From assembly GCA_030725745.1 (NCBI GenBank), contig JANRFH010000052.1:92324-145759 (forward strand): DNA of 53,436 nucleotides. The letters run 5' to 3'. The notes under the pieces were generated by a model. That model was not told the DNA's origin. It did no database searches and was given only the letters and a program-made list of their open reading frames with translations. Origin of the DNA: Akkermansiaceae bacterium. GTDB lineage: Bacteria; Verrucomicrobiota; Verrucomicrobiia; Verrucomicrobiales; Akkermansiaceae. Position 1 is the first letter of the stretch. Every line of letters starts with the position of its first letter. Both the position numbers and the translations under genes were made by a program. Below, in pieces: positions 1-53,436 of this stretch.

Positions 1-318
1 GAGATGCAGCGCCAGCAGCAGGAAGAACAAGCCCGTCGTCAGCAAGAAGAGATGCAACGCCAGCAACAAGAGGAGGCGCGTAGACAGCAGGAGGAGCAGG
101 CCCGCCGCCAGCAAGAAGAGATGCAGCGCCAGCAGCAGGAAGAGGCGCGCAGGCAACAGGAAGAACAAGCTCGTCGCCAGCAGGAGGAAATGCAGCGTCA
201 ACAACAAGAGCAAGCCCGCCGCCAGCAGGAGGAGATGCAACGTCAACAACAGGAACAAGCCCGCCGCCAACAGGAGGAAATGCAACGTCAGCAACAAGAA
301 GAAGCCCGTCGCCAGCAG
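1..318 (+). repeat. In-frame tandem repeats encoding Q/E/R blocks
   Basis: The DNA consists of imperfect tandem units of 45, 48 and 69 bp, each starting at an ATG-CAG-CGC/CGT codon triplet (bases 4, 52, 121, 190, 235, 280). Synonymous differences between units (CAG/CAA, GAG/GAA, CGC/CGT) show the array is not newly amplified. Confidence 0.8.
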
Positions 319-339
319 CAGGATCGGGATCAGCCGTAG
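1..339 (+). CDS. C-terminal end of a Gln/Glu/Arg-rich repeat protein (partial)
   Basis: The reading frame is already open at base 1, so the gene starts outside the window and only the last 112 codons are seen. They are almost entirely units beginning MQRQQQE and continuing with ARRQQEE blocks, in lengths of 15 to 23 residues, ending in a short non-repeat tail (QQDRDQP). Such a sequence should form a long, highly charged single alpha-helix or coiled coil. No catalytic domain is visible and no function can be assigned. It converges with the sulfatase gene that ends at 359. The repeat number may vary between strains and is a likely site of assembly collapse. Confidence 0.6.
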   Translation, partial: EMQRQQQEEQARRQQEEMQRQQQEEARRQQEEQARRQQEEMQRQQQEEARRQQEEQARRQQEEMQRQQQEQARRQQEEMQRQQQEQARRQQEEMQRQQQEEARRQQQDRDQP

Positions 340-358
340 GGGAAAAGCCGGAGACTTA

Positions 359-2407
359 TCATTCAGTCCAGCTTTTTCCGTGGCCAAGCATGTTTTCCGG
401 AATAGGCTGGCGGCTCATTCCTTTTCCTGAAATTTCTAAGCTTTTGCCAGAACCCTTGCCTTCCAGATAAAGCCGGAACGGATGCTTGCCACGGGCGAGG
501 TTGATTTCGCCGGCAGACTCATTTTCCGACGGCTTGTAGGCGCAGTCGATGACAGTGGCTTCGTGGATGCGGAGCAGGGCTGTGGCACCTGCGGAGAGGT
601 GGAAGGTGTATGTGCCGTCCGCCGGGATATCGATATAGCCGCTTACGCGCAACGTGTCATTACCATGCGAGGGGATGATTTTTGAAATAACTTCGGAGTC
701 GGCGGACATTAGATTCGTGCGGGCGAGCCATGGCGACTTGATCGAGCTGCTTTCGACTTTCACTCCGGATTCGGTTTCGACTTCGATAGAAGGGATAAAC
801 TCGGCATCGTAGGGGCGTTTTGAGGTGGAATTTGGGCGCCGCATACGGAGCACGGCATCGTGCATTTGCTGCTGCATTTCCGGCATGGACGCAGCGAGGT
901 TATTTTTTTGCTGAGGGTCGGTTGTGACGTTGTAGATCTCAAAAGGGTCGGCATGGGATTTGACGCCGTAGCGGACTCCCATGAAGTCGCTGAAGCGTAT
1001 CGCCTGCATCTGGCCGCGGTTGCGGTTGCGGTGCTCCTTGGTGAATTCCTTGTAGTCCGGTGTCCGGGAGTTATTTTCGTATTCTATGTAAACCTGCGGC
1101 GTTTTTTGTTTGCCTTTGCCGGTGATCGTTGGGACGAGCGATGTGCCATCGGCGCGGGCAGGGGGCAAGAAACCGGCGAGCTCGCAGAAGGTCGGCATCC
1201 AGTCGTGGAATTGAGAAGGCAGATGAGAAACGGTTCCGGGAGCTGCAGTGCCCTGCCAACGGAGGATGGCTCCTACACGAATACCACCCTCAAGGACATC
1301 GCGCTTGATGCCATCGTAGGAGCCGAAGGAGTTGAAGAAATCCGGGTTGTATGGCTCCTTCATGTAGGATTCCTTACTTGGGCCGTTGTCTGAGGTGAAA
1401 ATGACGAGTGTTTCATCGTCAATTCCCAGATCGGTGAGGGTTTTCAGGAGGTCACCGACGCATTCATCGATGCGGCGCACCATGGATGCGTAGCGTTGGT
1501 AAACGTCTGGCCATGCTTGTTCGGGGGTAGCTGGGTTCTTGTCATGATCCCAGGTGGCGGATGCGTAGTCAGGATGGACGAAGCTGTCGGGCGTGCCACC
1601 AGCGGTGTTGATCATGTTGCCTTTTTCACCAGTCCATTGGATGCCGCCGTTAGTGCCACCACCTTTTGGGTAGGGCTGGGAAGCAAGCTGGAGTGCTGCG
1701 TGTGGCGTGTCGTAGGCGAGGTAGAGGAAAAACGGCTTGGCCGAAGATTTTTCACGATGGTCGATGATCCATTTTTTCGCGCGGGCGGTGAAGAGGTCAG
1801 TGGTGTAGCAGCCCTTCAGGTCTGCGGAGATCTCGGTGTCATTTTCCCAGACAGGTTTTTTGTCTTCCTTTGGGTAATGGGCGTGGCCATCGGAGTGGCG
1901 GACGTAGCCGTGGTAGAAATCGAAACCGCGCTTGGTGGGGTAGGCTTCCCATTCTGCCGGGCTGCCTTTTGATTTGTTCTTCTTCGCCTCTTTCCCGAGG
2001 TATCCTTGGAGTCCCCACTTTCCGATGGCTGCGGTCTCGTAGCCTGCGGTGGAGAGAACGCTGGCGAGGGTGTGGTTGTCGTCGAGAGCCTTGTCGAACT
2101 GGTTGTTGCGGATATTGGCGTGACCTTGATGAACGCCGAGGAGAAGGGACGCGCGGGAAGGTGCGCAGACGGGTGCCGGGCAGTAGTGATCTGGGAAGCT
2201 GATTCCCTCTGCTGCCATTTGGTCGAGAGCAGGAGTGAGGTGCCATGGCTCCGAGGGATCTGCCTTTTCCTTTCGGAGATTTTGGAAAAAGACGCCGTAG
2301 TCGCCCCATCCCATGTCGTCGGTGAGGATGAAAATGATGTTAGGTTTCGGCGAGGCAGAAACGATGGGTGCGCAGATGGCAGCCATCAGAAGGAGTAGGC
2401 TTTTCAT
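359..2407 (-). CDS. Secreted sulfatase (arylsulfatase A-type) with C-terminal PA14-like domain
   Basis: A 682-residue type I sulfatase that would hydrolyse sulfate esters outside the cytoplasm. Residues 1-18 look like a signal peptide (MKSLLLLMAAICAPIVSAS). The N-terminal metal site is seen as FILTDDMGWGD (29-37). The formylglycine motif is C81-A-P-S-R85, so maturation by an FGE is expected; a candidate lies at 36773-37834. TSDNGPS supplies further metal ligands. The usual GKWHLG segment reads GKWGLQG here, a variant that also occurs in the family. After about residue 560 a beta-rich region (DGTYTFHLSAGA) resembles a PA14/carbohydrate-binding module. It lies 36 bp downstream of the BatA-like gene and may share its transcript. 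The substrate cannot be told from sequence. Confidence 0.9.
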   Translation of the reverse strand: MKSLLLLMAAICAPIVSASPKPNIIFILTDDMGWGDYGVFFQNLRKEKADPSEPWHLTPALDQMAAEGISFPDHYCPAPVCAPSRASLLLGVHQGHANIRNNQFDKALDDNHTLASVLSTAGYETAAIGKWGLQGYLGKEAKKNKSKGSPAEWEAYPTKRGFDFYHGYVRHSDGHAHYPKEDKKPVWENDTEISADLKGCYTTDLFTARAKKWIIDHREKSSAKPFFLYLAYDTPHAALQLASQPYPKGGGTNGGIQWTGEKGNMINTAGGTPDSFVHPDYASATWDHDKNPATPEQAWPDVYQRYASMVRRIDECVGDLLKTLTDLGIDDETLVIFTSDNGPSKESYMKEPYNPDFFNSFGSYDGIKRDVLEGGIRVGAILRWQGTAAPGTVSHLPSQFHDWMPTFCELAGFLPPARADGTSLVPTITGKGKQKTPQVYIEYENNSRTPDYKEFTKEHRNRNRGQMQAIRFSDFMGVRYGVKSHADPFEIYNVTTDPQQKNNLAASMPEMQQQMHDAVLRMRRPNSTSKRPYDAEFIPSIEVETESGVKVESSSIKSPWLARTNLMSADSEVISKIIPSHGNDTLRVSGYIDIPADGTYTFHLSAGATALLRIHEATVIDCAYKPSENESAGEINLARGKHPFRLYLEGKGSGKSLEISGKGMSRQPIPENMLGHGKSWTE

Positions 2408-2443
2408 GATGGTTTGGCTTTGTATGGAGGCAGGAGAAAATTT

Positions 2444-4420
2444 TCAACCTGCAGCACTCATAACACCCTTAGTTGATGGATCTTTAGGGCGTTTTTTCGG
2501 GAGGCATAGCAGAGCCTCGCTGATGAGGAAAATTAGGACAGCGAGGAGGAAGGCGCGCCACATGTCTGTGGAGAGTGATGGATCAGCTGAGCGCCCGGCT
2601 TGATCCAGCAAGCGATAGCCGGTGCCATCGAGCATGGTATCGAGGTTTTCCCGTGTGGCGATAGTGAGGTCGTCTTCGGCTCCGGGTCGGTTGATCGCGA
2701 CCAAGCGCTCGCCGAGGCGGAAGACCCCGGCCTCGTAGGGACTGTTGATTGCCGCGAAATCGTCGATGCGTGAGCGAGTTTCTCCGGGGAGGAGCGTGGC
2801 GGAGTCTGAGCCGACTTCAGCAAGGAAGGATGAATCAAAGCGGTCTGCTCCGAGGGCGAGGATACGCTGGGCGGCAGGGAGGAGAACATCGGCATCGCCG
2901 AGGTTCGACCAGGTGTAATCCGGGATGGAGCCGATGAACCAGATGGTGCCGCGTCCGACTATTTTCCTAGTAATGAACGGTTCGCCATCTTCCCACCGTG
3001 CGAGGACGGTGGCGTCGCCCTCGGGGATGGAGCGTTTGATGGCACGGAGGCGCTCGGCGGGGATGGGGTTGCCATCGAGTCCGTCGCGGAGCGGGCCATC
3101 GGTTTTATCCCAATCCTGGAGTATGTAGAATTTCCCGGCTTCTGCTGAGGTGACGGGCTGCCATTTCATCTCGGCGAATTCGTTTTCTGAAACATCGGGG
3201 GAAGGTAGGAAAGCGACCTGTCCACCGTTTGAGAGGAAATCTTGGAGTCGTCTTGCATTTTCCCCGGTAGGAAGTGGAGCCGCCCAGAGGATCATTGAGA
3301 TCTCGCCGGTGTTTCCGGGGAAGGCGGCGGGATCGACGAGCTCGGCGGATTGTTTTTCGAAGCCGGGAGGAGCTGCAGCGAGAGCGAGATATCCAGCGGC
3401 TTCGCCAGCAGAGGAAACGACGAGAGTTTTCACGGGACGAGCCGGGCCGTAGGCGAAGAAGACTGCGTTGTCCTGTGGATTACCATCGGCGGGAATGGAG
3501 AGCCAGCCGGTGCCTGTTTCCGTTTCATCCTTGATGCGTATGGTTTTCTGGAAGCGCAGGGATTGGCCGGGGAGGGAAACGGAATCCGTGGTGCTTGCTC
3601 CGTTGGTGCTGACGGTGACTGGAAGAACCAGTGAGCCACGGCTGTCATCGGAGCGGATGAGTTCGAGATCGAGGATAAGACCATCGGCGATGCGGCGTGT
3701 GCCGAGGAGGCGGAAGGAGGTGTTCGGTGCGGACTCTCCGGTGAGCGAAAGAACGCGAACGGAAGGCGGCTGAGGAAGGGAGGCGAGGCTGGCGCGCACG
3801 GCAGCCCAGTTTTCGTCTTCGGGGCGCCAGTTAGAGGATTGCAGATCGGAGGCGAGCCAGAGCTCTGAGCGCCCTGTGACGCCGGATAGGTATTCGGTGG
3901 CGGTGGTGAGCAGGTCTGGGAAATCGGCGGAGGAGCCGGTCGGAGCGGTGGCGGAAATTTCCGCGAGGACTTCGGGGGAGGGGATTTCCTGTGCTTTTCC
4001 TGATGCGCTGTCGATGAGGACGAGACGTGGATTTCCAAGACTCGACATGGCGTCGCGGACTTTCTGGAGGACTAGGTCGCGGCGTGGTGCTTGGCCATCG
4101 CCGGAACGGATTTCCATAGATGCGCTGCGGTCGAGGACGAGGACGACGGTATCGATCGTGCCTGCTCCCCAGCCGAGGAGTCCGGAGACGACAGGACGAG
4201 CGGCGGCGAAGGCGAGGGCGGCGATGCCGAGTGCGCGGCAGGTGAGAATGAGGATGTGGCGGAGTTTCTTTTTCCCACGCGATTCACGAGTGGCCTTGAG
4301 CAGGAACTGCATCGCCGCCCATTGCACGGTCTTGTGACGGCGCTTGTTGAGTAGGTGGATGATGACCGGTACGCTCGCGGCAGCGAGGAACCAGAGAAGG
4401 AGTGGGGAGAGAAAAGTCAT
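2444..4420 (-). CDS. BatA-like membrane protein with von Willebrand factor A domain
   Basis: A 658-residue protein opening with the paired N-terminal membrane segments of the BatA/aerotolerance family (MTFLSPLLLWFLAAASVPVIIHLLN, then a second helix around 55-80). A VWA domain follows with the MIDAS metal motif D97-R-S-A-S101. A long beta-rich region comes next, and a C-terminal membrane helix (about 628-645) with a basic tail. It is the last member of the MoxR-DUF58 set, whose members are thought to act together in envelope stress or protein maturation; the exact role is unknown. Its ATG overlaps the stop of the ParE remnant as ATGA, implying translational coupling to it. Confidence 0.85.
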   Translation of the reverse strand: MTFLSPLLLWFLAAASVPVIIHLLNKRRHKTVQWAAMQFLLKATRESRGKKKLRHILILTCRALGIAALAFAAARPVVSGLLGWGAGTIDTVVLVLDRSASMEIRSGDGQAPRRDLVLQKVRDAMSSLGNPRLVLIDSASGKAQEIPSPEVLAEISATAPTGSSADFPDLLTTATEYLSGVTGRSELWLASDLQSSNWRPEDENWAAVRASLASLPQPPSVRVLSLTGESAPNTSFRLLGTRRIADGLILDLELIRSDDSRGSLVLPVTVSTNGASTTDSVSLPGQSLRFQKTIRIKDETETGTGWLSIPADGNPQDNAVFFAYGPARPVKTLVVSSAGEAAGYLALAAAPPGFEKQSAELVDPAAFPGNTGEISMILWAAPLPTGENARRLQDFLSNGGQVAFLPSPDVSENEFAEMKWQPVTSAEAGKFYILQDWDKTDGPLRDGLDGNPIPAERLRAIKRSIPEGDATVLARWEDGEPFITRKIVGRGTIWFIGSIPDYTWSNLGDADVLLPAAQRILALGADRFDSSFLAEVGSDSATLLPGETRSRIDDFAAINSPYEAGVFRLGERLVAINRPGAEDDLTIATRENLDTMLDGTGYRLLDQAGRSADPSLSTDMWRAFLLAVLIFLISEALLCLPKKRPKDPSTKGVMSAAG

Positions 4421-4575
4421 GATTCAGTCTTTCTGATGCGAGCAAGGAGGTTTTGAATCGATTGGGGATTGCGGCGTTGATCGATCACGGCATCCACGAA
4501 AATGATTTCCCCTGAGATGCGGTAGTAGATGGAGAATGGAAAAGTTTTGGCGAGGTTGGAGACTTCAATTTTCAA
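4417..4575 (-). pseudogene. ParE/RelE-type toxin remnant lacking its N-terminal half
   Basis: Read from a TTG at 4575, this frame gives 52 residues containing FPFSIYYRISGEIIFVDAV followed by IDQRRNP. That is the C-terminal half of ParE-family toxins, where FPY-x-IYY and HQRRNP-type motifs are typical. The roughly 45-residue N-terminal helical part is absent, and the upstream frame soon meets a TGA with no ATG. The remnant begins inside the antitoxin stop codon and ends in an ATGA overlap with the BatA-like gene. A deletion fusing antitoxin and toxin is the simplest explanation. It is too short to be an active toxin, though the short frame may still be translated and couple the two flanking genes. 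Confidence 0.7.
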
Positions 4576-4793
4576 GCGATCCTTGCTCTCAGTTGCCGTT
4601 TCACATCGTCCCAGCTCTCATAGACGGACTCTCCGGATTCGATTTGGTTCATCCGCTGCTCAAGTATTTCACGATGCCATTCCGGTGGCGGATTGGATTC
4701 GAAATTTTCATGAAGGCTCGACCAGAGGGATTCCATAGCAGCTAGCTTCTCTGCGGTGGACATTCCGGGGATGGATTCGAGAACGGTGGCCAT
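4572..4793 (-). CDS. Addiction-module antitoxin (Unstab_antitox / TIGR02574-like)
   Basis: A 73-residue protein beginning MATVLESIPGMSTAEKLAAME and containing LWSSL, then EILEQRMNQIESGESVYESWDDVKRQLR-like features with the conserved PPPEWH and SWDDVK elements of this antitoxin family. Such proteins normally pair with a ParE-type toxin encoded just downstream, and here only a toxin fragment remains. It sits between the DUF58 gene and the BatA-like gene, so a toxin-antitoxin pair appears to have entered the operon. Whether it now does anything is doubtful. Confidence 0.8.
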   Translation of the reverse strand: MATVLESIPGMSTAEKLAAMESLWSSLHENFESNPPPEWHREILEQRMNQIESGESVYESWDDVKRQLRARIA

Positions 4794-4841
4794 GGTGGTA
4801 GTATATCTTTTTTCGGGTCAGTGGAAGCGGGGTTTTCGGGG

Positions 4842-5738
4842 CTACTTCGCGTTCGGGAGGCGGGAGGTGAGGAACTCGCGGAGGAGCGGCTCAAGGGGAG
4901 TGTCGGTGGTGACGAGTTGATAGTCGGCGGCAGCATCGTGGGCTTTATCACGGACGTTTTTGAGAAACTCTTTGAGAGCGTCCTGATACTCGTCGGCGAT
5001 GAGGTTTGGCTCGGCGACGATGGCGGTGCCGTCTTCCATATCGACGAAGCGCTGGGGGCGGTCGAAGTCGAAGCCGATTTCCTGAGGATCCATGAGGTGG
5101 AAAAGGGAAATGTCGTGCTTCCGGTAGCGGAGATGCTGGAGGGCTTCGGAGAGTTCTGCGGTGTCGGTGAAGAAATCGGAGAGGATCACGACGAAGGCGC
5201 GGTGGCCGATTTTTTCCGCGATGGTGTGGAGGGCGGGGATGAGGCCGGTTTCACCGGAGGGTTCGACGTTTTCGATGGTGGTGAAGAAGCGTTCGAGGTG
5301 TGCGGCGCGGCGGGAAGGAGGGACTTCGAGGTGGAGCTTGTCGGTGCAGATCGAGAGGCCGGCGGAGTCGCCCTGGTTGACGAGGAGGTAGGCGAGAGAG
5401 GCGGCGATACGGCGGGCGTATTCGATTTTCGTTTCCTGGCCGGGGCTGTGGAAATTCATGGAGCCGGAGGCGTCGATGACGAAGTAGGCGCGGAGGTTGG
5501 TATCGGCTTCGAATTCCTTGATGTAGAAACGGTCGGAGCGGGCGAAGGCTTTCCAATCGAGGCGGCGGGTGTCATCGCCGGGCACGTATTTCCGATACTC
5601 AGCAAACTCGACGGAGGAGCCGCGGTGGGGTGAGCGGTGTTTGCCGGCGACGTTTCCCATCATCGGGACTCGGGACTCGATGGGAAGAGAGCCGAGGCGC
5701 GAGAGGAGGTCGCTGTCGATGAAGGAGTGGGTGCTCAT
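4842..5738 (-). CDS. DUF58 (VWA-like) protein of the MoxR operon
   Basis: A 298-residue soluble protein. The DUF58 signature is seen as EFAEYRKYVPGDDTRRLDW (45-62), which includes the conserved arginine- and aspartate-rich box. It is followed by a VWA-like fold with a MIDAS-type motif D89-A-S-G-S93. Proteins of this family are almost always encoded next to a MoxR ATPase, which is thought to act on them as a chaperone, and that is the arrangement here. The start at 5738 gives the usual N-terminus for the family. No membrane segment is present, so it is probably cytoplasmic or peripheral to the membrane. Confidence 0.88.
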   Translation of the reverse strand: MSTHSFIDSDLLSRLGSLPIESRVPMMGNVAGKHRSPHRGSSVEFAEYRKYVPGDDTRRLDWKAFARSDRFYIKEFEADTNLRAYFVIDASGSMNFHSPGQETKIEYARRIAASLAYLLVNQGDSAGLSICTDKLHLEVPPSRRAAHLERFFTTIENVEPSGETGLIPALHTIAEKIGHRAFVVILSDFFTDTAELSEALQHLRYRKHDISLFHLMDPQEIGFDFDRPQRFVDMEDGTAIVAEPNLIADEYQDALKEFLKNVRDKAHDAAADYQLVTTDTPLEPLLREFLTSRLPNAK

Positions 5739-5739
5739 G

Positions 5740-5770
5740 AAACTTTAAATTTTAAACTATAAATCTCAAA
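5740..5770. repeat. A/T-rich 'aactttaaa' intergenic repeat
   Basis: A run of short elements (aaactttaaattttaaac) lies in the 84-bp moxR-DUF58 gap. It resembles elements at 21220-21250, 23281-23304 and 38368-38396 on both strands. It does not look like a promoter or terminator. Confidence 0.5.
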
Positions 5771-5822
5771 GAAGAGTGTGTGCTAGGGGCTCTTCTGGGG
5801 ATTTAGCTCTAGAGTCATGCCA

Positions 5823-6908
<1,086 letters not shown>

Positions 6909-7026
6909 GTGTGCGCTGATGTTTTGCAGAAGCTAGTGGGAGTAGGCTTTTTGTCGAGGCGGGATGCGGATCTAGCCTCACTCAGAGGAAAAGCGTGAAA
7001 ACAGGCAGTATTTTTCCATTTCCGGC

Positions 7027-7054
7027 TTGCCAGAGTCCGAACTTCTGGTAAATC
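7027..7054 (+). promoter_or_regulatory. Candidate promoter for rpsM-rpsK-rpsD
   Basis: TTGCCA (7027-7032) and TAAATC (7049-7054) are separated by 16 bp and would start a transcript about 58 nt before rpsM. This is a pattern match only, since promoter consensus in this phylum is poorly defined. Confidence 0.3.
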
Positions 7055-7118
7055 ACCCGCCCCGCAGCGCTTCCGGCCTATCTGGAGAGCTGCGGTTCAC
7101 GCGAACTTTCTGCACACA

Positions 7119-7487
7119 ATGGCACGTATTCTAGGTATCGAAATCCCCAACGAGAAGCGCATCGAAGCTTCCCTCACTTATATGTTCGGAGTCGGACGCT
7201 CTCTTTCGAGCCGCGTTCTCGAGCACGCCGGAGTTGATCCGGACATCCGCACCGGACAACTCAGCGAGGATCAACTCGTTAAGATCGGCCAGGTGATCCA
7301 GGCAGAACAGATCATGGTGGAGGGTGACCTTCGTCGTGAGCGTCAGTCACAACTCAAGCGCCTTGCATCCATCAACTGCTACCGCGGTATCCGCCATAAG
7401 CGTGGTCTCCCGGTTCGCGGTCAGCGCACACGCACTAACGCTCGCACCCGCAAGGGCAAGAAGAAGACCGTTGGCGTTAAGAAGTAA
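7119..7487 (+). CDS. rpsM: 30S ribosomal protein S13
   Basis: 122 residues, the normal length. The N-terminus [21 protein letters not shown] matches the S13 pattern, including the GIE-P-K segment. The C-terminal tail [21 protein letters not shown] is the conserved basic region that contacts the P-site tRNA. It is the first gene of a three-gene cluster with rpsK and rpsD. No strong Shine-Dalgarno sequence precedes the ATG. Confidence 0.98.
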
Positions 7488-7530
7488 CAACTTTCTGAGG
7501 ATCGCATGATCCTCAAACCGTTCCCGACAT

Positions 7531-8160
7531 ATGTCCGAAGAAACAAACAACACAGAAGCTGAAGAAGTGGCGGTTCCCGCTGCCGAGGCTAAACCCGAAA
7601 CCCCGGCTGCTGCACCTGCGGCAAAGTCGGAAGAGGCACCTGCCGCCAAGGCAGAGAAAGCTGAAAAAGAAGCCGCACCTGCTGGAGAAGCAGCCGCAGC
7701 TCCTGCCCTCAATCCCGACGGCACCCCGAAGAAAGAGCAGAAGAAGGATATCTTCGCTGAAATCGGTGGTGGCGAAGAGGAAATCAAAATTCACAAAGCC
7801 AAGGGCTCGAAGAACGTCTCACGCGGCATCGTCCACGTGACCGCTACCTTCAACAACACTCTCGTGAGCGTGACCGACCCGAATGGTAACGCCATCGGAT
7901 GGTCCAGCGCTGGCAAGATGGGCTTCAAGGGTTCACGCAAAAGCACGGCATACGCCGCGCAGGTTGTTTCCCAAGACGCATGCCGCCAAGCAATGGGTCA
8001 CGGCCTGAAAGAAGTCGACGTTCGCGTGAAAGGTCCCGGCTCTGGCCGCGAGTCCGCCGTCCGCGCCGTCCAAGGCCTCGGTCTTGAGATTCTCTCGATC
8101 CGCGACGTTACCCCAATCCCGCACAACGGTTGCCGCCCCAAGAAGGCACGCCGCGTCTAA
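7531..8160 (+). CDS. rpsK: 30S ribosomal protein S11 with long acidic/alanine-rich N-terminal extension
   Basis: The S11 core starts near residue 91 ([20 protein letters not shown]) and runs to the typical end ([14 protein letters not shown]). Before it lie about 90 residues made mostly of Ala, Glu, Lys and Pro, with repeated PAA, AEK and EAP blocks, so the protein is 209 residues where about 130 is usual. A start inside the extension is possible in principle, but no internal ATG or well-placed ribosome site is seen near the core, and the frame has one ATG at 7531. The extension would be flexible and strongly acidic. It sits 43 bp after rpsM. Confidence 0.96.
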
Positions 8161-8191
8161 GCCATCACTCAACCAATAAACTTTTAAGATC

Positions 8192-8803
8192 ATGGCACGC
8201 TATACAGGTCCTCGCACCAAAATCTCCCGCCGCTTCGGCGTCTCGCTCTTCGGCCCATCGAAGTCCCTTGAGCGCCGCAACTTCCCACCAGGCCAGCACG
8301 GTGTGCGCGCCGGTCGCAAGAAGAAGTCGGAATACTCCGTCGCCCTCGGCGAAAAGCAAAAACTCCGTTTCCAATACGGTGTCCTCGAGAAGCAATTCCG
8401 CGGATACTACCAGGAAGCAGCTCGCCGCCGTGGCATCACGGGTGAGATCATGCTCCAACTCCTCGAGTGCCGTCTCGACAACGTCTGCTACCGCGCAGGC
8501 TTCGGCAATTCACGCCAAGCCGCTCGTCAGATGGTCAACCATGGTCACGTTCTCGTGAACGGCACCTGCGTTGATATCGCAAGCTTCCAAGTGAAGCCCG
8601 GCGACGTCATCAAGATCGGCGCAAAGCCATCTTCGCAGCAACTCGTGCTCCGCATGCTCGACCTCACCCAAGCCGCTCCAGCAGTGGATTGGCTCGAAGT
8701 AGAGAAAGAGAAGATGGAAGCTACGATGTCCCGCGTCCCGGAGCGTTCCGAGATCGACCCGCAGGTCAACGAGCAGCTTATCGTCGAGCTTTACTCCCGC
8801 TAA
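8192..8803 (+). CDS. rpsD: 30S ribosomal protein S4
   Basis: 203 residues. MARYTGPRTKISRRFG is the usual S4 start. The S4 RNA-binding domain is seen as LLECRLDNVCYRAGFGNSRQAARQMVNHGHVLVNG. The C-terminus PQVNEQLIVELYSR is typical. S4 nucleates 30S assembly with 16S rRNA. In many bacteria rpoA and rplQ come next, but here a terminator follows directly. Confidence 0.98.
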   Translation: MARYTGPRTKISRRFGVSLFGPSKSLERRNFPPGQHGVRAGRKKKSEYSVALGEKQKLRFQYGVLEKQFRGYYQEAARRRGITGEIMLQLLECRLDNVCYRAGFGNSRQAARQMVNHGHVLVNGTCVDIASFQVKPGDVIKIGAKPSSQQLVLRMLDLTQAAPAVDWLEVEKEKMEATMSRVPERSEIDPQVNEQLIVELYSR

Positions 8804-8827
8804 TACGGCAGGAAATCATTTCGAAAA

Positions 8828-8855
8828 CGTCCGGAGGAAGCTCCGGGCGTTTTTT
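8828..8855 (+). terminator. Rho-independent terminator after rpsD
   Basis: A 9-bp stem (CGTCCGGAG / CTCCGGGCG, one G-U pair) with a GAAG loop is followed by six T. It lies 25 bp after the rpsD stop and closes the ribosomal transcript. Confidence 0.85.
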
Positions 8856-8962
8856 GTGTTTAAGGAGTGTGAGTTTTCACCCGTTGTTTGATTTTACGAT
8901 AAGGCGAGGGCTTTGAAGTGCTGGCGACGCCTCACAGCGGTTGGAAAAGCCGCACTCTATAG

Positions 8963-10696
8963 TCAGGGCTCGCGCTCGGCGAGGAACGAGCGCCGGCAAA
9001 GCTCGGCGTATTTTCCCTCCCGAGCGAGTAACTCGTTGTGAGTGCCTTCTTCAATGACTCCGCCCTTTTCCATGACGTAGATGCGATCCGCATTCTGGAT
9101 GGTGGAAAGGCGGTGTGCGATTACGAAGGCAGTGCGGTTTTCCATGAGGCGATCAAGCGCGGCTTGAATTTGGCTTTCCGTTTCCGAATCTACGGATGCG
9201 GTAGCTTCATCTAGCAGCAGGATAGGTGCGTTTTTGAGCAAGGCACGAGCGATGGACAGGCGTTGTTTTTCGCCACCGGAAAGCTTCACGCCGCGTTCGC
9301 CAACGTTGGTATCGAGTTTATCAGGAAGATTTCGGACAAAGGATGCGCCGTTCGCAGCTTCGAGTGCCAACCACATTTCGTCATCTGTGGCATCGCGTTT
9401 TGCGAGGGTAAGGTTTTCTCTAACAGAGCCGTTGAAGAGGAATGCCTCTTGTGTGACGTAGGCGAGTTTCTCGCGGAGGGAGCTCTTCGAGAGCGCGGAA
9501 ATATCTGTGCCGTCGATGCTGATAGTTCCAGAGTCGTGTTCGTAGAAACGGTTGAGGAGAGAAAGGACGGTAGATTTCCCCGCGCCGGTGGAGCCGACAA
9601 GGGCGATGGTGTGTCCTGGTGGAGCGTCTAGGTTGAGTTTGTTGAGAGTAGGTTGCGATCCGTATGCAAAAGACACGTTATCGAAGCGAACGTGAGCTGT
9701 GATTTCTGGGGGGAGTGATTCGCCATCAGAGGCGTTGGGTTCGTTTTCTGAATCCATGATTTCAAACACACGGTCGGCGGCCGCGCGTGAGGAGAAGATC
9801 ATTTGGTTGAGCTGCCGGAGCTTTCCTACAGGTTCGTAGAATAGTCCGAGGAGTAGAAAGAAGAATACGAGGTCGCCGCCGCTCATTCGCCCCTCAATTA
9901 GGGCGGACGCACCGAATCCCAAGACAAGGACGTATCCTAGCATGCTTGCAAAGGACATGGATGGGTTGTAAATGGCCCACCATTTCATGAGGTGGAGAGT
10001 TGCCTTGCGAATCTCGTGGGAGAGGCGGTTGAAATTGGTGTGTTCCTCGTCTTCGGCGGCGTATGATTTGATCTGACGTATGCCGGCGATGTTGTCGTGC
10101 AGTAGGGAGTTCAGGGAGGAAGACGCATTTCGCTCAGCCTTGTGGCGGTGGCGTGCGTCTTTCGAGTAGATCCACGCGCCTATAAGGAGGATCGGGATGG
10201 GGAGTGTCGCCCAGAGAGCGACTTGCCAATCGGTGAGATACATCACGAGACCCACGGCGATGAGCTGGATGAACGCGACTAAACCAAGCTCGATACCATC
10301 GATGAGCACGCGCTCCATAGATGTTACATCCTCGACGACGCGCGTCATAATATCCCCCGTGCGACGTGAATCGAACCAGTTCAGCGGCAGACGTTGTATC
10401 TTCTGATAGAGGTCGGAGCGTATATCGAACACGACATTTTGCTCGAAGTGATTGTTAACGAAGATACGGGCACAGTTGAGGCCGTCTTTAAGGAAATAGG
10501 AGGCCGTAGCGAGGAATATCCAGAACAGGAGGTCATCGTGGCGAGCTGGGTTTGGGACGATATCATCAATGACAATCTGAGTGATTTTCGGGAAGAAGAT
10601 CACCGAGACCGCCATGAGGGTTGCGCAGAAAAACTGTGCGGTTGCTAGGCCGGGGTAGCGCTTAAGGTAGGAAAAGACTCTTAGGTTCGATTTCAT
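8963..10696 (-). CDS. ABC exporter, MsbA/lipid-flippase-like (fused membrane and ATPase domains)
   Basis: A 577-residue half-transporter that would act as a homodimer in the inner membrane. The N-terminal part has six membrane helices with the coupling-helix pattern LNWFDSRRTGDIMTRVVEDV. The ATPase domain has Walker A GSTGAGKST (about 368-376), the signature LSGGEKQR (472-479), Walker B ILLLDEA (492-498) and the H-loop AHRLST. It resembles lipid A and multidrug exporters, but the substrate cannot be decided from sequence. The ATG at 10696 is preferred; a GTG 18 bp upstream is also possible. Confidence 0.9.
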   Translation of the reverse strand: MKSNLRVFSYLKRYPGLATAQFFCATLMAVSVIFFPKITQIVIDDIVPNPARHDDLLFWIFLATASYFLKDGLNCARIFVNNHFEQNVVFDIRSDLYQKIQRLPLNWFDSRRTGDIMTRVVEDVTSMERVLIDGIELGLVAFIQLIAVGLVMYLTDWQVALWATLPIPILLIGAWIYSKDARHRHKAERNASSSLNSLLHDNIAGIRQIKSYAAEDEEHTNFNRLSHEIRKATLHLMKWWAIYNPSMSFASMLGYVLVLGFGASALIEGRMSGGDLVFFFLLLGLFYEPVGKLRQLNQMIFSSRAAADRVFEIMDSENEPNASDGESLPPEITAHVRFDNVSFAYGSQPTLNKLNLDAPPGHTIALVGSTGAGKSTVLSLLNRFYEHDSGTISIDGTDISALSKSSLREKLAYVTQEAFLFNGSVRENLTLAKRDATDDEMWLALEAANGASFVRNLPDKLDTNVGERGVKLSGGEKQRLSIARALLKNAPILLLDEATASVDSETESQIQAALDRLMENRTAFVIAHRLSTIQNADRIYVMEKGGVIEEGTHNELLAREGKYAELCRRSFLAEREP

Positions 10697-10854
10697 GTGA
10701 GGAGGGTCGCGCACGCTTGACGTGGGAATTGGCTTTGTAAAGACAAGGATCGTCGTTCATAAAGATTTGAATTTAAGGAACTTTTGGATTGCCGCCCCTC
10801 ATAGAGAAGCCATAGGCTCCAACCACACCCGGAATCCGGATATCCAAAAACCCC

Positions 10855-11652
10855 ATGGCCAACATCTTAGGTATTTTCACAGCTCTAATTCTATGCGTCG
10901 CAGCTTTTGTGGCGGTAAAAAACAAAGCAAGTTTCGAAGCTGAAATTGCAGAACGCGATTCACAGCAGAGAAGTCTCGAGCGCAGCCAGAAAAGGCTCGA
11001 AGGACTTCAAGCAGATCTTGTCCGTTTGCCAAAGGAGCGTGCTGAGATCGATGGCCAGACAGCCGTGAAGAACGAAGAGAAGGCTGGGTTGGAAGCCGCC
11101 AACGACAGCCTCAAGAGCGACATTGAATCCAAGACCTCAAAAATTGAGGACAACAATACGGAGCTCAACGATATCCGTGAAAAAGTTGCCAAGGTTGGTG
11201 ATATCGAAGACCTCGCCGACAAGATGAAGGCAATGGGTGCAGAGCGTGAGGAACTCACACAGAATATCTCAAGCACAGAAGCAAACCTCGCAAACCTTAC
11301 CGCAACCAATATCTCAATCCAAGCGGATGCGAAGAACCGCAAGGAGGAGCTTGATACCCTCGCCAAAGGGCAGTCGTTGCCATCGCTCAATACCCGTATT
11401 CTTAGAATCTACTCGACCTGGGGCTTCGTGCTACTCGCCGATGGTGATAACGCTGGTGTAACCGCAAACTCCACACTCGATGTAGTTCGTGGTGGTGAAG
11501 TGATTGCTAAACTGCTTGTAACTGCGGTTGAAAGTCGTGCTGCATCCGCCAGCATCGTTCCGGGTTCCATTGCTGAAGATGTGACTCTCATGACAGGAGA
11601 TCGCGTCGTGGCTTCCAAAGACACCGACACGAAGAAGACTGCCTCCAACTAA
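10855..11652 (+). CDS. Membrane-anchored coiled-coil protein, paralogue 1
   Basis: 265 residues. A single N-terminal hydrophobic segment (ILGIFTALILCVAAFVAV) serves as anchor or signal. A long heptad-rich coiled coil follows from about 25 to 170, rich in Glu, Lys and Asp. The C-terminal domain of about 85 residues contains STWGFVLLADGDNAGVTANSTLDV and ends in a Lys/Thr tail. The same layout and the same WGF-x(5)-G-x-N-x-G pattern occur in the next gene, so the two are paralogues. The family is not recognised. The topology suggests a periplasmic coiled coil with a small beta-domain at the tip. Confidence 0.75.
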   Translation: MANILGIFTALILCVAAFVAVKNKASFEAEIAERDSQQRSLERSQKRLEGLQADLVRLPKERAEIDGQTAVKNEEKAGLEAANDSLKSDIESKTSKIEDNNTELNDIREKVAKVGDIEDLADKMKAMGAEREELTQNISSTEANLANLTATNISIQADAKNRKEELDTLAKGQSLPSLNTRILRIYSTWGFVLLADGDNAGVTANSTLDVVRGGEVIAKLLVTAVESRAASASIVPGSIAEDVTLMTGDRVVASKDTDTKKTASN

Positions 11653-11677
11653 GCTATTTCCAAAAAACTCTCAACCC

Positions 11678-12487
11678 ATGAAATTCATTTTTCCCATTCT
11701 GGCTATTCTTGTCTGCGGCGGCGCCACTTACTTCAGCCTCGACCACTCCTCGAAGTTTGAGGCAGTTCAGGAGCAGCGTCTCGTTGCGATCTCTACGAAC
11801 AAGTCTGTCACGGCAAGCGCCGATAAGGCTGACGTTGATAAAGCCAACGAAGAACAGCTTCTCGAGAACTCCAAAAAGGAACTCGCCCTAGCAAACAGCT
11901 CCGTAGACATCCTCCAAGCGGATAATAACCAGCTGAAGAACGATGTAGCTAAGCTCGATGTGCGTATCGCAGATCAGGACAAGGAATTTGCCCAGCTCAA
12001 TGCCGCGATTGAGGAAGTCAAAGCGATCCTTGCCGGACTAGGGCAGGATGTGACTATCGAGACACTCCCCGATATTGTGAACGAGATCAGCGATGATATT
12101 ATCGCGAAGAAATCGAAGCTCGAAGAACTCAACACACTCGTTGAGGGCGCTGAGAAAAGGCTGGCATCAAGCAGAGACGAAGTGTCACGACTCGTGGATC
12201 GTAAATCCTCCCGCAGTGAGCGCATTAGGCGCAACGCCATGTCTGCCAGGGTCACTGCAGTGAATCAGGACTGGGGCTTCATTGTCATCGGCGCCGGATC
12301 AAACTCAGGTTTCACACCTCAGACCTCACTCCTTGTGAAACGCGACGGAAAACTTATTGGTCGTGTTACACCATCTTCCATTGAGAAGACCCAAACGATT
12401 GCCAACATCGAACTCGATTCACTGGCATCAGGTGTCCGCATCCAGACAGGTGATACCGTGATCCTTGCTAAGCCAGCTGGGAACTGA
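11678..12487 (+). CDS. Membrane-anchored coiled-coil protein, paralogue 2
   Basis: 269 residues. It has an N-terminal signal or anchor (FIFPILAILVCGGATYFSL), then a coiled coil from about 25 to 185, then a compact C-terminal domain with QDWGFIVIGAGSNSGFTPQTSLLVKRDGK. Alignment by eye with the upstream gene shows the shared order hydrophobic anchor, coiled coil, WGF...GxNxG, and a final segment ending in TGD-x-V. Only 25 bp separate the genes, so they are probably co-transcribed and their products may form a hetero-oligomer. No enzymatic motif is visible. Confidence 0.75.
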   Translation: MKFIFPILAILVCGGATYFSLDHSSKFEAVQEQRLVAISTNKSVTASADKADVDKANEEQLLENSKKELALANSSVDILQADNNQLKNDVAKLDVRIADQDKEFAQLNAAIEEVKAILAGLGQDVTIETLPDIVNEISDDIIAKKSKLEELNTLVEGAEKRLASSRDEVSRLVDRKSSRSERIRRNAMSARVTAVNQDWGFIVIGAGSNSGFTPQTSLLVKRDGKLIGRVTPSSIEKTQTIANIELDSLASGVRIQTGDTVILAKPAGN

Positions 12488-12542
12488 GAGTCATCCCGAC
12501 GTAAAACTTGTGTTAACTCCAAAGTTGGGGTCTATTCCAGAC

Positions 12543-12725
12543 ATGAAACGTTACGCACTTTTAGCCGCGCTCGCCTTCTTTCTTCCTTCATGCGCCGACG
12601 AGGAGCAGAGAAAGCCAGTGGGTCCTACTTCTGATAGCAGCCGGATTCCTTGGAATGATCCGGGCTTGTCTCCTCAGGGAGGTGGACAAATGGGCATGCT
12701 TCCTCAAAATCAATACCGCCGTTAG
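12543..12725 (+). CDS. Small predicted lipoprotein
   Basis: 60 residues from the ATG at 12543: MKRYALLAALAFFLPSC, then a hydrophilic Pro/Gly/Gln-rich mature part. LPSC is an imperfect lipobox with Cys17 as the lipidation site. It follows the coiled-coil pair by 55 bp and may belong to the same envelope system. TTGTGT (12508) and TCTATT (12531) at 17-bp spacing would place a transcript start at the ATG, that is, a leaderless mRNA, but this is only a pattern match. The function is unknown. Confidence 0.65.
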   Translation: MKRYALLAALAFFLPSCADEEQRKPVGPTSDSSRIPWNDPGLSPQGGGQMGMLPQNQYRR

Positions 12726-12735
12726 GTCGCTGCTA

Positions 12736-13179
12736 TCAGTCGCGGTGGTAAGGGCTTCCGGATTTGATCCCGGCCAGCCGATAAAGCTGCTCAAGCAATA
12801 CGACCAACGCCAACTCGTGCTGCATGGTCATGCTGGACAGTGATAAGGTCATCCCACACGCGGATCTGAGTTCTTTGGAATGGCCGTCTGCGGCGCCGAT
12901 CAGAAAAGAGATCGTTCGAATTTCTCCTGCCATTTCCATTTCTCCAACTTTCTGGGAAAGTTCACGTGTTGTCGGTCTCTCGCCACGTTCATCCATCGCG
13001 ATTCGATAGCATCCTTCCGAGGCTTCTAAGAGGCGTTTCGATACCGATTCGCTGTCTCCTGCTTTTACGATCACAAGCTCGTAGTTTCCGTGCCTCTGGA
13101 GGCGCTTGAGATACTCTTCCACAGCCGCTTTGGCGTATGGTAAGGCAGGTTTACCCGCCACAATAACACGAAATCTCAT
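12736..13179 (-). CDS. rlmH: 23S rRNA (pseudouridine1915-N3)-methyltransferase RlmH
   Basis: 147 residues from the ATG at 13179, slightly shorter than the usual 155-159. RlmH is a small SPOUT-fold enzyme that methylates pseudouridine 1915 in helix 69 of 23S rRNA using S-adenosylmethionine. The cofactor-knot loop is visible as FLIGAADGH (usually IGG-x-x-G), with LSLS[24 protein letters not shown] features after it and the characteristic C-terminal YHR (YHRD here). It converges with the small lipoprotein gene upstream. Confidence 0.88.
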
Positions 13180-13227
13180 GCCATGACCCTTGCCCAATGG
13201 AGCAGTAGGCTCCAGCTTCTTCTCAAC

Positions 13228-13527
13228 ATGAAATGTATCACATTGCTTGCCCTTTGCGTTCTTGCTGGATGCGCAACTAGCCCGGGGCCAATCAAGCGGC
13301 AGATGATCGGGCTGATTGAGAAATTCGATCGGTGGGATATCAACGGCGATGGCTTCTTGACTGAGTCCGAACTGAAAGAGGCAGAGAAGCTAAGTAATTT
13401 TACAGCCGCAGAAATTGTGGAATTCTATGATACTGGTGGTGACGGTAAGGTATCACTAAAAGAGGCTCAGGAGGGTATTGCACGCTTGCCGGAAGCCCGT
13501 GAGATAGCTGCAAAAAAGGAAGCGTAA
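13228..13527 (+). CDS. EF-hand lipoprotein
   Basis: 99 residues. [15 protein letters not shown] gives a good lipobox (LAGC, Cys15). Two EF-hand calcium loops follow: D37[11 protein letters not shown] and D68[11 protein letters not shown], with Asp/Asn at the expected ligand positions and Glu at the end of each. A start at 13183 would add 15 residues before the signal peptide and is less likely. It lies 4 bp before the methyltransferase gene and is likely co-transcribed with it. Calcium binding is an inference from the motifs, and the target is unknown. Confidence 0.8.
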
Positions 13528-13531
13528 ACAG

Positions 13532-14266
13532 ATGAGTGCTATTTACGAAGATCCAAAAGTCCTCTCAGAATATCTACTTTTCCATTTCGGTACTCAGGAT
13601 GAAATCCTGCCTCCAGCTATTTCCTGGCCGGATGGGATGCGCGATGCCTTGGATTTTGCGGTAAGGACACCATACCATTTCGGTACAACGATGGTGGAGA
13701 GCGGGTTGGATCTCGGCTGTGCGGTAGGAAGGTCAGCTTTCGAGATGTCAAAGACGTGCCGTCGCATTGTTGGTATCGATTTTTCCCATGCCTTCATCGC
13801 TGCCGCTGTTGAACTATGTTCCGGCAGGGGAGTGTCCTACGAGAGGCTAGATGAAGCACATTACAAGGTGGCGCTTGAGGCGACAATTGATCCTGATCTC
13901 GACACTTCTGGTGTTAGTTTCTTACAAGGGGACGCGATGGATCTACCGGATGATTTGGGAAGCTTTGATCGTGTTCATGCCGCAAACCTGCTTTGCCGCC
14001 TATCGGATCCTGAGCGCTTGCTTGAGAGGTTGCCTGATTTAGTGAATCTGGGAGGAGAACTGGTTCTTGCGACGCCATGCACATGGTTGGCTGAGTTCAC
14101 CCCGCCAGCGAAATGGCCGGGGAAGGACACATTATCTTGGCTTAAAGATCACCTCCAAGATTCATTCGAACTCCGCAAAGAGACGGATGAGCCTTTTCTT
14201 ATCCGCGAGACAGCAAGAAAGTTCCAGTGGACAAGATCTCTCGTGACTGTCTGGTCAAGGCGCTGA
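13532..14266 (+). CDS. Putative 4-mercaptohistidine N1-methyltransferase (OvoA C-terminal-like)
   Basis: 244 residues with a class I SAM-dependent fold. The cofactor motif is LDLGCAVGRSAFEM, followed by GIDFSHAFIAAA. The segments AANLLCRLSDPERLLERLP, ATPCTWLAEFTP and PFLIRETARKFQW are specific to the OvoA C-terminal-domain family, which transfers a methyl group to the imidazole N1 of 4-thiohistidine in ovothiol biosynthesis. In canonical OvoA this domain is fused to the iron sulfoxide synthase; here it stands alone and no sulfoxide synthase is in the window. The family assignment is firm. The actual substrate is inferred. Confidence 0.85.
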   Translation: MSAIYEDPKVLSEYLLFHFGTQDEILPPAISWPDGMRDALDFAVRTPYHFGTTMVESGLDLGCAVGRSAFEMSKTCRRIVGIDFSHAFIAAAVELCSGRGVSYERLDEAHYKVALEATIDPDLDTSGVSFLQGDAMDLPDDLGSFDRVHAANLLCRLSDPERLLERLPDLVNLGGELVLATPCTWLAEFTPPAKWPGKDTLSWLKDHLQDSFELRKETDEPFLIRETARKFQWTRSLVTVWSRR

Positions 14267-14271
14267 CCTGC

Positions 14272-15993
14272 TCAGGATTTCTTTTTCCGGAGAAACGGCG
14301 GGAGATCCAGATCCTCGCCATCGACAACATTAGGGTTCTCCCCTTCGAATCTGCCTCTTGGAGCACTGTCAAAAGAGAGTTCGCTCTGTGAGCCGGGCGG
14401 TTTGGAACCGAGCTTCAGTTCAGGAGAAGATGACGATTTTTTGGGTTCCGCAGGTTCGTCGAGCGCAACACTGAATGGATCTTCTTCATCGTCCTCTGCG
14501 TCGCTATCCTTGGTTTTATCATCTTTGCCCCATAGCGGTTTTTGCGGTGGGCGTCTCTTGGGGCCGGGACCCGGGGGTGCTGAGTATTTGGATTTTACGT
14601 CTTCTGAATCTTCTGAATCTTCTGAGTCTGTTGTTTCCTCATCTTCCTGCTCTTCTGAAGGTTCATCTTCTTGAATCTCGGCTTCTTCCACAGGTGTTTC
14701 AGAAACAGTCTCTTTCTTTGATTCGGGAGCTGGCTTTGAGGTAAACTCAGCAAACGGGCGATCATCCTCGTCTTCCTCTACGCTCTTTTCCGGGGGAGCT
14801 TCTTTCTCTGGTTCGGCCTCATCGAAAAGGGAAGGCACCTCCATAGTTGCTTCGGGCTCCTCCTCTAGGGCTTCTTCAGAAACGGAATCGGGTTCTGGTA
14901 TGTCCTCGGATTTTTTATCGATCACGCTGAACGGGCTCTCAAGCTCTTCGGATTTAATTTTCGCCACGGTCTTAGCGGTATCGGCGAGTTTGCTGAGAGA
15001 GTCCTTGGAGGCTCCTGTGAGGGCATCCTCGGGAAGGGCACTAATGAGAGTGATAGAGAGCTTATCGCCCATGGCTGGGTCGATTGCTGCGCCAAAGAGC
15101 ACGTGAGCGTGATCTGGAACGTGTTTCTGCAAGCTGCGCATGAGCAGCTCGATCTCGTAGAGAGTGAGCGATTCGCCACCTGAAAGGTGAACCAGAACTG
15201 TCTGTGCTTCTTTGAGAAGGGAGCCTTGATCTAGAAGAGGGCTTGCGAGAGCGTTGCGCAGTGCTTTCGAGGCACGATCCTTTCCATCCGAGATACCAGA
15301 GCCAAATAGGCAACGCGAACGGGTGGTGCGGAGCGCGGACATGAGGTCATCGAGCCCGACGTTGATGAGGCCTGGACGAATAACGAGGCGTATGACGGCC
15401 TTAATCGATTCGGAAATCATCGTATCCGCTGCGGCAAAGGCTTCGTGAATGCCTTGCTTTGCTAGGACGAGCTCGCCCATGCGATTGTTGTCGAAAGTGA
15501 CAAGTGCGTTGGAGAGAACCGCTAGCTGGTTGAGTGCAGTCTCTGCCTGTTCGCGGCGGCGGCGGCCTTCGAAGAAGAAAGGCATGGTGGCGAAGACGAC
15601 GACGAAGGCACCTTCTTCACGGGCGATGCGCGAGACGATGGGTGCAGCACCCGATCCTGTTCCGCCACCGAGTCCGGTACAGAGAAATACAATGCGCTGG
15701 CCTTTGAGAGCTTTTCTAACTTCCGCTTCCGCTTCGAGGATTGCCTGCTGTCCGAGCTCTGGGTCGCCGCCGGTTCCGAGGCCTTTGGTCAAGTTGATGC
15801 CGAGCTGAACCTTTTCCTTGGCGAGGCATGCACTGAGCGTGCGGATGTCAGTATTGAGAGCCAGCAGTTCGGCACCTTCCAGGCTGTCGAGTGCGATTCG
15901 TTCCAGCATGTTTGCACCTGCTCCACCGAGTCCCACGATTTTGACGGCTGAGGATGGGATGGATTCGTGGCGGTCTCTTGAGTATTCAATCAT
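14272..15993 (-). CDS. ftsZ: Cell division protein FtsZ with long acidic C-terminal linker
   Basis: A tubulin-like GTPase that forms the division ring. The GTPase core (about 15-325) has KIVGLGGAGANML, ALNTD, the signature GLGGGTGSGAAP (109-115 is GGGTGSG) and NVGLDDLMSAL near the T7 loop. From about 340 to 555 lies a linker of more than 200 residues dominated by Glu, Asp, Ser and Pro, far longer than the 50 or so usual elsewhere. The C-terminal peptide DLDLPPFLRKKKS matches the conserved tail that binds FtsA. It is the last gene of ftsQ-ftsA-ftsZ and converges with the methyltransferase gene, 5 bp away. Confidence 0.96.
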   Translation of the reverse strand: MIEYSRDRHESIPSSAVKIVGLGGAGANMLERIALDSLEGAELLALNTDIRTLSACLAKEKVQLGINLTKGLGTGGDPELGQQAILEAEAEVRKALKGQRIVFLCTGLGGGTGSGAAPIVSRIAREEGAFVVVFATMPFFFEGRRRREQAETALNQLAVLSNALVTFDNNRMGELVLAKQGIHEAFAAADTMISESIKAVIRLVIRPGLINVGLDDLMSALRTTRSRCLFGSGISDGKDRASKALRNALASPLLDQGSLLKEAQTVLVHLSGGESLTLYEIELLMRSLQKHVPDHAHVLFGAAIDPAMGDKLSITLISALPEDALTGASKDSLSKLADTAKTVAKIKSEELESPFSVIDKKSEDIPEPDSVSEEALEEEPEATMEVPSLFDEAEPEKEAPPEKSVEEDEDDRPFAEFTSKPAPESKKETVSETPVEEAEIQEDEPSEEQEDEETTDSEDSEDSEDVKSKYSAPPGPGPKRRPPQKPLWGKDDKTKDSDAEDDEEDPFSVALDEPAEPKKSSSSPELKLGSKPPGSQSELSFDSAPRGRFEGENPNVVDGEDLDLPPFLRKKKS

Positions 15994-16014
15994 TGGTTTG
16001 GAAGGTTGTGGGTA

Positions 16015-17232
16015 TCAGCGGCCAAACGGCCAGAAGAGTCCCAGCAGCTTGCCGATGCAGCCGGGAGGTTTGGTGTTTTCGGTTTCCAGAATCTGAGCGT
16101 AACGGATAAGGCCGATGGCGGTGGCGAACTGGGGATCTTTGAATGATGGGTGACCGGTATCGGATGCTTCAGGTGGCTCGGGGCGGTAGATATCACGCCC
16201 GAAGACATCGAAAGCGAGTTCCGAGAAGCCGTTCATGAGGCTGGTGCCGCCAGTGAGGAAAACGCCGGAGCCGATGGCTTCTACGGCTCCTGCCGGGAGT
16301 CGGGCTTTGACTAGCTTGAGCGTTTCTTCGAGGCGCTGGCGGATCACTTCGTTAAGGATGGCGCGCTTCACTTCGACATCAGCAAAGCCGTTTTCATCCG
16401 CGAGCTTGGCGACTCCAACGGATAACGAAGGCTCGGATGAGGCGTTGCCTTCGAGGATCTTGAGTTTTTCAGCTTTGGAAAATGGCAGGCCGGTGACGAG
16501 GTGAATGTCATTGGTGACATGATCGCCGCCGACAGGGATGCAGCCGGATGCGGCAATGGAACCATCGAGGTAAAGCGCGTAATCTGTTGTGCCGCCGCCG
16601 ATATCGATGAGCAGTGCTCCGCGCAGGCGTTGCTCGCGGTCGAGCGCCATCTGGGCGGTGGCGATGGGGGCGAAGACGATGTCATCGACTTCAAGCGGGC
16701 ATTCGCGGACGAGCTTGATCGAGTTTTGGATGCGGTTGCCAATGCCGTGGACGATGTGGAAGTCAGCTTCGACGGTTTTCGCGAAAAGCCCGATGGGGGA
16801 AGCGGATTGCTCTAGACCATCGACAAGATATTTCCGGATGATCGTGTGGAGGCAGACGTGATCCTGGGGGTAGGGTACATCGCGGGCGATGCTGCACGCC
16901 TCCTCAAGGTGCTCCGGTAAGATGTTTTGCTGGCCGTCAGGGATGCGGAAGGTGCTGCGGTTGTTGACTCCTTGAAGGTGGGAGCCGGTGACGGCGAGGA
17001 AAACCGAGCCGATTTCGACATCGCTGACATTCTCGGCTTTGGCGAGTGCGTCCTTCAGGCAGGCGCGTGCCTGGGGGAAATCGGCTAACTCACCCTTGCG
17101 GACACCGGCGGACTTGGTCACGCCGATCCCGAGAATCTTCACCGCGCTGTCCGGCTTGATCTCCCCGACGACGATGCAGGTCTTACTGGTGCCGATTTCC
17201 AATCCGACATGGATTTTCGTGCGACGTGACAT
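16015..17232 (-). CDS. ftsA: Cell division protein FtsA
   Basis: 405 residues of the actin-like ATPase family. The N-terminal phosphate loop is VGLEIGTSKTCIVVGE. LLIDIGGGTTDYALYLDGSI is the second phosphate-binding motif, and GGTSLMNG lies near the adenosine site. The C-terminal stretch CIGKLLGLFWPFGR can form the amphipathic membrane-binding helix through which FtsA tethers FtsZ. It sits 3 bp after ftsQ and 21 bp before ftsZ, so the three genes form one unit. Confidence 0.95.
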   Translation of the reverse strand: MSRRTKIHVGLEIGTSKTCIVVGEIKPDSAVKILGIGVTKSAGVRKGELADFPQARACLKDALAKAENVSDVEIGSVFLAVTGSHLQGVNNRSTFRIPDGQQNILPEHLEEACSIARDVPYPQDHVCLHTIIRKYLVDGLEQSASPIGLFAKTVEADFHIVHGIGNRIQNSIKLVRECPLEVDDIVFAPIATAQMALDREQRLRGALLIDIGGGTTDYALYLDGSIAASGCIPVGGDHVTNDIHLVTGLPFSKAEKLKILEGNASSEPSLSVGVAKLADENGFADVEVKRAILNEVIRQRLEETLKLVKARLPAGAVEAIGSGVFLTGGTSLMNGFSELAFDVFGRDIYRPEPPEASDTGHPSFKDPQFATAIGLIRYAQILETENTKPPGCIGKLLGLFWPFGR

Positions 17233-17235
17233 GGT

Positions 17236-18219
17236 TCAGTTTCGGTTCAAAAGGGTGCGAAGGTCTTGTTCTCGGCGTGATTCCGGTAGGTTTACGGTAT
17301 CTGGTTCAGGAACGGGGATGGCGCGCGGGGGTTCCGCGTCACCGGAGACTGTGATGGGGATATTTCTCTTGGGGATCAAGTTGATCGTTTCGATATGGTA
17401 ACCTTTTTTTTGCGCGTGGTTGAGTGCTTGATCGAGATAGTCGAGCTGCCGCTCGTGATTGCCTAGGCCAAATGTGGCGGATGTTTGTGAGCGGGTCACG
17501 ACTTTCAGAGACCATTCGGTTTCTTGGGAAATGGTTTCGATCATCGCTAGATCGGCGGGATTCCTCTTTGAGATGGCTTTTAGCAGATGCAGGCAGTGTT
17601 TGTATTGCGGGTGATCGAGAGTTTTCCCAGGTGTGATATTTTTCCCAGTGATGGAAGTAAGGAGCAGGATGGGTAAGTCCTTGCAGACATCGACTTGGCT
17701 GGGAGGGCAGGGGTATGGGAAGCCCTCTTGATCCACTAGGAGTGCTTCGCGCCTCCTTTTTGCCGGGAATCCCTCGTCTGGGCAGGCGATCCATGCGGCG
17801 GGTTGGCGTGTCTTGATCCTGATTTCAAGAGTGCCGGGAAGGTCGCGCTTCACCTCTGCCACGGAGATCGCGGGTATGAGGAGGAGTTGCTCTTCGAGGT
17901 GCTCCACATCAAAATCGAAGATGTTCGCTGATAGGTCTATGTTGAGATATTCGACAACACCTGCCTCATCGAGGACGTCGTTTTCATTGAGATCAATGGC
18001 TTGGAGGCGGAAATCTGGATTCCTGTGGAAGCTGTATTCGATGGCTTGGCGGATACCGTAGGCGACACCCAGTAACAGAGCGAGCACGATGGCTACCTTT
18101 GAGAGTGTCTTCAGGACTGAGAGGAAGCTGAACCAAGCAATGCGTGGAGTCATCACCTCCGACTTAAGCACCTTTATGTGATGCCTGTAGCGCCGGGGTT
18201 TTGAAGTTCGTTTTCGCAT
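17236..18219 (-). CDS. ftsQ: Cell division protein FtsQ/DivIB
   Basis: 327 residues: a basic cytoplasmic tail (1-30), one membrane helix (about 40-57, KVAIVLALLLGVAYGI) and a periplasmic POTRA domain (about 68-140, DFRLQAIDLNENDVLDEAG...ISVAEVKRDLPGTLEIRIKTRQPAAWI). The POTRA end with V-KR-LPGTLEI-I-RQP is the recognisable FtsQ signature. A beta-domain follows, and a Pro-rich tail. It is the first gene of ftsQ-ftsA-ftsZ. FtsQ links division-ring proteins with the periplasmic synthesis machinery. Confidence 0.9.
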   Translation of the reverse strand: MRKRTSKPRRYRHHIKVLKSEVMTPRIAWFSFLSVLKTLSKVAIVLALLLGVAYGIRQAIEYSFHRNPDFRLQAIDLNENDVLDEAGVVEYLNIDLSANIFDFDVEHLEEQLLLIPAISVAEVKRDLPGTLEIRIKTRQPAAWIACPDEGFPAKRRREALLVDQEGFPYPCPPSQVDVCKDLPILLLTSITGKNITPGKTLDHPQYKHCLHLLKAISKRNPADLAMIETISQETEWSLKVVTRSQTSATFGLGNHERQLDYLDQALNHAQKKGYHIETINLIPKRNIPITVSGDAEPPRAIPVPEPDTVNLPESRREQDLRTLLNRN

Positions 18220-18365
18220 GTGCGGGGATGCTTGTCAGTTTGCTCTGTGGCGCAGACGGAAGCGGTCGCCTCCGTGCCCACAAAACGACATCCGCGACTT
18301 TAGTAAACATGGCCTAAATGTCAACTAGGTTCAAGAAATTCTCCCCTCTGCCTCAAGGGGCGGGT

Positions 18366-18716
18366 TCAGAAGAGGTTTTTGAGGAATTGAAGTGGGGTCG
18401 GGCGGAATCCCATTCCCGAATCCGTTTCCACGATATTCCCGGCAGGCCGACCTTTTACGGTCACTAAAATGCCTTGCTTGGGAATAAACGACGGCCTTTT
18501 ACCTTTCTCTGAGCGCTGAACAGAGATTGTGCTCTGGGGCAAAGAGAGCAAACTTTCCGCTTCTTTCCTGAGTTTGAAAAGAGAGCCGAAAGAATCTGCA
18601 TCGAGCACGATCCTGTCGTCGATGAAAGAGAGGGCGAAGGAACTGCTCTCGCAGGAAATGGAAAGTTTTCCGGTTATTTGCAAGCCACCGGGCAGTCTGG
18701 CTGGCTCACTTGACAT
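18366..18716 (-). CDS. Hypothetical protein
   Basis: 116 residues, no family recognised. No signal peptide, membrane segment or cysteine pair; moderately basic with several beta-like stretches (ISCESSSFALSFIDDRIVLD). Its start overlaps the end of the next gene upstream by 11 bp, which suggests translational coupling and supports both as real genes. It lies about 150 bp upstream of ftsQ in the same direction. The 18220-18365 gap shows no gene. Confidence 0.55.
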   Translation of the reverse strand: MSSEPARLPGGLQITGKLSISCESSSFALSFIDDRIVLDADSFGSLFKLRKEAESLLSLPQSTISVQRSEKGKRPSFIPKQGILVTVKGRPAGNIVETDSGMGFRPTPLQFLKNLF

Positions 18717-18909
18717 CGTTGCTGGTGCGGATTTTCAACGCTCCGTTGAATATCCACTTGGCGGAGTTGCCTTCGCCGCCGGTCTTTGAGGGGACGTGGA
18801 TTTCCATATTAGCTAGTTCGTAGGTGATCTCGGCGTTTCGTTCTGAGAGGCGGTCGAAGATTGCAATGGCAAGGTCAGGCCATGTGGCGGTCGGTGCGTT
18901 ATTTTCCAT
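18706..18909 (-). CDS. Small hypothetical protein
   Basis: 67 residues from the ATG at 18909 (MENNAPTATWPDLAIAIFDRL...). A start at 18996 would add 29 residues that overlap the opposite gene and look non-coding. The protein has one amphipathic helix (WPDLAIAIFDRLSERNAEITYEL) and a beta-like end (AKWIFNGALKIRTS). No family is recognised. It is divergent from the YiiX-like gene and coupled to the hypothetical gene that follows. Confidence 0.55.
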   Translation of the reverse strand: MENNAPTATWPDLAIAIFDRLSERNAEITYELANMEIHVPSKTGGEGNSAKWIFNGALKIRTSNDVK

Positions 18910-18995
18910 AGTGATTGACCCTAGTATGGATTTTGAAGCATGCAAATGAACTGATCGGGCATCTTGCCGTATGGAAGATTCCTTCTGGAAGAGCA

Positions 18996-20309
18996 ATGTC
19001 TGGGGCGTTAGGTGTTGTGAAAGTGAATTTCGTCAGAGAAATCGAAAGCGGTAAAAGGACGCTGTTGGCAGTGGTGAAGGTTCTCCCTGCGTCAGAAGAC
19101 CTGGAGCAGGAAGTTGCGGATGCGATGGCGGCGCAGCAGAGGGGGTATTACCTGCCAGATGAGGATGAACGGTTGCGCGAGGTCTTTGCCAGTTACCTTG
19201 ATATCAGATCGGCATTGAGGGAGTTGCTCGCAGAGATGGAACCCTTGGTGGATGAGGGGCGTGGACTTGATGTGGATGAGAGATTGCGGGTGTTTATTGT
19301 GGGATATTGTGCGGCGTGCCTGCTGGTAAGGAGTGGCTCTTACATTATCAGGATCGCGGATGGGAAAAATGTGGTGGCGGAAAAGCTGGATGAGGCTGAG
19401 CCGAGATACGGGATACCGCGTAAGTCATTTACTGAGATCTACCGGCTGCAAAGCTCCGTGCAAAGAATGTGGAAATTTTACTCGGCATGGTGCTTTTATG
19501 ATGAATACCGGGCGCGGATTCGGGCGATGGCGGATGACGAACAAGTCGGGGAATTGGTAGCGATTTTGAAACGAGAAGAGCCGTTTATGGAAAAACGGCG
19601 GAGAGAATTTGTCGGGCAGCGGTTTCGCTATCGCTTGCATTCGTTTTTACGCAGGAACAAGTCCGGCTATGAGAATACGATGTTTCACCTCCTCGCGATA
19701 GGAGGGAGGACGGTCTCTGAGCTGCGGGATCCGACGAAAGGTCTGGTGAGATCGCCGAAAAGGGTGCCCGGTAAACCGCTGCAGGCAATCCGTGAATTTC
19801 TCAAGCCCGGAGATATTCTGGTGACGCGTCACCGTGATGCTTTGACGAATGTTTTCCTTCCGGGCTACTGGCCTCACGCTGCCTTGTATGTGGGTGAGCG
19901 GGAGGGTGGAAATGTGGTTGAGGCGAAGAAGGACGGGGTTCTATTGCGCGAGCTGGCAGAGACTTTGTCAGTGGATGAATTTGTCGTGATGCGGGCAGAG
20001 GTGGGTGAGGATGTGCTCGAGACGGTGGTGTCGAGGGCGCTTAGCCATGTGGGTAAATTGTTTGATTTCTCCTTCGATTTCCGCCAGGCGGCGCGGATGG
20101 CCTGCACGGCGGTGATTTACCGGAGCTGGCACGGGCAAGGTGGCATCGAGTTTTCTCTGACGGAAACTTCAGGAAAGCTGTGTCTGCCTGCGGAAAAACT
20201 CATCGACCAAGCGCTGGGTAGCGGACTTTTCAAAGTGGTGGGATTTTTTGGAGAAGGCTGTGGGGAAGTGAGCTTGGGTGAAGAGGCTGCTCGCAAATTT
20301 AAACGTTGA
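18996..20309 (+). CDS. YiiX/YebB-like NlpC/P60-family cysteine hydrolase
   Basis: 437 residues from the ATG at 18996, chosen because GGAAGAG lies just upstream. The N-terminal 270 residues are helical, charged and unassigned. The C-terminal part (about 280-415) matches the YiiX (Peptidase_C92) pattern: LKPGDILVTRHRDALTNVFLPGYWPHAALYVG with a conserved His in PHAALYVG, then AEV-x-VLE and CTAVIYRSW with the likely nucleophile Cys in MACTAVIY. Members act on peptide or amide bonds in envelope or lipid substrates. It separates ddl from ftsQ on the other strand, and its 3' end overlaps that of ddl by 11 bp. Confidence 0.75.
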   Translation: MSGALGVVKVNFVREIESGKRTLLAVVKVLPASEDLEQEVADAMAAQQRGYYLPDEDERLREVFASYLDIRSALRELLAEMEPLVDEGRGLDVDERLRVFIVGYCAACLLVRSGSYIIRIADGKNVVAEKLDEAEPRYGIPRKSFTEIYRLQSSVQRMWKFYSAWCFYDEYRARIRAMADDEQVGELVAILKREEPFMEKRRREFVGQRFRYRLHSFLRRNKSGYENTMFHLLAIGGRTVSELRDPTKGLVRSPKRVPGKPLQAIREFLKPGDILVTRHRDALTNVFLPGYWPHAALYVGEREGGNVVEAKKDGVLLRELAETLSVDEFVVMRAEVGEDVLETVVSRALSHVGKLFDFSFDFRQAARMACTAVIYRSWHGQGGIEFSLTETSGKLCLPAEKLIDQALGSGLFKVVGFFGEGCGEVSLGEEAARKFKR

Positions 20310-21213
20310 GAGATAGCTCGGCGATTCTCTTGCAGAGTTCGGGGAAGGGGAGTCCACCGGCTGCGGCGGATTTCGGGAGGAGGGAAGTTTCCGTCATGCC
20401 GGGGATGGTGTTCGCTTCGAGGACGTAGGGATTGTTATCGGCGTCTAGCATGACATCGACGCGGGAGTAAACTTCGAGGTTGAGGGACTTGTGGGCGGCG
20501 ACGGCGGCGGCTTGCACGGACATGGTCGTTTCCAGATCGAGATCGGCGGGGCAGATGTATTGGGAGCCGGTTGCTTTGCCAGAGAGCCACGGGTATTTTG
20601 TGGCCATGTCGTAAACTCCCTCGGGAGGGATGATGTGGACGATGGGGTAGGCTTCGCCATCAATGACAGGCACGGTGAGTTCCGCTCCGGAGATGAATTC
20701 CTCGATGAGGAGGTCATTGGAAAGTTTCGCGGCCTTGGTGATGGCTGCTTCGGCTTCCTCCTGGGTTTTCACGATCTCGATGCCTACGGATGAGCCTTCG
20801 CGAGGTGGTTTCACGACGAAGGGAGGCGGGAAGGAGGGCATGACCGGGCCGTTGGTGCAATCGATGATCTCGGATTTCGGAGTGGGGACGTTTGCGGCGA
20901 TGAAGGCTTCTTTGGCGAGGCCTTTGTCGAAGGCGATACGGGAGGATTCGGCGCGTGCTCCGGTGTAGGGAATGCCCATGCCATCGAGGATGGACTGGAG
21001 TTGGCCGTCTTCGCCGAAGGTGCCGTGGATGAGGTTGAAACAAAGGCCGGTGCCCTCGGGGAGATCTATGGTGGTGGAGGTGACATCGACTGCTATCGCA
21101 TCAAGTCCGAGGGAGAGAAGGGCGTTCAGGACAGCGTTTCCGGAGGCGAGGGAGACCTGACGCTCGGAGCCGGGGCCACCCATGAGGACAGCGATTTTGA
21201 TTTGGGAAAGCAT
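20299..21213 (-). CDS. ddl: D-alanine--D-alanine ligase
   Basis: 304 residues from the ATG at 21213; an in-frame start at 21228 would add 5 residues. It makes the D-Ala-D-Ala dipeptide for peptidoglycan with ATP. Visible ATP-grasp features are KIAVLMGGPGSERQVSLASG (N-terminal substrate loop), HGTFGEDGQLQSILD, PFVVKPPREGSSVGI (ATP-binding), EEFISGAELTVPVIDG and the metal and substrate site VYSRVDVMLDADNNPYVLEANTIPGMT. All main motifs are intact. In many genomes ddl lies next to ftsQ; here the YiiX-like gene and two small genes intervene. Confidence 0.96.
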   Translation of the reverse strand: MLSQIKIAVLMGGPGSERQVSLASGNAVLNALLSLGLDAIAVDVTSTTIDLPEGTGLCFNLIHGTFGEDGQLQSILDGMGIPYTGARAESSRIAFDKGLAKEAFIAANVPTPKSEIIDCTNGPVMPSFPPPFVVKPPREGSSVGIEIVKTQEEAEAAITKAAKLSNDLLIEEFISGAELTVPVIDGEAYPIVHIIPPEGVYDMATKYPWLSGKATGSQYICPADLDLETTMSVQAAAVAAHKSLNLEVYSRVDVMLDADNNPYVLEANTIPGMTETSLLPKSAAAGGLPFPELCKRIAELSLNV

Positions 21214-21219
21214 GGCTCG

Positions 21220-21250
21220 AACTTTCAACTTTCAATTTTCAACTTTCAAT
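21220..21250. repeat. 'aactttcaa' intergenic repeat
   Basis: Four imperfect copies of an AACTTTCAA-type element, in a row, occupy the space just upstream of ddl. Related elements lie at 5740, 23281 and 38368. Confidence 0.6.
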
Positions 21251-21280
21251 GAAGAAAAAGGGCTTGGGTTGTGGTTTTTC

Positions 21281-21309
21281 ACCGCAGAGGTCGCAGAGGT
21301 GGCGCAGAG
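21281..21309. repeat. 'cgcagag' periodic intergenic repeat
   Basis: Three CGCAGAG elements spaced 9-10 bp apart (accGCAGAGgtcGCAGAG...). A related array lies at 38311-38348. The rest of the 258-bp ddl-to-sulfatase gap shows no gene. Confidence 0.6.
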
Positions 21310-21471
21310 CTGGGTTGAGGGTTCTTTTTGGATTTATGGGAAGATTTAAAGACGGTGTAAGTAGAAGCCGGTATGTCCTTTTTGTGGAATTGGCTGCAAG
21401 GATTTGGGTGATTCTGGGAGGGAAATGTTCTCTGTGCTTGAAATTATAGCGATACCAAGCGGCAATACTTC

Positions 21472-23256
21472 ATGCTTAAAAAAATCCTACCCTTATTGCT
21501 AATCGTTCCGCTGCATGGCGGTTTTGCGTCTGAGGAGCCGAATGTCGTATTCATCATCACTGACGATCAAGGATATGGCGATCTGGCCTGTCATGGTAAC
21601 CCGGTGATCAAGACACCGAACATCGATAAGCTATACTCTGAGTCGATTCGTTTGACTGATTACCACGTTTCACCCACGTGCACACCCACTCGTGCTGCCT
21701 TGATGACCGGGCGCTACACGAATCGCACCGGCGCCTGGCATACGATTATGGGGCGTTCCATTCTCCGCACGAATGAGACGACGATTGCAGATCACCTCAG
21801 CAAGGCTGGCTTGGTAACAGGGATCTTCGGCAAATGGCATCTTGGCGATGGGTATCCTTATGATCCGCAGTATCGGGGTTTCCAGAAAACCTACATCCAC
21901 GGCGGCGGAGGTATCGGACAGACTCCTGACGTTTGGGATAACTCTTACTTCGACGATACTTATCTGGAAGATGGAGAACTCACTCAAGCAAAGGGGTTTT
22001 GCACGGATGTCTTTTTTGAAGAGGCCACGGAGTTCATTGAAAAGCAGGTCGAAGCTAAGAAGCCTTTTTTCGCCTACATATCCACCAATGCGCCACACGG
22101 GCCTTATAATGCTCCGCAAAAATACCTCGATATGTATCCCGAGCTAGAAGGGAAAACCCAGTCTTTCTTCGCAATGATCACCAACATCGATGACAACGTT
22201 GGGCAACTCCGCGCACGTCTTGCTGAAATTGGTGCTGCCGACAATACCATCTTCATTTTCACCACTGACAACGGAACTGCAGGTGGTTCTAAAGTTTTCA
22301 ATGCGGGCATGCGCGGGAACAAAGGAAGCAATCTCGAAGGTGGTCACCGTGTGCCGTTCTTCATGCACTGGCCTGCTAAGGGTTGGAATGAGGGACGTGA
22401 TGTCGGGACTTTGAGCGCCCACATTGATGTCCTCCCGACCTTTGCAGAAATATTCGATTTCTCGCTCGAAGACTCTCTTCCAGTAGATGGAAAATCGATT
22501 CTGCCTGTGCTCACAAGTTCAGACGCAGATTGGTCAGACCGGATCATTTACACGGACTCACAACGCAATATTACTCCAGTCGAATACAAGAATTGCTCTA
22601 TCATGTCGCAAGACTGGCGTCTCATTAACGGGAAGCAGCTCTACCAGATCTCGAAAGATCCTAGCCAAGAAAATAACGTGGCCGATAAGCACCCGGAGCG
22701 AGTGGCGTCTATGCGCAAGAGCTACGAGGAGACTTGGGACGATATGGAAGAATCTTTCGCAGAGGGCGCTCCTTTTCATCTTGGTGAAAATCCCAAGCCT
22801 CTTTCACTGACCGCACATGACTTAGTTGGTACGGGTGGCACCGCATCCGTCGCGTGGAATCAGCAATACATTCGCGAGGGAAAACTGACAGGTATCAATG
22901 AAGACGGCCCTGCCTATTGGCAAATCAAAGTCACTAAAGCTGGCAAATACACCTTCGAACTCTCTCGCTATCCACTATACACGGGTATCGCTCTAAACGC
23001 CTCAGCTCCTACGGGCAGCCAGGTGCCAGGTGACAGCAAGTCCTTCCGCACTTTCGAGGCGCGTGCTTTCGATATCAAAAGTGGTTACATCAGTCTGAAC
23101 GGGAAAGTGCTAGCAAGTGCAGAGGCTGAGCCAGATGCGGCATCTATTACTCTTACAGCGGAGCTTCCAGTAGGGACGCATCAGCTGAGTGCGATCTTCG
23201 AAACTCCAGACGGAGAGAATGTAGCTTACTATACGGTCATCAAAGCTGCAGAATAG
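21472..23256 (+). CDS. Secreted sulfatase (arylsulfatase-type)
   Basis: 594 residues. The signal peptide is 1-19 (LPLLLIVPLHGGFAS). The metal site is FIITDDQGYGDLACHGNP, and the formylglycine motif is C70-T-P-T-R74 followed by AALMTGRY. GKWHLGDGYPYDPQYRGF, NAPHGP and TTDNG are all present, so the active site looks complete. After about residue 440 a beta-sandwich-like region (AYWQIKVTKAGKYTFELSRYP) may bind carbohydrate. It stands alone on the plus strand between murC-murB and ddl. The sulfated substrate is unknown. Like the sulfatase at 359-2407 it needs FGE for activation. Confidence 0.92.
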   Translation: MLKKILPLLLIVPLHGGFASEEPNVVFIITDDQGYGDLACHGNPVIKTPNIDKLYSESIRLTDYHVSPTCTPTRAALMTGRYTNRTGAWHTIMGRSILRTNETTIADHLSKAGLVTGIFGKWHLGDGYPYDPQYRGFQKTYIHGGGGIGQTPDVWDNSYFDDTYLEDGELTQAKGFCTDVFFEEATEFIEKQVEAKKPFFAYISTNAPHGPYNAPQKYLDMYPELEGKTQSFFAMITNIDDNVGQLRARLAEIGAADNTIFIFTTDNGTAGGSKVFNAGMRGNKGSNLEGGHRVPFFMHWPAKGWNEGRDVGTLSAHIDVLPTFAEIFDFSLEDSLPVDGKSILPVLTSSDADWSDRIIYTDSQRNITPVEYKNCSIMSQDWRLINGKQLYQISKDPSQENNVADKHPERVASMRKSYEETWDDMEESFAEGAPFHLGENPKPLSLTAHDLVGTGGTASVAWNQQYIREGKLTGINEDGPAYWQIKVTKAGKYTFELSRYPLYTGIALNASAPTGSQVPGDSKSFRTFEARAFDIKSGYISLNGKVLASAEAEPDAASITLTAELPVGTHQLSAIFETPDGENVAYYTVIKAAE

Positions 23257-23280
23257 GGCACAGCAATACGGGGAAACCTT

Positions 23281-23304
23281 AAGTTTTAAACTTTGAACCT
23301 CAAT
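23281..23304. repeat. 'ttttaaactttgaa' intergenic repeat
   Basis: A short copy of the A/T-rich repeat family, in the 95-bp gap between the sulfatase and murC-murB 3' ends. Confidence 0.4.
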
Positions 23305-23351
23305 GAAGAGAAGATGCCGTTTTCTCCAACTCTTTCTTGGAGTTTGAAGTT

Positions 23352-25670
23352 TCAGAAGCAGAAGTCTTCTTCTCCGATGATCTTGACCTCGGTTTCCAGG
23401 TCTACTCCGCGCTCTTGCTTGGCCTTTTTCTGGATGGACTCGATGAGGGCGAGGATGTCGGAGGCGGTGGCGCTGCCGTTGTTGACGATGAAGTTTCCGT
23501 GAACGTCTGATACGGCGGCTTTACCAATGGAGGAGCCTTTGAGGCCGAGAGTGTCGATCAGGCGGCCAGCGGGGATTTCCTCCGGGTTCTTGAAAGTGCA
23601 GCCTGCGGAGGCGGCGATGGGTTGCGAGGTTTTGCGTTTCTCGCGAGATTCGTTCCAGCGTTTCTTGATGTTGTCGTGGCTGTCGTTCTTGCCTTTGAAA
23701 ACGGCTTCTAGGGCGAAGTTCCGGCGAAGCTCTTGGACGTTGCGGTAGCCGGCGGTGATTTCTTCACGTTCACGAGTGCGGATGACTCCGTCCTCGTCAA
23801 GGAAAGTGACGCGGACGACTTGATCGAAGGTCTCGATACCCATGGCTCCGGCATTCATGCGCAGGGAGCCGCCTACGTTTCCGGGGATGCCTTCCATCCA
23901 CTCGAAGCCACCGATACCGTGTGCTCCGGCGAAGGAGGCGAGTTTTTTGAGCCGAACGCCTACGCCTGCGACGACGTGGCCTTTCGCATCGAGGGAGATG
24001 CCGGAAAAAGCTCCGCCGCTCGGGTGGATGACGGCGCCACGAATACCACCATCGCGGACAAGAATGTTCGAGCCGCGGCCTACGACTCGGATGGGGATGC
24101 CGCGCTCACGGCAGCCATCGACAAGGAAGGCGAAGGCGAAGAATGATTGCGGCTCGAACCAGAACTGGGCGGGGCCACCTACTAGGAGCGTGGTATGTTT
24201 CTTCATCGGCTCGTAGAGCTTGCCGTTGATCTCTCCTTCGGGGGCGACGGCTTTGAGTTCTTCGAGTGTCTTGAGATCGCCGATGATGCGTGTGCCGACT
24301 TCGTGGACGTTGCCCGCGCCGAGGGTGATGAGGAGGTCGCCGGGTTCGAGGGAATTACCGACGATGTGGTGGGCGGTGGCCATGTCGGGTAGGAATTTAC
24401 CGGGAATATCGCCGTTTTCCTTCATCGCATCGACGAGGGTCTGGCCGGTGATGCCGGGGATGGGTGGTTCGGAGGCTGGATAGACGTCTGTGATGAAGAC
24501 TTTGTCAGCGGCTTGGAGGACTTTTCCGAAATCATCGGCGAGTGCTTGCGTGCGCGTGTAGCGGTGCGGCTGGAAAAGGACGATGAGGCGCGAGGGCTTG
24601 AGAGAGCGCGCGGTCTGGAGGGTGGCGGCGAGTTCGGTGGGGTGGTGGCCGTAATCGTCGATGACGCGGAAATCCTTGGAGAGGTATTTCGTCTCGAAGC
24701 GGCGCTTGGCACCGGCGAAGGAGGTGAGGGCGCGGGCGATCAGGGAGAACTCCGCACCACAGATGTCCGCGATGGCGATGGCGGCGAGGGCGTTGAGGAT
24801 GTTGTGCTCGCCGGGGATGGCGAGTTCGATATCGCCGAGGGGTTTGCCGTCTCTTTTCACGGTGAAAGCGGAGGAGCCTTTGAGATCGCGGATGTCTGAG
24901 GCGGTGTAGTTCGTTTTCTCGTCGGTGGTTTCCCAGCCGTAGGAGACGGCGTTTTCACGCTCCGCGCAAAGCTCGTTCGCGACGGGGCTTTCGGCGCAAT
25001 AGACGATCTTGCCAGAGGTGTTTTCGGCGAGGGTGGTGAAGACCTCCTTGATGTGGTCGAGGTCGCGGTAGAAATCGAGGTGCTCGGCTTCGATGTTGAG
25101 GATGACCGAGTGGCGCGGCTGATAGAGGGCGAGGGTGCCGTCTGATTCGTCACCTTCCGCGACCATGAGTTCGCCTTCCGGTTCCCACTTCGCGTTCGCT
25201 CCGAGGATGGGGATTTCCGCACCGACGTAGTGGGAGGGCTTGTGGCCGCATTCGCGCAGGAGGTGGGCGGTCATGGCGGAGGTGGTGGTCTTGCCGTGGG
25301 TGCCGGAGATGATGATGCCCGCCTTCGTTTTGAGGATCGCAGCGAGGCATTCCGCGCGGCGGATGAGGGGAATCTTGCGTTTTACTGCTCCGGCGTAGGC
25401 GGGGTTTTTCGGGGTGATCGCGGAGGAGTAGACGACGAGATCTGCGCCTTCCACGGCGGCATCCGTCTGGGGTGAGGAAAACTGCAGACCAAGCGTCTGC
25501 ATGCGGTCAGTCTCCGAGGTGGTGACGCGGTCGCAGCCGGAGACCTTGTGCCCCATGCCGATGAGTAGCAGCGCGAGGCCGCTCATTCCCGATCCGGCAA
25601 CGCCGATGAGGTGGATGTGCAGGGGTTTCGAGAGATCGGTGAGATCCTGTGTCTTTTTCTTCGCGGCCAT
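23352..25670 (-). CDS. murC-murB: Fused UDP-N-acetylmuramate--L-alanine ligase / UDP-N-acetylenolpyruvoylglucosamine reductase (MurC-MurB)
   Basis: 772 residues. The first 475 are MurC: HIHLIGVAGSGMSGLALLL, the ATP loop GTHGKTTTS (123-131), EADESDG-like EGDESDG, and DDYGHHPTE. The second part, from about 490, is MurB: GRGSNILVRDGGIRG (FAD binding), EWMEGIPGNVGGSLRMNAGAMG, YRNV, and SAGCTFKNP with Cys691 at the position of the proton-donor Ser/Cys. The two enzymes catalyse consecutive steps, first reduction of UDP-GlcNAc-enolpyruvate to UDP-MurNAc (MurB), then L-Ala addition (MurC). The order in the fusion is reversed relative to the pathway. Such fusions occur in Verrucomicrobiota and Chlamydiae relatives (there with Ddl). 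Confidence 0.95.
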   Translation of the reverse strand: MAAKKKTQDLTDLSKPLHIHLIGVAGSGMSGLALLLIGMGHKVSGCDRVTTSETDRMQTLGLQFSSPQTDAAVEGADLVVYSSAITPKNPAYAGAVKRKIPLIRRAECLAAILKTKAGIIISGTHGKTTTSAMTAHLLRECGHKPSHYVGAEIPILGANAKWEPEGELMVAEGDESDGTLALYQPRHSVILNIEAEHLDFYRDLDHIKEVFTTLAENTSGKIVYCAESPVANELCAERENAVSYGWETTDEKTNYTASDIRDLKGSSAFTVKRDGKPLGDIELAIPGEHNILNALAAIAIADICGAEFSLIARALTSFAGAKRRFETKYLSKDFRVIDDYGHHPTELAATLQTARSLKPSRLIVLFQPHRYTRTQALADDFGKVLQAADKVFITDVYPASEPPIPGITGQTLVDAMKENGDIPGKFLPDMATAHHIVGNSLEPGDLLITLGAGNVHEVGTRIIGDLKTLEELKAVAPEGEINGKLYEPMKKHTTLLVGGPAQFWFEPQSFFAFAFLVDGCRERGIPIRVVGRGSNILVRDGGIRGAVIHPSGGAFSGISLDAKGHVVAGVGVRLKKLASFAGAHGIGGFEWMEGIPGNVGGSLRMNAGAMGIETFDQVVRVTFLDEDGVIRTREREEITAGYRNVQELRRNFALEAVFKGKNDSHDNIKKRWNESREKRKTSQPIAASAGCTFKNPEEIPAGRLIDTLGLKGSSIGKAAVSDVHGNFIVNNGSATASDILALIESIQKKAKQERGVDLETEVKIIGEEDFCF

Positions 25671-25778
25671 GTGAGGGGCGGGAGGGTGGAGGGTTTCCGG
25701 TAGGGAGAAAAGCCGAAAAGCTCAGAGGCCACAGTGTCTCGCCGCCAGTGATAATGTCTTAGCGGAAAATGATAAGAC

Positions 25779-26479
25779 CTACCTTTTCCTCCGGGCAAGG
25801 AGGGTCAGGGAGCCTATGGCGAGCAGGGCGCTGCTGGAGGTCTCGGGAACGCCGTTGATCGCATTGAACCCTTGGGAAATAGTCATCGGGGAGTTGTCAC
25901 TGTTCGTGGCGATGGAGAGGAGGCTACCGGCATTGACACCATCTAGGTAGAACCGCGCGACCGACTCATACACCTCGTCGCCATCTAGGGAAACGCCGAT
26001 GTAGTTATTGGAGCCATCCACCGCGGGAGTCGTGATAAAGGCTGGCCTGTATAAAACTGCACCCATCAGGTCTACTGCTCGGCTGAAAAGAGGTTCATCC
26101 GGATCCGTGTTGCTCGCATACTGTAGGAAGGGGACTCCGCCGGTGGGGGTAAGATCCTCCCCTCGAGTGAAGGCGACCGAGTTCGAAGAGCCTGCAATGG
26201 CGAAAAGTCCCCCGGCGATTGACACTGAATACTTCCCCGGATCCCCTAGGGTGATTCCTGGTGGAAGGACAAATGTTAAACCGCCGATGGTAACGGAGCT
26301 CCCTGAAAAAATATGTCGGGCGTCGGTGCGGTGAAGGTCAGGGAAATGGTGGGATGGACGATGCCGGAGTAGTCGGTGACCACCGTCGCTGCCCTAGATA
26401 CGGAGGCGATGCCGCAGCTGGCCAAGAAGATGATGAGGCCGAAGAGGGCGCTAGGTGTCGGCGGATTTGGGGTGCTCAT
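25779..26479 (-). pseudogene. PEP-CTERM-like secreted protein split by a frameshift
   Basis: A frame from 26479 encodes a signal peptide (LFGLIIFLASCGIASVSRA) and about 35 mature residues, then stops. The neighbouring frame continues without its own start (SGSSVTIGGLTFVLPPG...) to 25779. It ends VPETSSSALLAIGSLTLLARRKR, a PEP-CTERM-like sorting signal: VPE, hydrophobic segment, basic end. Joining the two at the A6 run at 26306-26311 (T6 on the coding strand) gives one continuous protein if one base is added. Either the gene is a pseudogene, it is expressed by slippage on the run, or the base is a sequencing error. No enzymatic motif is seen. Confidence 0.7.
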
Positions 26480-26552
26480 ACGGAGTCTAAGTCGCTAATC
26501 TTAACACCCAAACCGTTAGGAACCTACAAAAATAGCAATTTGCCTTGCGCCC

Positions 26553-27269
26553 TCAGTGGATCAAAAGATGGCCGAGCAGGCCGATGGCGAAGCCGATCAC
26601 TGCGCCGAGACTGGGCAGCCAGTGTTTCTTGAGTTTCGCCTGCGGGGCGATGTCTTGGAAAACGACATAGAGGATGCCGCCTGCGGCGAAAAGCAGCAGG
26701 CCATCCACCACCATGGGCGAGTCTCCGAGCAGGAAGTAACCCGCGACGCCTGCGATGGTGCCGACCGGCACGAGGGCGGCGAATGTGAACAAAAGCCTGC
26801 GCGGCGAGATCCCGCCCGCGTCGATCATTTCCCGGTAGGCATTGAAGCCCTCCGGCAGGTTCTGGAGAAACATAAAGAGCGCAAGGGTCATGCCCGCACC
26901 GTTCCCGGCGGCGAAGGCGGCTCCCATCGCAATGGCCTCCGGGATGAAGTCCGCCAGCATCGCCACAAGGTTGCTTGCCGGGGTGTCGCGCTTGGCGAGG
27001 AATACACCGAGCCTTCCGAAGGCCGCCCCGCCGAGGAGGAAACACAGAAGCACGCCCCAGATAGGAAGTTTCCCGAGCGATGCCGGGACGAGCACCAAGG
27101 CAACGGCGGCGATGAGGATGCCGCCGCCCAGCGCGATGACCCCGTGGCGGAATTCCGTCTCCAGCCAGCGCCGATGGATCGATTCACGTGAGGCAAGCAA
27201 GCCACCGAGTGGCATCGCCGCACCTGCTAGGGTGGTGGCGAGTATGATCTTGGTGAGTTCGTTCATCAT
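26553..27269 (-). CDS. ZIP-family metal transporter
   Basis: 238 residues with about eight membrane helices. The two metal-site helices read MLADFIPEAIAMGAAFAAG and LFMFLQNLPEGF, which match ZIP TM4 and TM5 with the PE pairs kept but the usual first His residues replaced by Asp and Gln. A Gly-rich segment GGLLLFAAGGILYVVFQDIAPQ follows. ZIP proteins import zinc, iron or manganese into the cytoplasm. The altered ligands make the metal uncertain. It is upstream of the frameshifted PEP-CTERM-like gene on the same strand. Confidence 0.82.
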   Translation of the reverse strand: MMNELTKIILATTLAGAAMPLGGLLASRESIHRRWLETEFRHGVIALGGGILIAAVALVLVPASLGKLPIWGVLLCFLLGGAAFGRLGVFLAKRDTPASNLVAMLADFIPEAIAMGAAFAAGNGAGMTLALFMFLQNLPEGFNAYREMIDAGGISPRRLLFTFAALVPVGTIAGVAGYFLLGDSPMVVDGLLLFAAGGILYVVFQDIAPQAKLKKHWLPSLGAVIGFAIGLLGHLLIH

Positions 27270-27287
27270 TGCGTTTGCGGAAAAATA

Positions 27288-28907
27288 TCACCCGCCGATG
27301 AGCTGTCCTTCCCGCTGCTCCGGCTTGCGCATCGGGTGGAGCCTCACCTCCGTGAGCGAGAGGCTGCATGAGTCTGCGTAGACGCCGATGTGCCCCGAAT
27401 GGTAGTCGAGATCCGCCAGCGAGAGGATGATGCGGCCGCCTACGGAGAGCTCAATGTAGCTGCCGAAGGCCATTAGGGAAATGTCTTCCCCGCAATCACC
27501 GCGCGCGATCCAGTTACCGGACTGGAGCGTCTTGAAGCGCATCATGTACTCGCCGTCCAGTTCAGTGGCCGTGCCCCAGGAGCGCAGCTGCGCCATGCCT
27601 TTAAGCAGATCGAGCGAGAGGTAGTAGCCATCGTGGCTTTCCTCATCGAGGCGGAAGACGAAGCCGCACTTGCCCTTGCCATTGACCGCCAGATGGCAGT
27701 CCAGCCGGAAGTCCGAGAGCTCCCCGTAGAGGATGAAGGCCTGGTAGTTGAAATTGCTTTCCAGATGCCAGCCGCCTTCGATCTCCTTGACCTCGTGGCA
27801 GTGGTTTTCCTTGAGTAGCAGCGATGGCTCTCCGAAGTCCACCTCCGGCTCAATCCATTCCGCAAAGCCCTCGAAGGTTTTCAGATAAAGGATGCCATCG
27901 TCCGCTTGGCAGAGGCGCTTGGGTGGCGGCATGAGGTTGTTCGCAGTGCGATCCGCTTGGTTCATCGCGTAGAAGCACCACAGCATCCAGCCGTTTTCAT
28001 CCTCGCAGACACGGCCCGCGTAGTTGCCCTGCGGCATGAGCACATTGTCGTGATAGCTGCGCCATTCCGCGCACTCCGAGTCCGCGTGCCAGTAGCGGAT
28101 TTTCGCGTCCTCGCGCATGCTGCCGATCAGGTAACGACTTTCACCGATCACGACGATATTCGGCACCTCCACATCATCATACAGCCCCGGGTGGAGGATG
28201 GCCGGCTCTGCCTCGAAATGGTTCGGGCGCGTCTCCACGTATTGCGCCACACAGCCGCGCCGCACGATGGGGCCGTCCTTCACCCTCGCCGCCACCAGCA
28301 GGATGCCTCGCCCGTCTTCCTCGTAGAAAAACGGATCGCGGAAGCTCACGAAGTGCCGCCCCTCCTCTAGGCTCGATTCGTAATGCTCCGGTGCGGGCGA
28401 GATCGGGTAGCAGCTTTCCTCGTCGATCGTGGAGGTGATCTCGCTGGATTCATTGCGTGCGGATTTTTTCCGCGCCTCCAGCACCAGCTCGGGATCTTTG
28501 GGGCCGCGCCCGTCCTGCCAGTGCACGGAATGTTTTTTCCAAACGTAGAGATCATCGCTCACGGCAAGACCCACTCGCTGGTAGAGTCCGCGCTCGCGGC
28601 GGGAGAGCCCGGTGTAAAACATGCGCCACGAGCCGGGTTTATGCGGATCCGGAGTCACGTGCATCGTCCACAGCATCAGGTCATCCCAGTCACCGGGATC
28701 GCCGAGGAAGATGGCATTGCTCACGCGCCGCCAGTGGATTGCATCCGTGCTCACTGCATGGGCGATGAAGTCGTGGTTGGGCAGGACGAGGTGGAAGAGG
28801 TGGTAGAGGCCTTCGTGGAAGAATACATGGATATCGCCGATCGCTTTGCGGCTTCCTTCGGTTTCTGAGAACATAGCCGCGACTCTCCCATGCCTGCTGG
28901 CAAACAT
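27288..28907 (-). CDS. GH32/GH43-fold glycoside hydrolase with C-terminal LamG-like domain
   Basis: 539 residues. The start at 28907 is chosen because GGAGG lies 4 bp before the ATG; the frame stays open further upstream only through antisense of the phosphatase gene. The N-terminal part has the five-bladed propeller pattern of GH32/43/68: DIHVFFHEGLYHLFHLVLPNHD, then FRDPFFYEEDGRG (RDP motif) and VEVPNIVVIGESRYLIG (comparable to the EC-P motif with Val). The final 170 residues (about 370-530) look like a concanavalin-type module (FNYQAFILYGELSDFRLDCHL, YHSGHIGVYADS). No signal peptide is seen, so it is probably cytoplasmic. The sugar specificity is unknown. Confidence 0.72.
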   Translation of the reverse strand: MFASRHGRVAAMFSETEGSRKAIGDIHVFFHEGLYHLFHLVLPNHDFIAHAVSTDAIHWRRVSNAIFLGDPGDWDDLMLWTMHVTPDPHKPGSWRMFYTGLSRRERGLYQRVGLAVSDDLYVWKKHSVHWQDGRGPKDPELVLEARKKSARNESSEITSTIDEESCYPISPAPEHYESSLEEGRHFVSFRDPFFYEEDGRGILLVAARVKDGPIVRRGCVAQYVETRPNHFEAEPAILHPGLYDDVEVPNIVVIGESRYLIGSMREDAKIRYWHADSECAEWRSYHDNVLMPQGNYAGRVCEDENGWMLWCFYAMNQADRTANNLMPPPKRLCQADDGILYLKTFEGFAEWIEPEVDFGEPSLLLKENHCHEVKEIEGGWHLESNFNYQAFILYGELSDFRLDCHLAVNGKGKCGFVFRLDEESHDGYYLSLDLLKGMAQLRSWGTATELDGEYMMRFKTLQSGNWIARGDCGEDISLMAFGSYIELSVGGRIILSLADLDYHSGHIGVYADSCSLSLTEVRLHPMRKPEQREGQLIGG

Positions 28908-28980
28908 CCAGCCTCCATGATTCACACCCCCGCGCTTTGGTTTGACGCTGGGCAGGGCCGTGGGCAAGGTGCCTGCGGAT

Positions 28981-29466
28981 ATGACTGCTACGAAACGCGT
29001 TCTCTTTGTCTGCACTGGCAATACCTGCCGCAGCCCCATGGCAGAGGCTCTCTTCCGCAAGGCGGTGGCGGGGCGTAAGGAATATTCCGTCGGCTCGGCG
29101 GGCGTGGCGGCTGCACGTGGGTCATCTGCGAGCCGGGAGACAGCGGAGATCTGTGATCTATCTGGTGCGCCTTTGGAAAATTTTAAGAGCAGTGCCGTCA
29201 CCGAGAAGCTCCTCTCTGAGGCCACGCATGTCTTCACCATGACAAGCGGTCACCTCCGTCTGCTGGAGGAGCATTTCCCCGAGTTTTCTGATAAATACTA
29301 CCTCGTCTGTGAGTTTGCGAACATCGATGGCAGGGGTCTCAGTGCCGATGTCCCGGATCCCATCGGGATGGGGAAAAAGGCTTACGAAGATGTGGCGAGG
29401 GTTTTGGGCGAGGCCATCCCCACCATCATCTCCTACATCGACCAGACGACGCCGAGGCAGGCTTGA
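28981..29466 (+). CDS. Low-molecular-weight phosphatase, YwlE-like (protein arginine phosphatase type)
   Basis: 161 residues from the ATG at 28981. The phosphatase loop is C11-T-G-N-T-C-R17-SPMAE and the general acid is D126 in DVPDPIGMG. The residue five into the loop is Thr (T15), as in B. subtilis YwlE where this Thr favours phosphoarginine; tyrosine phosphatases have a bulkier residue there. The protein therefore fits an arginine phosphatase better than a tyrosine phosphatase, though no McsB kinase is in the window. It is divergent from the glycosidase gene (73 bp apart). Its stop abuts the stop of the convergent hydrolase gene with no gap. Confidence 0.82.
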   Translation: MTATKRVLFVCTGNTCRSPMAEALFRKAVAGRKEYSVGSAGVAAARGSSASRETAEICDLSGAPLENFKSSAVTEKLLSEATHVFTMTSGHLRLLEEHFPEFSDKYYLVCEFANIDGRGLSADVPDPIGMGKKAYEDVARVLGEAIPTIISYIDQTTPRQA

Positions 29467-30183
29467 TCAATACTTTGCCGTCATCTCGGCGAAGAGTTTC
29501 CGCCACACCGGCCAATCGTGCCCGCCGGGCAGCCATGTGGTGTCGCCTTCGGAAAGGAACTCCTGCGCAAGCAAACGGCTGGAGGGGGCTAGGCGATCTT
29601 CCGTTCCACAGCCGAGGTAAAGGGTGGGACGGTCTCCCTTTTCGAGCCATTTTTCCCTGAGCCCCACCCACAGGCGGCGGCTGAAATCTTTTTCTTCAAT
29701 CGTTCCCGGCTTCCATTTCCGCAGGCTGCCGGCGGCCTCGATTTCCGCGATGGCTTCCTCCTCTCCCAGAAAAGGAGCGAGCAGATAGATCTCATCGATC
29801 TCACCCGGATGCTCGAGATCGTAGATGAGTGCCCCGAGGCCGCCCATGGACACGCCGACGAGCCGGATGGTCTCCACGCCGGAGGCTTTTGCGGGGAGAA
29901 TGATGTCCTCGTGCAGACGTTGGCTGGCGGCTTGGCTCTGGTAGTAGCCCAGGTGCAGATCGGGAGCAACGAGGCGGGCTTCCGGCCATTTTTCCTCAGC
30001 GATCTGGAACAGGCCTTCTTTCTTAAACTCGCCCACCAAGCTCCACCGGCCAGGTAAGAAGACGACGAGCTCCTTGCCTGCGGGATTCCCTGCGGAAAGG
30101 GTTTTCACCGGCACATGAGCGGGGCGCGGCAGATAGGCGCAGGAGGGCAGGATGCCGAGGAGGAGAAATAGCAGACGTTTCAT
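29467..30183 (-). CDS. Predicted lipoprotein with alpha/beta-hydrolase fold
   Basis: 238 residues from the ATG at 30183; an in-frame start at 30255 would add 24 residues before the signal and is unlikely. MKRLLFLLLGILPSC is a lipoprotein signal with Cys15. The nucleophile elbow is G110-V-S-M-G-G, with a late Asp (GTEDRLAPSS) and His (LPGGHDWPVW) completing a likely catalytic triad. It would act as an esterase or lipase-like enzyme at an envelope membrane. The natural substrate is unknown. Confidence 0.78.
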   Translation of the reverse strand: MKRLLFLLLGILPSCAYLPRPAHVPVKTLSAGNPAGKELVVFLPGRWSLVGEFKKEGLFQIAEEKWPEARLVAPDLHLGYYQSQAASQRLHEDIILPAKASGVETIRLVGVSMGGLGALIYDLEHPGEIDEIYLLAPFLGEEEAIAEIEAAGSLRKWKPGTIEEKDFSRRLWVGLREKWLEKGDRPTLYLGCGTEDRLAPSSRLLAQEFLSEGDTTWLPGGHDWPVWRKLFAEMTAKY

Positions 30184-30310
30184 CACCGCCAAGATGCAGC
30201 GGATATGTTGGCTGTCATGGGGTTTTCCTTGGAAACGAACTGAGCCAAAGGCCACAAGGAGCGGCGGCTATAGAGACGAAGCTCCTTGCTGATTTCCCGC
30301 GAAGGGAGGA

Positions 30311-32149
30311 TCAGCGGCCACCGGTGCGGGGCGGTCCCTTTTTCTTGGGCTTGTCTGGGGTGACATCGCGCATGTTGCCAGTTTGCTTGAGCTTTTGCAT
30401 CTCTGCTTGTTTCTCAGCCATGCGCTGAACCCATGATTTCTTGCCGCCGTCTTTGCGGGCGACTAGCTCTGGCTCGGGGATCTTGTTCATCAGGTAAGTT
30501 TGGCCGATGGAGAAGATGTTCTGCGTCGTCCAGTAGAGGGCGAGTGCGGAGGCGTAGTTGTAGCAGAAGAAGAAGAACATCAGCGGCATGAACATCATGA
30601 TGCGCTGCTGCATTTTGTCTCCGGTCTTGGGCATCATGGCCATCTGGATGGCGCTGGTGGCGGCCATGACGATGGGGAGGAGGTTGATGGGGATGCCGGC
30701 GATGGCGGCGACGGTGTCCGGCTGGGAAAGGTCATCGACCCAGAGGAAGGGCTGGTTACGCAGCTCCACGGCGTAATCGAGCATTTTAAAGAAACCGAAG
30801 AAGATCGGGATCTGGATGAGCATGGGGAGGCAGCCGCCGAGGGGGTTGATGCCGTATTTGCGATAAAGCCCCATCATCTCGGTGTTGAGCTTGTTAGGAT
30901 CGTCGGCGTATTTTTCCTTCAGCTCCTTCATCTTCGGCTGGAGCTTGGACATGCGCTTCATCGAGTGGGTCGACTTCGCATGGAGCGGCCAGATGCAGAT
31001 GCGGACGATGAGTGTGAGGCAGATGATGGAGAGTCCCCATGACTCGTGGGAGGAGATCTTAGCAAGCCCGTCGTGGAGGTGGTTGAGGACGAAGTTGAGA
31101 AAACGGGAGACTGGGCTGAAGAAGCCGTATTGCATCATGTCGCCCCAGCCATCGCCGGTGCCATCGGCGTTATCGAGCTTGCGCAGCATGGTGTTTGCCT
31201 TGGGGCCGGTGAAGATGCTGTATTTGAAGGTGACGGGTGCACCTGGGGCGAGGGAAACGGATGGAAAGGAGATGGCGGCGCGGACGGCGGGGAGGGTTTT
31301 TCCTTCTTCGCTAAGGCGGACTTTCTGCGGCTTGCCCCAGACTGGGGTGTCGGCGGCTTTTTGTGGGCGGATGACGGTGGTGAAGAACTGGTCGGTGACG
31401 CCTGCGTACTCGATGATATCGCCGGGCTCGCTGGTGATGATGGATTTTTCTGAAGAGAACCATCCACCTGTGAATGTGGTGCAGGTTTCGAAATGCATTG
31501 TACCATCCTTGTGCCAGAAGAAGCCGGTGTAGGTGGGGCGTTCTTTCTCGTGGAGTGGTGCGGCTGTGCCGAGGTAGAGGCCGTATTGTGAGAGGTCGAA
31601 CTCTGCGTCGCCGGTGTTCTGGAGGGAGATGGAGAGATTGAGGAAATAGGATTTTCCGGGGATGTCGCGCACCTCTAGGGAGTAGGTTTTCTTTACGATG
31701 ATGCCTGTGGGCAGCTTTGCGATAAAGACGGCGGTTTTACCGGGCTCGGATTGATCTGCCTTGTAGGCATAGGAGGAGTTCTCTTGGTTCTTCTGGGAAT
31801 CAACAAGGCCGCCGATGGGGCCTGAGCCGTAACGGTTGATTCGGACGAGGTCTGATTTTCCGACGTTTTTCTGTTTCTTGAGCTCAGCGTATTTGATGCC
31901 GCCACCGATGGTGGAGAGGGTGAAGGCGACTTCGTCGTTTTCTAGGAGGATGAGTTCCTCATTGGTCGGCGGGGGTGGTGTCTCAACGGTGAGGCCAGCG
32001 GTATCGGCGGATTCATTTTCTCCGGAGACCTCTTCGATGGATTCCTTGTTCTCCTTTGTGGGAGGTGGGTTCTTCGAGGCGAAGTGGATGTTGAGCGAGA
32101 TAAGCACTCCGCAGAGTGCTAGGACGATCCAGGTCTTACGGTCGTACAT
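30311..32149 (-). CDS. yidC: Membrane protein insertase YidC
   Basis: 612 residues: an N-terminal membrane helix (WIVLALCGVLISLNIHFA), a large periplasmic domain (about 60-370) and the conserved five-helix core. The core includes SWGLSIICLTLIVRICIWPL with the hydrophilic-groove Arg, MKRMSKLQPKMKELKEKYADD, GGCLPMLIQIPIFFGFFKML and a late helix rich in Phe (FMPLMFFFFCYNYASAL). The tail is basic. YidC inserts membrane proteins alone or with SecYEG. It is followed on the minus strand by no close gene, and rnpA and rpmH lie upstream. yidD, often found between rnpA and yidC, is not visible. Confidence 0.96.
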   Translation of the reverse strand: MYDRKTWIVLALCGVLISLNIHFASKNPPPTKENKESIEEVSGENESADTAGLTVETPPPPTNEELILLENDEVAFTLSTIGGGIKYAELKKQKNVGKSDLVRINRYGSGPIGGLVDSQKNQENSSYAYKADQSEPGKTAVFIAKLPTGIIVKKTYSLEVRDIPGKSYFLNLSISLQNTGDAEFDLSQYGLYLGTAAPLHEKERPTYTGFFWHKDGTMHFETCTTFTGGWFSSEKSIITSEPGDIIEYAGVTDQFFTTVIRPQKAADTPVWGKPQKVRLSEEGKTLPAVRAAISFPSVSLAPGAPVTFKYSIFTGPKANTMLRKLDNADGTGDGWGDMMQYGFFSPVSRFLNFVLNHLHDGLAKISSHESWGLSIICLTLIVRICIWPLHAKSTHSMKRMSKLQPKMKELKEKYADDPNKLNTEMMGLYRKYGINPLGGCLPMLIQIPIFFGFFKMLDYAVELRNQPFLWVDDLSQPDTVAAIAGIPINLLPIVMAATSAIQMAMMPKTGDKMQQRIMMFMPLMFFFFCYNYASALALYWTTQNIFSIGQTYLMNKIPEPELVARKDGGKKSWVQRMAEKQAEMQKLKQTGNMRDVTPDKPKKKGPPRTGGR

Positions 32150-32489
32150 AGGTAGGGAAAATGATTTGGTTGCGAAGCGCAGGAATGCGAATCGGGGAGG
32201 GCTGCTTAGGTGCTGGCGGCGCGACGGTCAATGGCCAAGAATGCTGCTATTGCGAAGAGTGGTTCGAACAAGCCAGAGAACCCTCATCAGGTATTTGAAA
32301 ATATTCTTCCAGCCCGTCTTCTCCTTCTCCTCCCATCTTCCTCCTACCCTCCTTGTAAAATGTAGCCCTACACCGCCAGATGTCTGACCTTTCGGTTCTG
32401 GCTCTAAATCTGTGGTTGGGCTTTTTTTCTATGTGGAGGGAAGGAGGAAGATGGGAGGACGGGGAGCTTGCGTAGTGATGTTTGTAATT
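32150..32489. other. 340-bp gene-free region between rnpA and yidC
   Basis: No open frame with homology is seen on either strand. It is pyrimidine- then purine-rich and holds a 25-bp inverted repeat (32328-32352 and 32435-32459). A CTTTTTTTCT tract lies at 32421-32430. No YidD motif, SRP RNA core or other known RNA is recognised. Confidence 0.6.
32328..32459. repeat. 25-bp inverted repeat with 82-bp spacer
   Basis: The left arm 32328-32352 (TCCTCCCATCTTCC...) and the right arm 32435-32459 are reverse complements with one mismatch out of 25. The spacer contains a smaller palindrome, TGTAGCCCTACA. A transcript would fold into a long stem. No target-site duplication or transposase is visible. 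Confidence 0.7.
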
Positions 32490-32840
32490 TCACGCAAAGA
32501 GGCCGAGGCGGCGGCATTGTTTCACCCAATCGGCCTCTAGTTCGGCATTCGAGGCGTTTTTTGCTTCGGGGCGGGCGATGGTGACGATGAAGCGGCTGGA
32601 ATCTGCAAATTTCGGGGCGTGTGCCTGCAAATAGGTGCGGAGGCGGCGGCGGATGTGATTGCGATCGTGGGCTTTCTTCGCGGCGCGCTTGCTGGTGATG
32701 AAGGCTGCGCGGATGGTGCCGAGAGCGGGATCTGCCAAGGTGCTGACAATAACAAACCGGCCTGCTTTCGCGTGGCCGGTTTTTCTGATGCGGAGGAAGT
32801 CCTCTGCTTGGTTGATACTGCTGGAGCGGGGGAGTTTCAT
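32490..32840 (-). CDS. rnpA: Ribonuclease P protein component
   Basis: 116 residues. It starts MKLPRSSSINQAEDFLRIRKTG and contains the RNR signature KKAHDRNHIRRRLRTYL that binds the RNase P RNA. The rest has the expected high basic content and a beta-alpha-beta pattern. It matures the 5' ends of tRNAs together with the RNA subunit, which is not in the window. It follows rpmH as in most bacteria; a hairpin repeat lies between the two. Confidence 0.94.
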   Translation of the reverse strand: MKLPRSSSINQAEDFLRIRKTGHAKAGRFVIVSTLADPALGTIRAAFITSKRAAKKAHDRNHIRRRLRTYLQAHAPKFADSSRFIVTIARPEAKNASNAELEADWVKQCRRLGLFA

Positions 32841-32868
32841 GCGGGGAAGCCCTCTGAAGCCCTATGCT

Positions 32869-32890
32869 GCGGACTGAAGTCCGCGTTCCA
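32869..32890. repeat. Hairpin repeat, copy 1 (GCGGACT-GA-AGTCCGC, tail GTTCCA)
   Basis: A perfect 7-bp stem with a GA loop lies in the rpmH-rnpA gap and is followed by the GTTCC tail shared with copies at 36746 and 52067. Confidence 0.7.
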
Positions 32891-33076
32891 TCAGCGCCCG
32901 TGCTGGGTGATGTGGCGCTTGAAGTGAAGCTCTGCGCCCTTAGGAATGAGGCGCTTACGACCCTTTTGGCGGCGGCGTTTGATGCAATCGCGACCTGCTT
33001 TCGTGGCCATGCGTGCGCGGAAACCGTGCTGTTGTTTACGGGTGCGTTTCGTGGGCTGGTAGGTGCGGAAGCTCAT
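32891..33076 (-). CDS. rpmH: 50S ribosomal protein L34 with extended C-terminus
   Basis: 61 residues, where 44-47 is usual. The core is clear: [21 protein letters not shown], then a basic stretch with [10 protein letters not shown]. About 16 additional residues ([18 protein letters not shown]) follow the normal end. The frame has no earlier stop, so the extension is real if the sequence is correct. It is the first gene of rpmH-rnpA in this direction, and no dnaA is found upstream within the window. Confidence 0.93.
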
Positions 33077-33233
33077 GGCGGATCTTGGTTAAAATGGTTC
33101 TGCGCGTAGATGCGCGGGGGCGGGACTTTAGTGACAGCGGGAGGCTTGTCAATGCGGCAGTGCGGTCTTTTTGGAAAAAAATGCATCCGGCGCGGGGGCT
33201 TTGTGATAGTTTGCCGCCGAAACGACATCAAAA

Positions 33234-34115
33234 ATGGCTGCCACCCAGAATACAATCGCCCTGGTTTATGATTACGACCAGACCCTGAGCTCGAAATACA
33301 TGCAGGATGACGTCCTGTTTCCCAAGTTCGGGATCGATCCGGAACAGTTCTGGAAAAAGTGCAACGGACTGGTGGAAGAGCAGCGGTGGGACGGCGAGCT
33401 GGCGTATATGAAGTGTCTGCTGGATTACCTCGGCATGGATCGCGTGACGAACCAGATGCTTTCGGATCTCGGCGCGGGCTTGTCATTTTTCCCCGGGCTG
33501 CCGGAGCTATTCGAATCGCTCCCAAAAGCGGCGCTGCGCCCGGAGCATGAGCTGGCGGGCATCAAGGTGGAGCACTATATTATTTCCTCGGGGCTTAAAG
33601 CGCTGCTGGAAGGCTCGCGGCTCAAGCCTTACGTGAAGGAAATGTTCGGCTGCGAATTCGGCGAGGATGCGGAAGGCCTGATCAGTTTCCCGAAGCGGGT
33701 GATCTCACACACGACGAAGACGCAATACCTTTTCCGCATCAACAAAGGCATGCTGCGCTACGATCAGGATGTGAACGACCACATGCCGGCGGAGCAACGC
33801 CCCATTCCGTTTGAGAACATGGTCTATGTCGGCGACGGGCCAACGGATGTGCCCTGCTTCACCGTGGTGATGAGAAACGGCGGGCACGGCATCGCGGTAT
33901 ATAATCCGGAAGACAAGAGCGGGAAGTCCTTCCGCAAGTGCTTCCAGCTCTCCACCCATGCGGGGCGGGTGAAACACATCGCCCCTGCGGATTACCGTGA
34001 GGGCTCGCACCTCTGGCTGCTGCTCAAGGAGATGGTCACGGAAACGGCCGACCGCATCCTGCGCCGGCGCACCGACGAGCTGGATGCGACTACGGTGGCC
34101 GCGCCGACCTTCTGA
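33234..34115 (+). CDS. HAD-superfamily phosphatase
   Basis: 293 residues. Motif I is ALVYDYDQTLSS with D13 and D15 as nucleophile and acid/base. A late motif IV VYVGDGPTDVPCF supplies metal ligands. The insert between has WKKCNGLVEEQRWDGELAYM. The region near IISSGLKALLEGS gives motif II. Such proteins hydrolyse small phosphates. The specific substrate cannot be named. It stands alone between rpmH and mpl. Confidence 0.82.
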   Translation: MAATQNTIALVYDYDQTLSSKYMQDDVLFPKFGIDPEQFWKKCNGLVEEQRWDGELAYMKCLLDYLGMDRVTNQMLSDLGAGLSFFPGLPELFESLPKAALRPEHELAGIKVEHYIISSGLKALLEGSRLKPYVKEMFGCEFGEDAEGLISFPKRVISHTTKTQYLFRINKGMLRYDQDVNDHMPAEQRPIPFENMVYVGDGPTDVPCFTVVMRNGGHGIAVYNPEDKSGKSFRKCFQLSTHAGRVKHIAPADYREGSHLWLLLKEMVTETADRILRRRTDELDATTVAAPTF

Positions 34116-34150
34116 TTCCGGCAATTGCTGTAAATCGAGGGAAGGAATTT

Positions 34151-34180
34151 GAACCGCCAAGTCGCCAAGATCGCCAAGGA
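34151..34180. repeat. 'cgccaag' periodic intergenic repeat, copy 1
   Basis: Three CGCCAAG elements spaced about 9-10 bp apart following GAAC. A near-identical array lies at 51291-51320. The 245-bp gap 34116-34360 otherwise shows no gene. Confidence 0.65.
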
Positions 34181-34360
34181 AGAGTCTGAAGAGAGGGGAT
34201 GCTCAGGAAATCGGAAGATGATTGGGCTTTGTCCGATGGATTCTCTGAAATTTGCGCTTATTGGCGTGGATTAGCGGTTCCTTCTTCAAAATGAGGTAGC
34301 CCTCAATGGGATTTATTCCCTGTTGGCAAAGTTCGGATCGCCGCCTAGCCTCGTCCCTTC

Positions 34361-35743
34361 ATGTCAGAAAAGACTCACTTTCACTTCACGGGGATCTGCG
34401 GGACGGCCATGGGCGCGGTGGCTGCAGCGATGAAAAGGCGCGGTTTCACGGTCACCGGGAGCGATGCGAACGTTTACCCGCCGATGTCGGATTTCCTGCG
34501 CGGCGAGGGCATCGAAATCGGCGAGGGCTACCGCGAGGAGAATATCCCCGAAGGCACCGATGTAGTGGTGATCGGCAATGCGATTTCGCGCGGTAATCCG
34601 GAGGCGGAGGCGGCGCTCGATAGGAAGCTGCTCTATCATTCGCTCCCAGAGGTGATGAAGGATCATTTCTTACGTGGGAAACGGAATTTCGTGGTCAGTG
34701 GAACGCACGGCAAGACAACGACCTCCTCGATCCTCGCGTGGCTCTTCACCCATGCGGGTCGCGATCCCGGCTTCATGATCGGCGGGCTGCCAAAAAACCT
34801 CGGCTGCGGCGCAAAATTTCCGGACTCGGAATTCAATGTTCTCGAGGGCGACGAATACGACACCGCCTTCTTCGACAAGCGTTCGAAATTCCTCCACTAC
34901 CTGCCGGAGTGCGTGGTGGTGAACAACATCGAATTCGACCACGCGGACATCTATTCCTCCGTGGAGGAGATCAAGCTGAGCTTCAAGCGCCTGATCAACG
35001 TCGTGCCGCGCAACGGCATGGCCTATGTGAACGGTGATGAAAAAAACTGCCTCGATGTCGTAGAGAAAGCTCCCTGCCCGGTGACAACTGTCGGCATGGG
35101 TGAGGGAAATACACTGCGCATCACGGATGTGAAATACGATCAGTCTAGTAGTTCATTCACCCTAGCCGGTGAGGCATACACTATCCCGATGACCGGTGAA
35201 TTTAATATACGCAATGCTGCGATGGCAGTGGCAGCGGCGGTCTTTGCGAAAATCGATCCTAAGGTCATCCGCGAAGGCCTGCTCGCCTTCGAGGGAATCG
35301 CCCGCAGGCAGGAGCTGAAAGGCGAGAAAAACGGCATCAAGGTCATCGACGATTTCGCCCACCACCCAACAGCCATCGGCCTCGCGATCAAGAGCATCCG
35401 GCAGAAATATCCAGATTCGCGCCTGTGGGTGCTTTTCGAGCCGCGCTCGAACACCACGCGTCGCGCCGTTTTTCAACAAGAGTTGGCAGATGCGCTGGCC
35501 GGAGCGGACTTTGCTGTGGTGGCGGCCATCCCCGATCTCCACAAGATCCCGGAAAACGACAGGCTCGATCCGGTGAGGCTCTCGGCGGACATCGAAAAGG
35601 GAGGCGGCAAGGCTTATTACCTCGCGGACAATGCGGCGATCATCGCCCAGGTGAAAAGTGAGGCGAAGCCCGGCGATGTCGTGGCCGTGCTCTCCAACGG
35701 CGGCTTCGGAGGCATCCACAAACAGCTGCTGGAGCAATTGTAG
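34361..35743 (+). CDS. mpl: UDP-N-acetylmuramate:L-alanyl-gamma-D-glutamyl-meso-diaminopimelate ligase
   Basis: 460 residues of the Mur ligase family. HFTGICGTAMGAVAAAM and the ATP loop VSGTHGKTTTS (112-122) are at the N-terminus. Mpl-type features are SRGNPEAEAALDRKLLYHSLPE, EFNVLEGDEYDTAFFDKRSKF and IDDFAHHPTAIG. It ligates recycled murein tripeptide to UDP-MurNAc, bypassing de novo steps. A separate MurC is present in the MurC-MurB fusion, which supports Mpl rather than a second MurC. Confidence 0.95.
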   Translation: MSEKTHFHFTGICGTAMGAVAAAMKRRGFTVTGSDANVYPPMSDFLRGEGIEIGEGYREENIPEGTDVVVIGNAISRGNPEAEAALDRKLLYHSLPEVMKDHFLRGKRNFVVSGTHGKTTTSSILAWLFTHAGRDPGFMIGGLPKNLGCGAKFPDSEFNVLEGDEYDTAFFDKRSKFLHYLPECVVVNNIEFDHADIYSSVEEIKLSFKRLINVVPRNGMAYVNGDEKNCLDVVEKAPCPVTTVGMGEGNTLRITDVKYDQSSSSFTLAGEAYTIPMTGEFNIRNAAMAVAAAVFAKIDPKVIREGLLAFEGIARRQELKGEKNGIKVIDDFAHHPTAIGLAIKSIRQKYPDSRLWVLFEPRSNTTRRAVFQQELADALAGADFAVVAAIPDLHKIPENDRLDPVRLSADIEKGGGKAYYLADNAAIIAQVKSEAKPGDVVAVLSNGGFGGIHKQLLEQL

Positions 35744-35755
35744 GCGATTGTTCGC

Positions 35756-35784
35756 TTTACAAGCCCGCCCGCATCGGACAATTT
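35756..35784 (+). promoter_or_regulatory. Candidate promoter of tRNA-Ser
   Basis: TTTACA (35756-35761), a 17-bp spacer and CAATTT (35779-35784), ending 16 bp before the tRNA. The -10 is weak. Confidence 0.25.
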
Positions 35785-35800
35785 TCGCGCTCCCGCAATA

Positions 35801-35892
35801 GGACAGATGGCTGAGCCCGGTCTAAGGCACTCGATTCGAAATCGAGCGTAGGGTTAAACCTACCGTGGGTTCGAATCCCACTCTGTCCGCCA
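35801..35892 (+). tRNA. tRNA-Ser(CGA)
   Basis: A type II tRNA. The acceptor stem GGACAGA pairs with TCTGTCC, the discriminator is G35889 and CCA is encoded. The anticodon arm CTCGA-TTCGAAA-TCGAG has anticodon CGA (Ser, codon UCG). A long variable arm (about GCGTAGGGTTAAACCTACC) is present, and the T-loop GTGGGTTCGAATCCCAC is normal. Its 3' end is repeated 156 bp downstream. Confidence 0.95.
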
Positions 35893-36061
35893 TCACCCCA
35901 GCCCGGTATTTCCGGGTTGGGGTGATGGCGTTTAGTTGGGGGAAGACCCATTGCAGAGCAACGGGTTTGACTGCCCATCGAGCCTCAGCGAGAAAAACAT
36001 TCCATCCGCGCAGCGCACCCCGCAGAGACGTAGGGAAACGGAGTCAATCCCACTCTGTCCG
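35874..36061. repeat. 16-bp direct repeat of the tRNA-Ser 3' end (att-like)
   Basis: aatcccactctgtccg occurs at 35874-35889 inside the tRNA and again at 36046-36061. The upstream TC is also shared with a one-base difference. This is the pattern left by integrase recombination at a tRNA 3' end. No integrase is present and the interval is only 156 bp. Confidence 0.6.
35890..35928. other. 17-bp stem hairpin next to tRNA-Ser
   Basis: CCATCACCCCAGCCCGG pairs with the segment ending GGGGTGATGG with one G-U, and the loop is TATTT. It overlaps the encoded CCA of the tRNA and lacks a T-tract, so it may limit 3' processing or be a bidirectional terminator. The region from here to 36113 has no gene. 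Confidence 0.65.
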
Positions 36062-36113
36062 GATATGGACGGTTGATGTTTGAGGCTGGGTATGAAAGCT
36101 TGTGAACATTCTT

Positions 36114-36698
36114 ATGTTTACCGGACTTGTAGAGGCTTTGGGAGAGATTGTTTCTTTGGAAGCGATGGGGGAGCAGGGACGGCTGGAGATTTCCATCCCG
36201 TTCGTCGGTGAACTTGCGCTCGGGGATTCCGTGGCGGTGAACGGTTGCTGCCTGACGGTGGCCGGGCTTTCGGAGAGTGCGGTGAAGTTCGATGTTCTCG
36301 CGCAGACCTTGCGGGTGACTTCGCTGGGTGAACTATCAGCGGAGAGCGTGGTGAATCTGGAAAGGGCGCTGCGAGTGGGCGACAGGCTCGGCGGACATTT
36401 CGTGCAGGGGCACGTGGATGCGGTGGGAGCGATCGTTTCTCTAGAGGAAAACGGTCAGGATCATGTGGTGGAGGTTTCCCTGCCACCAGAGATCCACAAG
36501 CTGTGCGTGGGCAAAGGGTCGATAGCGATTGATGGGATTTCGCTGACCATTGCGGAGCTGAAAGAGGGTTCGGCGGTGTTCTGGATCACTCCGCATACTT
36601 TTTCTCATACGAACCTGCGGGATGCGAAGGTGGGGGATGCGGTGAATCTGGAGGCCGATATGCTGGCGAAGCATGTGGCGGCGCTGATGGGGAAGTGA
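36114..36698 (+). CDS. ribE: Riboflavin synthase, alpha subunit
   Basis: 194 residues from the ATG at 36114 (MFTGLVEALGEI is the canonical start; a GTG at 36102 would add 4 residues). Two similar lumazine-binding domains follow. The first contains VNGCCLTV, and the second starts at GGHFVQGHVDAVG and contains IDGISLTIAE. The enzyme dismutates two 6,7-dimethyl-8-ribityllumazine molecules to riboflavin. The rest of the rib pathway is not in the window and no FMN riboswitch is seen upstream. Confidence 0.96.
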   Translation: MFTGLVEALGEIVSLEAMGEQGRLEISIPFVGELALGDSVAVNGCCLTVAGLSESAVKFDVLAQTLRVTSLGELSAESVVNLERALRVGDRLGGHFVQGHVDAVGAIVSLEENGQDHVVEVSLPPEIHKLCVGKGSIAIDGISLTIAELKEGSAVFWITPHTFSHTNLRDAKVGDAVNLEADMLAKHVAALMGK

Positions 36699-36745
36699 GA
36701 GTGCGCTGTCGCGGGGGTTTTTGTGCTTCTCGCTGGGGCTCGAAG

Positions 36746-36767
36746 GCGGGCTGAAGCCCGCGTTCCG
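36746..36767. repeat. Hairpin repeat, copy 2 (GCGGGCT-GA-AGCCCGC, tail GTTCCG)
   Basis: Same shape as copy 1 at 32869, with G-C replacing A-T in the stem (compensatory change). It lies in the convergent ribE-FGE gap. Confidence 0.7.
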
Positions 36768-36772
36768 TTTGG

Positions 36773-37834
36773 CTACAGGTCTTTTACGCAGCGGAAGCCG
36801 GTGTGGACGGTGGGTGAGTCATTCTCGAGGGAGTGGCGTGCGCCGGGGCGGTATCGCATGCAGTAGGAGATGTGGCAGAGAAAGGATCCTCCTTTGGTCA
36901 TGTAGTTTGGTGCTCCAGTTCCTTTGCGGCCATCGTTGCGGTTTACCCAAGTTTCGGGGCCTTTCGGGTCGCAGTTTTCGCAGGTGCTGCGGTATTCTGG
37001 ATCGTAGTATTCGGAGCAGATTTCCCAGACGTTCCCGGCCATGTCGTAGAGGCCGTAGCCGTTTGGCGGGAAGGATTTTACTGGGGATGGGCCAGCGAAG
37101 CCGTCTTCTGCAGTGTCATCAGTGGGGAAGGTGCCGTGGTAAGTGTTGGCCATCCATTTATCGCCGGGTTTCAGCTCGTCGCCCCAAGTATACATTTTGT
37201 TCTCGAGACCGCCGCGCGCTGCATACTCCCATTCAGCTTCGGTGGGGAGACGCTTGCCCGCCCATTTCGCGTAGGCGGCGGCATCGTCGTGATTGACGCA
37301 TGAGACGGGGTAATTGTCTTTGCCGGTGAGGTCGGAGTTTGCTCCTTCGGGATGTTTCCAACTCGCTTCGGTATCCCATTTCCACCACTGGATGTAGGCA
37401 CCGGGATCTTCGATGTTGCCTTCGAAGTGCTCGGGTTTGTTGAAAATGATCGCGCCATTTTTGAAAGGCGGCTCTGGGAGACATTCTAAGGCTTCTGGAG
37501 GCATGGTGGAAATATCTGCCTCCTGCTCCGCGAAGGTGACATAACCGGTTTCTTCCACGAACTTGCGGAACTGGGCATTGGTGACTTCCGTTTCATCTAT
37601 CCAGAAGCCCTTGACCTCGATCTTCATCTGCGGTGTCTCTTCGGGAAATCTCTTGGTGCCGTAAGGGGTCTCGAAAACACCCTCTGTGCCAACGGTGGTC
37701 GAGCCGCCAGAGATTTTCACCATGCCGTCCTTTTTCTCCAATCCAGCGGATGTATCGACAGATGGTGTTTCCTTGCAGGAGCAGAAAAGAAGGGCGGTAG
37801 CGGAGAGGGCGATGATGGGTTGCTTCAGAGTCAC
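36773..37834 (-). CDS. Formylglycine-generating enzyme family protein, predicted lipoprotein
   Basis: 353 residues from a GTG start at 37834. The N-terminal segment IIALSATALLFCSC resembles a lipoprotein signal. The FGE fold is seen through NYPVSCVNHDDAAAYAKW, RLPTEAEWEYAARGG, GLYDMAGNVWE and GGSFLCHISYC. The last contains C320 and C325, matching the two catalytic cysteines of FGE (Cys-x4-Cys in the same context). It should convert the Cys of CxPxR in sulfatases to formylglycine, and both sulfatases here have that motif. An outer location for an FGE is unusual but is what the signal implies. Confidence 0.88.
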   Translation of the reverse strand: MTLKQPIIALSATALLFCSCKETPSVDTSAGLEKKDGMVKISGGSTTVGTEGVFETPYGTKRFPEETPQMKIEVKGFWIDETEVTNAQFRKFVEETGYVTFAEQEADISTMPPEALECLPEPPFKNGAIIFNKPEHFEGNIEDPGAYIQWWKWDTEASWKHPEGANSDLTGKDNYPVSCVNHDDAAAYAKWAGKRLPTEAEWEYAARGGLENKMYTWGDELKPGDKWMANTYHGTFPTDDTAEDGFAGPSPVKSFPPNGYGLYDMAGNVWEICSEYYDPEYRSTCENCDPKGPETWVNRNDGRKGTGAPNYMTKGGSFLCHISYCMRYRPGARHSLENDSPTVHTGFRCVKDL

Positions 37835-37934
37835 AAAAGAAATCTACGGGGAGATGCTGGGGATTCCATCAAATTTCTTAGCTACAGCTTTGGGTTTCTT
37901 TCTGTGACGAAAGCAGAGTAGATTCTAGCCGCAC

Positions 37935-38300
37935 ATGAGAGCCAGACTGACCAAAGACTTCCGCTTCGAGGCGGCGCATACGCTGCCGAGCCTGCCTGAT
38001 GGGCACAAATGCCGCCAGATGCATGGGCACAGCTTCAAGGTGGAGATCCATATCGAGGGCGAGGTGGACGAGAAAATCGGCTGGATCTACGATCACAAGC
38101 TGATTTCCAATGCGATGAATCCGCTTCTGGAAATGCTCGATCACGCATATCTCAACGACATCGAAGGTCTGGAGAGCCCGACCATCGAGATCATGGCTGG
38201 GTGGTTCTGGAAAAAACTCGCCCCGCAACTCCCCGGACTGGCTGAAATCGTGATCTTTGAGACGCCTACGGCGAGGTGTTCTTTCAAGGGAGAGTTCTGA
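37935..38300 (+). CDS. queD: 6-carboxy-tetrahydropterin synthase QueD
   Basis: 121 residues. Zinc ligands are H15 (FEAAH), H30 and H32 in C26-RQMHGHSF, and the nucleophile Cys26 is in the usual place. The C-terminal motif E-x-PTARCSF is seen as FETPTARCSF. QueD makes 6-carboxy-5,6,7,8-tetrahydropterin from dihydroneopterin triphosphate for queuosine. A general PTPS role cannot be excluded. It is divergent from the FGE gene, 100 bp away. Confidence 0.93.
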   Translation: MRARLTKDFRFEAAHTLPSLPDGHKCRQMHGHSFKVEIHIEGEVDEKIGWIYDHKLISNAMNPLLEMLDHAYLNDIEGLESPTIEIMAGWFWKKLAPQLPGLAEIVIFETPTARCSFKGEF

Positions 38301-38310
38301 GGATTTTCAA

Positions 38311-38348
38311 CGCAGAGCCGCAGAGGTCGCGAGAGGGGACGCGGAGCT
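38311..38348. repeat. 'cgcagag' periodic intergenic repeat, copy 2
   Basis: Degenerate copy of the array at 21281 (aaCGCAGAGcCGCAGAG..., 9-10 bp period). Confidence 0.45.
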
Positions 38349-38367
38349 TCGATTGTGTGGATTTTTT

Positions 38368-38396
38368 GAGAGTTGAATCTTGAGAGTTGAAAGTTC
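38368..38396. repeat. 'gagagttgaa' intergenic repeat
   Basis: Two GAGAGTTGAA elements in a row, the reverse complement of the AACTTTCAA family seen at 21220. Confidence 0.45.
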
Positions 38397-38401
38397 CAAA
38401 A

Positions 38402-38431
38402 TTGACTTGCGCTGTCGGGCGGGTTGGATCA
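38402..38431 (+). promoter_or_regulatory. Candidate promoter of tRNA-Pro
   Basis: TTGACT (38402-38407) with a weak -10 (GGATCA at 38426 or nearby, 18-bp spacing) before the tRNA. Only the -35 is convincing. Confidence 0.3.
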
Positions 38432-38451
38432 ATTTCCCGCCCCCAACCACT

Positions 38452-38528
38452 CGGGACGTAGCTCAGCCTGGTAGAGCGCCTGCTTTGGGAGCAGGATGTC
38501 GTCAGTTCGAATCTGGCCGTCCCGACCA
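38452..38528 (+). tRNA. tRNA-Pro(UGG)
   Basis: CGGGACG pairs with CGTCCCG at the acceptor stem, discriminator A, encoded CCA. The anticodon arm CCTGC-TTTGGGA-GCAGG has anticodon TGG (Pro). D-loop AGCTCAGCCTGGTAGAGC and T-loop GTTCGAATC are standard. The first pair C-G is typical of tRNA-Pro. Confidence 0.96.
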
Positions 38529-38541
38529 CCTTACCTTTGTG

Positions 38542-38573
38542 TCCGCAATTCCGAATGGATTGCGGATTTTTTT
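38542..38573 (+). terminator. Rho-independent terminator after tRNA-Pro
   Basis: Stem TCCGCAAT / ATTGCGGA, 9-nt loop, then seven T (38567-38573), starting 13 bp after the tRNA. Confidence 0.85.
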
Positions 38574-38642
38574 GTCCGGATTTCCTCTGTGGCTGGAAAA
38601 TCGTTTCTGATGCGGGGAAGGTATGGATAGGGTGGAGGCGTT

Positions 38643-39979
38643 ATGAGACTGCTGTTGCTTCTATTCGCTTGCTTGGGTGTTTTTACGTTGATGATTTCCG
38701 CCCAGGAGGAGGAGATCAAGGCGACGGATGCGGTGGTGGAAGTCGTGGATGTTACTTCGGATGATGCAATCAAAGAGCGACTCAACGGTATTTTTAGCGA
38801 GGTGAAGGAACTGGAGGATGTCACATGCGAGGTGACTTCTGGCGTTGTGCGGCTGAGTGGGAATGTGCCGGATGAAGAATCAAAAGAAAGCGCACTTGCT
38901 CTGGCGCGGCGCACGGACGGTGTGATTTTTACTGTCGACCGCATTGCGGTGGTGACTGCAGTGGATGCACAGCTCACACCTGCACTGAAAAAACTCAGGA
39001 CACTGCGCACCTCTTTTGTCACGAAGTTGCCTTTGATCGGCATCGCTTTTGTGGTGGTGGTGATTTCGATCCTGTTGGCGAACTTCCTGCATCGGCGTGT
39101 GGGCTGGTTTGAGAGGTTCAATGTATCTTCTCTGACGCGGCTATTGCTGCGCAGGATCGTAAGAATTGTAGTGATTGGTTTGGGCTTTGTGTCGCTCTGG
39201 AAATTCTTGATGCCACCGCAGTGGTAGGAGCGCTTCTAGGAGCGGCTGGTTTGGCGGGTCTCGCGATTGGTTTCGCGTTTCGGAATATCGCCGAAAACTA
39301 CCTCGGTGGTATTTTGCTAAGTGCGCAGAATCCGTTCGAGATTGGTGATGCAGTGGAGCTGAACGGTCGGATCGGGACTGTGGCAATGCTGACAGCTAGG
39401 GACACCGTGCTGATCACGCCGGAAGGGAATCATCTGCGCATCCCGAACGGGATGGTGATGAATTCCGAGTTGCTCAACTACACGCGTAATCCGAGGAGGC
39501 GTTTTGAATTCTCGGTGGGGGTTTCGGTAGATCTCGAGCTGAATGAAGCTCGGAGAGTGGGGTTGGAGGCGATGAAGCTGAGCCCCGGTGTTCTGAAAGA
39601 TCCCAAGCCTTCGGTGACGGTGGACACTCTTGGCGATAGTGCCGTGATCCTCCGTTTTTTCGGCTGGGTGGATCAGCGTGAGAGCGATTTCCTGAAAACA
39701 CGCAGCGAAACGATAAGGATCGTGAAAGTGACCTACGATGAGGCGGGCATTGAGATGCCGGAGCCGATCTACCGTGTGCATCTTCGCGGAAATACTGCGA
39801 TCACTGCAGGAGATAAACAGGAGGAACCGCCGTCTGAAAATCCTCCACGTAAGATCAAGCAGGTAAGCGTTGAAGACAGCGAACTGGATGATATTTCACC
39901 GGATCGGACGATTGAAGATCAGATCGAAACGGAGAAGAGCAGTACAGATGAAGAGAACTTGCTTGATGTGAAGAGCTAG
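38643..39979 (+). pseudogene. BON-domain MscS-type mechanosensitive channel split by a frameshift
   Basis: The first frame gives a signal or anchor, a BON-like domain (about 40-100, AIKERLNGIFSEVKELEDVTCEVTSG), and two membrane helices, then stops at 39227. The second frame (39979 end) runs from VVGALLGAAGLAGLAIGFAFRN, which is the pore helix TM3, through NPFEIGDAVELNGRIGTV, the beta-domain typical of MscS, to an acidic tail. Around 39192-39197 (tcgctctgg) one base is missing: adding one makes the pore helix continuous (FVSALEILDATAVVGALLG...). It is therefore one MscS gene, broken or miscalled. MscS releases solutes on hypo-osmotic shock. Confidence 0.8.
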
Positions 39980-40512
39980 TTCGCAGCACTGAGTTTCAAG
40001 ACGCCGACGTAGGGGAGGTTGCGGTATTTTCCTTTGTAATCGAGGCCATAGCCGACGACAAATTCGTCGTTGATCTCGAAGCCTACGTAATCGGCGCTGA
40101 CTTCTTCGGCGCGTTTCTTGTCCTTTGCGAGGAGGACGCCAGTGTGGACTGCGGCGGCTCCTTCCTCGGTGAGCCGCTCGGCTACTGCGACGAGGGTGCG
40201 ACCGGTGTCGAGGATATCATCGAGAAGGAGAATGTGTTTTCCTTTTACCTCGGGGAAATGGCGGTCAAGGAAATCGACTTTACCGGAGCTTTCGAGACCA
40301 CCGTGATAGCTGGCGACATTGAGGCATTCGATGGAGAGTTCGCGAGGTATGCGGCGTAGGAGATCCGCTGCGAAGACGAGGGCGCCTTTCAAGAGGATGA
40401 TGACGACGATGGGGCCGGCGGGGAATTCCTCCTCGATCTGTTTCGCCATGGAGTCGAGGCGCTTTTGGATGACGGCTTCGTCTACGAGGACGCGTTCGAT
40501 GTCTTTTTTCAT
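39976..40512 (-). CDS. hpt: Hypoxanthine phosphoribosyltransferase
   Basis: 178 residues of the PRTase family. The PRPP loop is KHILLLDDILDTGRTL (93-107) with the two acidic residues, and an N-terminal GPIVVIILLKGALVFAADLLRRI is typical of Hpt. It salvages hypoxanthine and guanine to IMP and GMP. It converges with the MscS gene, overlapping by 4 bp. Confidence 0.93.
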   Translation of the reverse strand: MKKDIERVLVDEAVIQKRLDSMAKQIEEEFPAGPIVVIILLKGALVFAADLLRRIPRELSIECLNVASYHGGLESSGKVDFLDRHFPEVKGKHILLLDDILDTGRTLVAVAERLTEEGAAAVHTGVLLAKDKKRAEEVSADYVGFEINDEFVVGYGLDYKGKYRNLPYVGVLKLSAAN

Positions 40513-40645
40513 GGGGGGAGCGTGGAGGAAGAAATGGTGGCTGCCAAGTGATCTGTGGAAGACTTGTGTTGGGCAATGATGAATCTCTGGACTTGGATTT
40601 GGGGAGGTCTTGCCGGAGTTGGGAGGATGGGGTATTTATGCGGGG

Positions 40646-42031
40646 ATGATTGGTAGGGTTTTGTTTTCCGGGATTGTGATGGGTGGGTGTTGTGTGTGGG
40701 GTGAAACGGATGTGGTTGTGGCGAGTGAGAGAGGGTCGATGGAGGATATTTTTGAGAAATGGGTGGCAGCGGAGGAGCTAGGCGGGGCTCTGGTGGGATT
40801 CTGTGTGTTGGATGAAAAGGGCGAGTTGGTGTATGGATCGCCGCTTGCAGAGACGGCGCTTTGTCCGGCTTCGGTAATGAAGACGCTGACGGCTGGAGCG
40901 GCTTTAGGATTCCTTGGGGAGGATTTTCGGTTTGAGACGCGGTTGATGGCGGGCAGTGAAATTTCCGTGTAAGGTGTTGTCGCGGGGGATCTGGTTTTGA
41001 AGGGCGGTGGGGATCCTACTTTGAGGGAGGAAGATCTTGTCGCGATGGCGGAAGAAGCGGTGAAGAAGGGGTTGAAGCAGGTGATGGGAACGCTGCGGGT
41101 GGATGAGGTTTTTTTTCCAAATGATTCGGTGAGTGATCACTGGGTGTGGGGTGACATAGGGAATGCGTATGGAGCAGGAGCCTTTGGCCTGAACGTGGGG
41201 CACAATGTGCTGACGCTGGTGTTCGATGGTGGGGAGAAAGTGGGTGATACTGCGAACTGGCTGCGGACTGAGCCGGATATGTATGAAGGTATCAAGTGGG
41301 AGATGGAGGTGACGACGGGGCCTGCGGGGAGCGGGGATAGAGTGATGGTTTATTCTGTGCCGAAACTTCCTTGGATTCGTGCTCGTGGGACGGTGCCCAT
41401 GGGTGCGAAAGGTTTTAGGGTGCGGGCGGCGCTGCCTGATCCTCCGAGGTATGCGCGGGAGTTTTTGAAGAAGGAGCTGGAGAAGAGAGGGGTGGTTTTT
41501 TCTAATGATATCGTCAGTAATCTAGCAGAATCTCTATTAGTTCGGCATGAGTCGGCGGAGTTGCCGGTGATTGTGGATCACATGCAGAAGGTGAGCGATA
41601 ATCTGGAGGCTCAGTGCCTTTTCCTCATGATGGGGGTAAAGGCAGAAATAGAGCCGGAGTTGGTGCTGAAAGAGTATTGGGAAGAAATGGGAGTTTCCTT
41701 CAAGGGGCTGCGGGTGATCGATGGCAGTGGGTTGGCGCGGGCGACGATGATACGTCCGGTGGATCTGGCGCGGGTGAATTTTCTGGCGCGGAATTCGGCT
41801 TACGGGGAAAGGTATTTGAAAAGCCTGCCTGGGAATGACTCGTTGAGGGCGAAGCGGGGCGCAATGTCCAGGGTGAGGACGGAGGTGGGTTTTGTGAAAC
41901 GGGGCGAGAAGGAATTCACCTTCGCGCTGATGGGCAACGGATTGGGAGCGGTAGATTTTTGGAAAATGAGGGAAGTGCTGCTCAACGAGATTGGGCGGGT
42001 TGAGGTTGACCGGGCGGGCTCGGGAGAATAG
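40646..42031 (+). pseudogene. dacB: D-alanyl-D-alanine carboxypeptidase (PBP4/DacB), interrupted by in-frame TAA
   Basis: Read through the TAA at 40970-40972, the frame gives a 461-position PBP4-type protein. It has a signal-like start (IGRVLFSGIVMGG), the SxxK nucleophile motif S76-V-M-K79 (PASVMKTLTAG), VSDN as the SxN motif and LRAKRGAMSRVR near the KTG position. After the stop, the same frame continues with GVVAGDLVLKGGGDPTL, the strongly conserved DacB segment, so this is a nonsense codon and not a frameshift. The KTG box reads KRG, a further sign of decay or divergence. DacB trims the pentapeptide of peptidoglycan. The EamA gene follows 9 bp later. Confidence 0.8.
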
Positions 42032-42040
42032 CGAAATTGT

Positions 42041-42910
42041 ATGGATGCATGGTCGGGAGCTATCGGACTACCCCTTTTTGGGGCGGTTCTACATCCATTG
42101 CTCGGGCTGCTAGTGCAGCGCGCGACGAAGCTCGGAGTGAGGCCGACGGTGATACTTGGATTTGCAAATCTGATGACATTGGCGATTTTTTCCGTCTATC
42201 TACGGCCTGATTTTTCGGCTGAGTTCAGTTTTATGGATGTGCTGGCGGTTATCAGCGGCTTGTGTTTTTTTGGAGGTCAGTGGTTCGCCGTGCAGGCGGT
42301 GAGGAACGGGGATCTGGTTGTTAATTCCTCTGCGATGGGCTCAAAGGTGCTGATGGTGGCGGTTCTTTCGGCATCGGTGGGTTTGGAAAAGGCGGGAATA
42401 GGTCTGATCGCTGGTGCGCTGCTGGCAGCTGCGGCGGTGTATCTCGTGACCGGCGCGACTGCGGAAAGGTGGAAGGCGAACCGCGTGACGCTTTGGCTGA
42501 CTCTCGGAGCCTGCGTATTTTTTGCGTTTGCGGATTTTATGGTGGGGTGGAAGAGCAGAGAGACCGGAGCGGCACGCTGGCTCATCATCATGATGGGGAC
42601 TGCCGGGGTGGTCTCGGTGTTCATGCTGATCCCGCGATGGGAACAGGTGAAACGGGTCATATCCGAAAGGAGCACCGCTCTGCCCGTTCTTGGCGCTGGT
42701 TTATTGATGGGAATGCAGGCGCTGGTGGTGAACATGGCCTTCAGCATTTTCGGTGAGCCGACGCTGAGTAATATCGCCTACTCAACGCGCGGAGTGATGG
42801 CGGTGTTCATCGTATGGGCGATCATGAATCGCGGGCGCTCCGGTATTGGAGGAAGGCAACTGGCTGGTGCTGCACTGATGGTTCTGGCACTAGCTGTTGC
42901 GCTTATGTGA
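42041..42910 (+). CDS. EamA-like drug/metabolite transporter family protein
   Basis: 289 residues with ten predicted membrane helices in two halves (for example LPLFGAVLHPLLGLLV and SVFMLIPRWEQV after the middle). The overall pattern is that of the DMT superfamily, but the EamA repeats are weak. No specific substrate can be inferred. It lies 9 bp after dacB and may be expressed with it. Confidence 0.72.
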   Translation: MDAWSGAIGLPLFGAVLHPLLGLLVQRATKLGVRPTVILGFANLMTLAIFSVYLRPDFSAEFSFMDVLAVISGLCFFGGQWFAVQAVRNGDLVVNSSAMGSKVLMVAVLSASVGLEKAGIGLIAGALLAAAAVYLVTGATAERWKANRVTLWLTLGACVFFAFADFMVGWKSRETGAARWLIIMMGTAGVVSVFMLIPRWEQVKRVISERSTALPVLGAGLLMGMQALVVNMAFSIFGEPTLSNIAYSTRGVMAVFIVWAIMNRGRSGIGGRQLAGAALMVLALAVALM

Positions 42911-43005
42911 AATCTACCGAGGCCGAGGGTGCAGTCGCATCTGTGGCGCGCGGTGGATGGCGGTGTATCGCGCGCCGACGGGTGTCAGCGCACGAGCGGA
43001 AATGC

Positions 43006-45495
43006 TTATTGTATTTCTTTGGATTCTCCTTTTTTCAGGGAAATCTGCTCGCTGAGCTGGCCATCGTTATACACACGGAATTTGGTATCCTTCTGAGCGC
43101 GTATCGTAGCTTTGACGAGTTTGCCGCCTTTCCACTCGATATCTACTTCGCAGCCTCCGCGTGCACGCAGGCCTTTGATCGAGCCATCTTTCCATTCGGA
43201 AGGCAGCGCGGGGAGGATGTGAAGGATATATGGCGCACCTATGAGTTCCTCGGGAGGTGCAACCGGGAGGAAGACATTCGGGCGCTCGGGGTCTTCTTGG
43301 TAGGCGACGTAAGCCGCTTCTTGGATCGTCTTTGCATCCTGATTTACGCTGCGGAGATGGCTTTGCAGAAGCATCTCGCAGATGCCAGAGACACCACCGA
43401 AGTTACCATCGATCTGGAAGGGCGGGTGGAAGTCGAAGAGGTTAATGTAAGCGCGTTTCGCAGTGAGAAATTTTACGAACTGATGGGCTTTGTCGCCATT
43501 GTGAAGGCGCGCCCAGAAGTTTGTTTTCCAGCCTGTGCTCCATCCGGTGGAGACATCACCGCGGTGCTTCATGGTTACGAGGGCGGCAGCCGAGAGCTTT
43601 GGCGTGGTAAGCGGTGAGAAATCGCGTCCAGGATGAAGAGCCATGAGGTGGGAGATGTGGCGGTGTGTGTTGTTGGGTTCATCCCAGTCCTCCGCCCACT
43701 CCTGCACTTGGCCGTGCTGGCCGATGCGCTGCGGGCAGAGTCTCGGAATTATTTCCATGAGTGTTTTTCTGAATTCAGGATCACGATCCAAGATGACTGA
43801 GGACTCGATGCAATCTGTGAAGAGGTTGAGCACCATTTGCTGATCCCAAGAAGCTGCCCAAGTTTGTTTATTCAGTTTTCCGTGTTGCTTGGTTAGGAAA
43901 AAATTCTCCGGTGACCAAGTGGGAAAAACGACGAGTGAGCCGTCCTTGTAGGGGGCGAGGAATTCTACGAAAAACTCGGCCGCGCCTTTCATGATTGGAT
44001 AGACTTCTTCGAGATATTTCTCATCAGCGCCGAAGGCATAGTGCTCGAAGAGGTGTTGCGTTAGCCAATGACCTGCTTGCTGGGTACGGCGACCGTGCTC
44101 GTTCTGGGCGGTGAAACCAAAGACGTTTCCGTTCAGTCCCATGCTCCATCCCTTTTCTATTCCGAAGGTCCCACGTGCGGTGTGCTTGCCCGAATCTGCG
44201 ATGACTTTCATGAATTCTACATAAGGAGTGAAGGACTCGGGAAGGTTCGCGGTTTCCACCATCCAGTAGTTCATGGCGAGATTGATGTCCGTGTGGTAGT
44301 CGCAGTTCCATGCCGGTTTCAGCTTAGTATTCCATAGGCCTTGCAAGTTGGAAGGAACCGGTGCGTCGCGTGAGCAACTGAACTGGAGGTAGCGGGAGTA
44401 ATTGAAGTAAAGGTTCTCCAGTTCGATGCTGCTTCCTTTTTTAAGGAGTTCATCGGTGGGTAGGCCAGAGGACTCGTGATTGAGTTTTAGCTCGAAGCGT
44501 TCTGTTAGGTCGTGGATGTCGGCTACATGAGCTTCCTTCAGCGCATTGTATCCCATGGCTACGGCAGCCTCTATGATCTTCTTGGTGTCGCCTTCGAAAT
44601 CTCGCCCTTTAAAGGTCGGATAGGTGGGCATATAGTCATTATAGCTGGCGACGTAGACCGTCACGTCTGTCGCGCCGGTTATCTCAAGTGAGCCATCATC
44701 CTTCGCCACGACTTTGCCGTCTTTCGCATCCACGCGCACGGTTTGAAGGAATTCCACTGGATCATTGACCATGGCTGCGGAGCCTTTGAGGCGGATTTCA
44801 TTTCCTTCGGATGTGATCTTGCGGTCGGGATGGGCGGTCTTCGCTGCGAGAGTGAGGTTCATTTCTCCGCCCTCCGAGGTGTATCTAGCTGCAAAGACAT
44901 CCTGTGGATGGCTACAGAAATACTCGCGTTTGTATTTCGTGGAGCCGATTTCATAAGTGACCGATCCGATTCCGCTAGAAACGTCCAAAGCCCGGACGTA
45001 TTCTTTTGCCTTTGAGAAATCATGGCCTGTTAGGATTTCAAGATCGGCGAGAGGCGCGTAGTTCCCGAGTTTGAGCTTGGATGAGAGATGCTCGGTGGCG
45101 ACGCTTTCGGCGCTGTCCGGCTTGGTTCCGAATTTTTCCTCACGGTATGCCTCGCGCACCTTTTCGAGAGCCTCGCTACCACCTGTTCGTGTTCCGGATT
45201 GTAGTGATTCATCGAGCCCGCGGCTGGTGTTCATCCATAGAGTGATGTCATTGAAAACGAGGTATTCGCGATCGACTCCACCCGAGAACATCGCCCCAAG
45301 GCGGCCGTTGCCCAGTGGCAGCGCTTCGGTGATGAATTTGTCTCCGGTCGGAGCTCTTTTCGTGGCATCTCGATTGATGTCGGTGGTGGCAGGTTGATGG
45401 TAGAAAAGAGTGTTCTGCGCATTCGCAGGATTCGATATCGCGGCAAAGGCAGCGACACAGGAGAGGATGATTGCTGAGGTTATTCTCTGTTTCAT
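43006..45495 (-). CDS. GH95 family glycosidase (alpha-L-fucosidase type)
   Basis: 829 residues. The signal peptide is 1-26 ([19 protein letters not shown]). The GH95 start is [32 protein letters not shown]. The catalytic half has [26 protein letters not shown] with the general-acid Glu, and [15 protein letters not shown] near the end, all diagnostic of GH95. Known members cleave alpha-1,2-L-fucose or L-galactose from polymers. It sits 35 bp after the GH117-like gene and is probably co-transcribed with it and controlled by the divergent XylR-like regulator. Confidence 0.93.
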
Positions 45496-45530
45496 GTTGA
45501 TCGGTTAATTTTTTTTTCGGAGGCTAAGTG

Positions 45531-46526
45531 CTATGGTTCTTCACTTAGTTCAAAGCGCTCGATGAAGGGAAGAAATCCTTTTTTTCCGCCAATGTGGACA
45601 CCCCACTCGATTCTCTCTCCCTTGCTACTGTCTGTAAATGCCTCCGGCCGATAGGCACCGCCTGCGTGTGGCACATGCTTCAAATTATCGGTCTTTTTGA
45701 AATTCACACCGTCTTCGGCATAAACGAGCGAATGCACCCATTCCTTGGGGCCTACCTTGCCGATGAGTGCCGACACGCCCTCGCCCTGTGGCCAGACCAG
45801 CACCTCATGGTTGCCGGGTATTACCGGGTTATCAGGATGTTTCACATAGGGGCCTTCGGGTTTGTCTGAGATCGCCAAGCCCATTTGTGTTTGTGAGGCT
45901 TTCTTGCCGAGTTGGCGACCTTTGTAATAGAGCCAATATTTTCCATCGCGTTTGATCAGGCAGGCATCGTCGATCAAGTGGCTGTCAAAGTCCTCGGGAT
46001 TGTCGCTTCCTTTCAAAATAGGCTCGTCGCCAACGCGTTCCCATGGGCCATCGGGAGATTCCGATGCTGCGATTCCAATCTTTGTATCGGGTCGCACTTT
46101 CATGTTTTTGGAGATGCCCGAGAAAAGGAGCCAATATTTGCCTTCGGCGACCAGAATGTTCGGTGTGAAGACACTAGCCTCATCCCACTTCCCGGCAGAC
46201 CCCTTGGGCAGAGCTATTCCTTTTTCCGTCCACGTGTGGCCATCCGCTGATGTAGCATACCAAACGGTGGCATCATACCCAGACGAGACGGCTCCCTTGG
46301 AATACCAGACATAGAAAAGATCACCGACTTTGATGATGTCGCTGGGATCGCGGCGCATGACGTTTTTTTCTGCTCCAATACCTGCGGCGTCTGAAAAAGT
46401 GATTTCCATTTCACCTAACGTTACTTCCTGCGCGTTGAGGGGCATGCCGATGAGGCATAGGAAGGAGAATGCGATGGTTGGAAGTTTTACGTCGAATTTC
46501 ACGCAGGAGTAACGCAACTGAGTCAT
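45531..46526 (-). CDS. GH117/GH43-like secreted glycosidase
   Basis: 331 residues from the ATG at 46526 (a TTG at 46538 would add 4). A signal peptide runs to about NAQ (LPTIAFSFLCLIGMPLNAQ). The five-bladed propeller has RRDPSDIIKVGDLFYVWYSK, GYDATVWYATSADGHTW, KWDEASVFTPNILVAEGKYW, DSHLIDDACLIKRDGKYW and HEVLVWPQGEGVSALI, a series that I associate with GH117-type enzymes (alpha-1,3-anhydro-L-galactosidase) and related GH43. The exact linkage is inferred. It is the first gene after the regulatory palindrome, so it would be the primary target of the regulator. Confidence 0.75.
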   Translation of the reverse strand: MTQLRYSCVKFDVKLPTIAFSFLCLIGMPLNAQEVTLGEMEITFSDAAGIGAEKNVMRRDPSDIIKVGDLFYVWYSKGAVSSGYDATVWYATSADGHTWTEKGIALPKGSAGKWDEASVFTPNILVAEGKYWLLFSGISKNMKVRPDTKIGIAASESPDGPWERVGDEPILKGSDNPEDFDSHLIDDACLIKRDGKYWLYYKGRQLGKKASQTQMGLAISDKPEGPYVKHPDNPVIPGNHEVLVWPQGEGVSALIGKVGPKEWVHSLVYAEDGVNFKKTDNLKHVPHAGGAYRPEAFTDSSKGERIEWGVHIGGKKGFLPFIERFELSEEP

Positions 46527-46552
46527 TAAGTATTTCAATAATTAACCATAGT

Positions 46553-46581
46553 TTGACCTTCCTTTGTCTGGATAGGAAAAT
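46553..46581 (+). promoter_or_regulatory. Candidate promoter of the XylR-like gene
   Basis: TTGACC (46553-46558), a 17-bp spacer, GAAAAT (46576-46581). The palindromic operator begins 6 bp after the -10. Confidence 0.4.
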
Positions 46582-46586
46582 TCTAG

Positions 46587-46606
46587 ATGTCGAATCGGTT
46601 CGACAT
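46587..46606. promoter_or_regulatory. Perfect palindrome, probable regulator operator
   Basis: ATGTCGAATCGGTTCGACAT, two 8-bp half-sites (ATGTCGAA and TTCGACAT) around TCGG, midway between the divergent glycosidase operon and the regulator gene. Position and symmetry fit binding by a dimeric LacI/XylR-type regulator. Confidence 0.65.
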
Positions 46607-46638
46607 TATTAAGAAATCAGGTCAAAAAATTCCCAGCT

Positions 46639-47775
46639 ATGAAGCGTATCGCCATTCTCGTTGAGACCTCCCTCGCCTCGGGGCGTGAAATCCTCTCAGG
46701 TATTTCCAGGTATCTCGACGAGCGCCCGGACTGGTCGATCTTCCTGCATGTTGGGCCATTGGGTGCCATGGCTCCAGAAGCGATACGAAACTGGCAGGGC
46801 GATGGCATCATCGCGAGGATCGCGAACGAGGAGCTTCACGAACTGATCCAAGCAAAAGGCCTACCCACCGTTGATGTCCTCGGAAATGTGACACCACTGT
46901 CCTACCCTTTGTTCAAGTGTGACGACCGAGCACTGGGCACCTCTGTCGCACGACATTTCTTGGAAAGCGGGCACAGGAATTTCGCTTTTATCGGTCTGGC
47001 AGAGGAGAGGTGGTCTATCGAGCGCGAAGAGGCATTCTCCGCTACGCTTTCTTCGAAAAATTACCCAGTGAGCGTTTTTCACATCGACCAACGACCGACG
47101 GATCACGTGGTCACGGGGGAGACCTTCGAATCACTGAAAAAGTGGCTATTAACTCTCAAGATCCCGACATCACTCATGATCGCCAGCGATCAGTTTGGCC
47201 CCATCGTTTTCGAGGCCTGTCATCAGCTCGGTCTTTCCATTCCCGAAAATGTCAGCGTTATCGGCGTGGATAATGACGAGCCTTTCTGCAATCTGTGTCG
47301 CCCCCGCCTCAGCAGCGTCATGCCAGATCACAAGCGCGTCGGCTATCAAGCGGCGAAAGCCCTCGGTCGGCTCATGCAGGGAAAGAAGCTCCCCGAGCAG
47401 GTCGTGGAGATAGGCTCAAACACCCTGCACCGTCGCCAATCGAGCGACTTCATGGCGATTGACGATCCGGCGGTAATCATTGCGGTGAAATATATCCGGG
47501 AAAATGCCTCGAAAAGCCCGAGTCTGGATCTTGTTGCAGAGGCCGCCGGTCTTTCCCGCACCGTCCTTCAGCGCCGCTTCCGCGAGTATCTGAATCGCAC
47601 CGTCGGCGATGTGATCCTGCGCGAAAAGCTCCGCCTCGCCCGTGAGATGCTCAGCGGGACGGACATGCCCATCCCCACCATCGCGGAGCGCAGCGGCTTC
47701 ACTTCACAGGAATACATGAACCACGTTTTCAAATTTCACCTGAAAACGACCCCGAAAAAATACCGGGCTTTCTGA
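46639..47775 (+). CDS. XylR-like transcriptional regulator (LacI-type sensor plus AraC-type HTH)
   Basis: 378 residues. The N-terminal part is a periplasmic-binding-protein-like sugar sensor without its own HTH (RIAILVETSLASGREILSGI, FIGLAEERWSIEREEAF, IPENVSVIGVDNDEPFCNLC). The C-terminal 100 residues are an AraC-type double HTH (SLDLVAEAAGLSRTVLQRRF, IPTIAERSGFTSQEYMNHVF). The pairing matches the XylR family of Planctomycetes/Verrucomicrobiota and enteric XylR. It is divergent from GH117-like and GH95 genes and should respond to a sugar released from their substrate. The inducer is unknown. Confidence 0.88.
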   Translation: MKRIAILVETSLASGREILSGISRYLDERPDWSIFLHVGPLGAMAPEAIRNWQGDGIIARIANEELHELIQAKGLPTVDVLGNVTPLSYPLFKCDDRALGTSVARHFLESGHRNFAFIGLAEERWSIEREEAFSATLSSKNYPVSVFHIDQRPTDHVVTGETFESLKKWLLTLKIPTSLMIASDQFGPIVFEACHQLGLSIPENVSVIGVDNDEPFCNLCRPRLSSVMPDHKRVGYQAAKALGRLMQGKKLPEQVVEIGSNTLHRRQSSDFMAIDDPAVIIAVKYIRENASKSPSLDLVAEAAGLSRTVLQRRFREYLNRTVGDVILREKLRLAREMLSGTDMPIPTIAERSGFTSQEYMNHVFKFHLKTTPKKYRAF

Positions 47776-47790
47776 GCTAGGGGGAAATTC

Positions 47791-48648
47791 TCAGAGATAG
47801 CCGAGTGACTGCAGGAAGGTGACGCTATCCTCCATCGCTTTATCGTAAACCTTCGTATCCTTGGTTTTAGGGCGGAAAAGAGGGGAGTTAAAAAAGCCGT
47901 GCCCCTCTCCGGGAAACGGGATGAGATCGCAACGATTGCCTGCTTCTTTCATCAACTTGGCGAAGCGCTCAGCGTTCTCGAAAGGCACGGTGGTATCCTT
48001 TGTGCCGTGCAACAGCAGAGTCGGAGTAATCCCCTCATGCACGTGGTGGGTAGGCGAAATCTCAGTCATGCGATCCTGCCCCACGCTCTTGAGTCCGTAG
48101 CCCTTATCAGTGGTGTCCAAAACTGGGTTGTAAAGCATCATGGCATTCGGGACGGAGCTGATCGATAGATCTTCGCTTTCGTTATCCAACCCCTTGATCA
48201 CGCCCGTGCATCCGGCGATATGGCCACCTGCCGAGCCACCAGAGGCGACGATTCGATCCGGATCCACCCCGAACTCTTCGGCATGCGCCCGCACCCAGCG
48301 GATCGCCGATTTTGCATCCTCCACGGCCTCGAAGGGAGTGGTCTTGTTACGGCTCTTCACACGGTATTCCGCCGAAAAGCAGACGATGCCTTTCTTTGCG
48401 AAAAAGTCCGCCTGCTGGTAAAACTGCTTTGGATCGCCGCTTGCCCAGCCACCTCCGAAAAAGAAAACGATGGCCGGCCTTTTCTCCGCAGCCTTGTCAT
48501 CTTTGGGCTTGAAGACATGCAGTTTTAGCTCGGTTTCCCCGATGGTTTTGTAAACGGGAGACTCGTCGGGCGTGAATTCAGCCGCCCTCGAAGTCAATGG
48601 CAGCAGCGCAAGACCGAGAAGGACGGGGGCAATCAGTTTTCTTTTCAT
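47791..48648 (-). CDS. Secreted alpha/beta-hydrolase, esterase/acetyl-xylan-esterase-like
   Basis: 285 residues. Signal peptide 1-22 (LLGLALLPLTSRA). The oxyanion motif reads VFFFGGGW (the more usual HGGG has Phe instead of His). The nucleophile is S139 in GGSAGG, with a late Asp (LLHGTKDTTVP) and His (FPGEGHGFF). The family (BD-FAE/GDXG-type) includes sugar de-acetylases, fitting the glycan locus. It follows the LamG-like gene by 23 bp and converges with the regulator gene, 15 bp away. Confidence 0.85.
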   Translation of the reverse strand: MKRKLIAPVLLGLALLPLTSRAAEFTPDESPVYKTIGETELKLHVFKPKDDKAAEKRPAIVFFFGGGWASGDPKQFYQQADFFAKKGIVCFSAEYRVKSRNKTTPFEAVEDAKSAIRWVRAHAEEFGVDPDRIVASGGSAGGHIAGCTGVIKGLDNESEDLSISSVPNAMMLYNPVLDTTDKGYGLKSVGQDRMTEISPTHHVHEGITPTLLLHGTKDTTVPFENAERFAKLMKEAGNRCDLIPFPGEGHGFFNSPLFRPKTKDTKVYDKAMEDSVTFLQSLGYL

Positions 48649-48671
48649 AAATTGGTTCTACAACCATACGG

Positions 48672-49535
48672 CTACAGCCCGTAGTCAGCTTTCAAAGTCT
48701 TTGCCATCTCGGCAAGTTCTTCATCACTCAAAGGCCTATCAAAGATCAAGAACCGCGCGATCTCGCCGCAGAACGATTCATGCCCGGGATGATTCGTCGC
48801 ATCCCTTTCCTGGCCAACCGCCATTTTCGACGGATTTGCCTCGGGGTTCACTGGCACCTGCTTGCTGTCAACGGGCTCCGTGGAATTAACATAAAGATCA
48901 AGCGCGACCGTTTCTGTTCCTGCACCCATTCGCCCCATGATTAGATGGTATTTTCCTGCTTCCAGAGGCTCTTTGGAAACGACCTGAGGATTCATCTTAT
49001 CATCCCATAGCGGCGGCTTCTTTTTCCAAAACTTGATCCCGTTTCTAGTTCCCATCCACACGCGGTTGTCATCCATCAGGTTCCCCCAGAAGCCTTCGTA
49101 GTCGGGGCCGTTGCGCAGGTTTCCGAAAAACGAATTCACATCCTTTTTGCCGGGCTTCTGCTTGTCGGCGGAGATCACCGCGAACCAGGTGTATCCGCTT
49201 CCGGTGATCAGGTGGTCGAAGGCGTCCTCGTTCATGTTCACCAGCTCCTGCTGTTGGAAATCGAGCGAGCTGTGTCCATTAAGCTCCGCCACATTCTTCT
49301 GCAGCGTCGGCCTTCCGGAGCCTTCCTCCTTTCGTCCTTCATCGCGTTTCACGAAAATATCCGCCTCCGCGTCCGCCACCTGATTGTGCCAAGCCTTCAC
49401 CTTATCGGCATCTTCCGTCTCAACGCCCTTGTCGGCATCGAGATCCAGCATAAGCCCTGTAGTGACCGGTAGCTCCGAGGCCTGTATGCCTCCGGACAGG
49501 ACCAGGAGGAAAAATAGGATTTTAAGGTTATTCAT
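48672..49535 (-). CDS. Secreted LamG/concanavalin-like protein
   Basis: 287 residues from the ATG at 49535. The signal peptide is 1-19 (NLKILFFLLVLSGGIQAS). The mature part has TGLMLDLDADKGVE, SSLDFQQQE and a C-terminal FCGEIARFLIFDRPLSDEELAEM, the pattern of a concanavalin A-like/LamG-type jelly-roll domain that often binds carbohydrates. No catalytic residues are visible. It is the first gene of a pair with the esterase and may be its binding partner. Confidence 0.72.
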   Translation of the reverse strand: MNNLKILFFLLVLSGGIQASELPVTTGLMLDLDADKGVETEDADKVKAWHNQVADAEADIFVKRDEGRKEEGSGRPTLQKNVAELNGHSSLDFQQQELVNMNEDAFDHLITGSGYTWFAVISADKQKPGKKDVNSFFGNLRNGPDYEGFWGNLMDDNRVWMGTRNGIKFWKKKPPLWDDKMNPQVVSKEPLEAGKYHLIMGRMGAGTETVALDLYVNSTEPVDSKQVPVNPEANPSKMAVGQERDATNHPGHESFCGEIARFLIFDRPLSDEELAEMAKTLKADYGL

Positions 49536-49607
49536 AGCCTGAAGATTAGATAGCCACCCCAAGCTGGAAAGCATGGAATTTCAACCGCCGGTATGGCCGT
49601 TAATCGA

Positions 49608-51275
49608 TTATTTCCCTTTGCCCCAGGAGTCGCGGAGCGGGGTGGTGCGGTTGAAGACGGCGGCTTGGCCGGGGATGTGTTCTTTTGTATCCGCGATGAA
49701 GTAGCCCATGCGCTCGAACTGGCAGGCGAAGCCGGCCGCTTCGGTGGCGAGCGAGGCTTCGACTTTCGCGGAGACGGTTTTGACGGAGTCGGGATTGAGG
49801 ACGCTCAGGAAACCACCTTCGGCGGCATCGGGATCCTCGACGGTGAAGAGTCTGTCGTAGAGGCGGACTTCGGCATCGGCGGCGGTGGCGGCATCGACCC
49901 AATGGATGGCGGCTTTGCAGACGACGCCTTCGGGGGAGTCTTTGCCGGTGGTGTTTGGAAGGAGTTTGGTGCGGATGAGGGTAATTTCTCCCGCGTCGTT
50001 TTTCTCGAAGCCAACGCACTGGATGATGGGGCCGCCACGGAGGCGGACGTATTTGTCCGGGGCGAGGCGGAAGTATTTCTTCTCGGGAATTTCCTGGAAA
50101 TCGTCGCGCTCGATGAAAATTTCGGAAGAGAAGGAGACTTCGCGCTCGCCGAAGGATTCGTCCTGCGGGTGGTTGGGAATTACGGCGGTCGCCGTAGGTT
50201 CATCGGAAAAGTTTTCGATGACGACTTTCAACGGATCGAGCACGGCCATGCGGCGGGGTGCGGTGGAGTTGAGCTGGTTGCGGATGTCGTGCTCCAAGAG
50301 GGCGACGTCGGTGGTGCCGTTGTATTTTGTGATGCCGATGTGCTTACAGAAATGGCGGATGGCCTCGGCGGGGTAGCCACGGCGGCGGATGCCGGAGATG
50401 GTGGGGAGGCGTGGGTCGTCCCAGCCGGAGACGTGGCCTTCTTGCACGAGCTGGAGGAGCTTGCGCTTGGACATGATCGTGTAGGTGAGGCTGAGGCGCG
50501 CGAATTCGATCTGGCGCGGGGTGGAGGGGACTGGGCAGTTTTTGATGAACCAGTCGTAGAGCGGGCGGTGGTTCTCAAACTCAAGGGTGCAGAGGGAGTG
50601 TGTGATGTGCTCCTTCGCGTCTTCAAGGGGGTGGGCGAAGTCATACATGGGGTAGATGCACCATGCGCTGCCAGTGTTGTGGTGCTCGCGGTGCATGATG
50701 CGATACATGACGGGATCGCGCATGTTCATGTTCGAGGAGGTCAGGCCGATTTTGGCACGGAGGACGGCTTCGCCTTCTTTGAATTTCCCGTCGCGCATTT
50801 CCGCGAACTTTTCGAGGTTTTCCTCGACGGAGCGGTCGCGGAATTTCGAAGGGGTGCCGGGTGTCTGGACGTTGCCGCGGTGGAGCTTGATTTCCTCGGG
50901 GCTTTCCTCATCGACGTAGGCGAGACCGTTTTTGATGAGGTGCACGGCGCAATCGTGGAAGTATTCGAAGTAGTCGCTTGCGAAGTAGAGGTCGTCGCCC
51001 CAGTCGAAGCCGAGCCATTTCACGTCTTCTTTGATGGAGTTGACGTATTCGGTTTCCTCCTTTTCGGGATTGGTGTCATCGAAGCGGAGATGGCATTTAG
51101 CGCCCGGGTGCTCGCCGGCGATGCCGAAGTTTAGGCAGATGGATTTAGCGTGACCGAGGTGGAGGTAGCCGTTCGGCTCGGGCGGGAAACGGGTGATGGT
51201 GGTCTCGTGTTTTCCGGAGGAGAGATCGGTGGCGATGATTTCTCGGATGAAGTCTAGTTTCGGTGTGTCTGACAT
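49608..51275 (-). CDS. glnS: Glutaminyl-tRNA synthetase
   Basis: 555 residues from the ATG at 51275 (an earlier in-frame start at 51317 would translate the intergenic repeat and is rejected). RFPPEPNGYLHLGHAKS contains HIGH-like HLGH (39-42), and MSKRKLL is the KMSKS loop. The anticodon-binding beta-barrels follow. Length and order match bacterial GlnRS. Its presence means the cell charges tRNA-Gln directly. Alone on its strand between vapC and the LamG-like gene. Confidence 0.97.
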   Translation of the reverse strand: MSDTPKLDFIREIIATDLSSGKHETTITRFPPEPNGYLHLGHAKSICLNFGIAGEHPGAKCHLRFDDTNPEKEETEYVNSIKEDVKWLGFDWGDDLYFASDYFEYFHDCAVHLIKNGLAYVDEESPEEIKLHRGNVQTPGTPSKFRDRSVEENLEKFAEMRDGKFKEGEAVLRAKIGLTSSNMNMRDPVMYRIMHREHHNTGSAWCIYPMYDFAHPLEDAKEHITHSLCTLEFENHRPLYDWFIKNCPVPSTPRQIEFARLSLTYTIMSKRKLLQLVQEGHVSGWDDPRLPTISGIRRRGYPAEAIRHFCKHIGITKYNGTTDVALLEHDIRNQLNSTAPRRMAVLDPLKVVIENFSDEPTATAVIPNHPQDESFGEREVSFSSEIFIERDDFQEIPEKKYFRLAPDKYVRLRGGPIIQCVGFEKNDAGEITLIRTKLLPNTTGKDSPEGVVCKAAIHWVDAATAADAEVRLYDRLFTVEDPDAAEGGFLSVLNPDSVKTVSAKVEASLATEAAGFACQFERMGYFIADTKEHIPGQAAVFNRTTPLRDSWGKGK

Positions 51276-51290
51276 GAGTGGAAGAGGTTT

Positions 51291-51320
51291 GAACCGCCAA
51301 GACGCTAAGTTCGCCAAGGC
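51291..51320. repeat. 'cgccaag' periodic intergenic repeat, copy 2
   Basis: Same element as 34151-34180 (about 9-10 bp period), in the glnS-vapC gap. Confidence 0.65.
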
Positions 51321-51336
51321 TGAGATTGTGTGATTT

Positions 51337-51367
51337 AACCGCGAAAGAACGCGAATGGGCGCAAAAG
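51337..51367. repeat. 'cgcgaa' periodic intergenic repeat
   Basis: CGCGAA elements (aaccGCGAAagaaCGCGAAtgggCGC), a class often seen in Verrucomicrobiota and Planctomycetes. Adjacent to the CCAAG array. Confidence 0.5.
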
Positions 51368-51376
51368 GAAGATTTT

Positions 51377-51781
51377 TTAAGGGATGACGAAGGCACCGGG
51401 GATGCCGGTGTCGAGGGTGGCTAGTTTCAGTCGGTGTTTTTGAGCGAGGGTGAGTAGATGGGAGTCGGTGGTGTGTTTCGCATTCTTACACCAAGCGGGA
51501 AATTTTCGGCGCGAGGATAGATCGTCGGGGAGGAAGGCGTGTCGGCTCCCGAGTTGCTCAAGCATAGTGGAAAGAATGTCTACAGCGAGTTCTATAGATA
51601 CCGCTCCACCGGATCTCTGAATCGAGATGCGAACAAACCCGGTTTCGGGGATCGCAGAGGTATAGATTTTGCATTCGTTTTCCGTTAAACAGTCACGGAT
51701 CCATGATGCAGCACGAACATGCAGCGGATGGTCTTTCCAGCCCCACGCGACCAAGGTGTTGACGTCCAGAAGAAATTTCAT
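51377..51781 (-). CDS. PIN-domain ribonuclease toxin (VapC family)
   Basis: 134 residues. The PIN fold starts FLLDVNTLVAW, with the first acidic metal ligand in DVN, followed by a conserved Glu in IPETGFVRI and late acidic residues in TTDSHLLTLAQ and ATLDTGIP. All four expected acidic positions are present, so the toxin looks intact. Its ATG overlaps the vapB stop as ATGA, implying translational coupling. VapC toxins cleave specific tRNAs or rRNA. Confidence 0.88.
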   Translation of the reverse strand: MKFLLDVNTLVAWGWKDHPLHVRAASWIRDCLTENECKIYTSAIPETGFVRISIQRSGGAVSIELAVDILSTMLEQLGSRHAFLPDDLSSRRKFPAWCKNAKHTTDSHLLTLAQKHRLKLATLDTGIPGAFVIP

Positions 51782-52017
51782 GGGAAATCCGCGAGCATCT
51801 CTTTCACTGACTCATTTGTGAGAGGGATAAAGCTTGGGTCGCCTTTGAAAATTCTCGCTCCTGTGTATTCACAGATCACCGTTTCCGGAGGCTTGCGTGT
51901 TTCCGGGATGATCGCTCTACGTCTGAGAAGTTCGGAAACAGTAATGCCTTCGGCTTTTGCTTGGCGGCGGATGGACTCCGCTTCCTCGTCTCGGACTTTG
52001 AAGGTGAGTGTTGTCAT
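51778..52017 (-). CDS. Ribbon-helix-helix antitoxin (VapB-like)
   Basis: 79 residues from the ATG at 52017. TLTFKVRDEEAESIRRQAKAEGITVSELLRRR is the ribbon-helix-helix DNA-binding domain. The C-terminal tail (ARIFKGDPSFIPLTNESVKEMLADFP) would neutralise VapC. The frame stays open upstream but the start at 52017 sits directly against the operator palindrome. It forms an intact module with the overlapping vapC. Confidence 0.85.
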   Translation of the reverse strand: MTTLTFKVRDEEAESIRRQAKAEGITVSELLRRRAIIPETRKPPETVICEYTGARIFKGDPSFIPLTNESVKEMLADFP

Positions 52018-52053
52018 AGGTATTACGGTAATACCTGATCTTAGCTGAGTCAA
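52018..52053 (-). promoter_or_regulatory. vapBC operator/promoter
   Basis: AGGTATTACGGTAATACCT at 52018-52036 is a perfect 9-1-9 palindrome ending one base before the vapB ATG. On the minus strand TTGACT (52053-52048), a 17-bp spacer and TACCGT (52030-52025) place the -10 inside it. This suits autorepression by a VapB-VapC complex, with a nearly leaderless mRNA. Confidence 0.65.
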
Positions 52054-52066
52054 TATGGGACTCGCC

Positions 52067-52086
52067 GGCTGAAGCCAGCGCTCCGT
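52067..52086. repeat. Hairpin repeat, copy 3 (GGCT-GA-AGCC, tail GCTCCGTT)
   Basis: Shorter stem than copies 1 and 2 but the same GA loop and CTCCGTT/GTTCCGTT tail, in the vapB-dipeptidase gap. Confidence 0.5.
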
Positions 52087-52087
52087 T

Positions 52088-53419
52088 CTATTTCGCGAGT
52101 TCTTCGAGAAGGGCTTGGTTGAGTTTGATGCCGGCGTCGAAGTTGGCGATGGGGAAGTTTTCGTTGGGGGAGTGGATCTGGGCGTCGGCGAGGGCGAGGC
52201 CGAGGAGGAGGGTGTCGACTCCGAGGATGTCTTGGAAGGCTTGGACGATGGGGATGGAGCCGCCTTCGCGGATGAGCATGGGCTCGCCGGGGAAGGTGGC
52301 TTTGAGGGCGCGCTGGGCGGCTTTTCCGAAATCGGAATGAGGATCGCAGGCGTAGGGTTTGCCGTCGTGGCCGAGCTCGACTTCGAGTTTCACGCCGGGT
52401 GGGCAGTGCTTTTCGAGGTGGGTCTGTAGTTGTTTAAGGACGGTCTGCGGATCTTGGTCGGGGACGAGGCGAAGAGAGAATTTCACGAAGGCCTCGGCGG
52501 GGAGGACGGTTTTTGAGCCTTCGCCTTGGTAGCCGCCGCCGATGCCGTTGACCTCTGCGGTGGGGCGTGCCCAGGTGCGCTCGGCGGAGCTGTAGCCGGG
52601 CTCTCCGAAGAGGGCGGGGGAGCCGGTGACTTTGAGGAAATCCTCGTCTTTCACGCCGGGGACTTTCGCCCACATTTCGCGCTCCCATGCTTCGAGGGGG
52701 CGGACGTCGTCGTAGAAGCCTTCGATGGCGACGGTGCCGTCCGGGAGATGGAGGGAGGCGACGAGTTGGGCGGCGGCGGTGGCGGGGTTGGCGACGGCTC
52801 CGCCGAAGAGGCCGGAGTGGAGGTCGCGGGCGGGGCCGGTGATTTTTACCTCGGCACAGGCGATGCCGCGGAGGCCGTAGCCGAGGGTGCCGGTGTTTGG
52901 GGCGACCATGCCGGTATCGGAAATGGCGATGATGTCGCACTTGAGGTAGTCGAGGTGCTGCTTGAGGAAGGGGGCGAGGTTGGGCGAGCCGATTTCTTCC
53001 TCGCCTTCGAAGAGGAGGATGATGTTGACGGGGAGTTCGCCTTTTTCCGCGAGGGTTTTCTCGATGCCTAGGATGTGAGCGAGCATCTGGCCTTTGTTAT
53101 CAGTGGCACCGCGTGCCCAGATTTTTCCGTCGCGGATCTCGGGGGCGAAAGGGGGAGAGTGCCAGAGGTTCAGTGGATCGGCGGGCTGGACATCGTAGTG
53201 GCCGTAGATGAGGACGGTTTTCTTCGAGGGGTCGTGTTCGTTTTTCGCGACGACGATAGGATGGCGTTCGGTCTCGTGGCAGAGGGTGTGGAGTCCCATG
53301 CCGGAGAGTTTCTGCATGAGCCAGCGGGCGCAGTCCTCTAGGTCGCCTTTGTGCTTGGGATCGGTGGAAACGCTGGGGAAGGAGAGGAAGGCGAAAAGGT
53401 CTTCAAGTTCGGGAGTCAT
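52088..53419 (-). CDS. M20-family dipeptidase
   Basis: 443 residues. Metal ligands are H74 in IYGHYDVQP, D107 in RGATDNKGQ, and E139-E142 in LLFEGEEEIGSPN, with a later Asp (AISDTGM) and a C-terminal His (DAQIHSPNE). These match the dinuclear-zinc M20 peptidases, specifically the dipeptidase branch (CNDP-like) with a dimerisation domain. No signal peptide is seen, so it is cytoplasmic. It cleaves dipeptides and related small peptides. The gene starts just before the end of the window. Confidence 0.93.
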   Translation of the reverse strand: MTPELEDLFAFLSFPSVSTDPKHKGDLEDCARWLMQKLSGMGLHTLCHETERHPIVVAKNEHDPSKKTVLIYGHYDVQPADPLNLWHSPPFAPEIRDGKIWARGATDNKGQMLAHILGIEKTLAEKGELPVNIILLFEGEEEIGSPNLAPFLKQHLDYLKCDIIAISDTGMVAPNTGTLGYGLRGIACAEVKITGPARDLHSGLFGGAVANPATAAAQLVASLHLPDGTVAIEGFYDDVRPLEAWEREMWAKVPGVKDEDFLKVTGSPALFGEPGYSSAERTWARPTAEVNGIGGGYQGEGSKTVLPAEAFVKFSLRLVPDQDPQTVLKQLQTHLEKHCPPGVKLEVELGHDGKPYACDPHSDFGKAAQRALKATFPGEPMLIREGGSIPIVQAFQDILGVDTLLLGLALADAQIHSPNENFPIANFDAGIKLNQALLEELAK

Positions 53420-53436
53420 TCTGGGGCGAAGCTAGC

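Follow-up and report, generated by a model that had tools for sequence, protein, structure and literature searches.

The window considered here is a stretch of 53,436 nucleotides from an Akkermansiaceae bacterium (genome G000, an assembly of 3.42 Mb in 57 contigs; G000:C52:92324-145759). Two intact, adjacent open reading frames, ORF A and ORF B, are arranged in it head to tail with a gap of 25 nt and are followed by the gene of a small lipoprotein. The features are listed below with their basis in brackets.

10855-11652, + strand: ORF A, the upstream paralogue, a membrane-anchored coiled-coil protein with a predicted barrel tip, 265 aa (sequence, A/B alignment, order-wide search, tree)
10858-10917, + strand: A, N-terminal hydrophobic segment, residues ~2-21 (sequence; hydropathy 2.8)
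10918-11388, + strand: A, predicted coiled-coil rod, anchor-to-tip distance 160 residues (distance measurement; coiled-coil matches in Pfam/NCBIfam)
11389-11619, + strand: A, tip domain with WGF-x5-G-x-N-x-G (tip-profile match at G000:C52:103565-103942; alignment with B)
11678-12487, + strand: ORF B, the downstream paralogue, 269 aa (sequence, A/B alignment, class-wide search, tree)
11687-12037, + strand: B, predicted first helix with the anchor, residues 4-120 (AlphaFold2)
12038-12064, + strand: B, predicted helix break, residues 121-129 (AlphaFold2; pLDDT <50 at 121-124)
12065-12235, + strand: B, predicted second helix, residues 130-186 (AlphaFold2)
12242-12466, + strand: B, predicted six-stranded barrel tip, residues 189-263 (AlphaFold2 and structural neighbours)
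12543-12725, + strand: small lipoprotein P0003, 60 aa, 44 of them mature, with SRIPWNDP near the C-terminus (sequence, alignment, profile)
12591-12593, + strand: lipobox cysteine of the lipoprotein, Cys17 (invariant in the alignment of relatives, for which the lipobox was a search criterion)
12648-12656, + strand: lipoprotein tail Pro36-Trp37-Asn38 (alignment of relatives that had been selected for P and N)

The genes flanking this set, named by eye, are a divergent ABC exporter gene on the left and a convergent RlmH gene on the right, so the three genes form a unit of their own. The original prediction of a self-contained envelope unit, in which a pair of paralogues is followed by a lipoprotein gene, is thereby borne out. 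Further neighbours in the window are ribosomal and division genes (by eye), and the closest named loci belong to Akkermansiaceae, Verrucomicrobiaceae and Luteolibacter. The exporter at 8963-10714 is MsbA-like and divergent to A. Among loci of the same family, 11 of 13 have a close relative of it next to A, against 0 of 7 loci of other families. Since the adjacency is confined to the own family, an adaptor role for A/B with this exporter was considered and dropped.

A and B are true paralogues, each with an anchor, a coiled coil and a tip, as had been proposed from the letters of the window. They align over nearly their whole length with 24% identity (E 9e-14, single comparison), and in searches of their own genome they find each other with E 3.1e-10 and 1.9e-9. 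The C-terminal domain of about 80 residues carries the tip motif WGF-x5-G-x-N-x-G, which reads WGFVLLADGDNAG in A and WGFIVIGAGSNSG in B. In a tree of 76 tips, which is based on 140 columns only, leaves 31 of 73 inner branches open and has a bootstrap that is not settled, all 19 A sequences form one clade, all 19 B sequences form another, and A and B together form one (99/96, 99/97, 99/93). This topology traces A and B to a single duplication, placed at the root of the order. The tandem pairs of other classes lie outside the A+B clade; those of family f64 form their own clade (100/99), and those of family f61 fall into two clades whose placement the tree does not resolve. Omitted from the tree were loci L085-L160, the near copies L036, L047 and L065, and a set of divergent genes or third paralogues (L077, L175, L181, L182, L184, L186 and one gene of L043).

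A third tip protein with a short rod (110-117 residues from anchor to tip) is encoded in the own genome (L186:6892-7875, minus strand) and at L181:5411-6136 and L182:5621-6262. In two genomes it adjoins a TlyA-like gene (named by eye). The A proteins of relatives often extend 60-150 residues beyond the tip, e.g. L051:8141-9235 and L054:9240-10253, both with Pro/Ala-rich tails and DPF near the end. B has at most 4 residues beyond the tip across 70 loci.

The AlphaFold2 model of B, computed with 55 relatives, has a mean pLDDT of 86.7 and predicts helices at residues 4-120 and 130-186 and six strands at 189-263. Its pTM is low (0.41), and hence the angle between these parts is not fixed by the model. 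The length of the rod is nearly constant. Over 70 loci, the anchor-to-tip distance of A ranges within 146-186 residues, being 160 in 40 loci, 153 in 11, 159 in 5, and 146 and 167 once each; that of B has a median of 171. Because the end of the anchor was placed at the hydropathy maximum, noise of a few residues is to be expected in these lengths. The two commonest A lengths, 160 and 153, are one heptad apart, and 146 and 167 fit the same series, with 17 of the 70 loci outside it. Where the rest of the class has a single-copy tip gene, the distance is 151-170 residues; in other classes it is 173-206, with two genes at 288 and 303. About 160 helical residues would extend for some 24 nm, which is close to the depth of the periplasm. 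The rod lengths of A and B do not rise together (rho -0.28), and matching of the two lengths as a sign of a mixed coil is thus unsupported.

The tip of B is predicted to be a barrel. Its structural neighbours in VIA are the C-terminal domain of FlgT, 3w1e (Z 10.1, 76 aligned residues, 2.1 A) and 8z5n chain 0, which we take to be FlgT (Z 11.0, 76 aligned, 1.8 A). The N-terminal barrels of F1-ATPase score about the same as FlgT (Z ~10), so the fold is a common one and is not specific to FlgT. According to the model, the tip has the fold of the FlgT C-terminal domain, the MreC barrels and the N-terminal barrels of F1/V1-ATPases. In Foldseek, the best value, E 2.1e-3, was obtained for FlgT and for 9a5z chain B (a YpmB-MreC model), and no match to the tip reached E 0.001.

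In sequence, the likeness to FlgT_C is weak but recurs among the tips. Pfam FlgT_C (PF16538) matches 13 of 39 tip members at E <=1, the best at 1.7e-5, and the window's own tips are not among the 13. A search of the own genome for the family gave no hit at E 1, its cut-off is not reached by the window proteins, and it is absent among the matches listed at E 0.01 for 8 full-length relatives. Membership in FlgT_C was therefore rejected on this cut-off, the predicted model having the barrel fold of that family. MreC (PF04085) matches 7 of 39 tip members (best E 0.0034); the window tip gives E 0.067 and 13.4 bits, below the cut-off of 28. The PDB profile of MreC, 2j5u, matches the tip with E 0.046, and profile comparison of the tip with verrucomicrobial MreC was not significant (probability 4%, E 0.01). 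Identity of A/B with MreC was dropped, since the only PF04085 match in the own genome is a separate true MreC (E 3.7e-36) and both genomes of genus g2 that were searched lack an MreC match. The search covered 23 class genomes and gave an MreC match in 21 of them but in neither g2 genome (G001, G010), although G010 encodes A as well as B.

Among the matches listed, no Pfam or NCBIfam family reaches its cut-off for A, B or the lipoprotein, and coiled-coil names such as CENP-F, SMC and WEMBL were set aside as composition noise. Periplasmic adaptor families of tripartite efflux or of secretion systems, a clear match to the latter of which had been named beforehand as fatal to the idea of a new unit, are absent among the Pfam/NCBIfam matches listed at E <=10 (the best 25 of 27, 28 and 38). 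The view that the proteins belong to no known family thus stands as far as cut-offs are concerned, and it has to be modified for the tip, whose predicted barrel is of the FlgT_C/MreC type. The profile search of the tip suggested for checking it likewise gave a weak FlgT_C likeness for the 13 members, with the window's own tip passing no cut-off.

P0003 has the signal peptide and lipobox cysteine of a bacterial lipoprotein, as seen in the sequence, the pattern and the alignment. Its lipobox, FLPSC, has an unusual Pro at -2; the relatives often read LTSC or LVSC. The lipoprotein is under selection at the protein level: among 18 related genes of 63 codons each, the mean pN was 0.117 and the mean pS 0.713 over 43 mature codons, and pN was the lower of the two in all 153 pairs. 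In 101 lipoproteins the mature part usually has 43-45 residues, and most of them share a PWNxP tail motif, followed in many relatives by W-E-G. The pattern scan for relatives required a lipobox and P[WH]N, and P and N of PWN look invariant for that reason. Counted from P[WH]N in the same 101 proteins, S is found at -3 in 82 and I, L or M at -1 in 97; P stands at +4 in 81; W, G and F at +7 in 47, 39 and 8, respectively; E and Q at +8 in 54 and 40; and G at +9 in 77. The window lipoprotein has SRIPWNDP without the second W. Tail variants outside the pattern are PWS, PWG, PWD, PHS, ISW and GWN.

Residue +2 of the mature lipoprotein is never Asp (0/101) and is Ala in 65 of 101. In E. coli, sorting depends on Asp at +2, a rule that may not hold in Verrucomicrobiota. 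The lack of Asp fits a location in the outer membrane under the E. coli rule, if the rule applies here.

Between B and the lipoprotein gene, Akkermansiaceae relatives contain a terminator-like hairpin, AGCTCCGC..GCTTGCATGC..GCGGAGCTTTTTT (e.g. L104:5811-5879, L131:5817-5896), whose end lies shortly upstream of the start codon of the lipoprotein. For 24 sequences picked by eye for the hairpin, RNAalifold gave 9 pairs, 6 of them with at least one two-sided change that keeps the pair. The hairpin was not found in the window, where 12488-12542 holds a weaker fold only. In the relatives it may be an attenuator setting the ratio of rod to lipoprotein.

A precedes B on the same strand in all of the 20 regions and in 71 of the 76 named loci; each of the remaining 5 has its start less than 190 nt from the end of a contig. 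The lipoprotein gene is linked to the tip genes. A search for a lipobox with P[WH]N on both strands of 135 loci (1,615,069 bases) gave 102 candidates, of which 101 closely follow the 3' end of a tip gene on its own strand, with distances of -28 to 460 nt. Among 130 loci with a tip gene and at least 450 nt downstream of it, 100 carry a candidate lipoprotein. The 30 loci missed by the scan include 17 with a variant lipoprotein or a copy that the pattern overlooked; the other 13 are L041, L043, L044, L132, L157, L159, L170-L172, L181, L182, L184 and L186. Three of these (L181, L182, L186) carry the third kind of tip gene, and no PWN-type lipoprotein was seen behind the tandem pairs of family f64 (L170-L172).

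The lipoprotein profile led to the same arrangement. Its best match lies directly 3' of B, with a median gap of 57 nt, in 103 of the 107 genomes for which both places were listed. This holds for 77 of the 80 of these genomes that lie outside the fetched regions, some of which may be the organisms of named loci in the lipoprotein alignment, the places having been transcribed by hand. The four exceptions are G088, G091 and G221, with B and the lipoprotein on different contigs, and G254, with a gap of 879 nt.

Twenty extra loci were read in which the lipoprotein had been found and B had been missed by the single-sequence search or lay elsewhere. A tip gene is plainly present in four of them (L189, L190, L196, L200) and diverged in a further four, recognized by profile in L191, L199 and L204 and by position only in L193. 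B lies elsewhere in L194, L195 and L205, and L197, L201 and L202 are ambiguous. In the remaining 6 of 20 (L187, L188, L192, L198, L203, L206) the space between the lipoprotein gene and the next gene upstream is too short to hold a rod gene; the lipoprotein can thus exist without an adjacent one. L187 and L188 belong to the single-contig genomes G156 and G164, of 915,884 and 917,278 bases, which have kept the lipoprotein without rod room; its neighbours there (fur, argH, a heptosyltransferase-like gene and ruvC, by eye) are the same as in rod-bearing relatives. The other four loci come from genomes of family f17. A search with the tip profile gave no hit at E 0.001 anywhere in the six genomes (G156, G164, G211, G232, G258, G192), which does not prove that they lack a rod elsewhere, because the same profile also missed the diverged tips of G147 and G262.

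All three proteins are widespread. At E 0.001, matches to A occur in 137 of 141 genomes of the order and matches to B, by single-sequence search, in 142 of 188 genomes of the class; the tip profile, at the same threshold, matches 201 of 288 genomes of the phylum, other classes included. The lipoprotein profile, built from 43 lipoproteins and used in a more sensitive kind of search than that for B, has hits in 182 of the 188 class genomes at E 0.01 and in 166 at 1e-4, the best E of 16 of the 182 lying between these values, where it may be due to chance. In G000 the profile has 5 matches, the best being the window gene. An initial contig scan with the B sequence alone as query gave no match. With these counts, and with a tip of known fold, the earlier opinion that the unit has no recognised homologue does not hold: relatives are present in much of the phylum.

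Anchored rods of nearly fixed length with a head, encoded next to a lipid-anchored tail with a common motif, suggest a bridge. The reading favoured here, with a probability of about 0.42, is that the A/B rods and the lipoprotein form a trans-envelope rod-and-hook bridge between the membranes. A and B would be coiled-coil rods anchored in the inner membrane and spanning the periplasm, with a small beta-barrel head at the end, and following the duplication at the base of the order they would probably form a mixed oligomer. The lipoprotein would probably be held in the outer membrane and have a flexible tail of ~40 residues, the PWNxP motif of which could serve as a hook grasped by the rod head or by an outer-membrane machine. 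Such a bridge would hold a distance or position the outer-membrane machine relative to the inner membrane. Against the bridge are the rod lengths with their rho of -0.28, the lipoprotein kept without room for a rod gene beside it in 6 of 20 loci, the f64 pairs with no such lipoprotein behind them, the location of the lipoprotein elsewhere than B in G088 and G091, and the lack of tail docking. A single AlphaFold chain of B and the lipoprotein, joined by stop readthrough, showed no docking of the tail on the B tip, the tail being disordered (pLDDT 38-49); the lipoprotein part was present in only 15 of 45 rows, which makes this chain a poor docking test. Docking as evidenced by single-chain prediction was dropped. 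The proposed envelope complex accordingly stands as an envelope unit of linked genes, and its single structural contact test was negative.

Persistence of the lipoprotein without rods implies that it may primarily serve some other component of the outer membrane. Because of this and of the negative docking, the bridge is kept close to a somewhat unlikely second reading, an outer-membrane assembly subunit. Here the lipoprotein would be the core, a small subunit of an outer-membrane machine (the LPS translocon or BAM) acting as LptM does on LptD, and A/B would be accessory inner-membrane partners or regulators where present. This agrees with its presence in nearly all class genomes (182 of 188 at E 0.01, 166 at 1e-4) against 142 of 188 for the less sensitively searched B, with its retention at loci that have no room for a rod gene, two of them in 0.9-Mb genomes (G156, G164) and four in f17 genomes, and with a size resembling the ~6 kDa of LptM in the available part of PMC10567701. 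However, P0003 has no Pfam match at E 10, and hence none to PF13627, the family of LptM; moreover, the linkage to the tip gene is very strong, and an independent subunit would not need it. The boldest reading, an unlikely one, makes the lipoprotein an essential factor of outer-membrane assembly, unseen until now, in the whole phylum; A/B would be a length-fixed rod through which it is coupled to the inner membrane, and the whole would be a trans-envelope system that has no equivalent in Proteobacteria.

The same data bear on three less probable explanations. A/B could be an MreC-like cell-wall scaffold, with the head binding a wall enzyme, the coil dimerising and the lipoprotein a linked but separate factor. 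The layout of anchor, coil and barrel is equal, and MreC is among the best neighbours (2j5u, E 0.046; 9a5z chain B, E 2.1e-3); yet the own genome holds a separate true MreC (E 3.7e-36), G010 has A and B while 2 of 2 g2 genomes show no MreC match, and the tip compares with the verrucomicrobial MreC profile at a probability of 4% (E 0.01), which makes a scaffold improbable. Quite improbable is that the genes are conserved neighbours with no common function: lipoproteins without a rod beside them and rods without a lipoprotein behind them both occur, but the linkage persists across otherwise different gene neighbourhoods. A spanin-like pair, perhaps of phage origin, in which the rod meets the lipoprotein within the periplasm and the two are able to fuse membranes or disrupt them, would share the Rz/Rz1 layout given in the available part of PMC6139136 and has weak PHROG matches to Rz-like spanins (E 0.04-0.4). 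These matches rank with coiled-coil and signal-peptide noise, the tree and the spread fit vertical inheritance, the head is a predicted barrel, and no lysis genes were seen alongside by eye, so that such a pair is very improbable. Assignment as a spanin by sequence was dropped, none of the PHROG matches being significant.

The A/B/lipoprotein unit may be a bridge or an assembly aid between two membranes that is described nowhere in the searched literature. No description of the unit was found in that literature, which left most subscription journals outside its reach; the parts are of known kinds, and it is their combination, the motif and the spread that lack a description within that reach. 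Verrucomicrobiota have an outer membrane, but to our knowledge studies of envelope systems peculiar to them are few. The high conservation of the unit, and the retention of its smallest part in genomes of 0.9 Mb, make it a strong candidate for an important role in the envelope. The 'hypothetical proteins' concerned thereby become a testable gene set, and the near-constant length of the rod can serve to test directly what determines periplasmic depth in the phylum. As context, the V. spinosum transposon study lists 100 essential proteins of unknown function in the available part of PMC12283558, and CT421.2 is a PVC-wide protein of unknown function of ~53 to >80 aa (available part of PMC3444138).

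Among known systems, the Rz/Rz1 spanins consist of a type II membrane coiled coil and a short lipoprotein with 40 mature residues (available part of PMC6139136). The A/B unit has the same layout, an inner-membrane coiled coil and a short lipoprotein encoded together. Unlike Rz/Rz1, it is chromosomal and widespread in a phylum and has a predicted barrel head and a PWN tail; no phage lysis cassette was seen around it by eye, and in relatives, too, it is surrounded by other chromosomal genes. LptM (formerly YifL) is, in the part of PMC10567701 available, a very small lipoprotein of ~6 kDa with a short mature part, and P0003 resembles it in both respects. The two differ in that no common family was found, P0003 occurs in another phylum and it is linked to a rod gene. 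The abundant lipoprotein WP_009060351 of Methylacidiphilum fumariolicum, proposed to link the outer membrane and the wall (available part of PMC10260701), is also verrucomicrobial; it differs from P0003 in its 139 aa, its neighbours galT and amyA and its conserved C-terminus of 53 residues, and the main text of that source, in the part available, contains 0 occurrences of 'PWN'. The TolA/TonB-like force transducers in the available part of PMC12204202 gave no match to the unit. FlgT shares the predicted barrel fold of the A/B tip in its C-terminal domain and has other domains where A/B have a long coil. MreC has two barrels. It shares with A/B the layout of N-terminal anchor, coiled coil and beta-barrel, which B shows in its predicted model in that order, together with a weak likeness in sequence; A/B are distinguished from it by one barrel, a long rod and a linked lipoprotein, with a separate MreC in the same genome.
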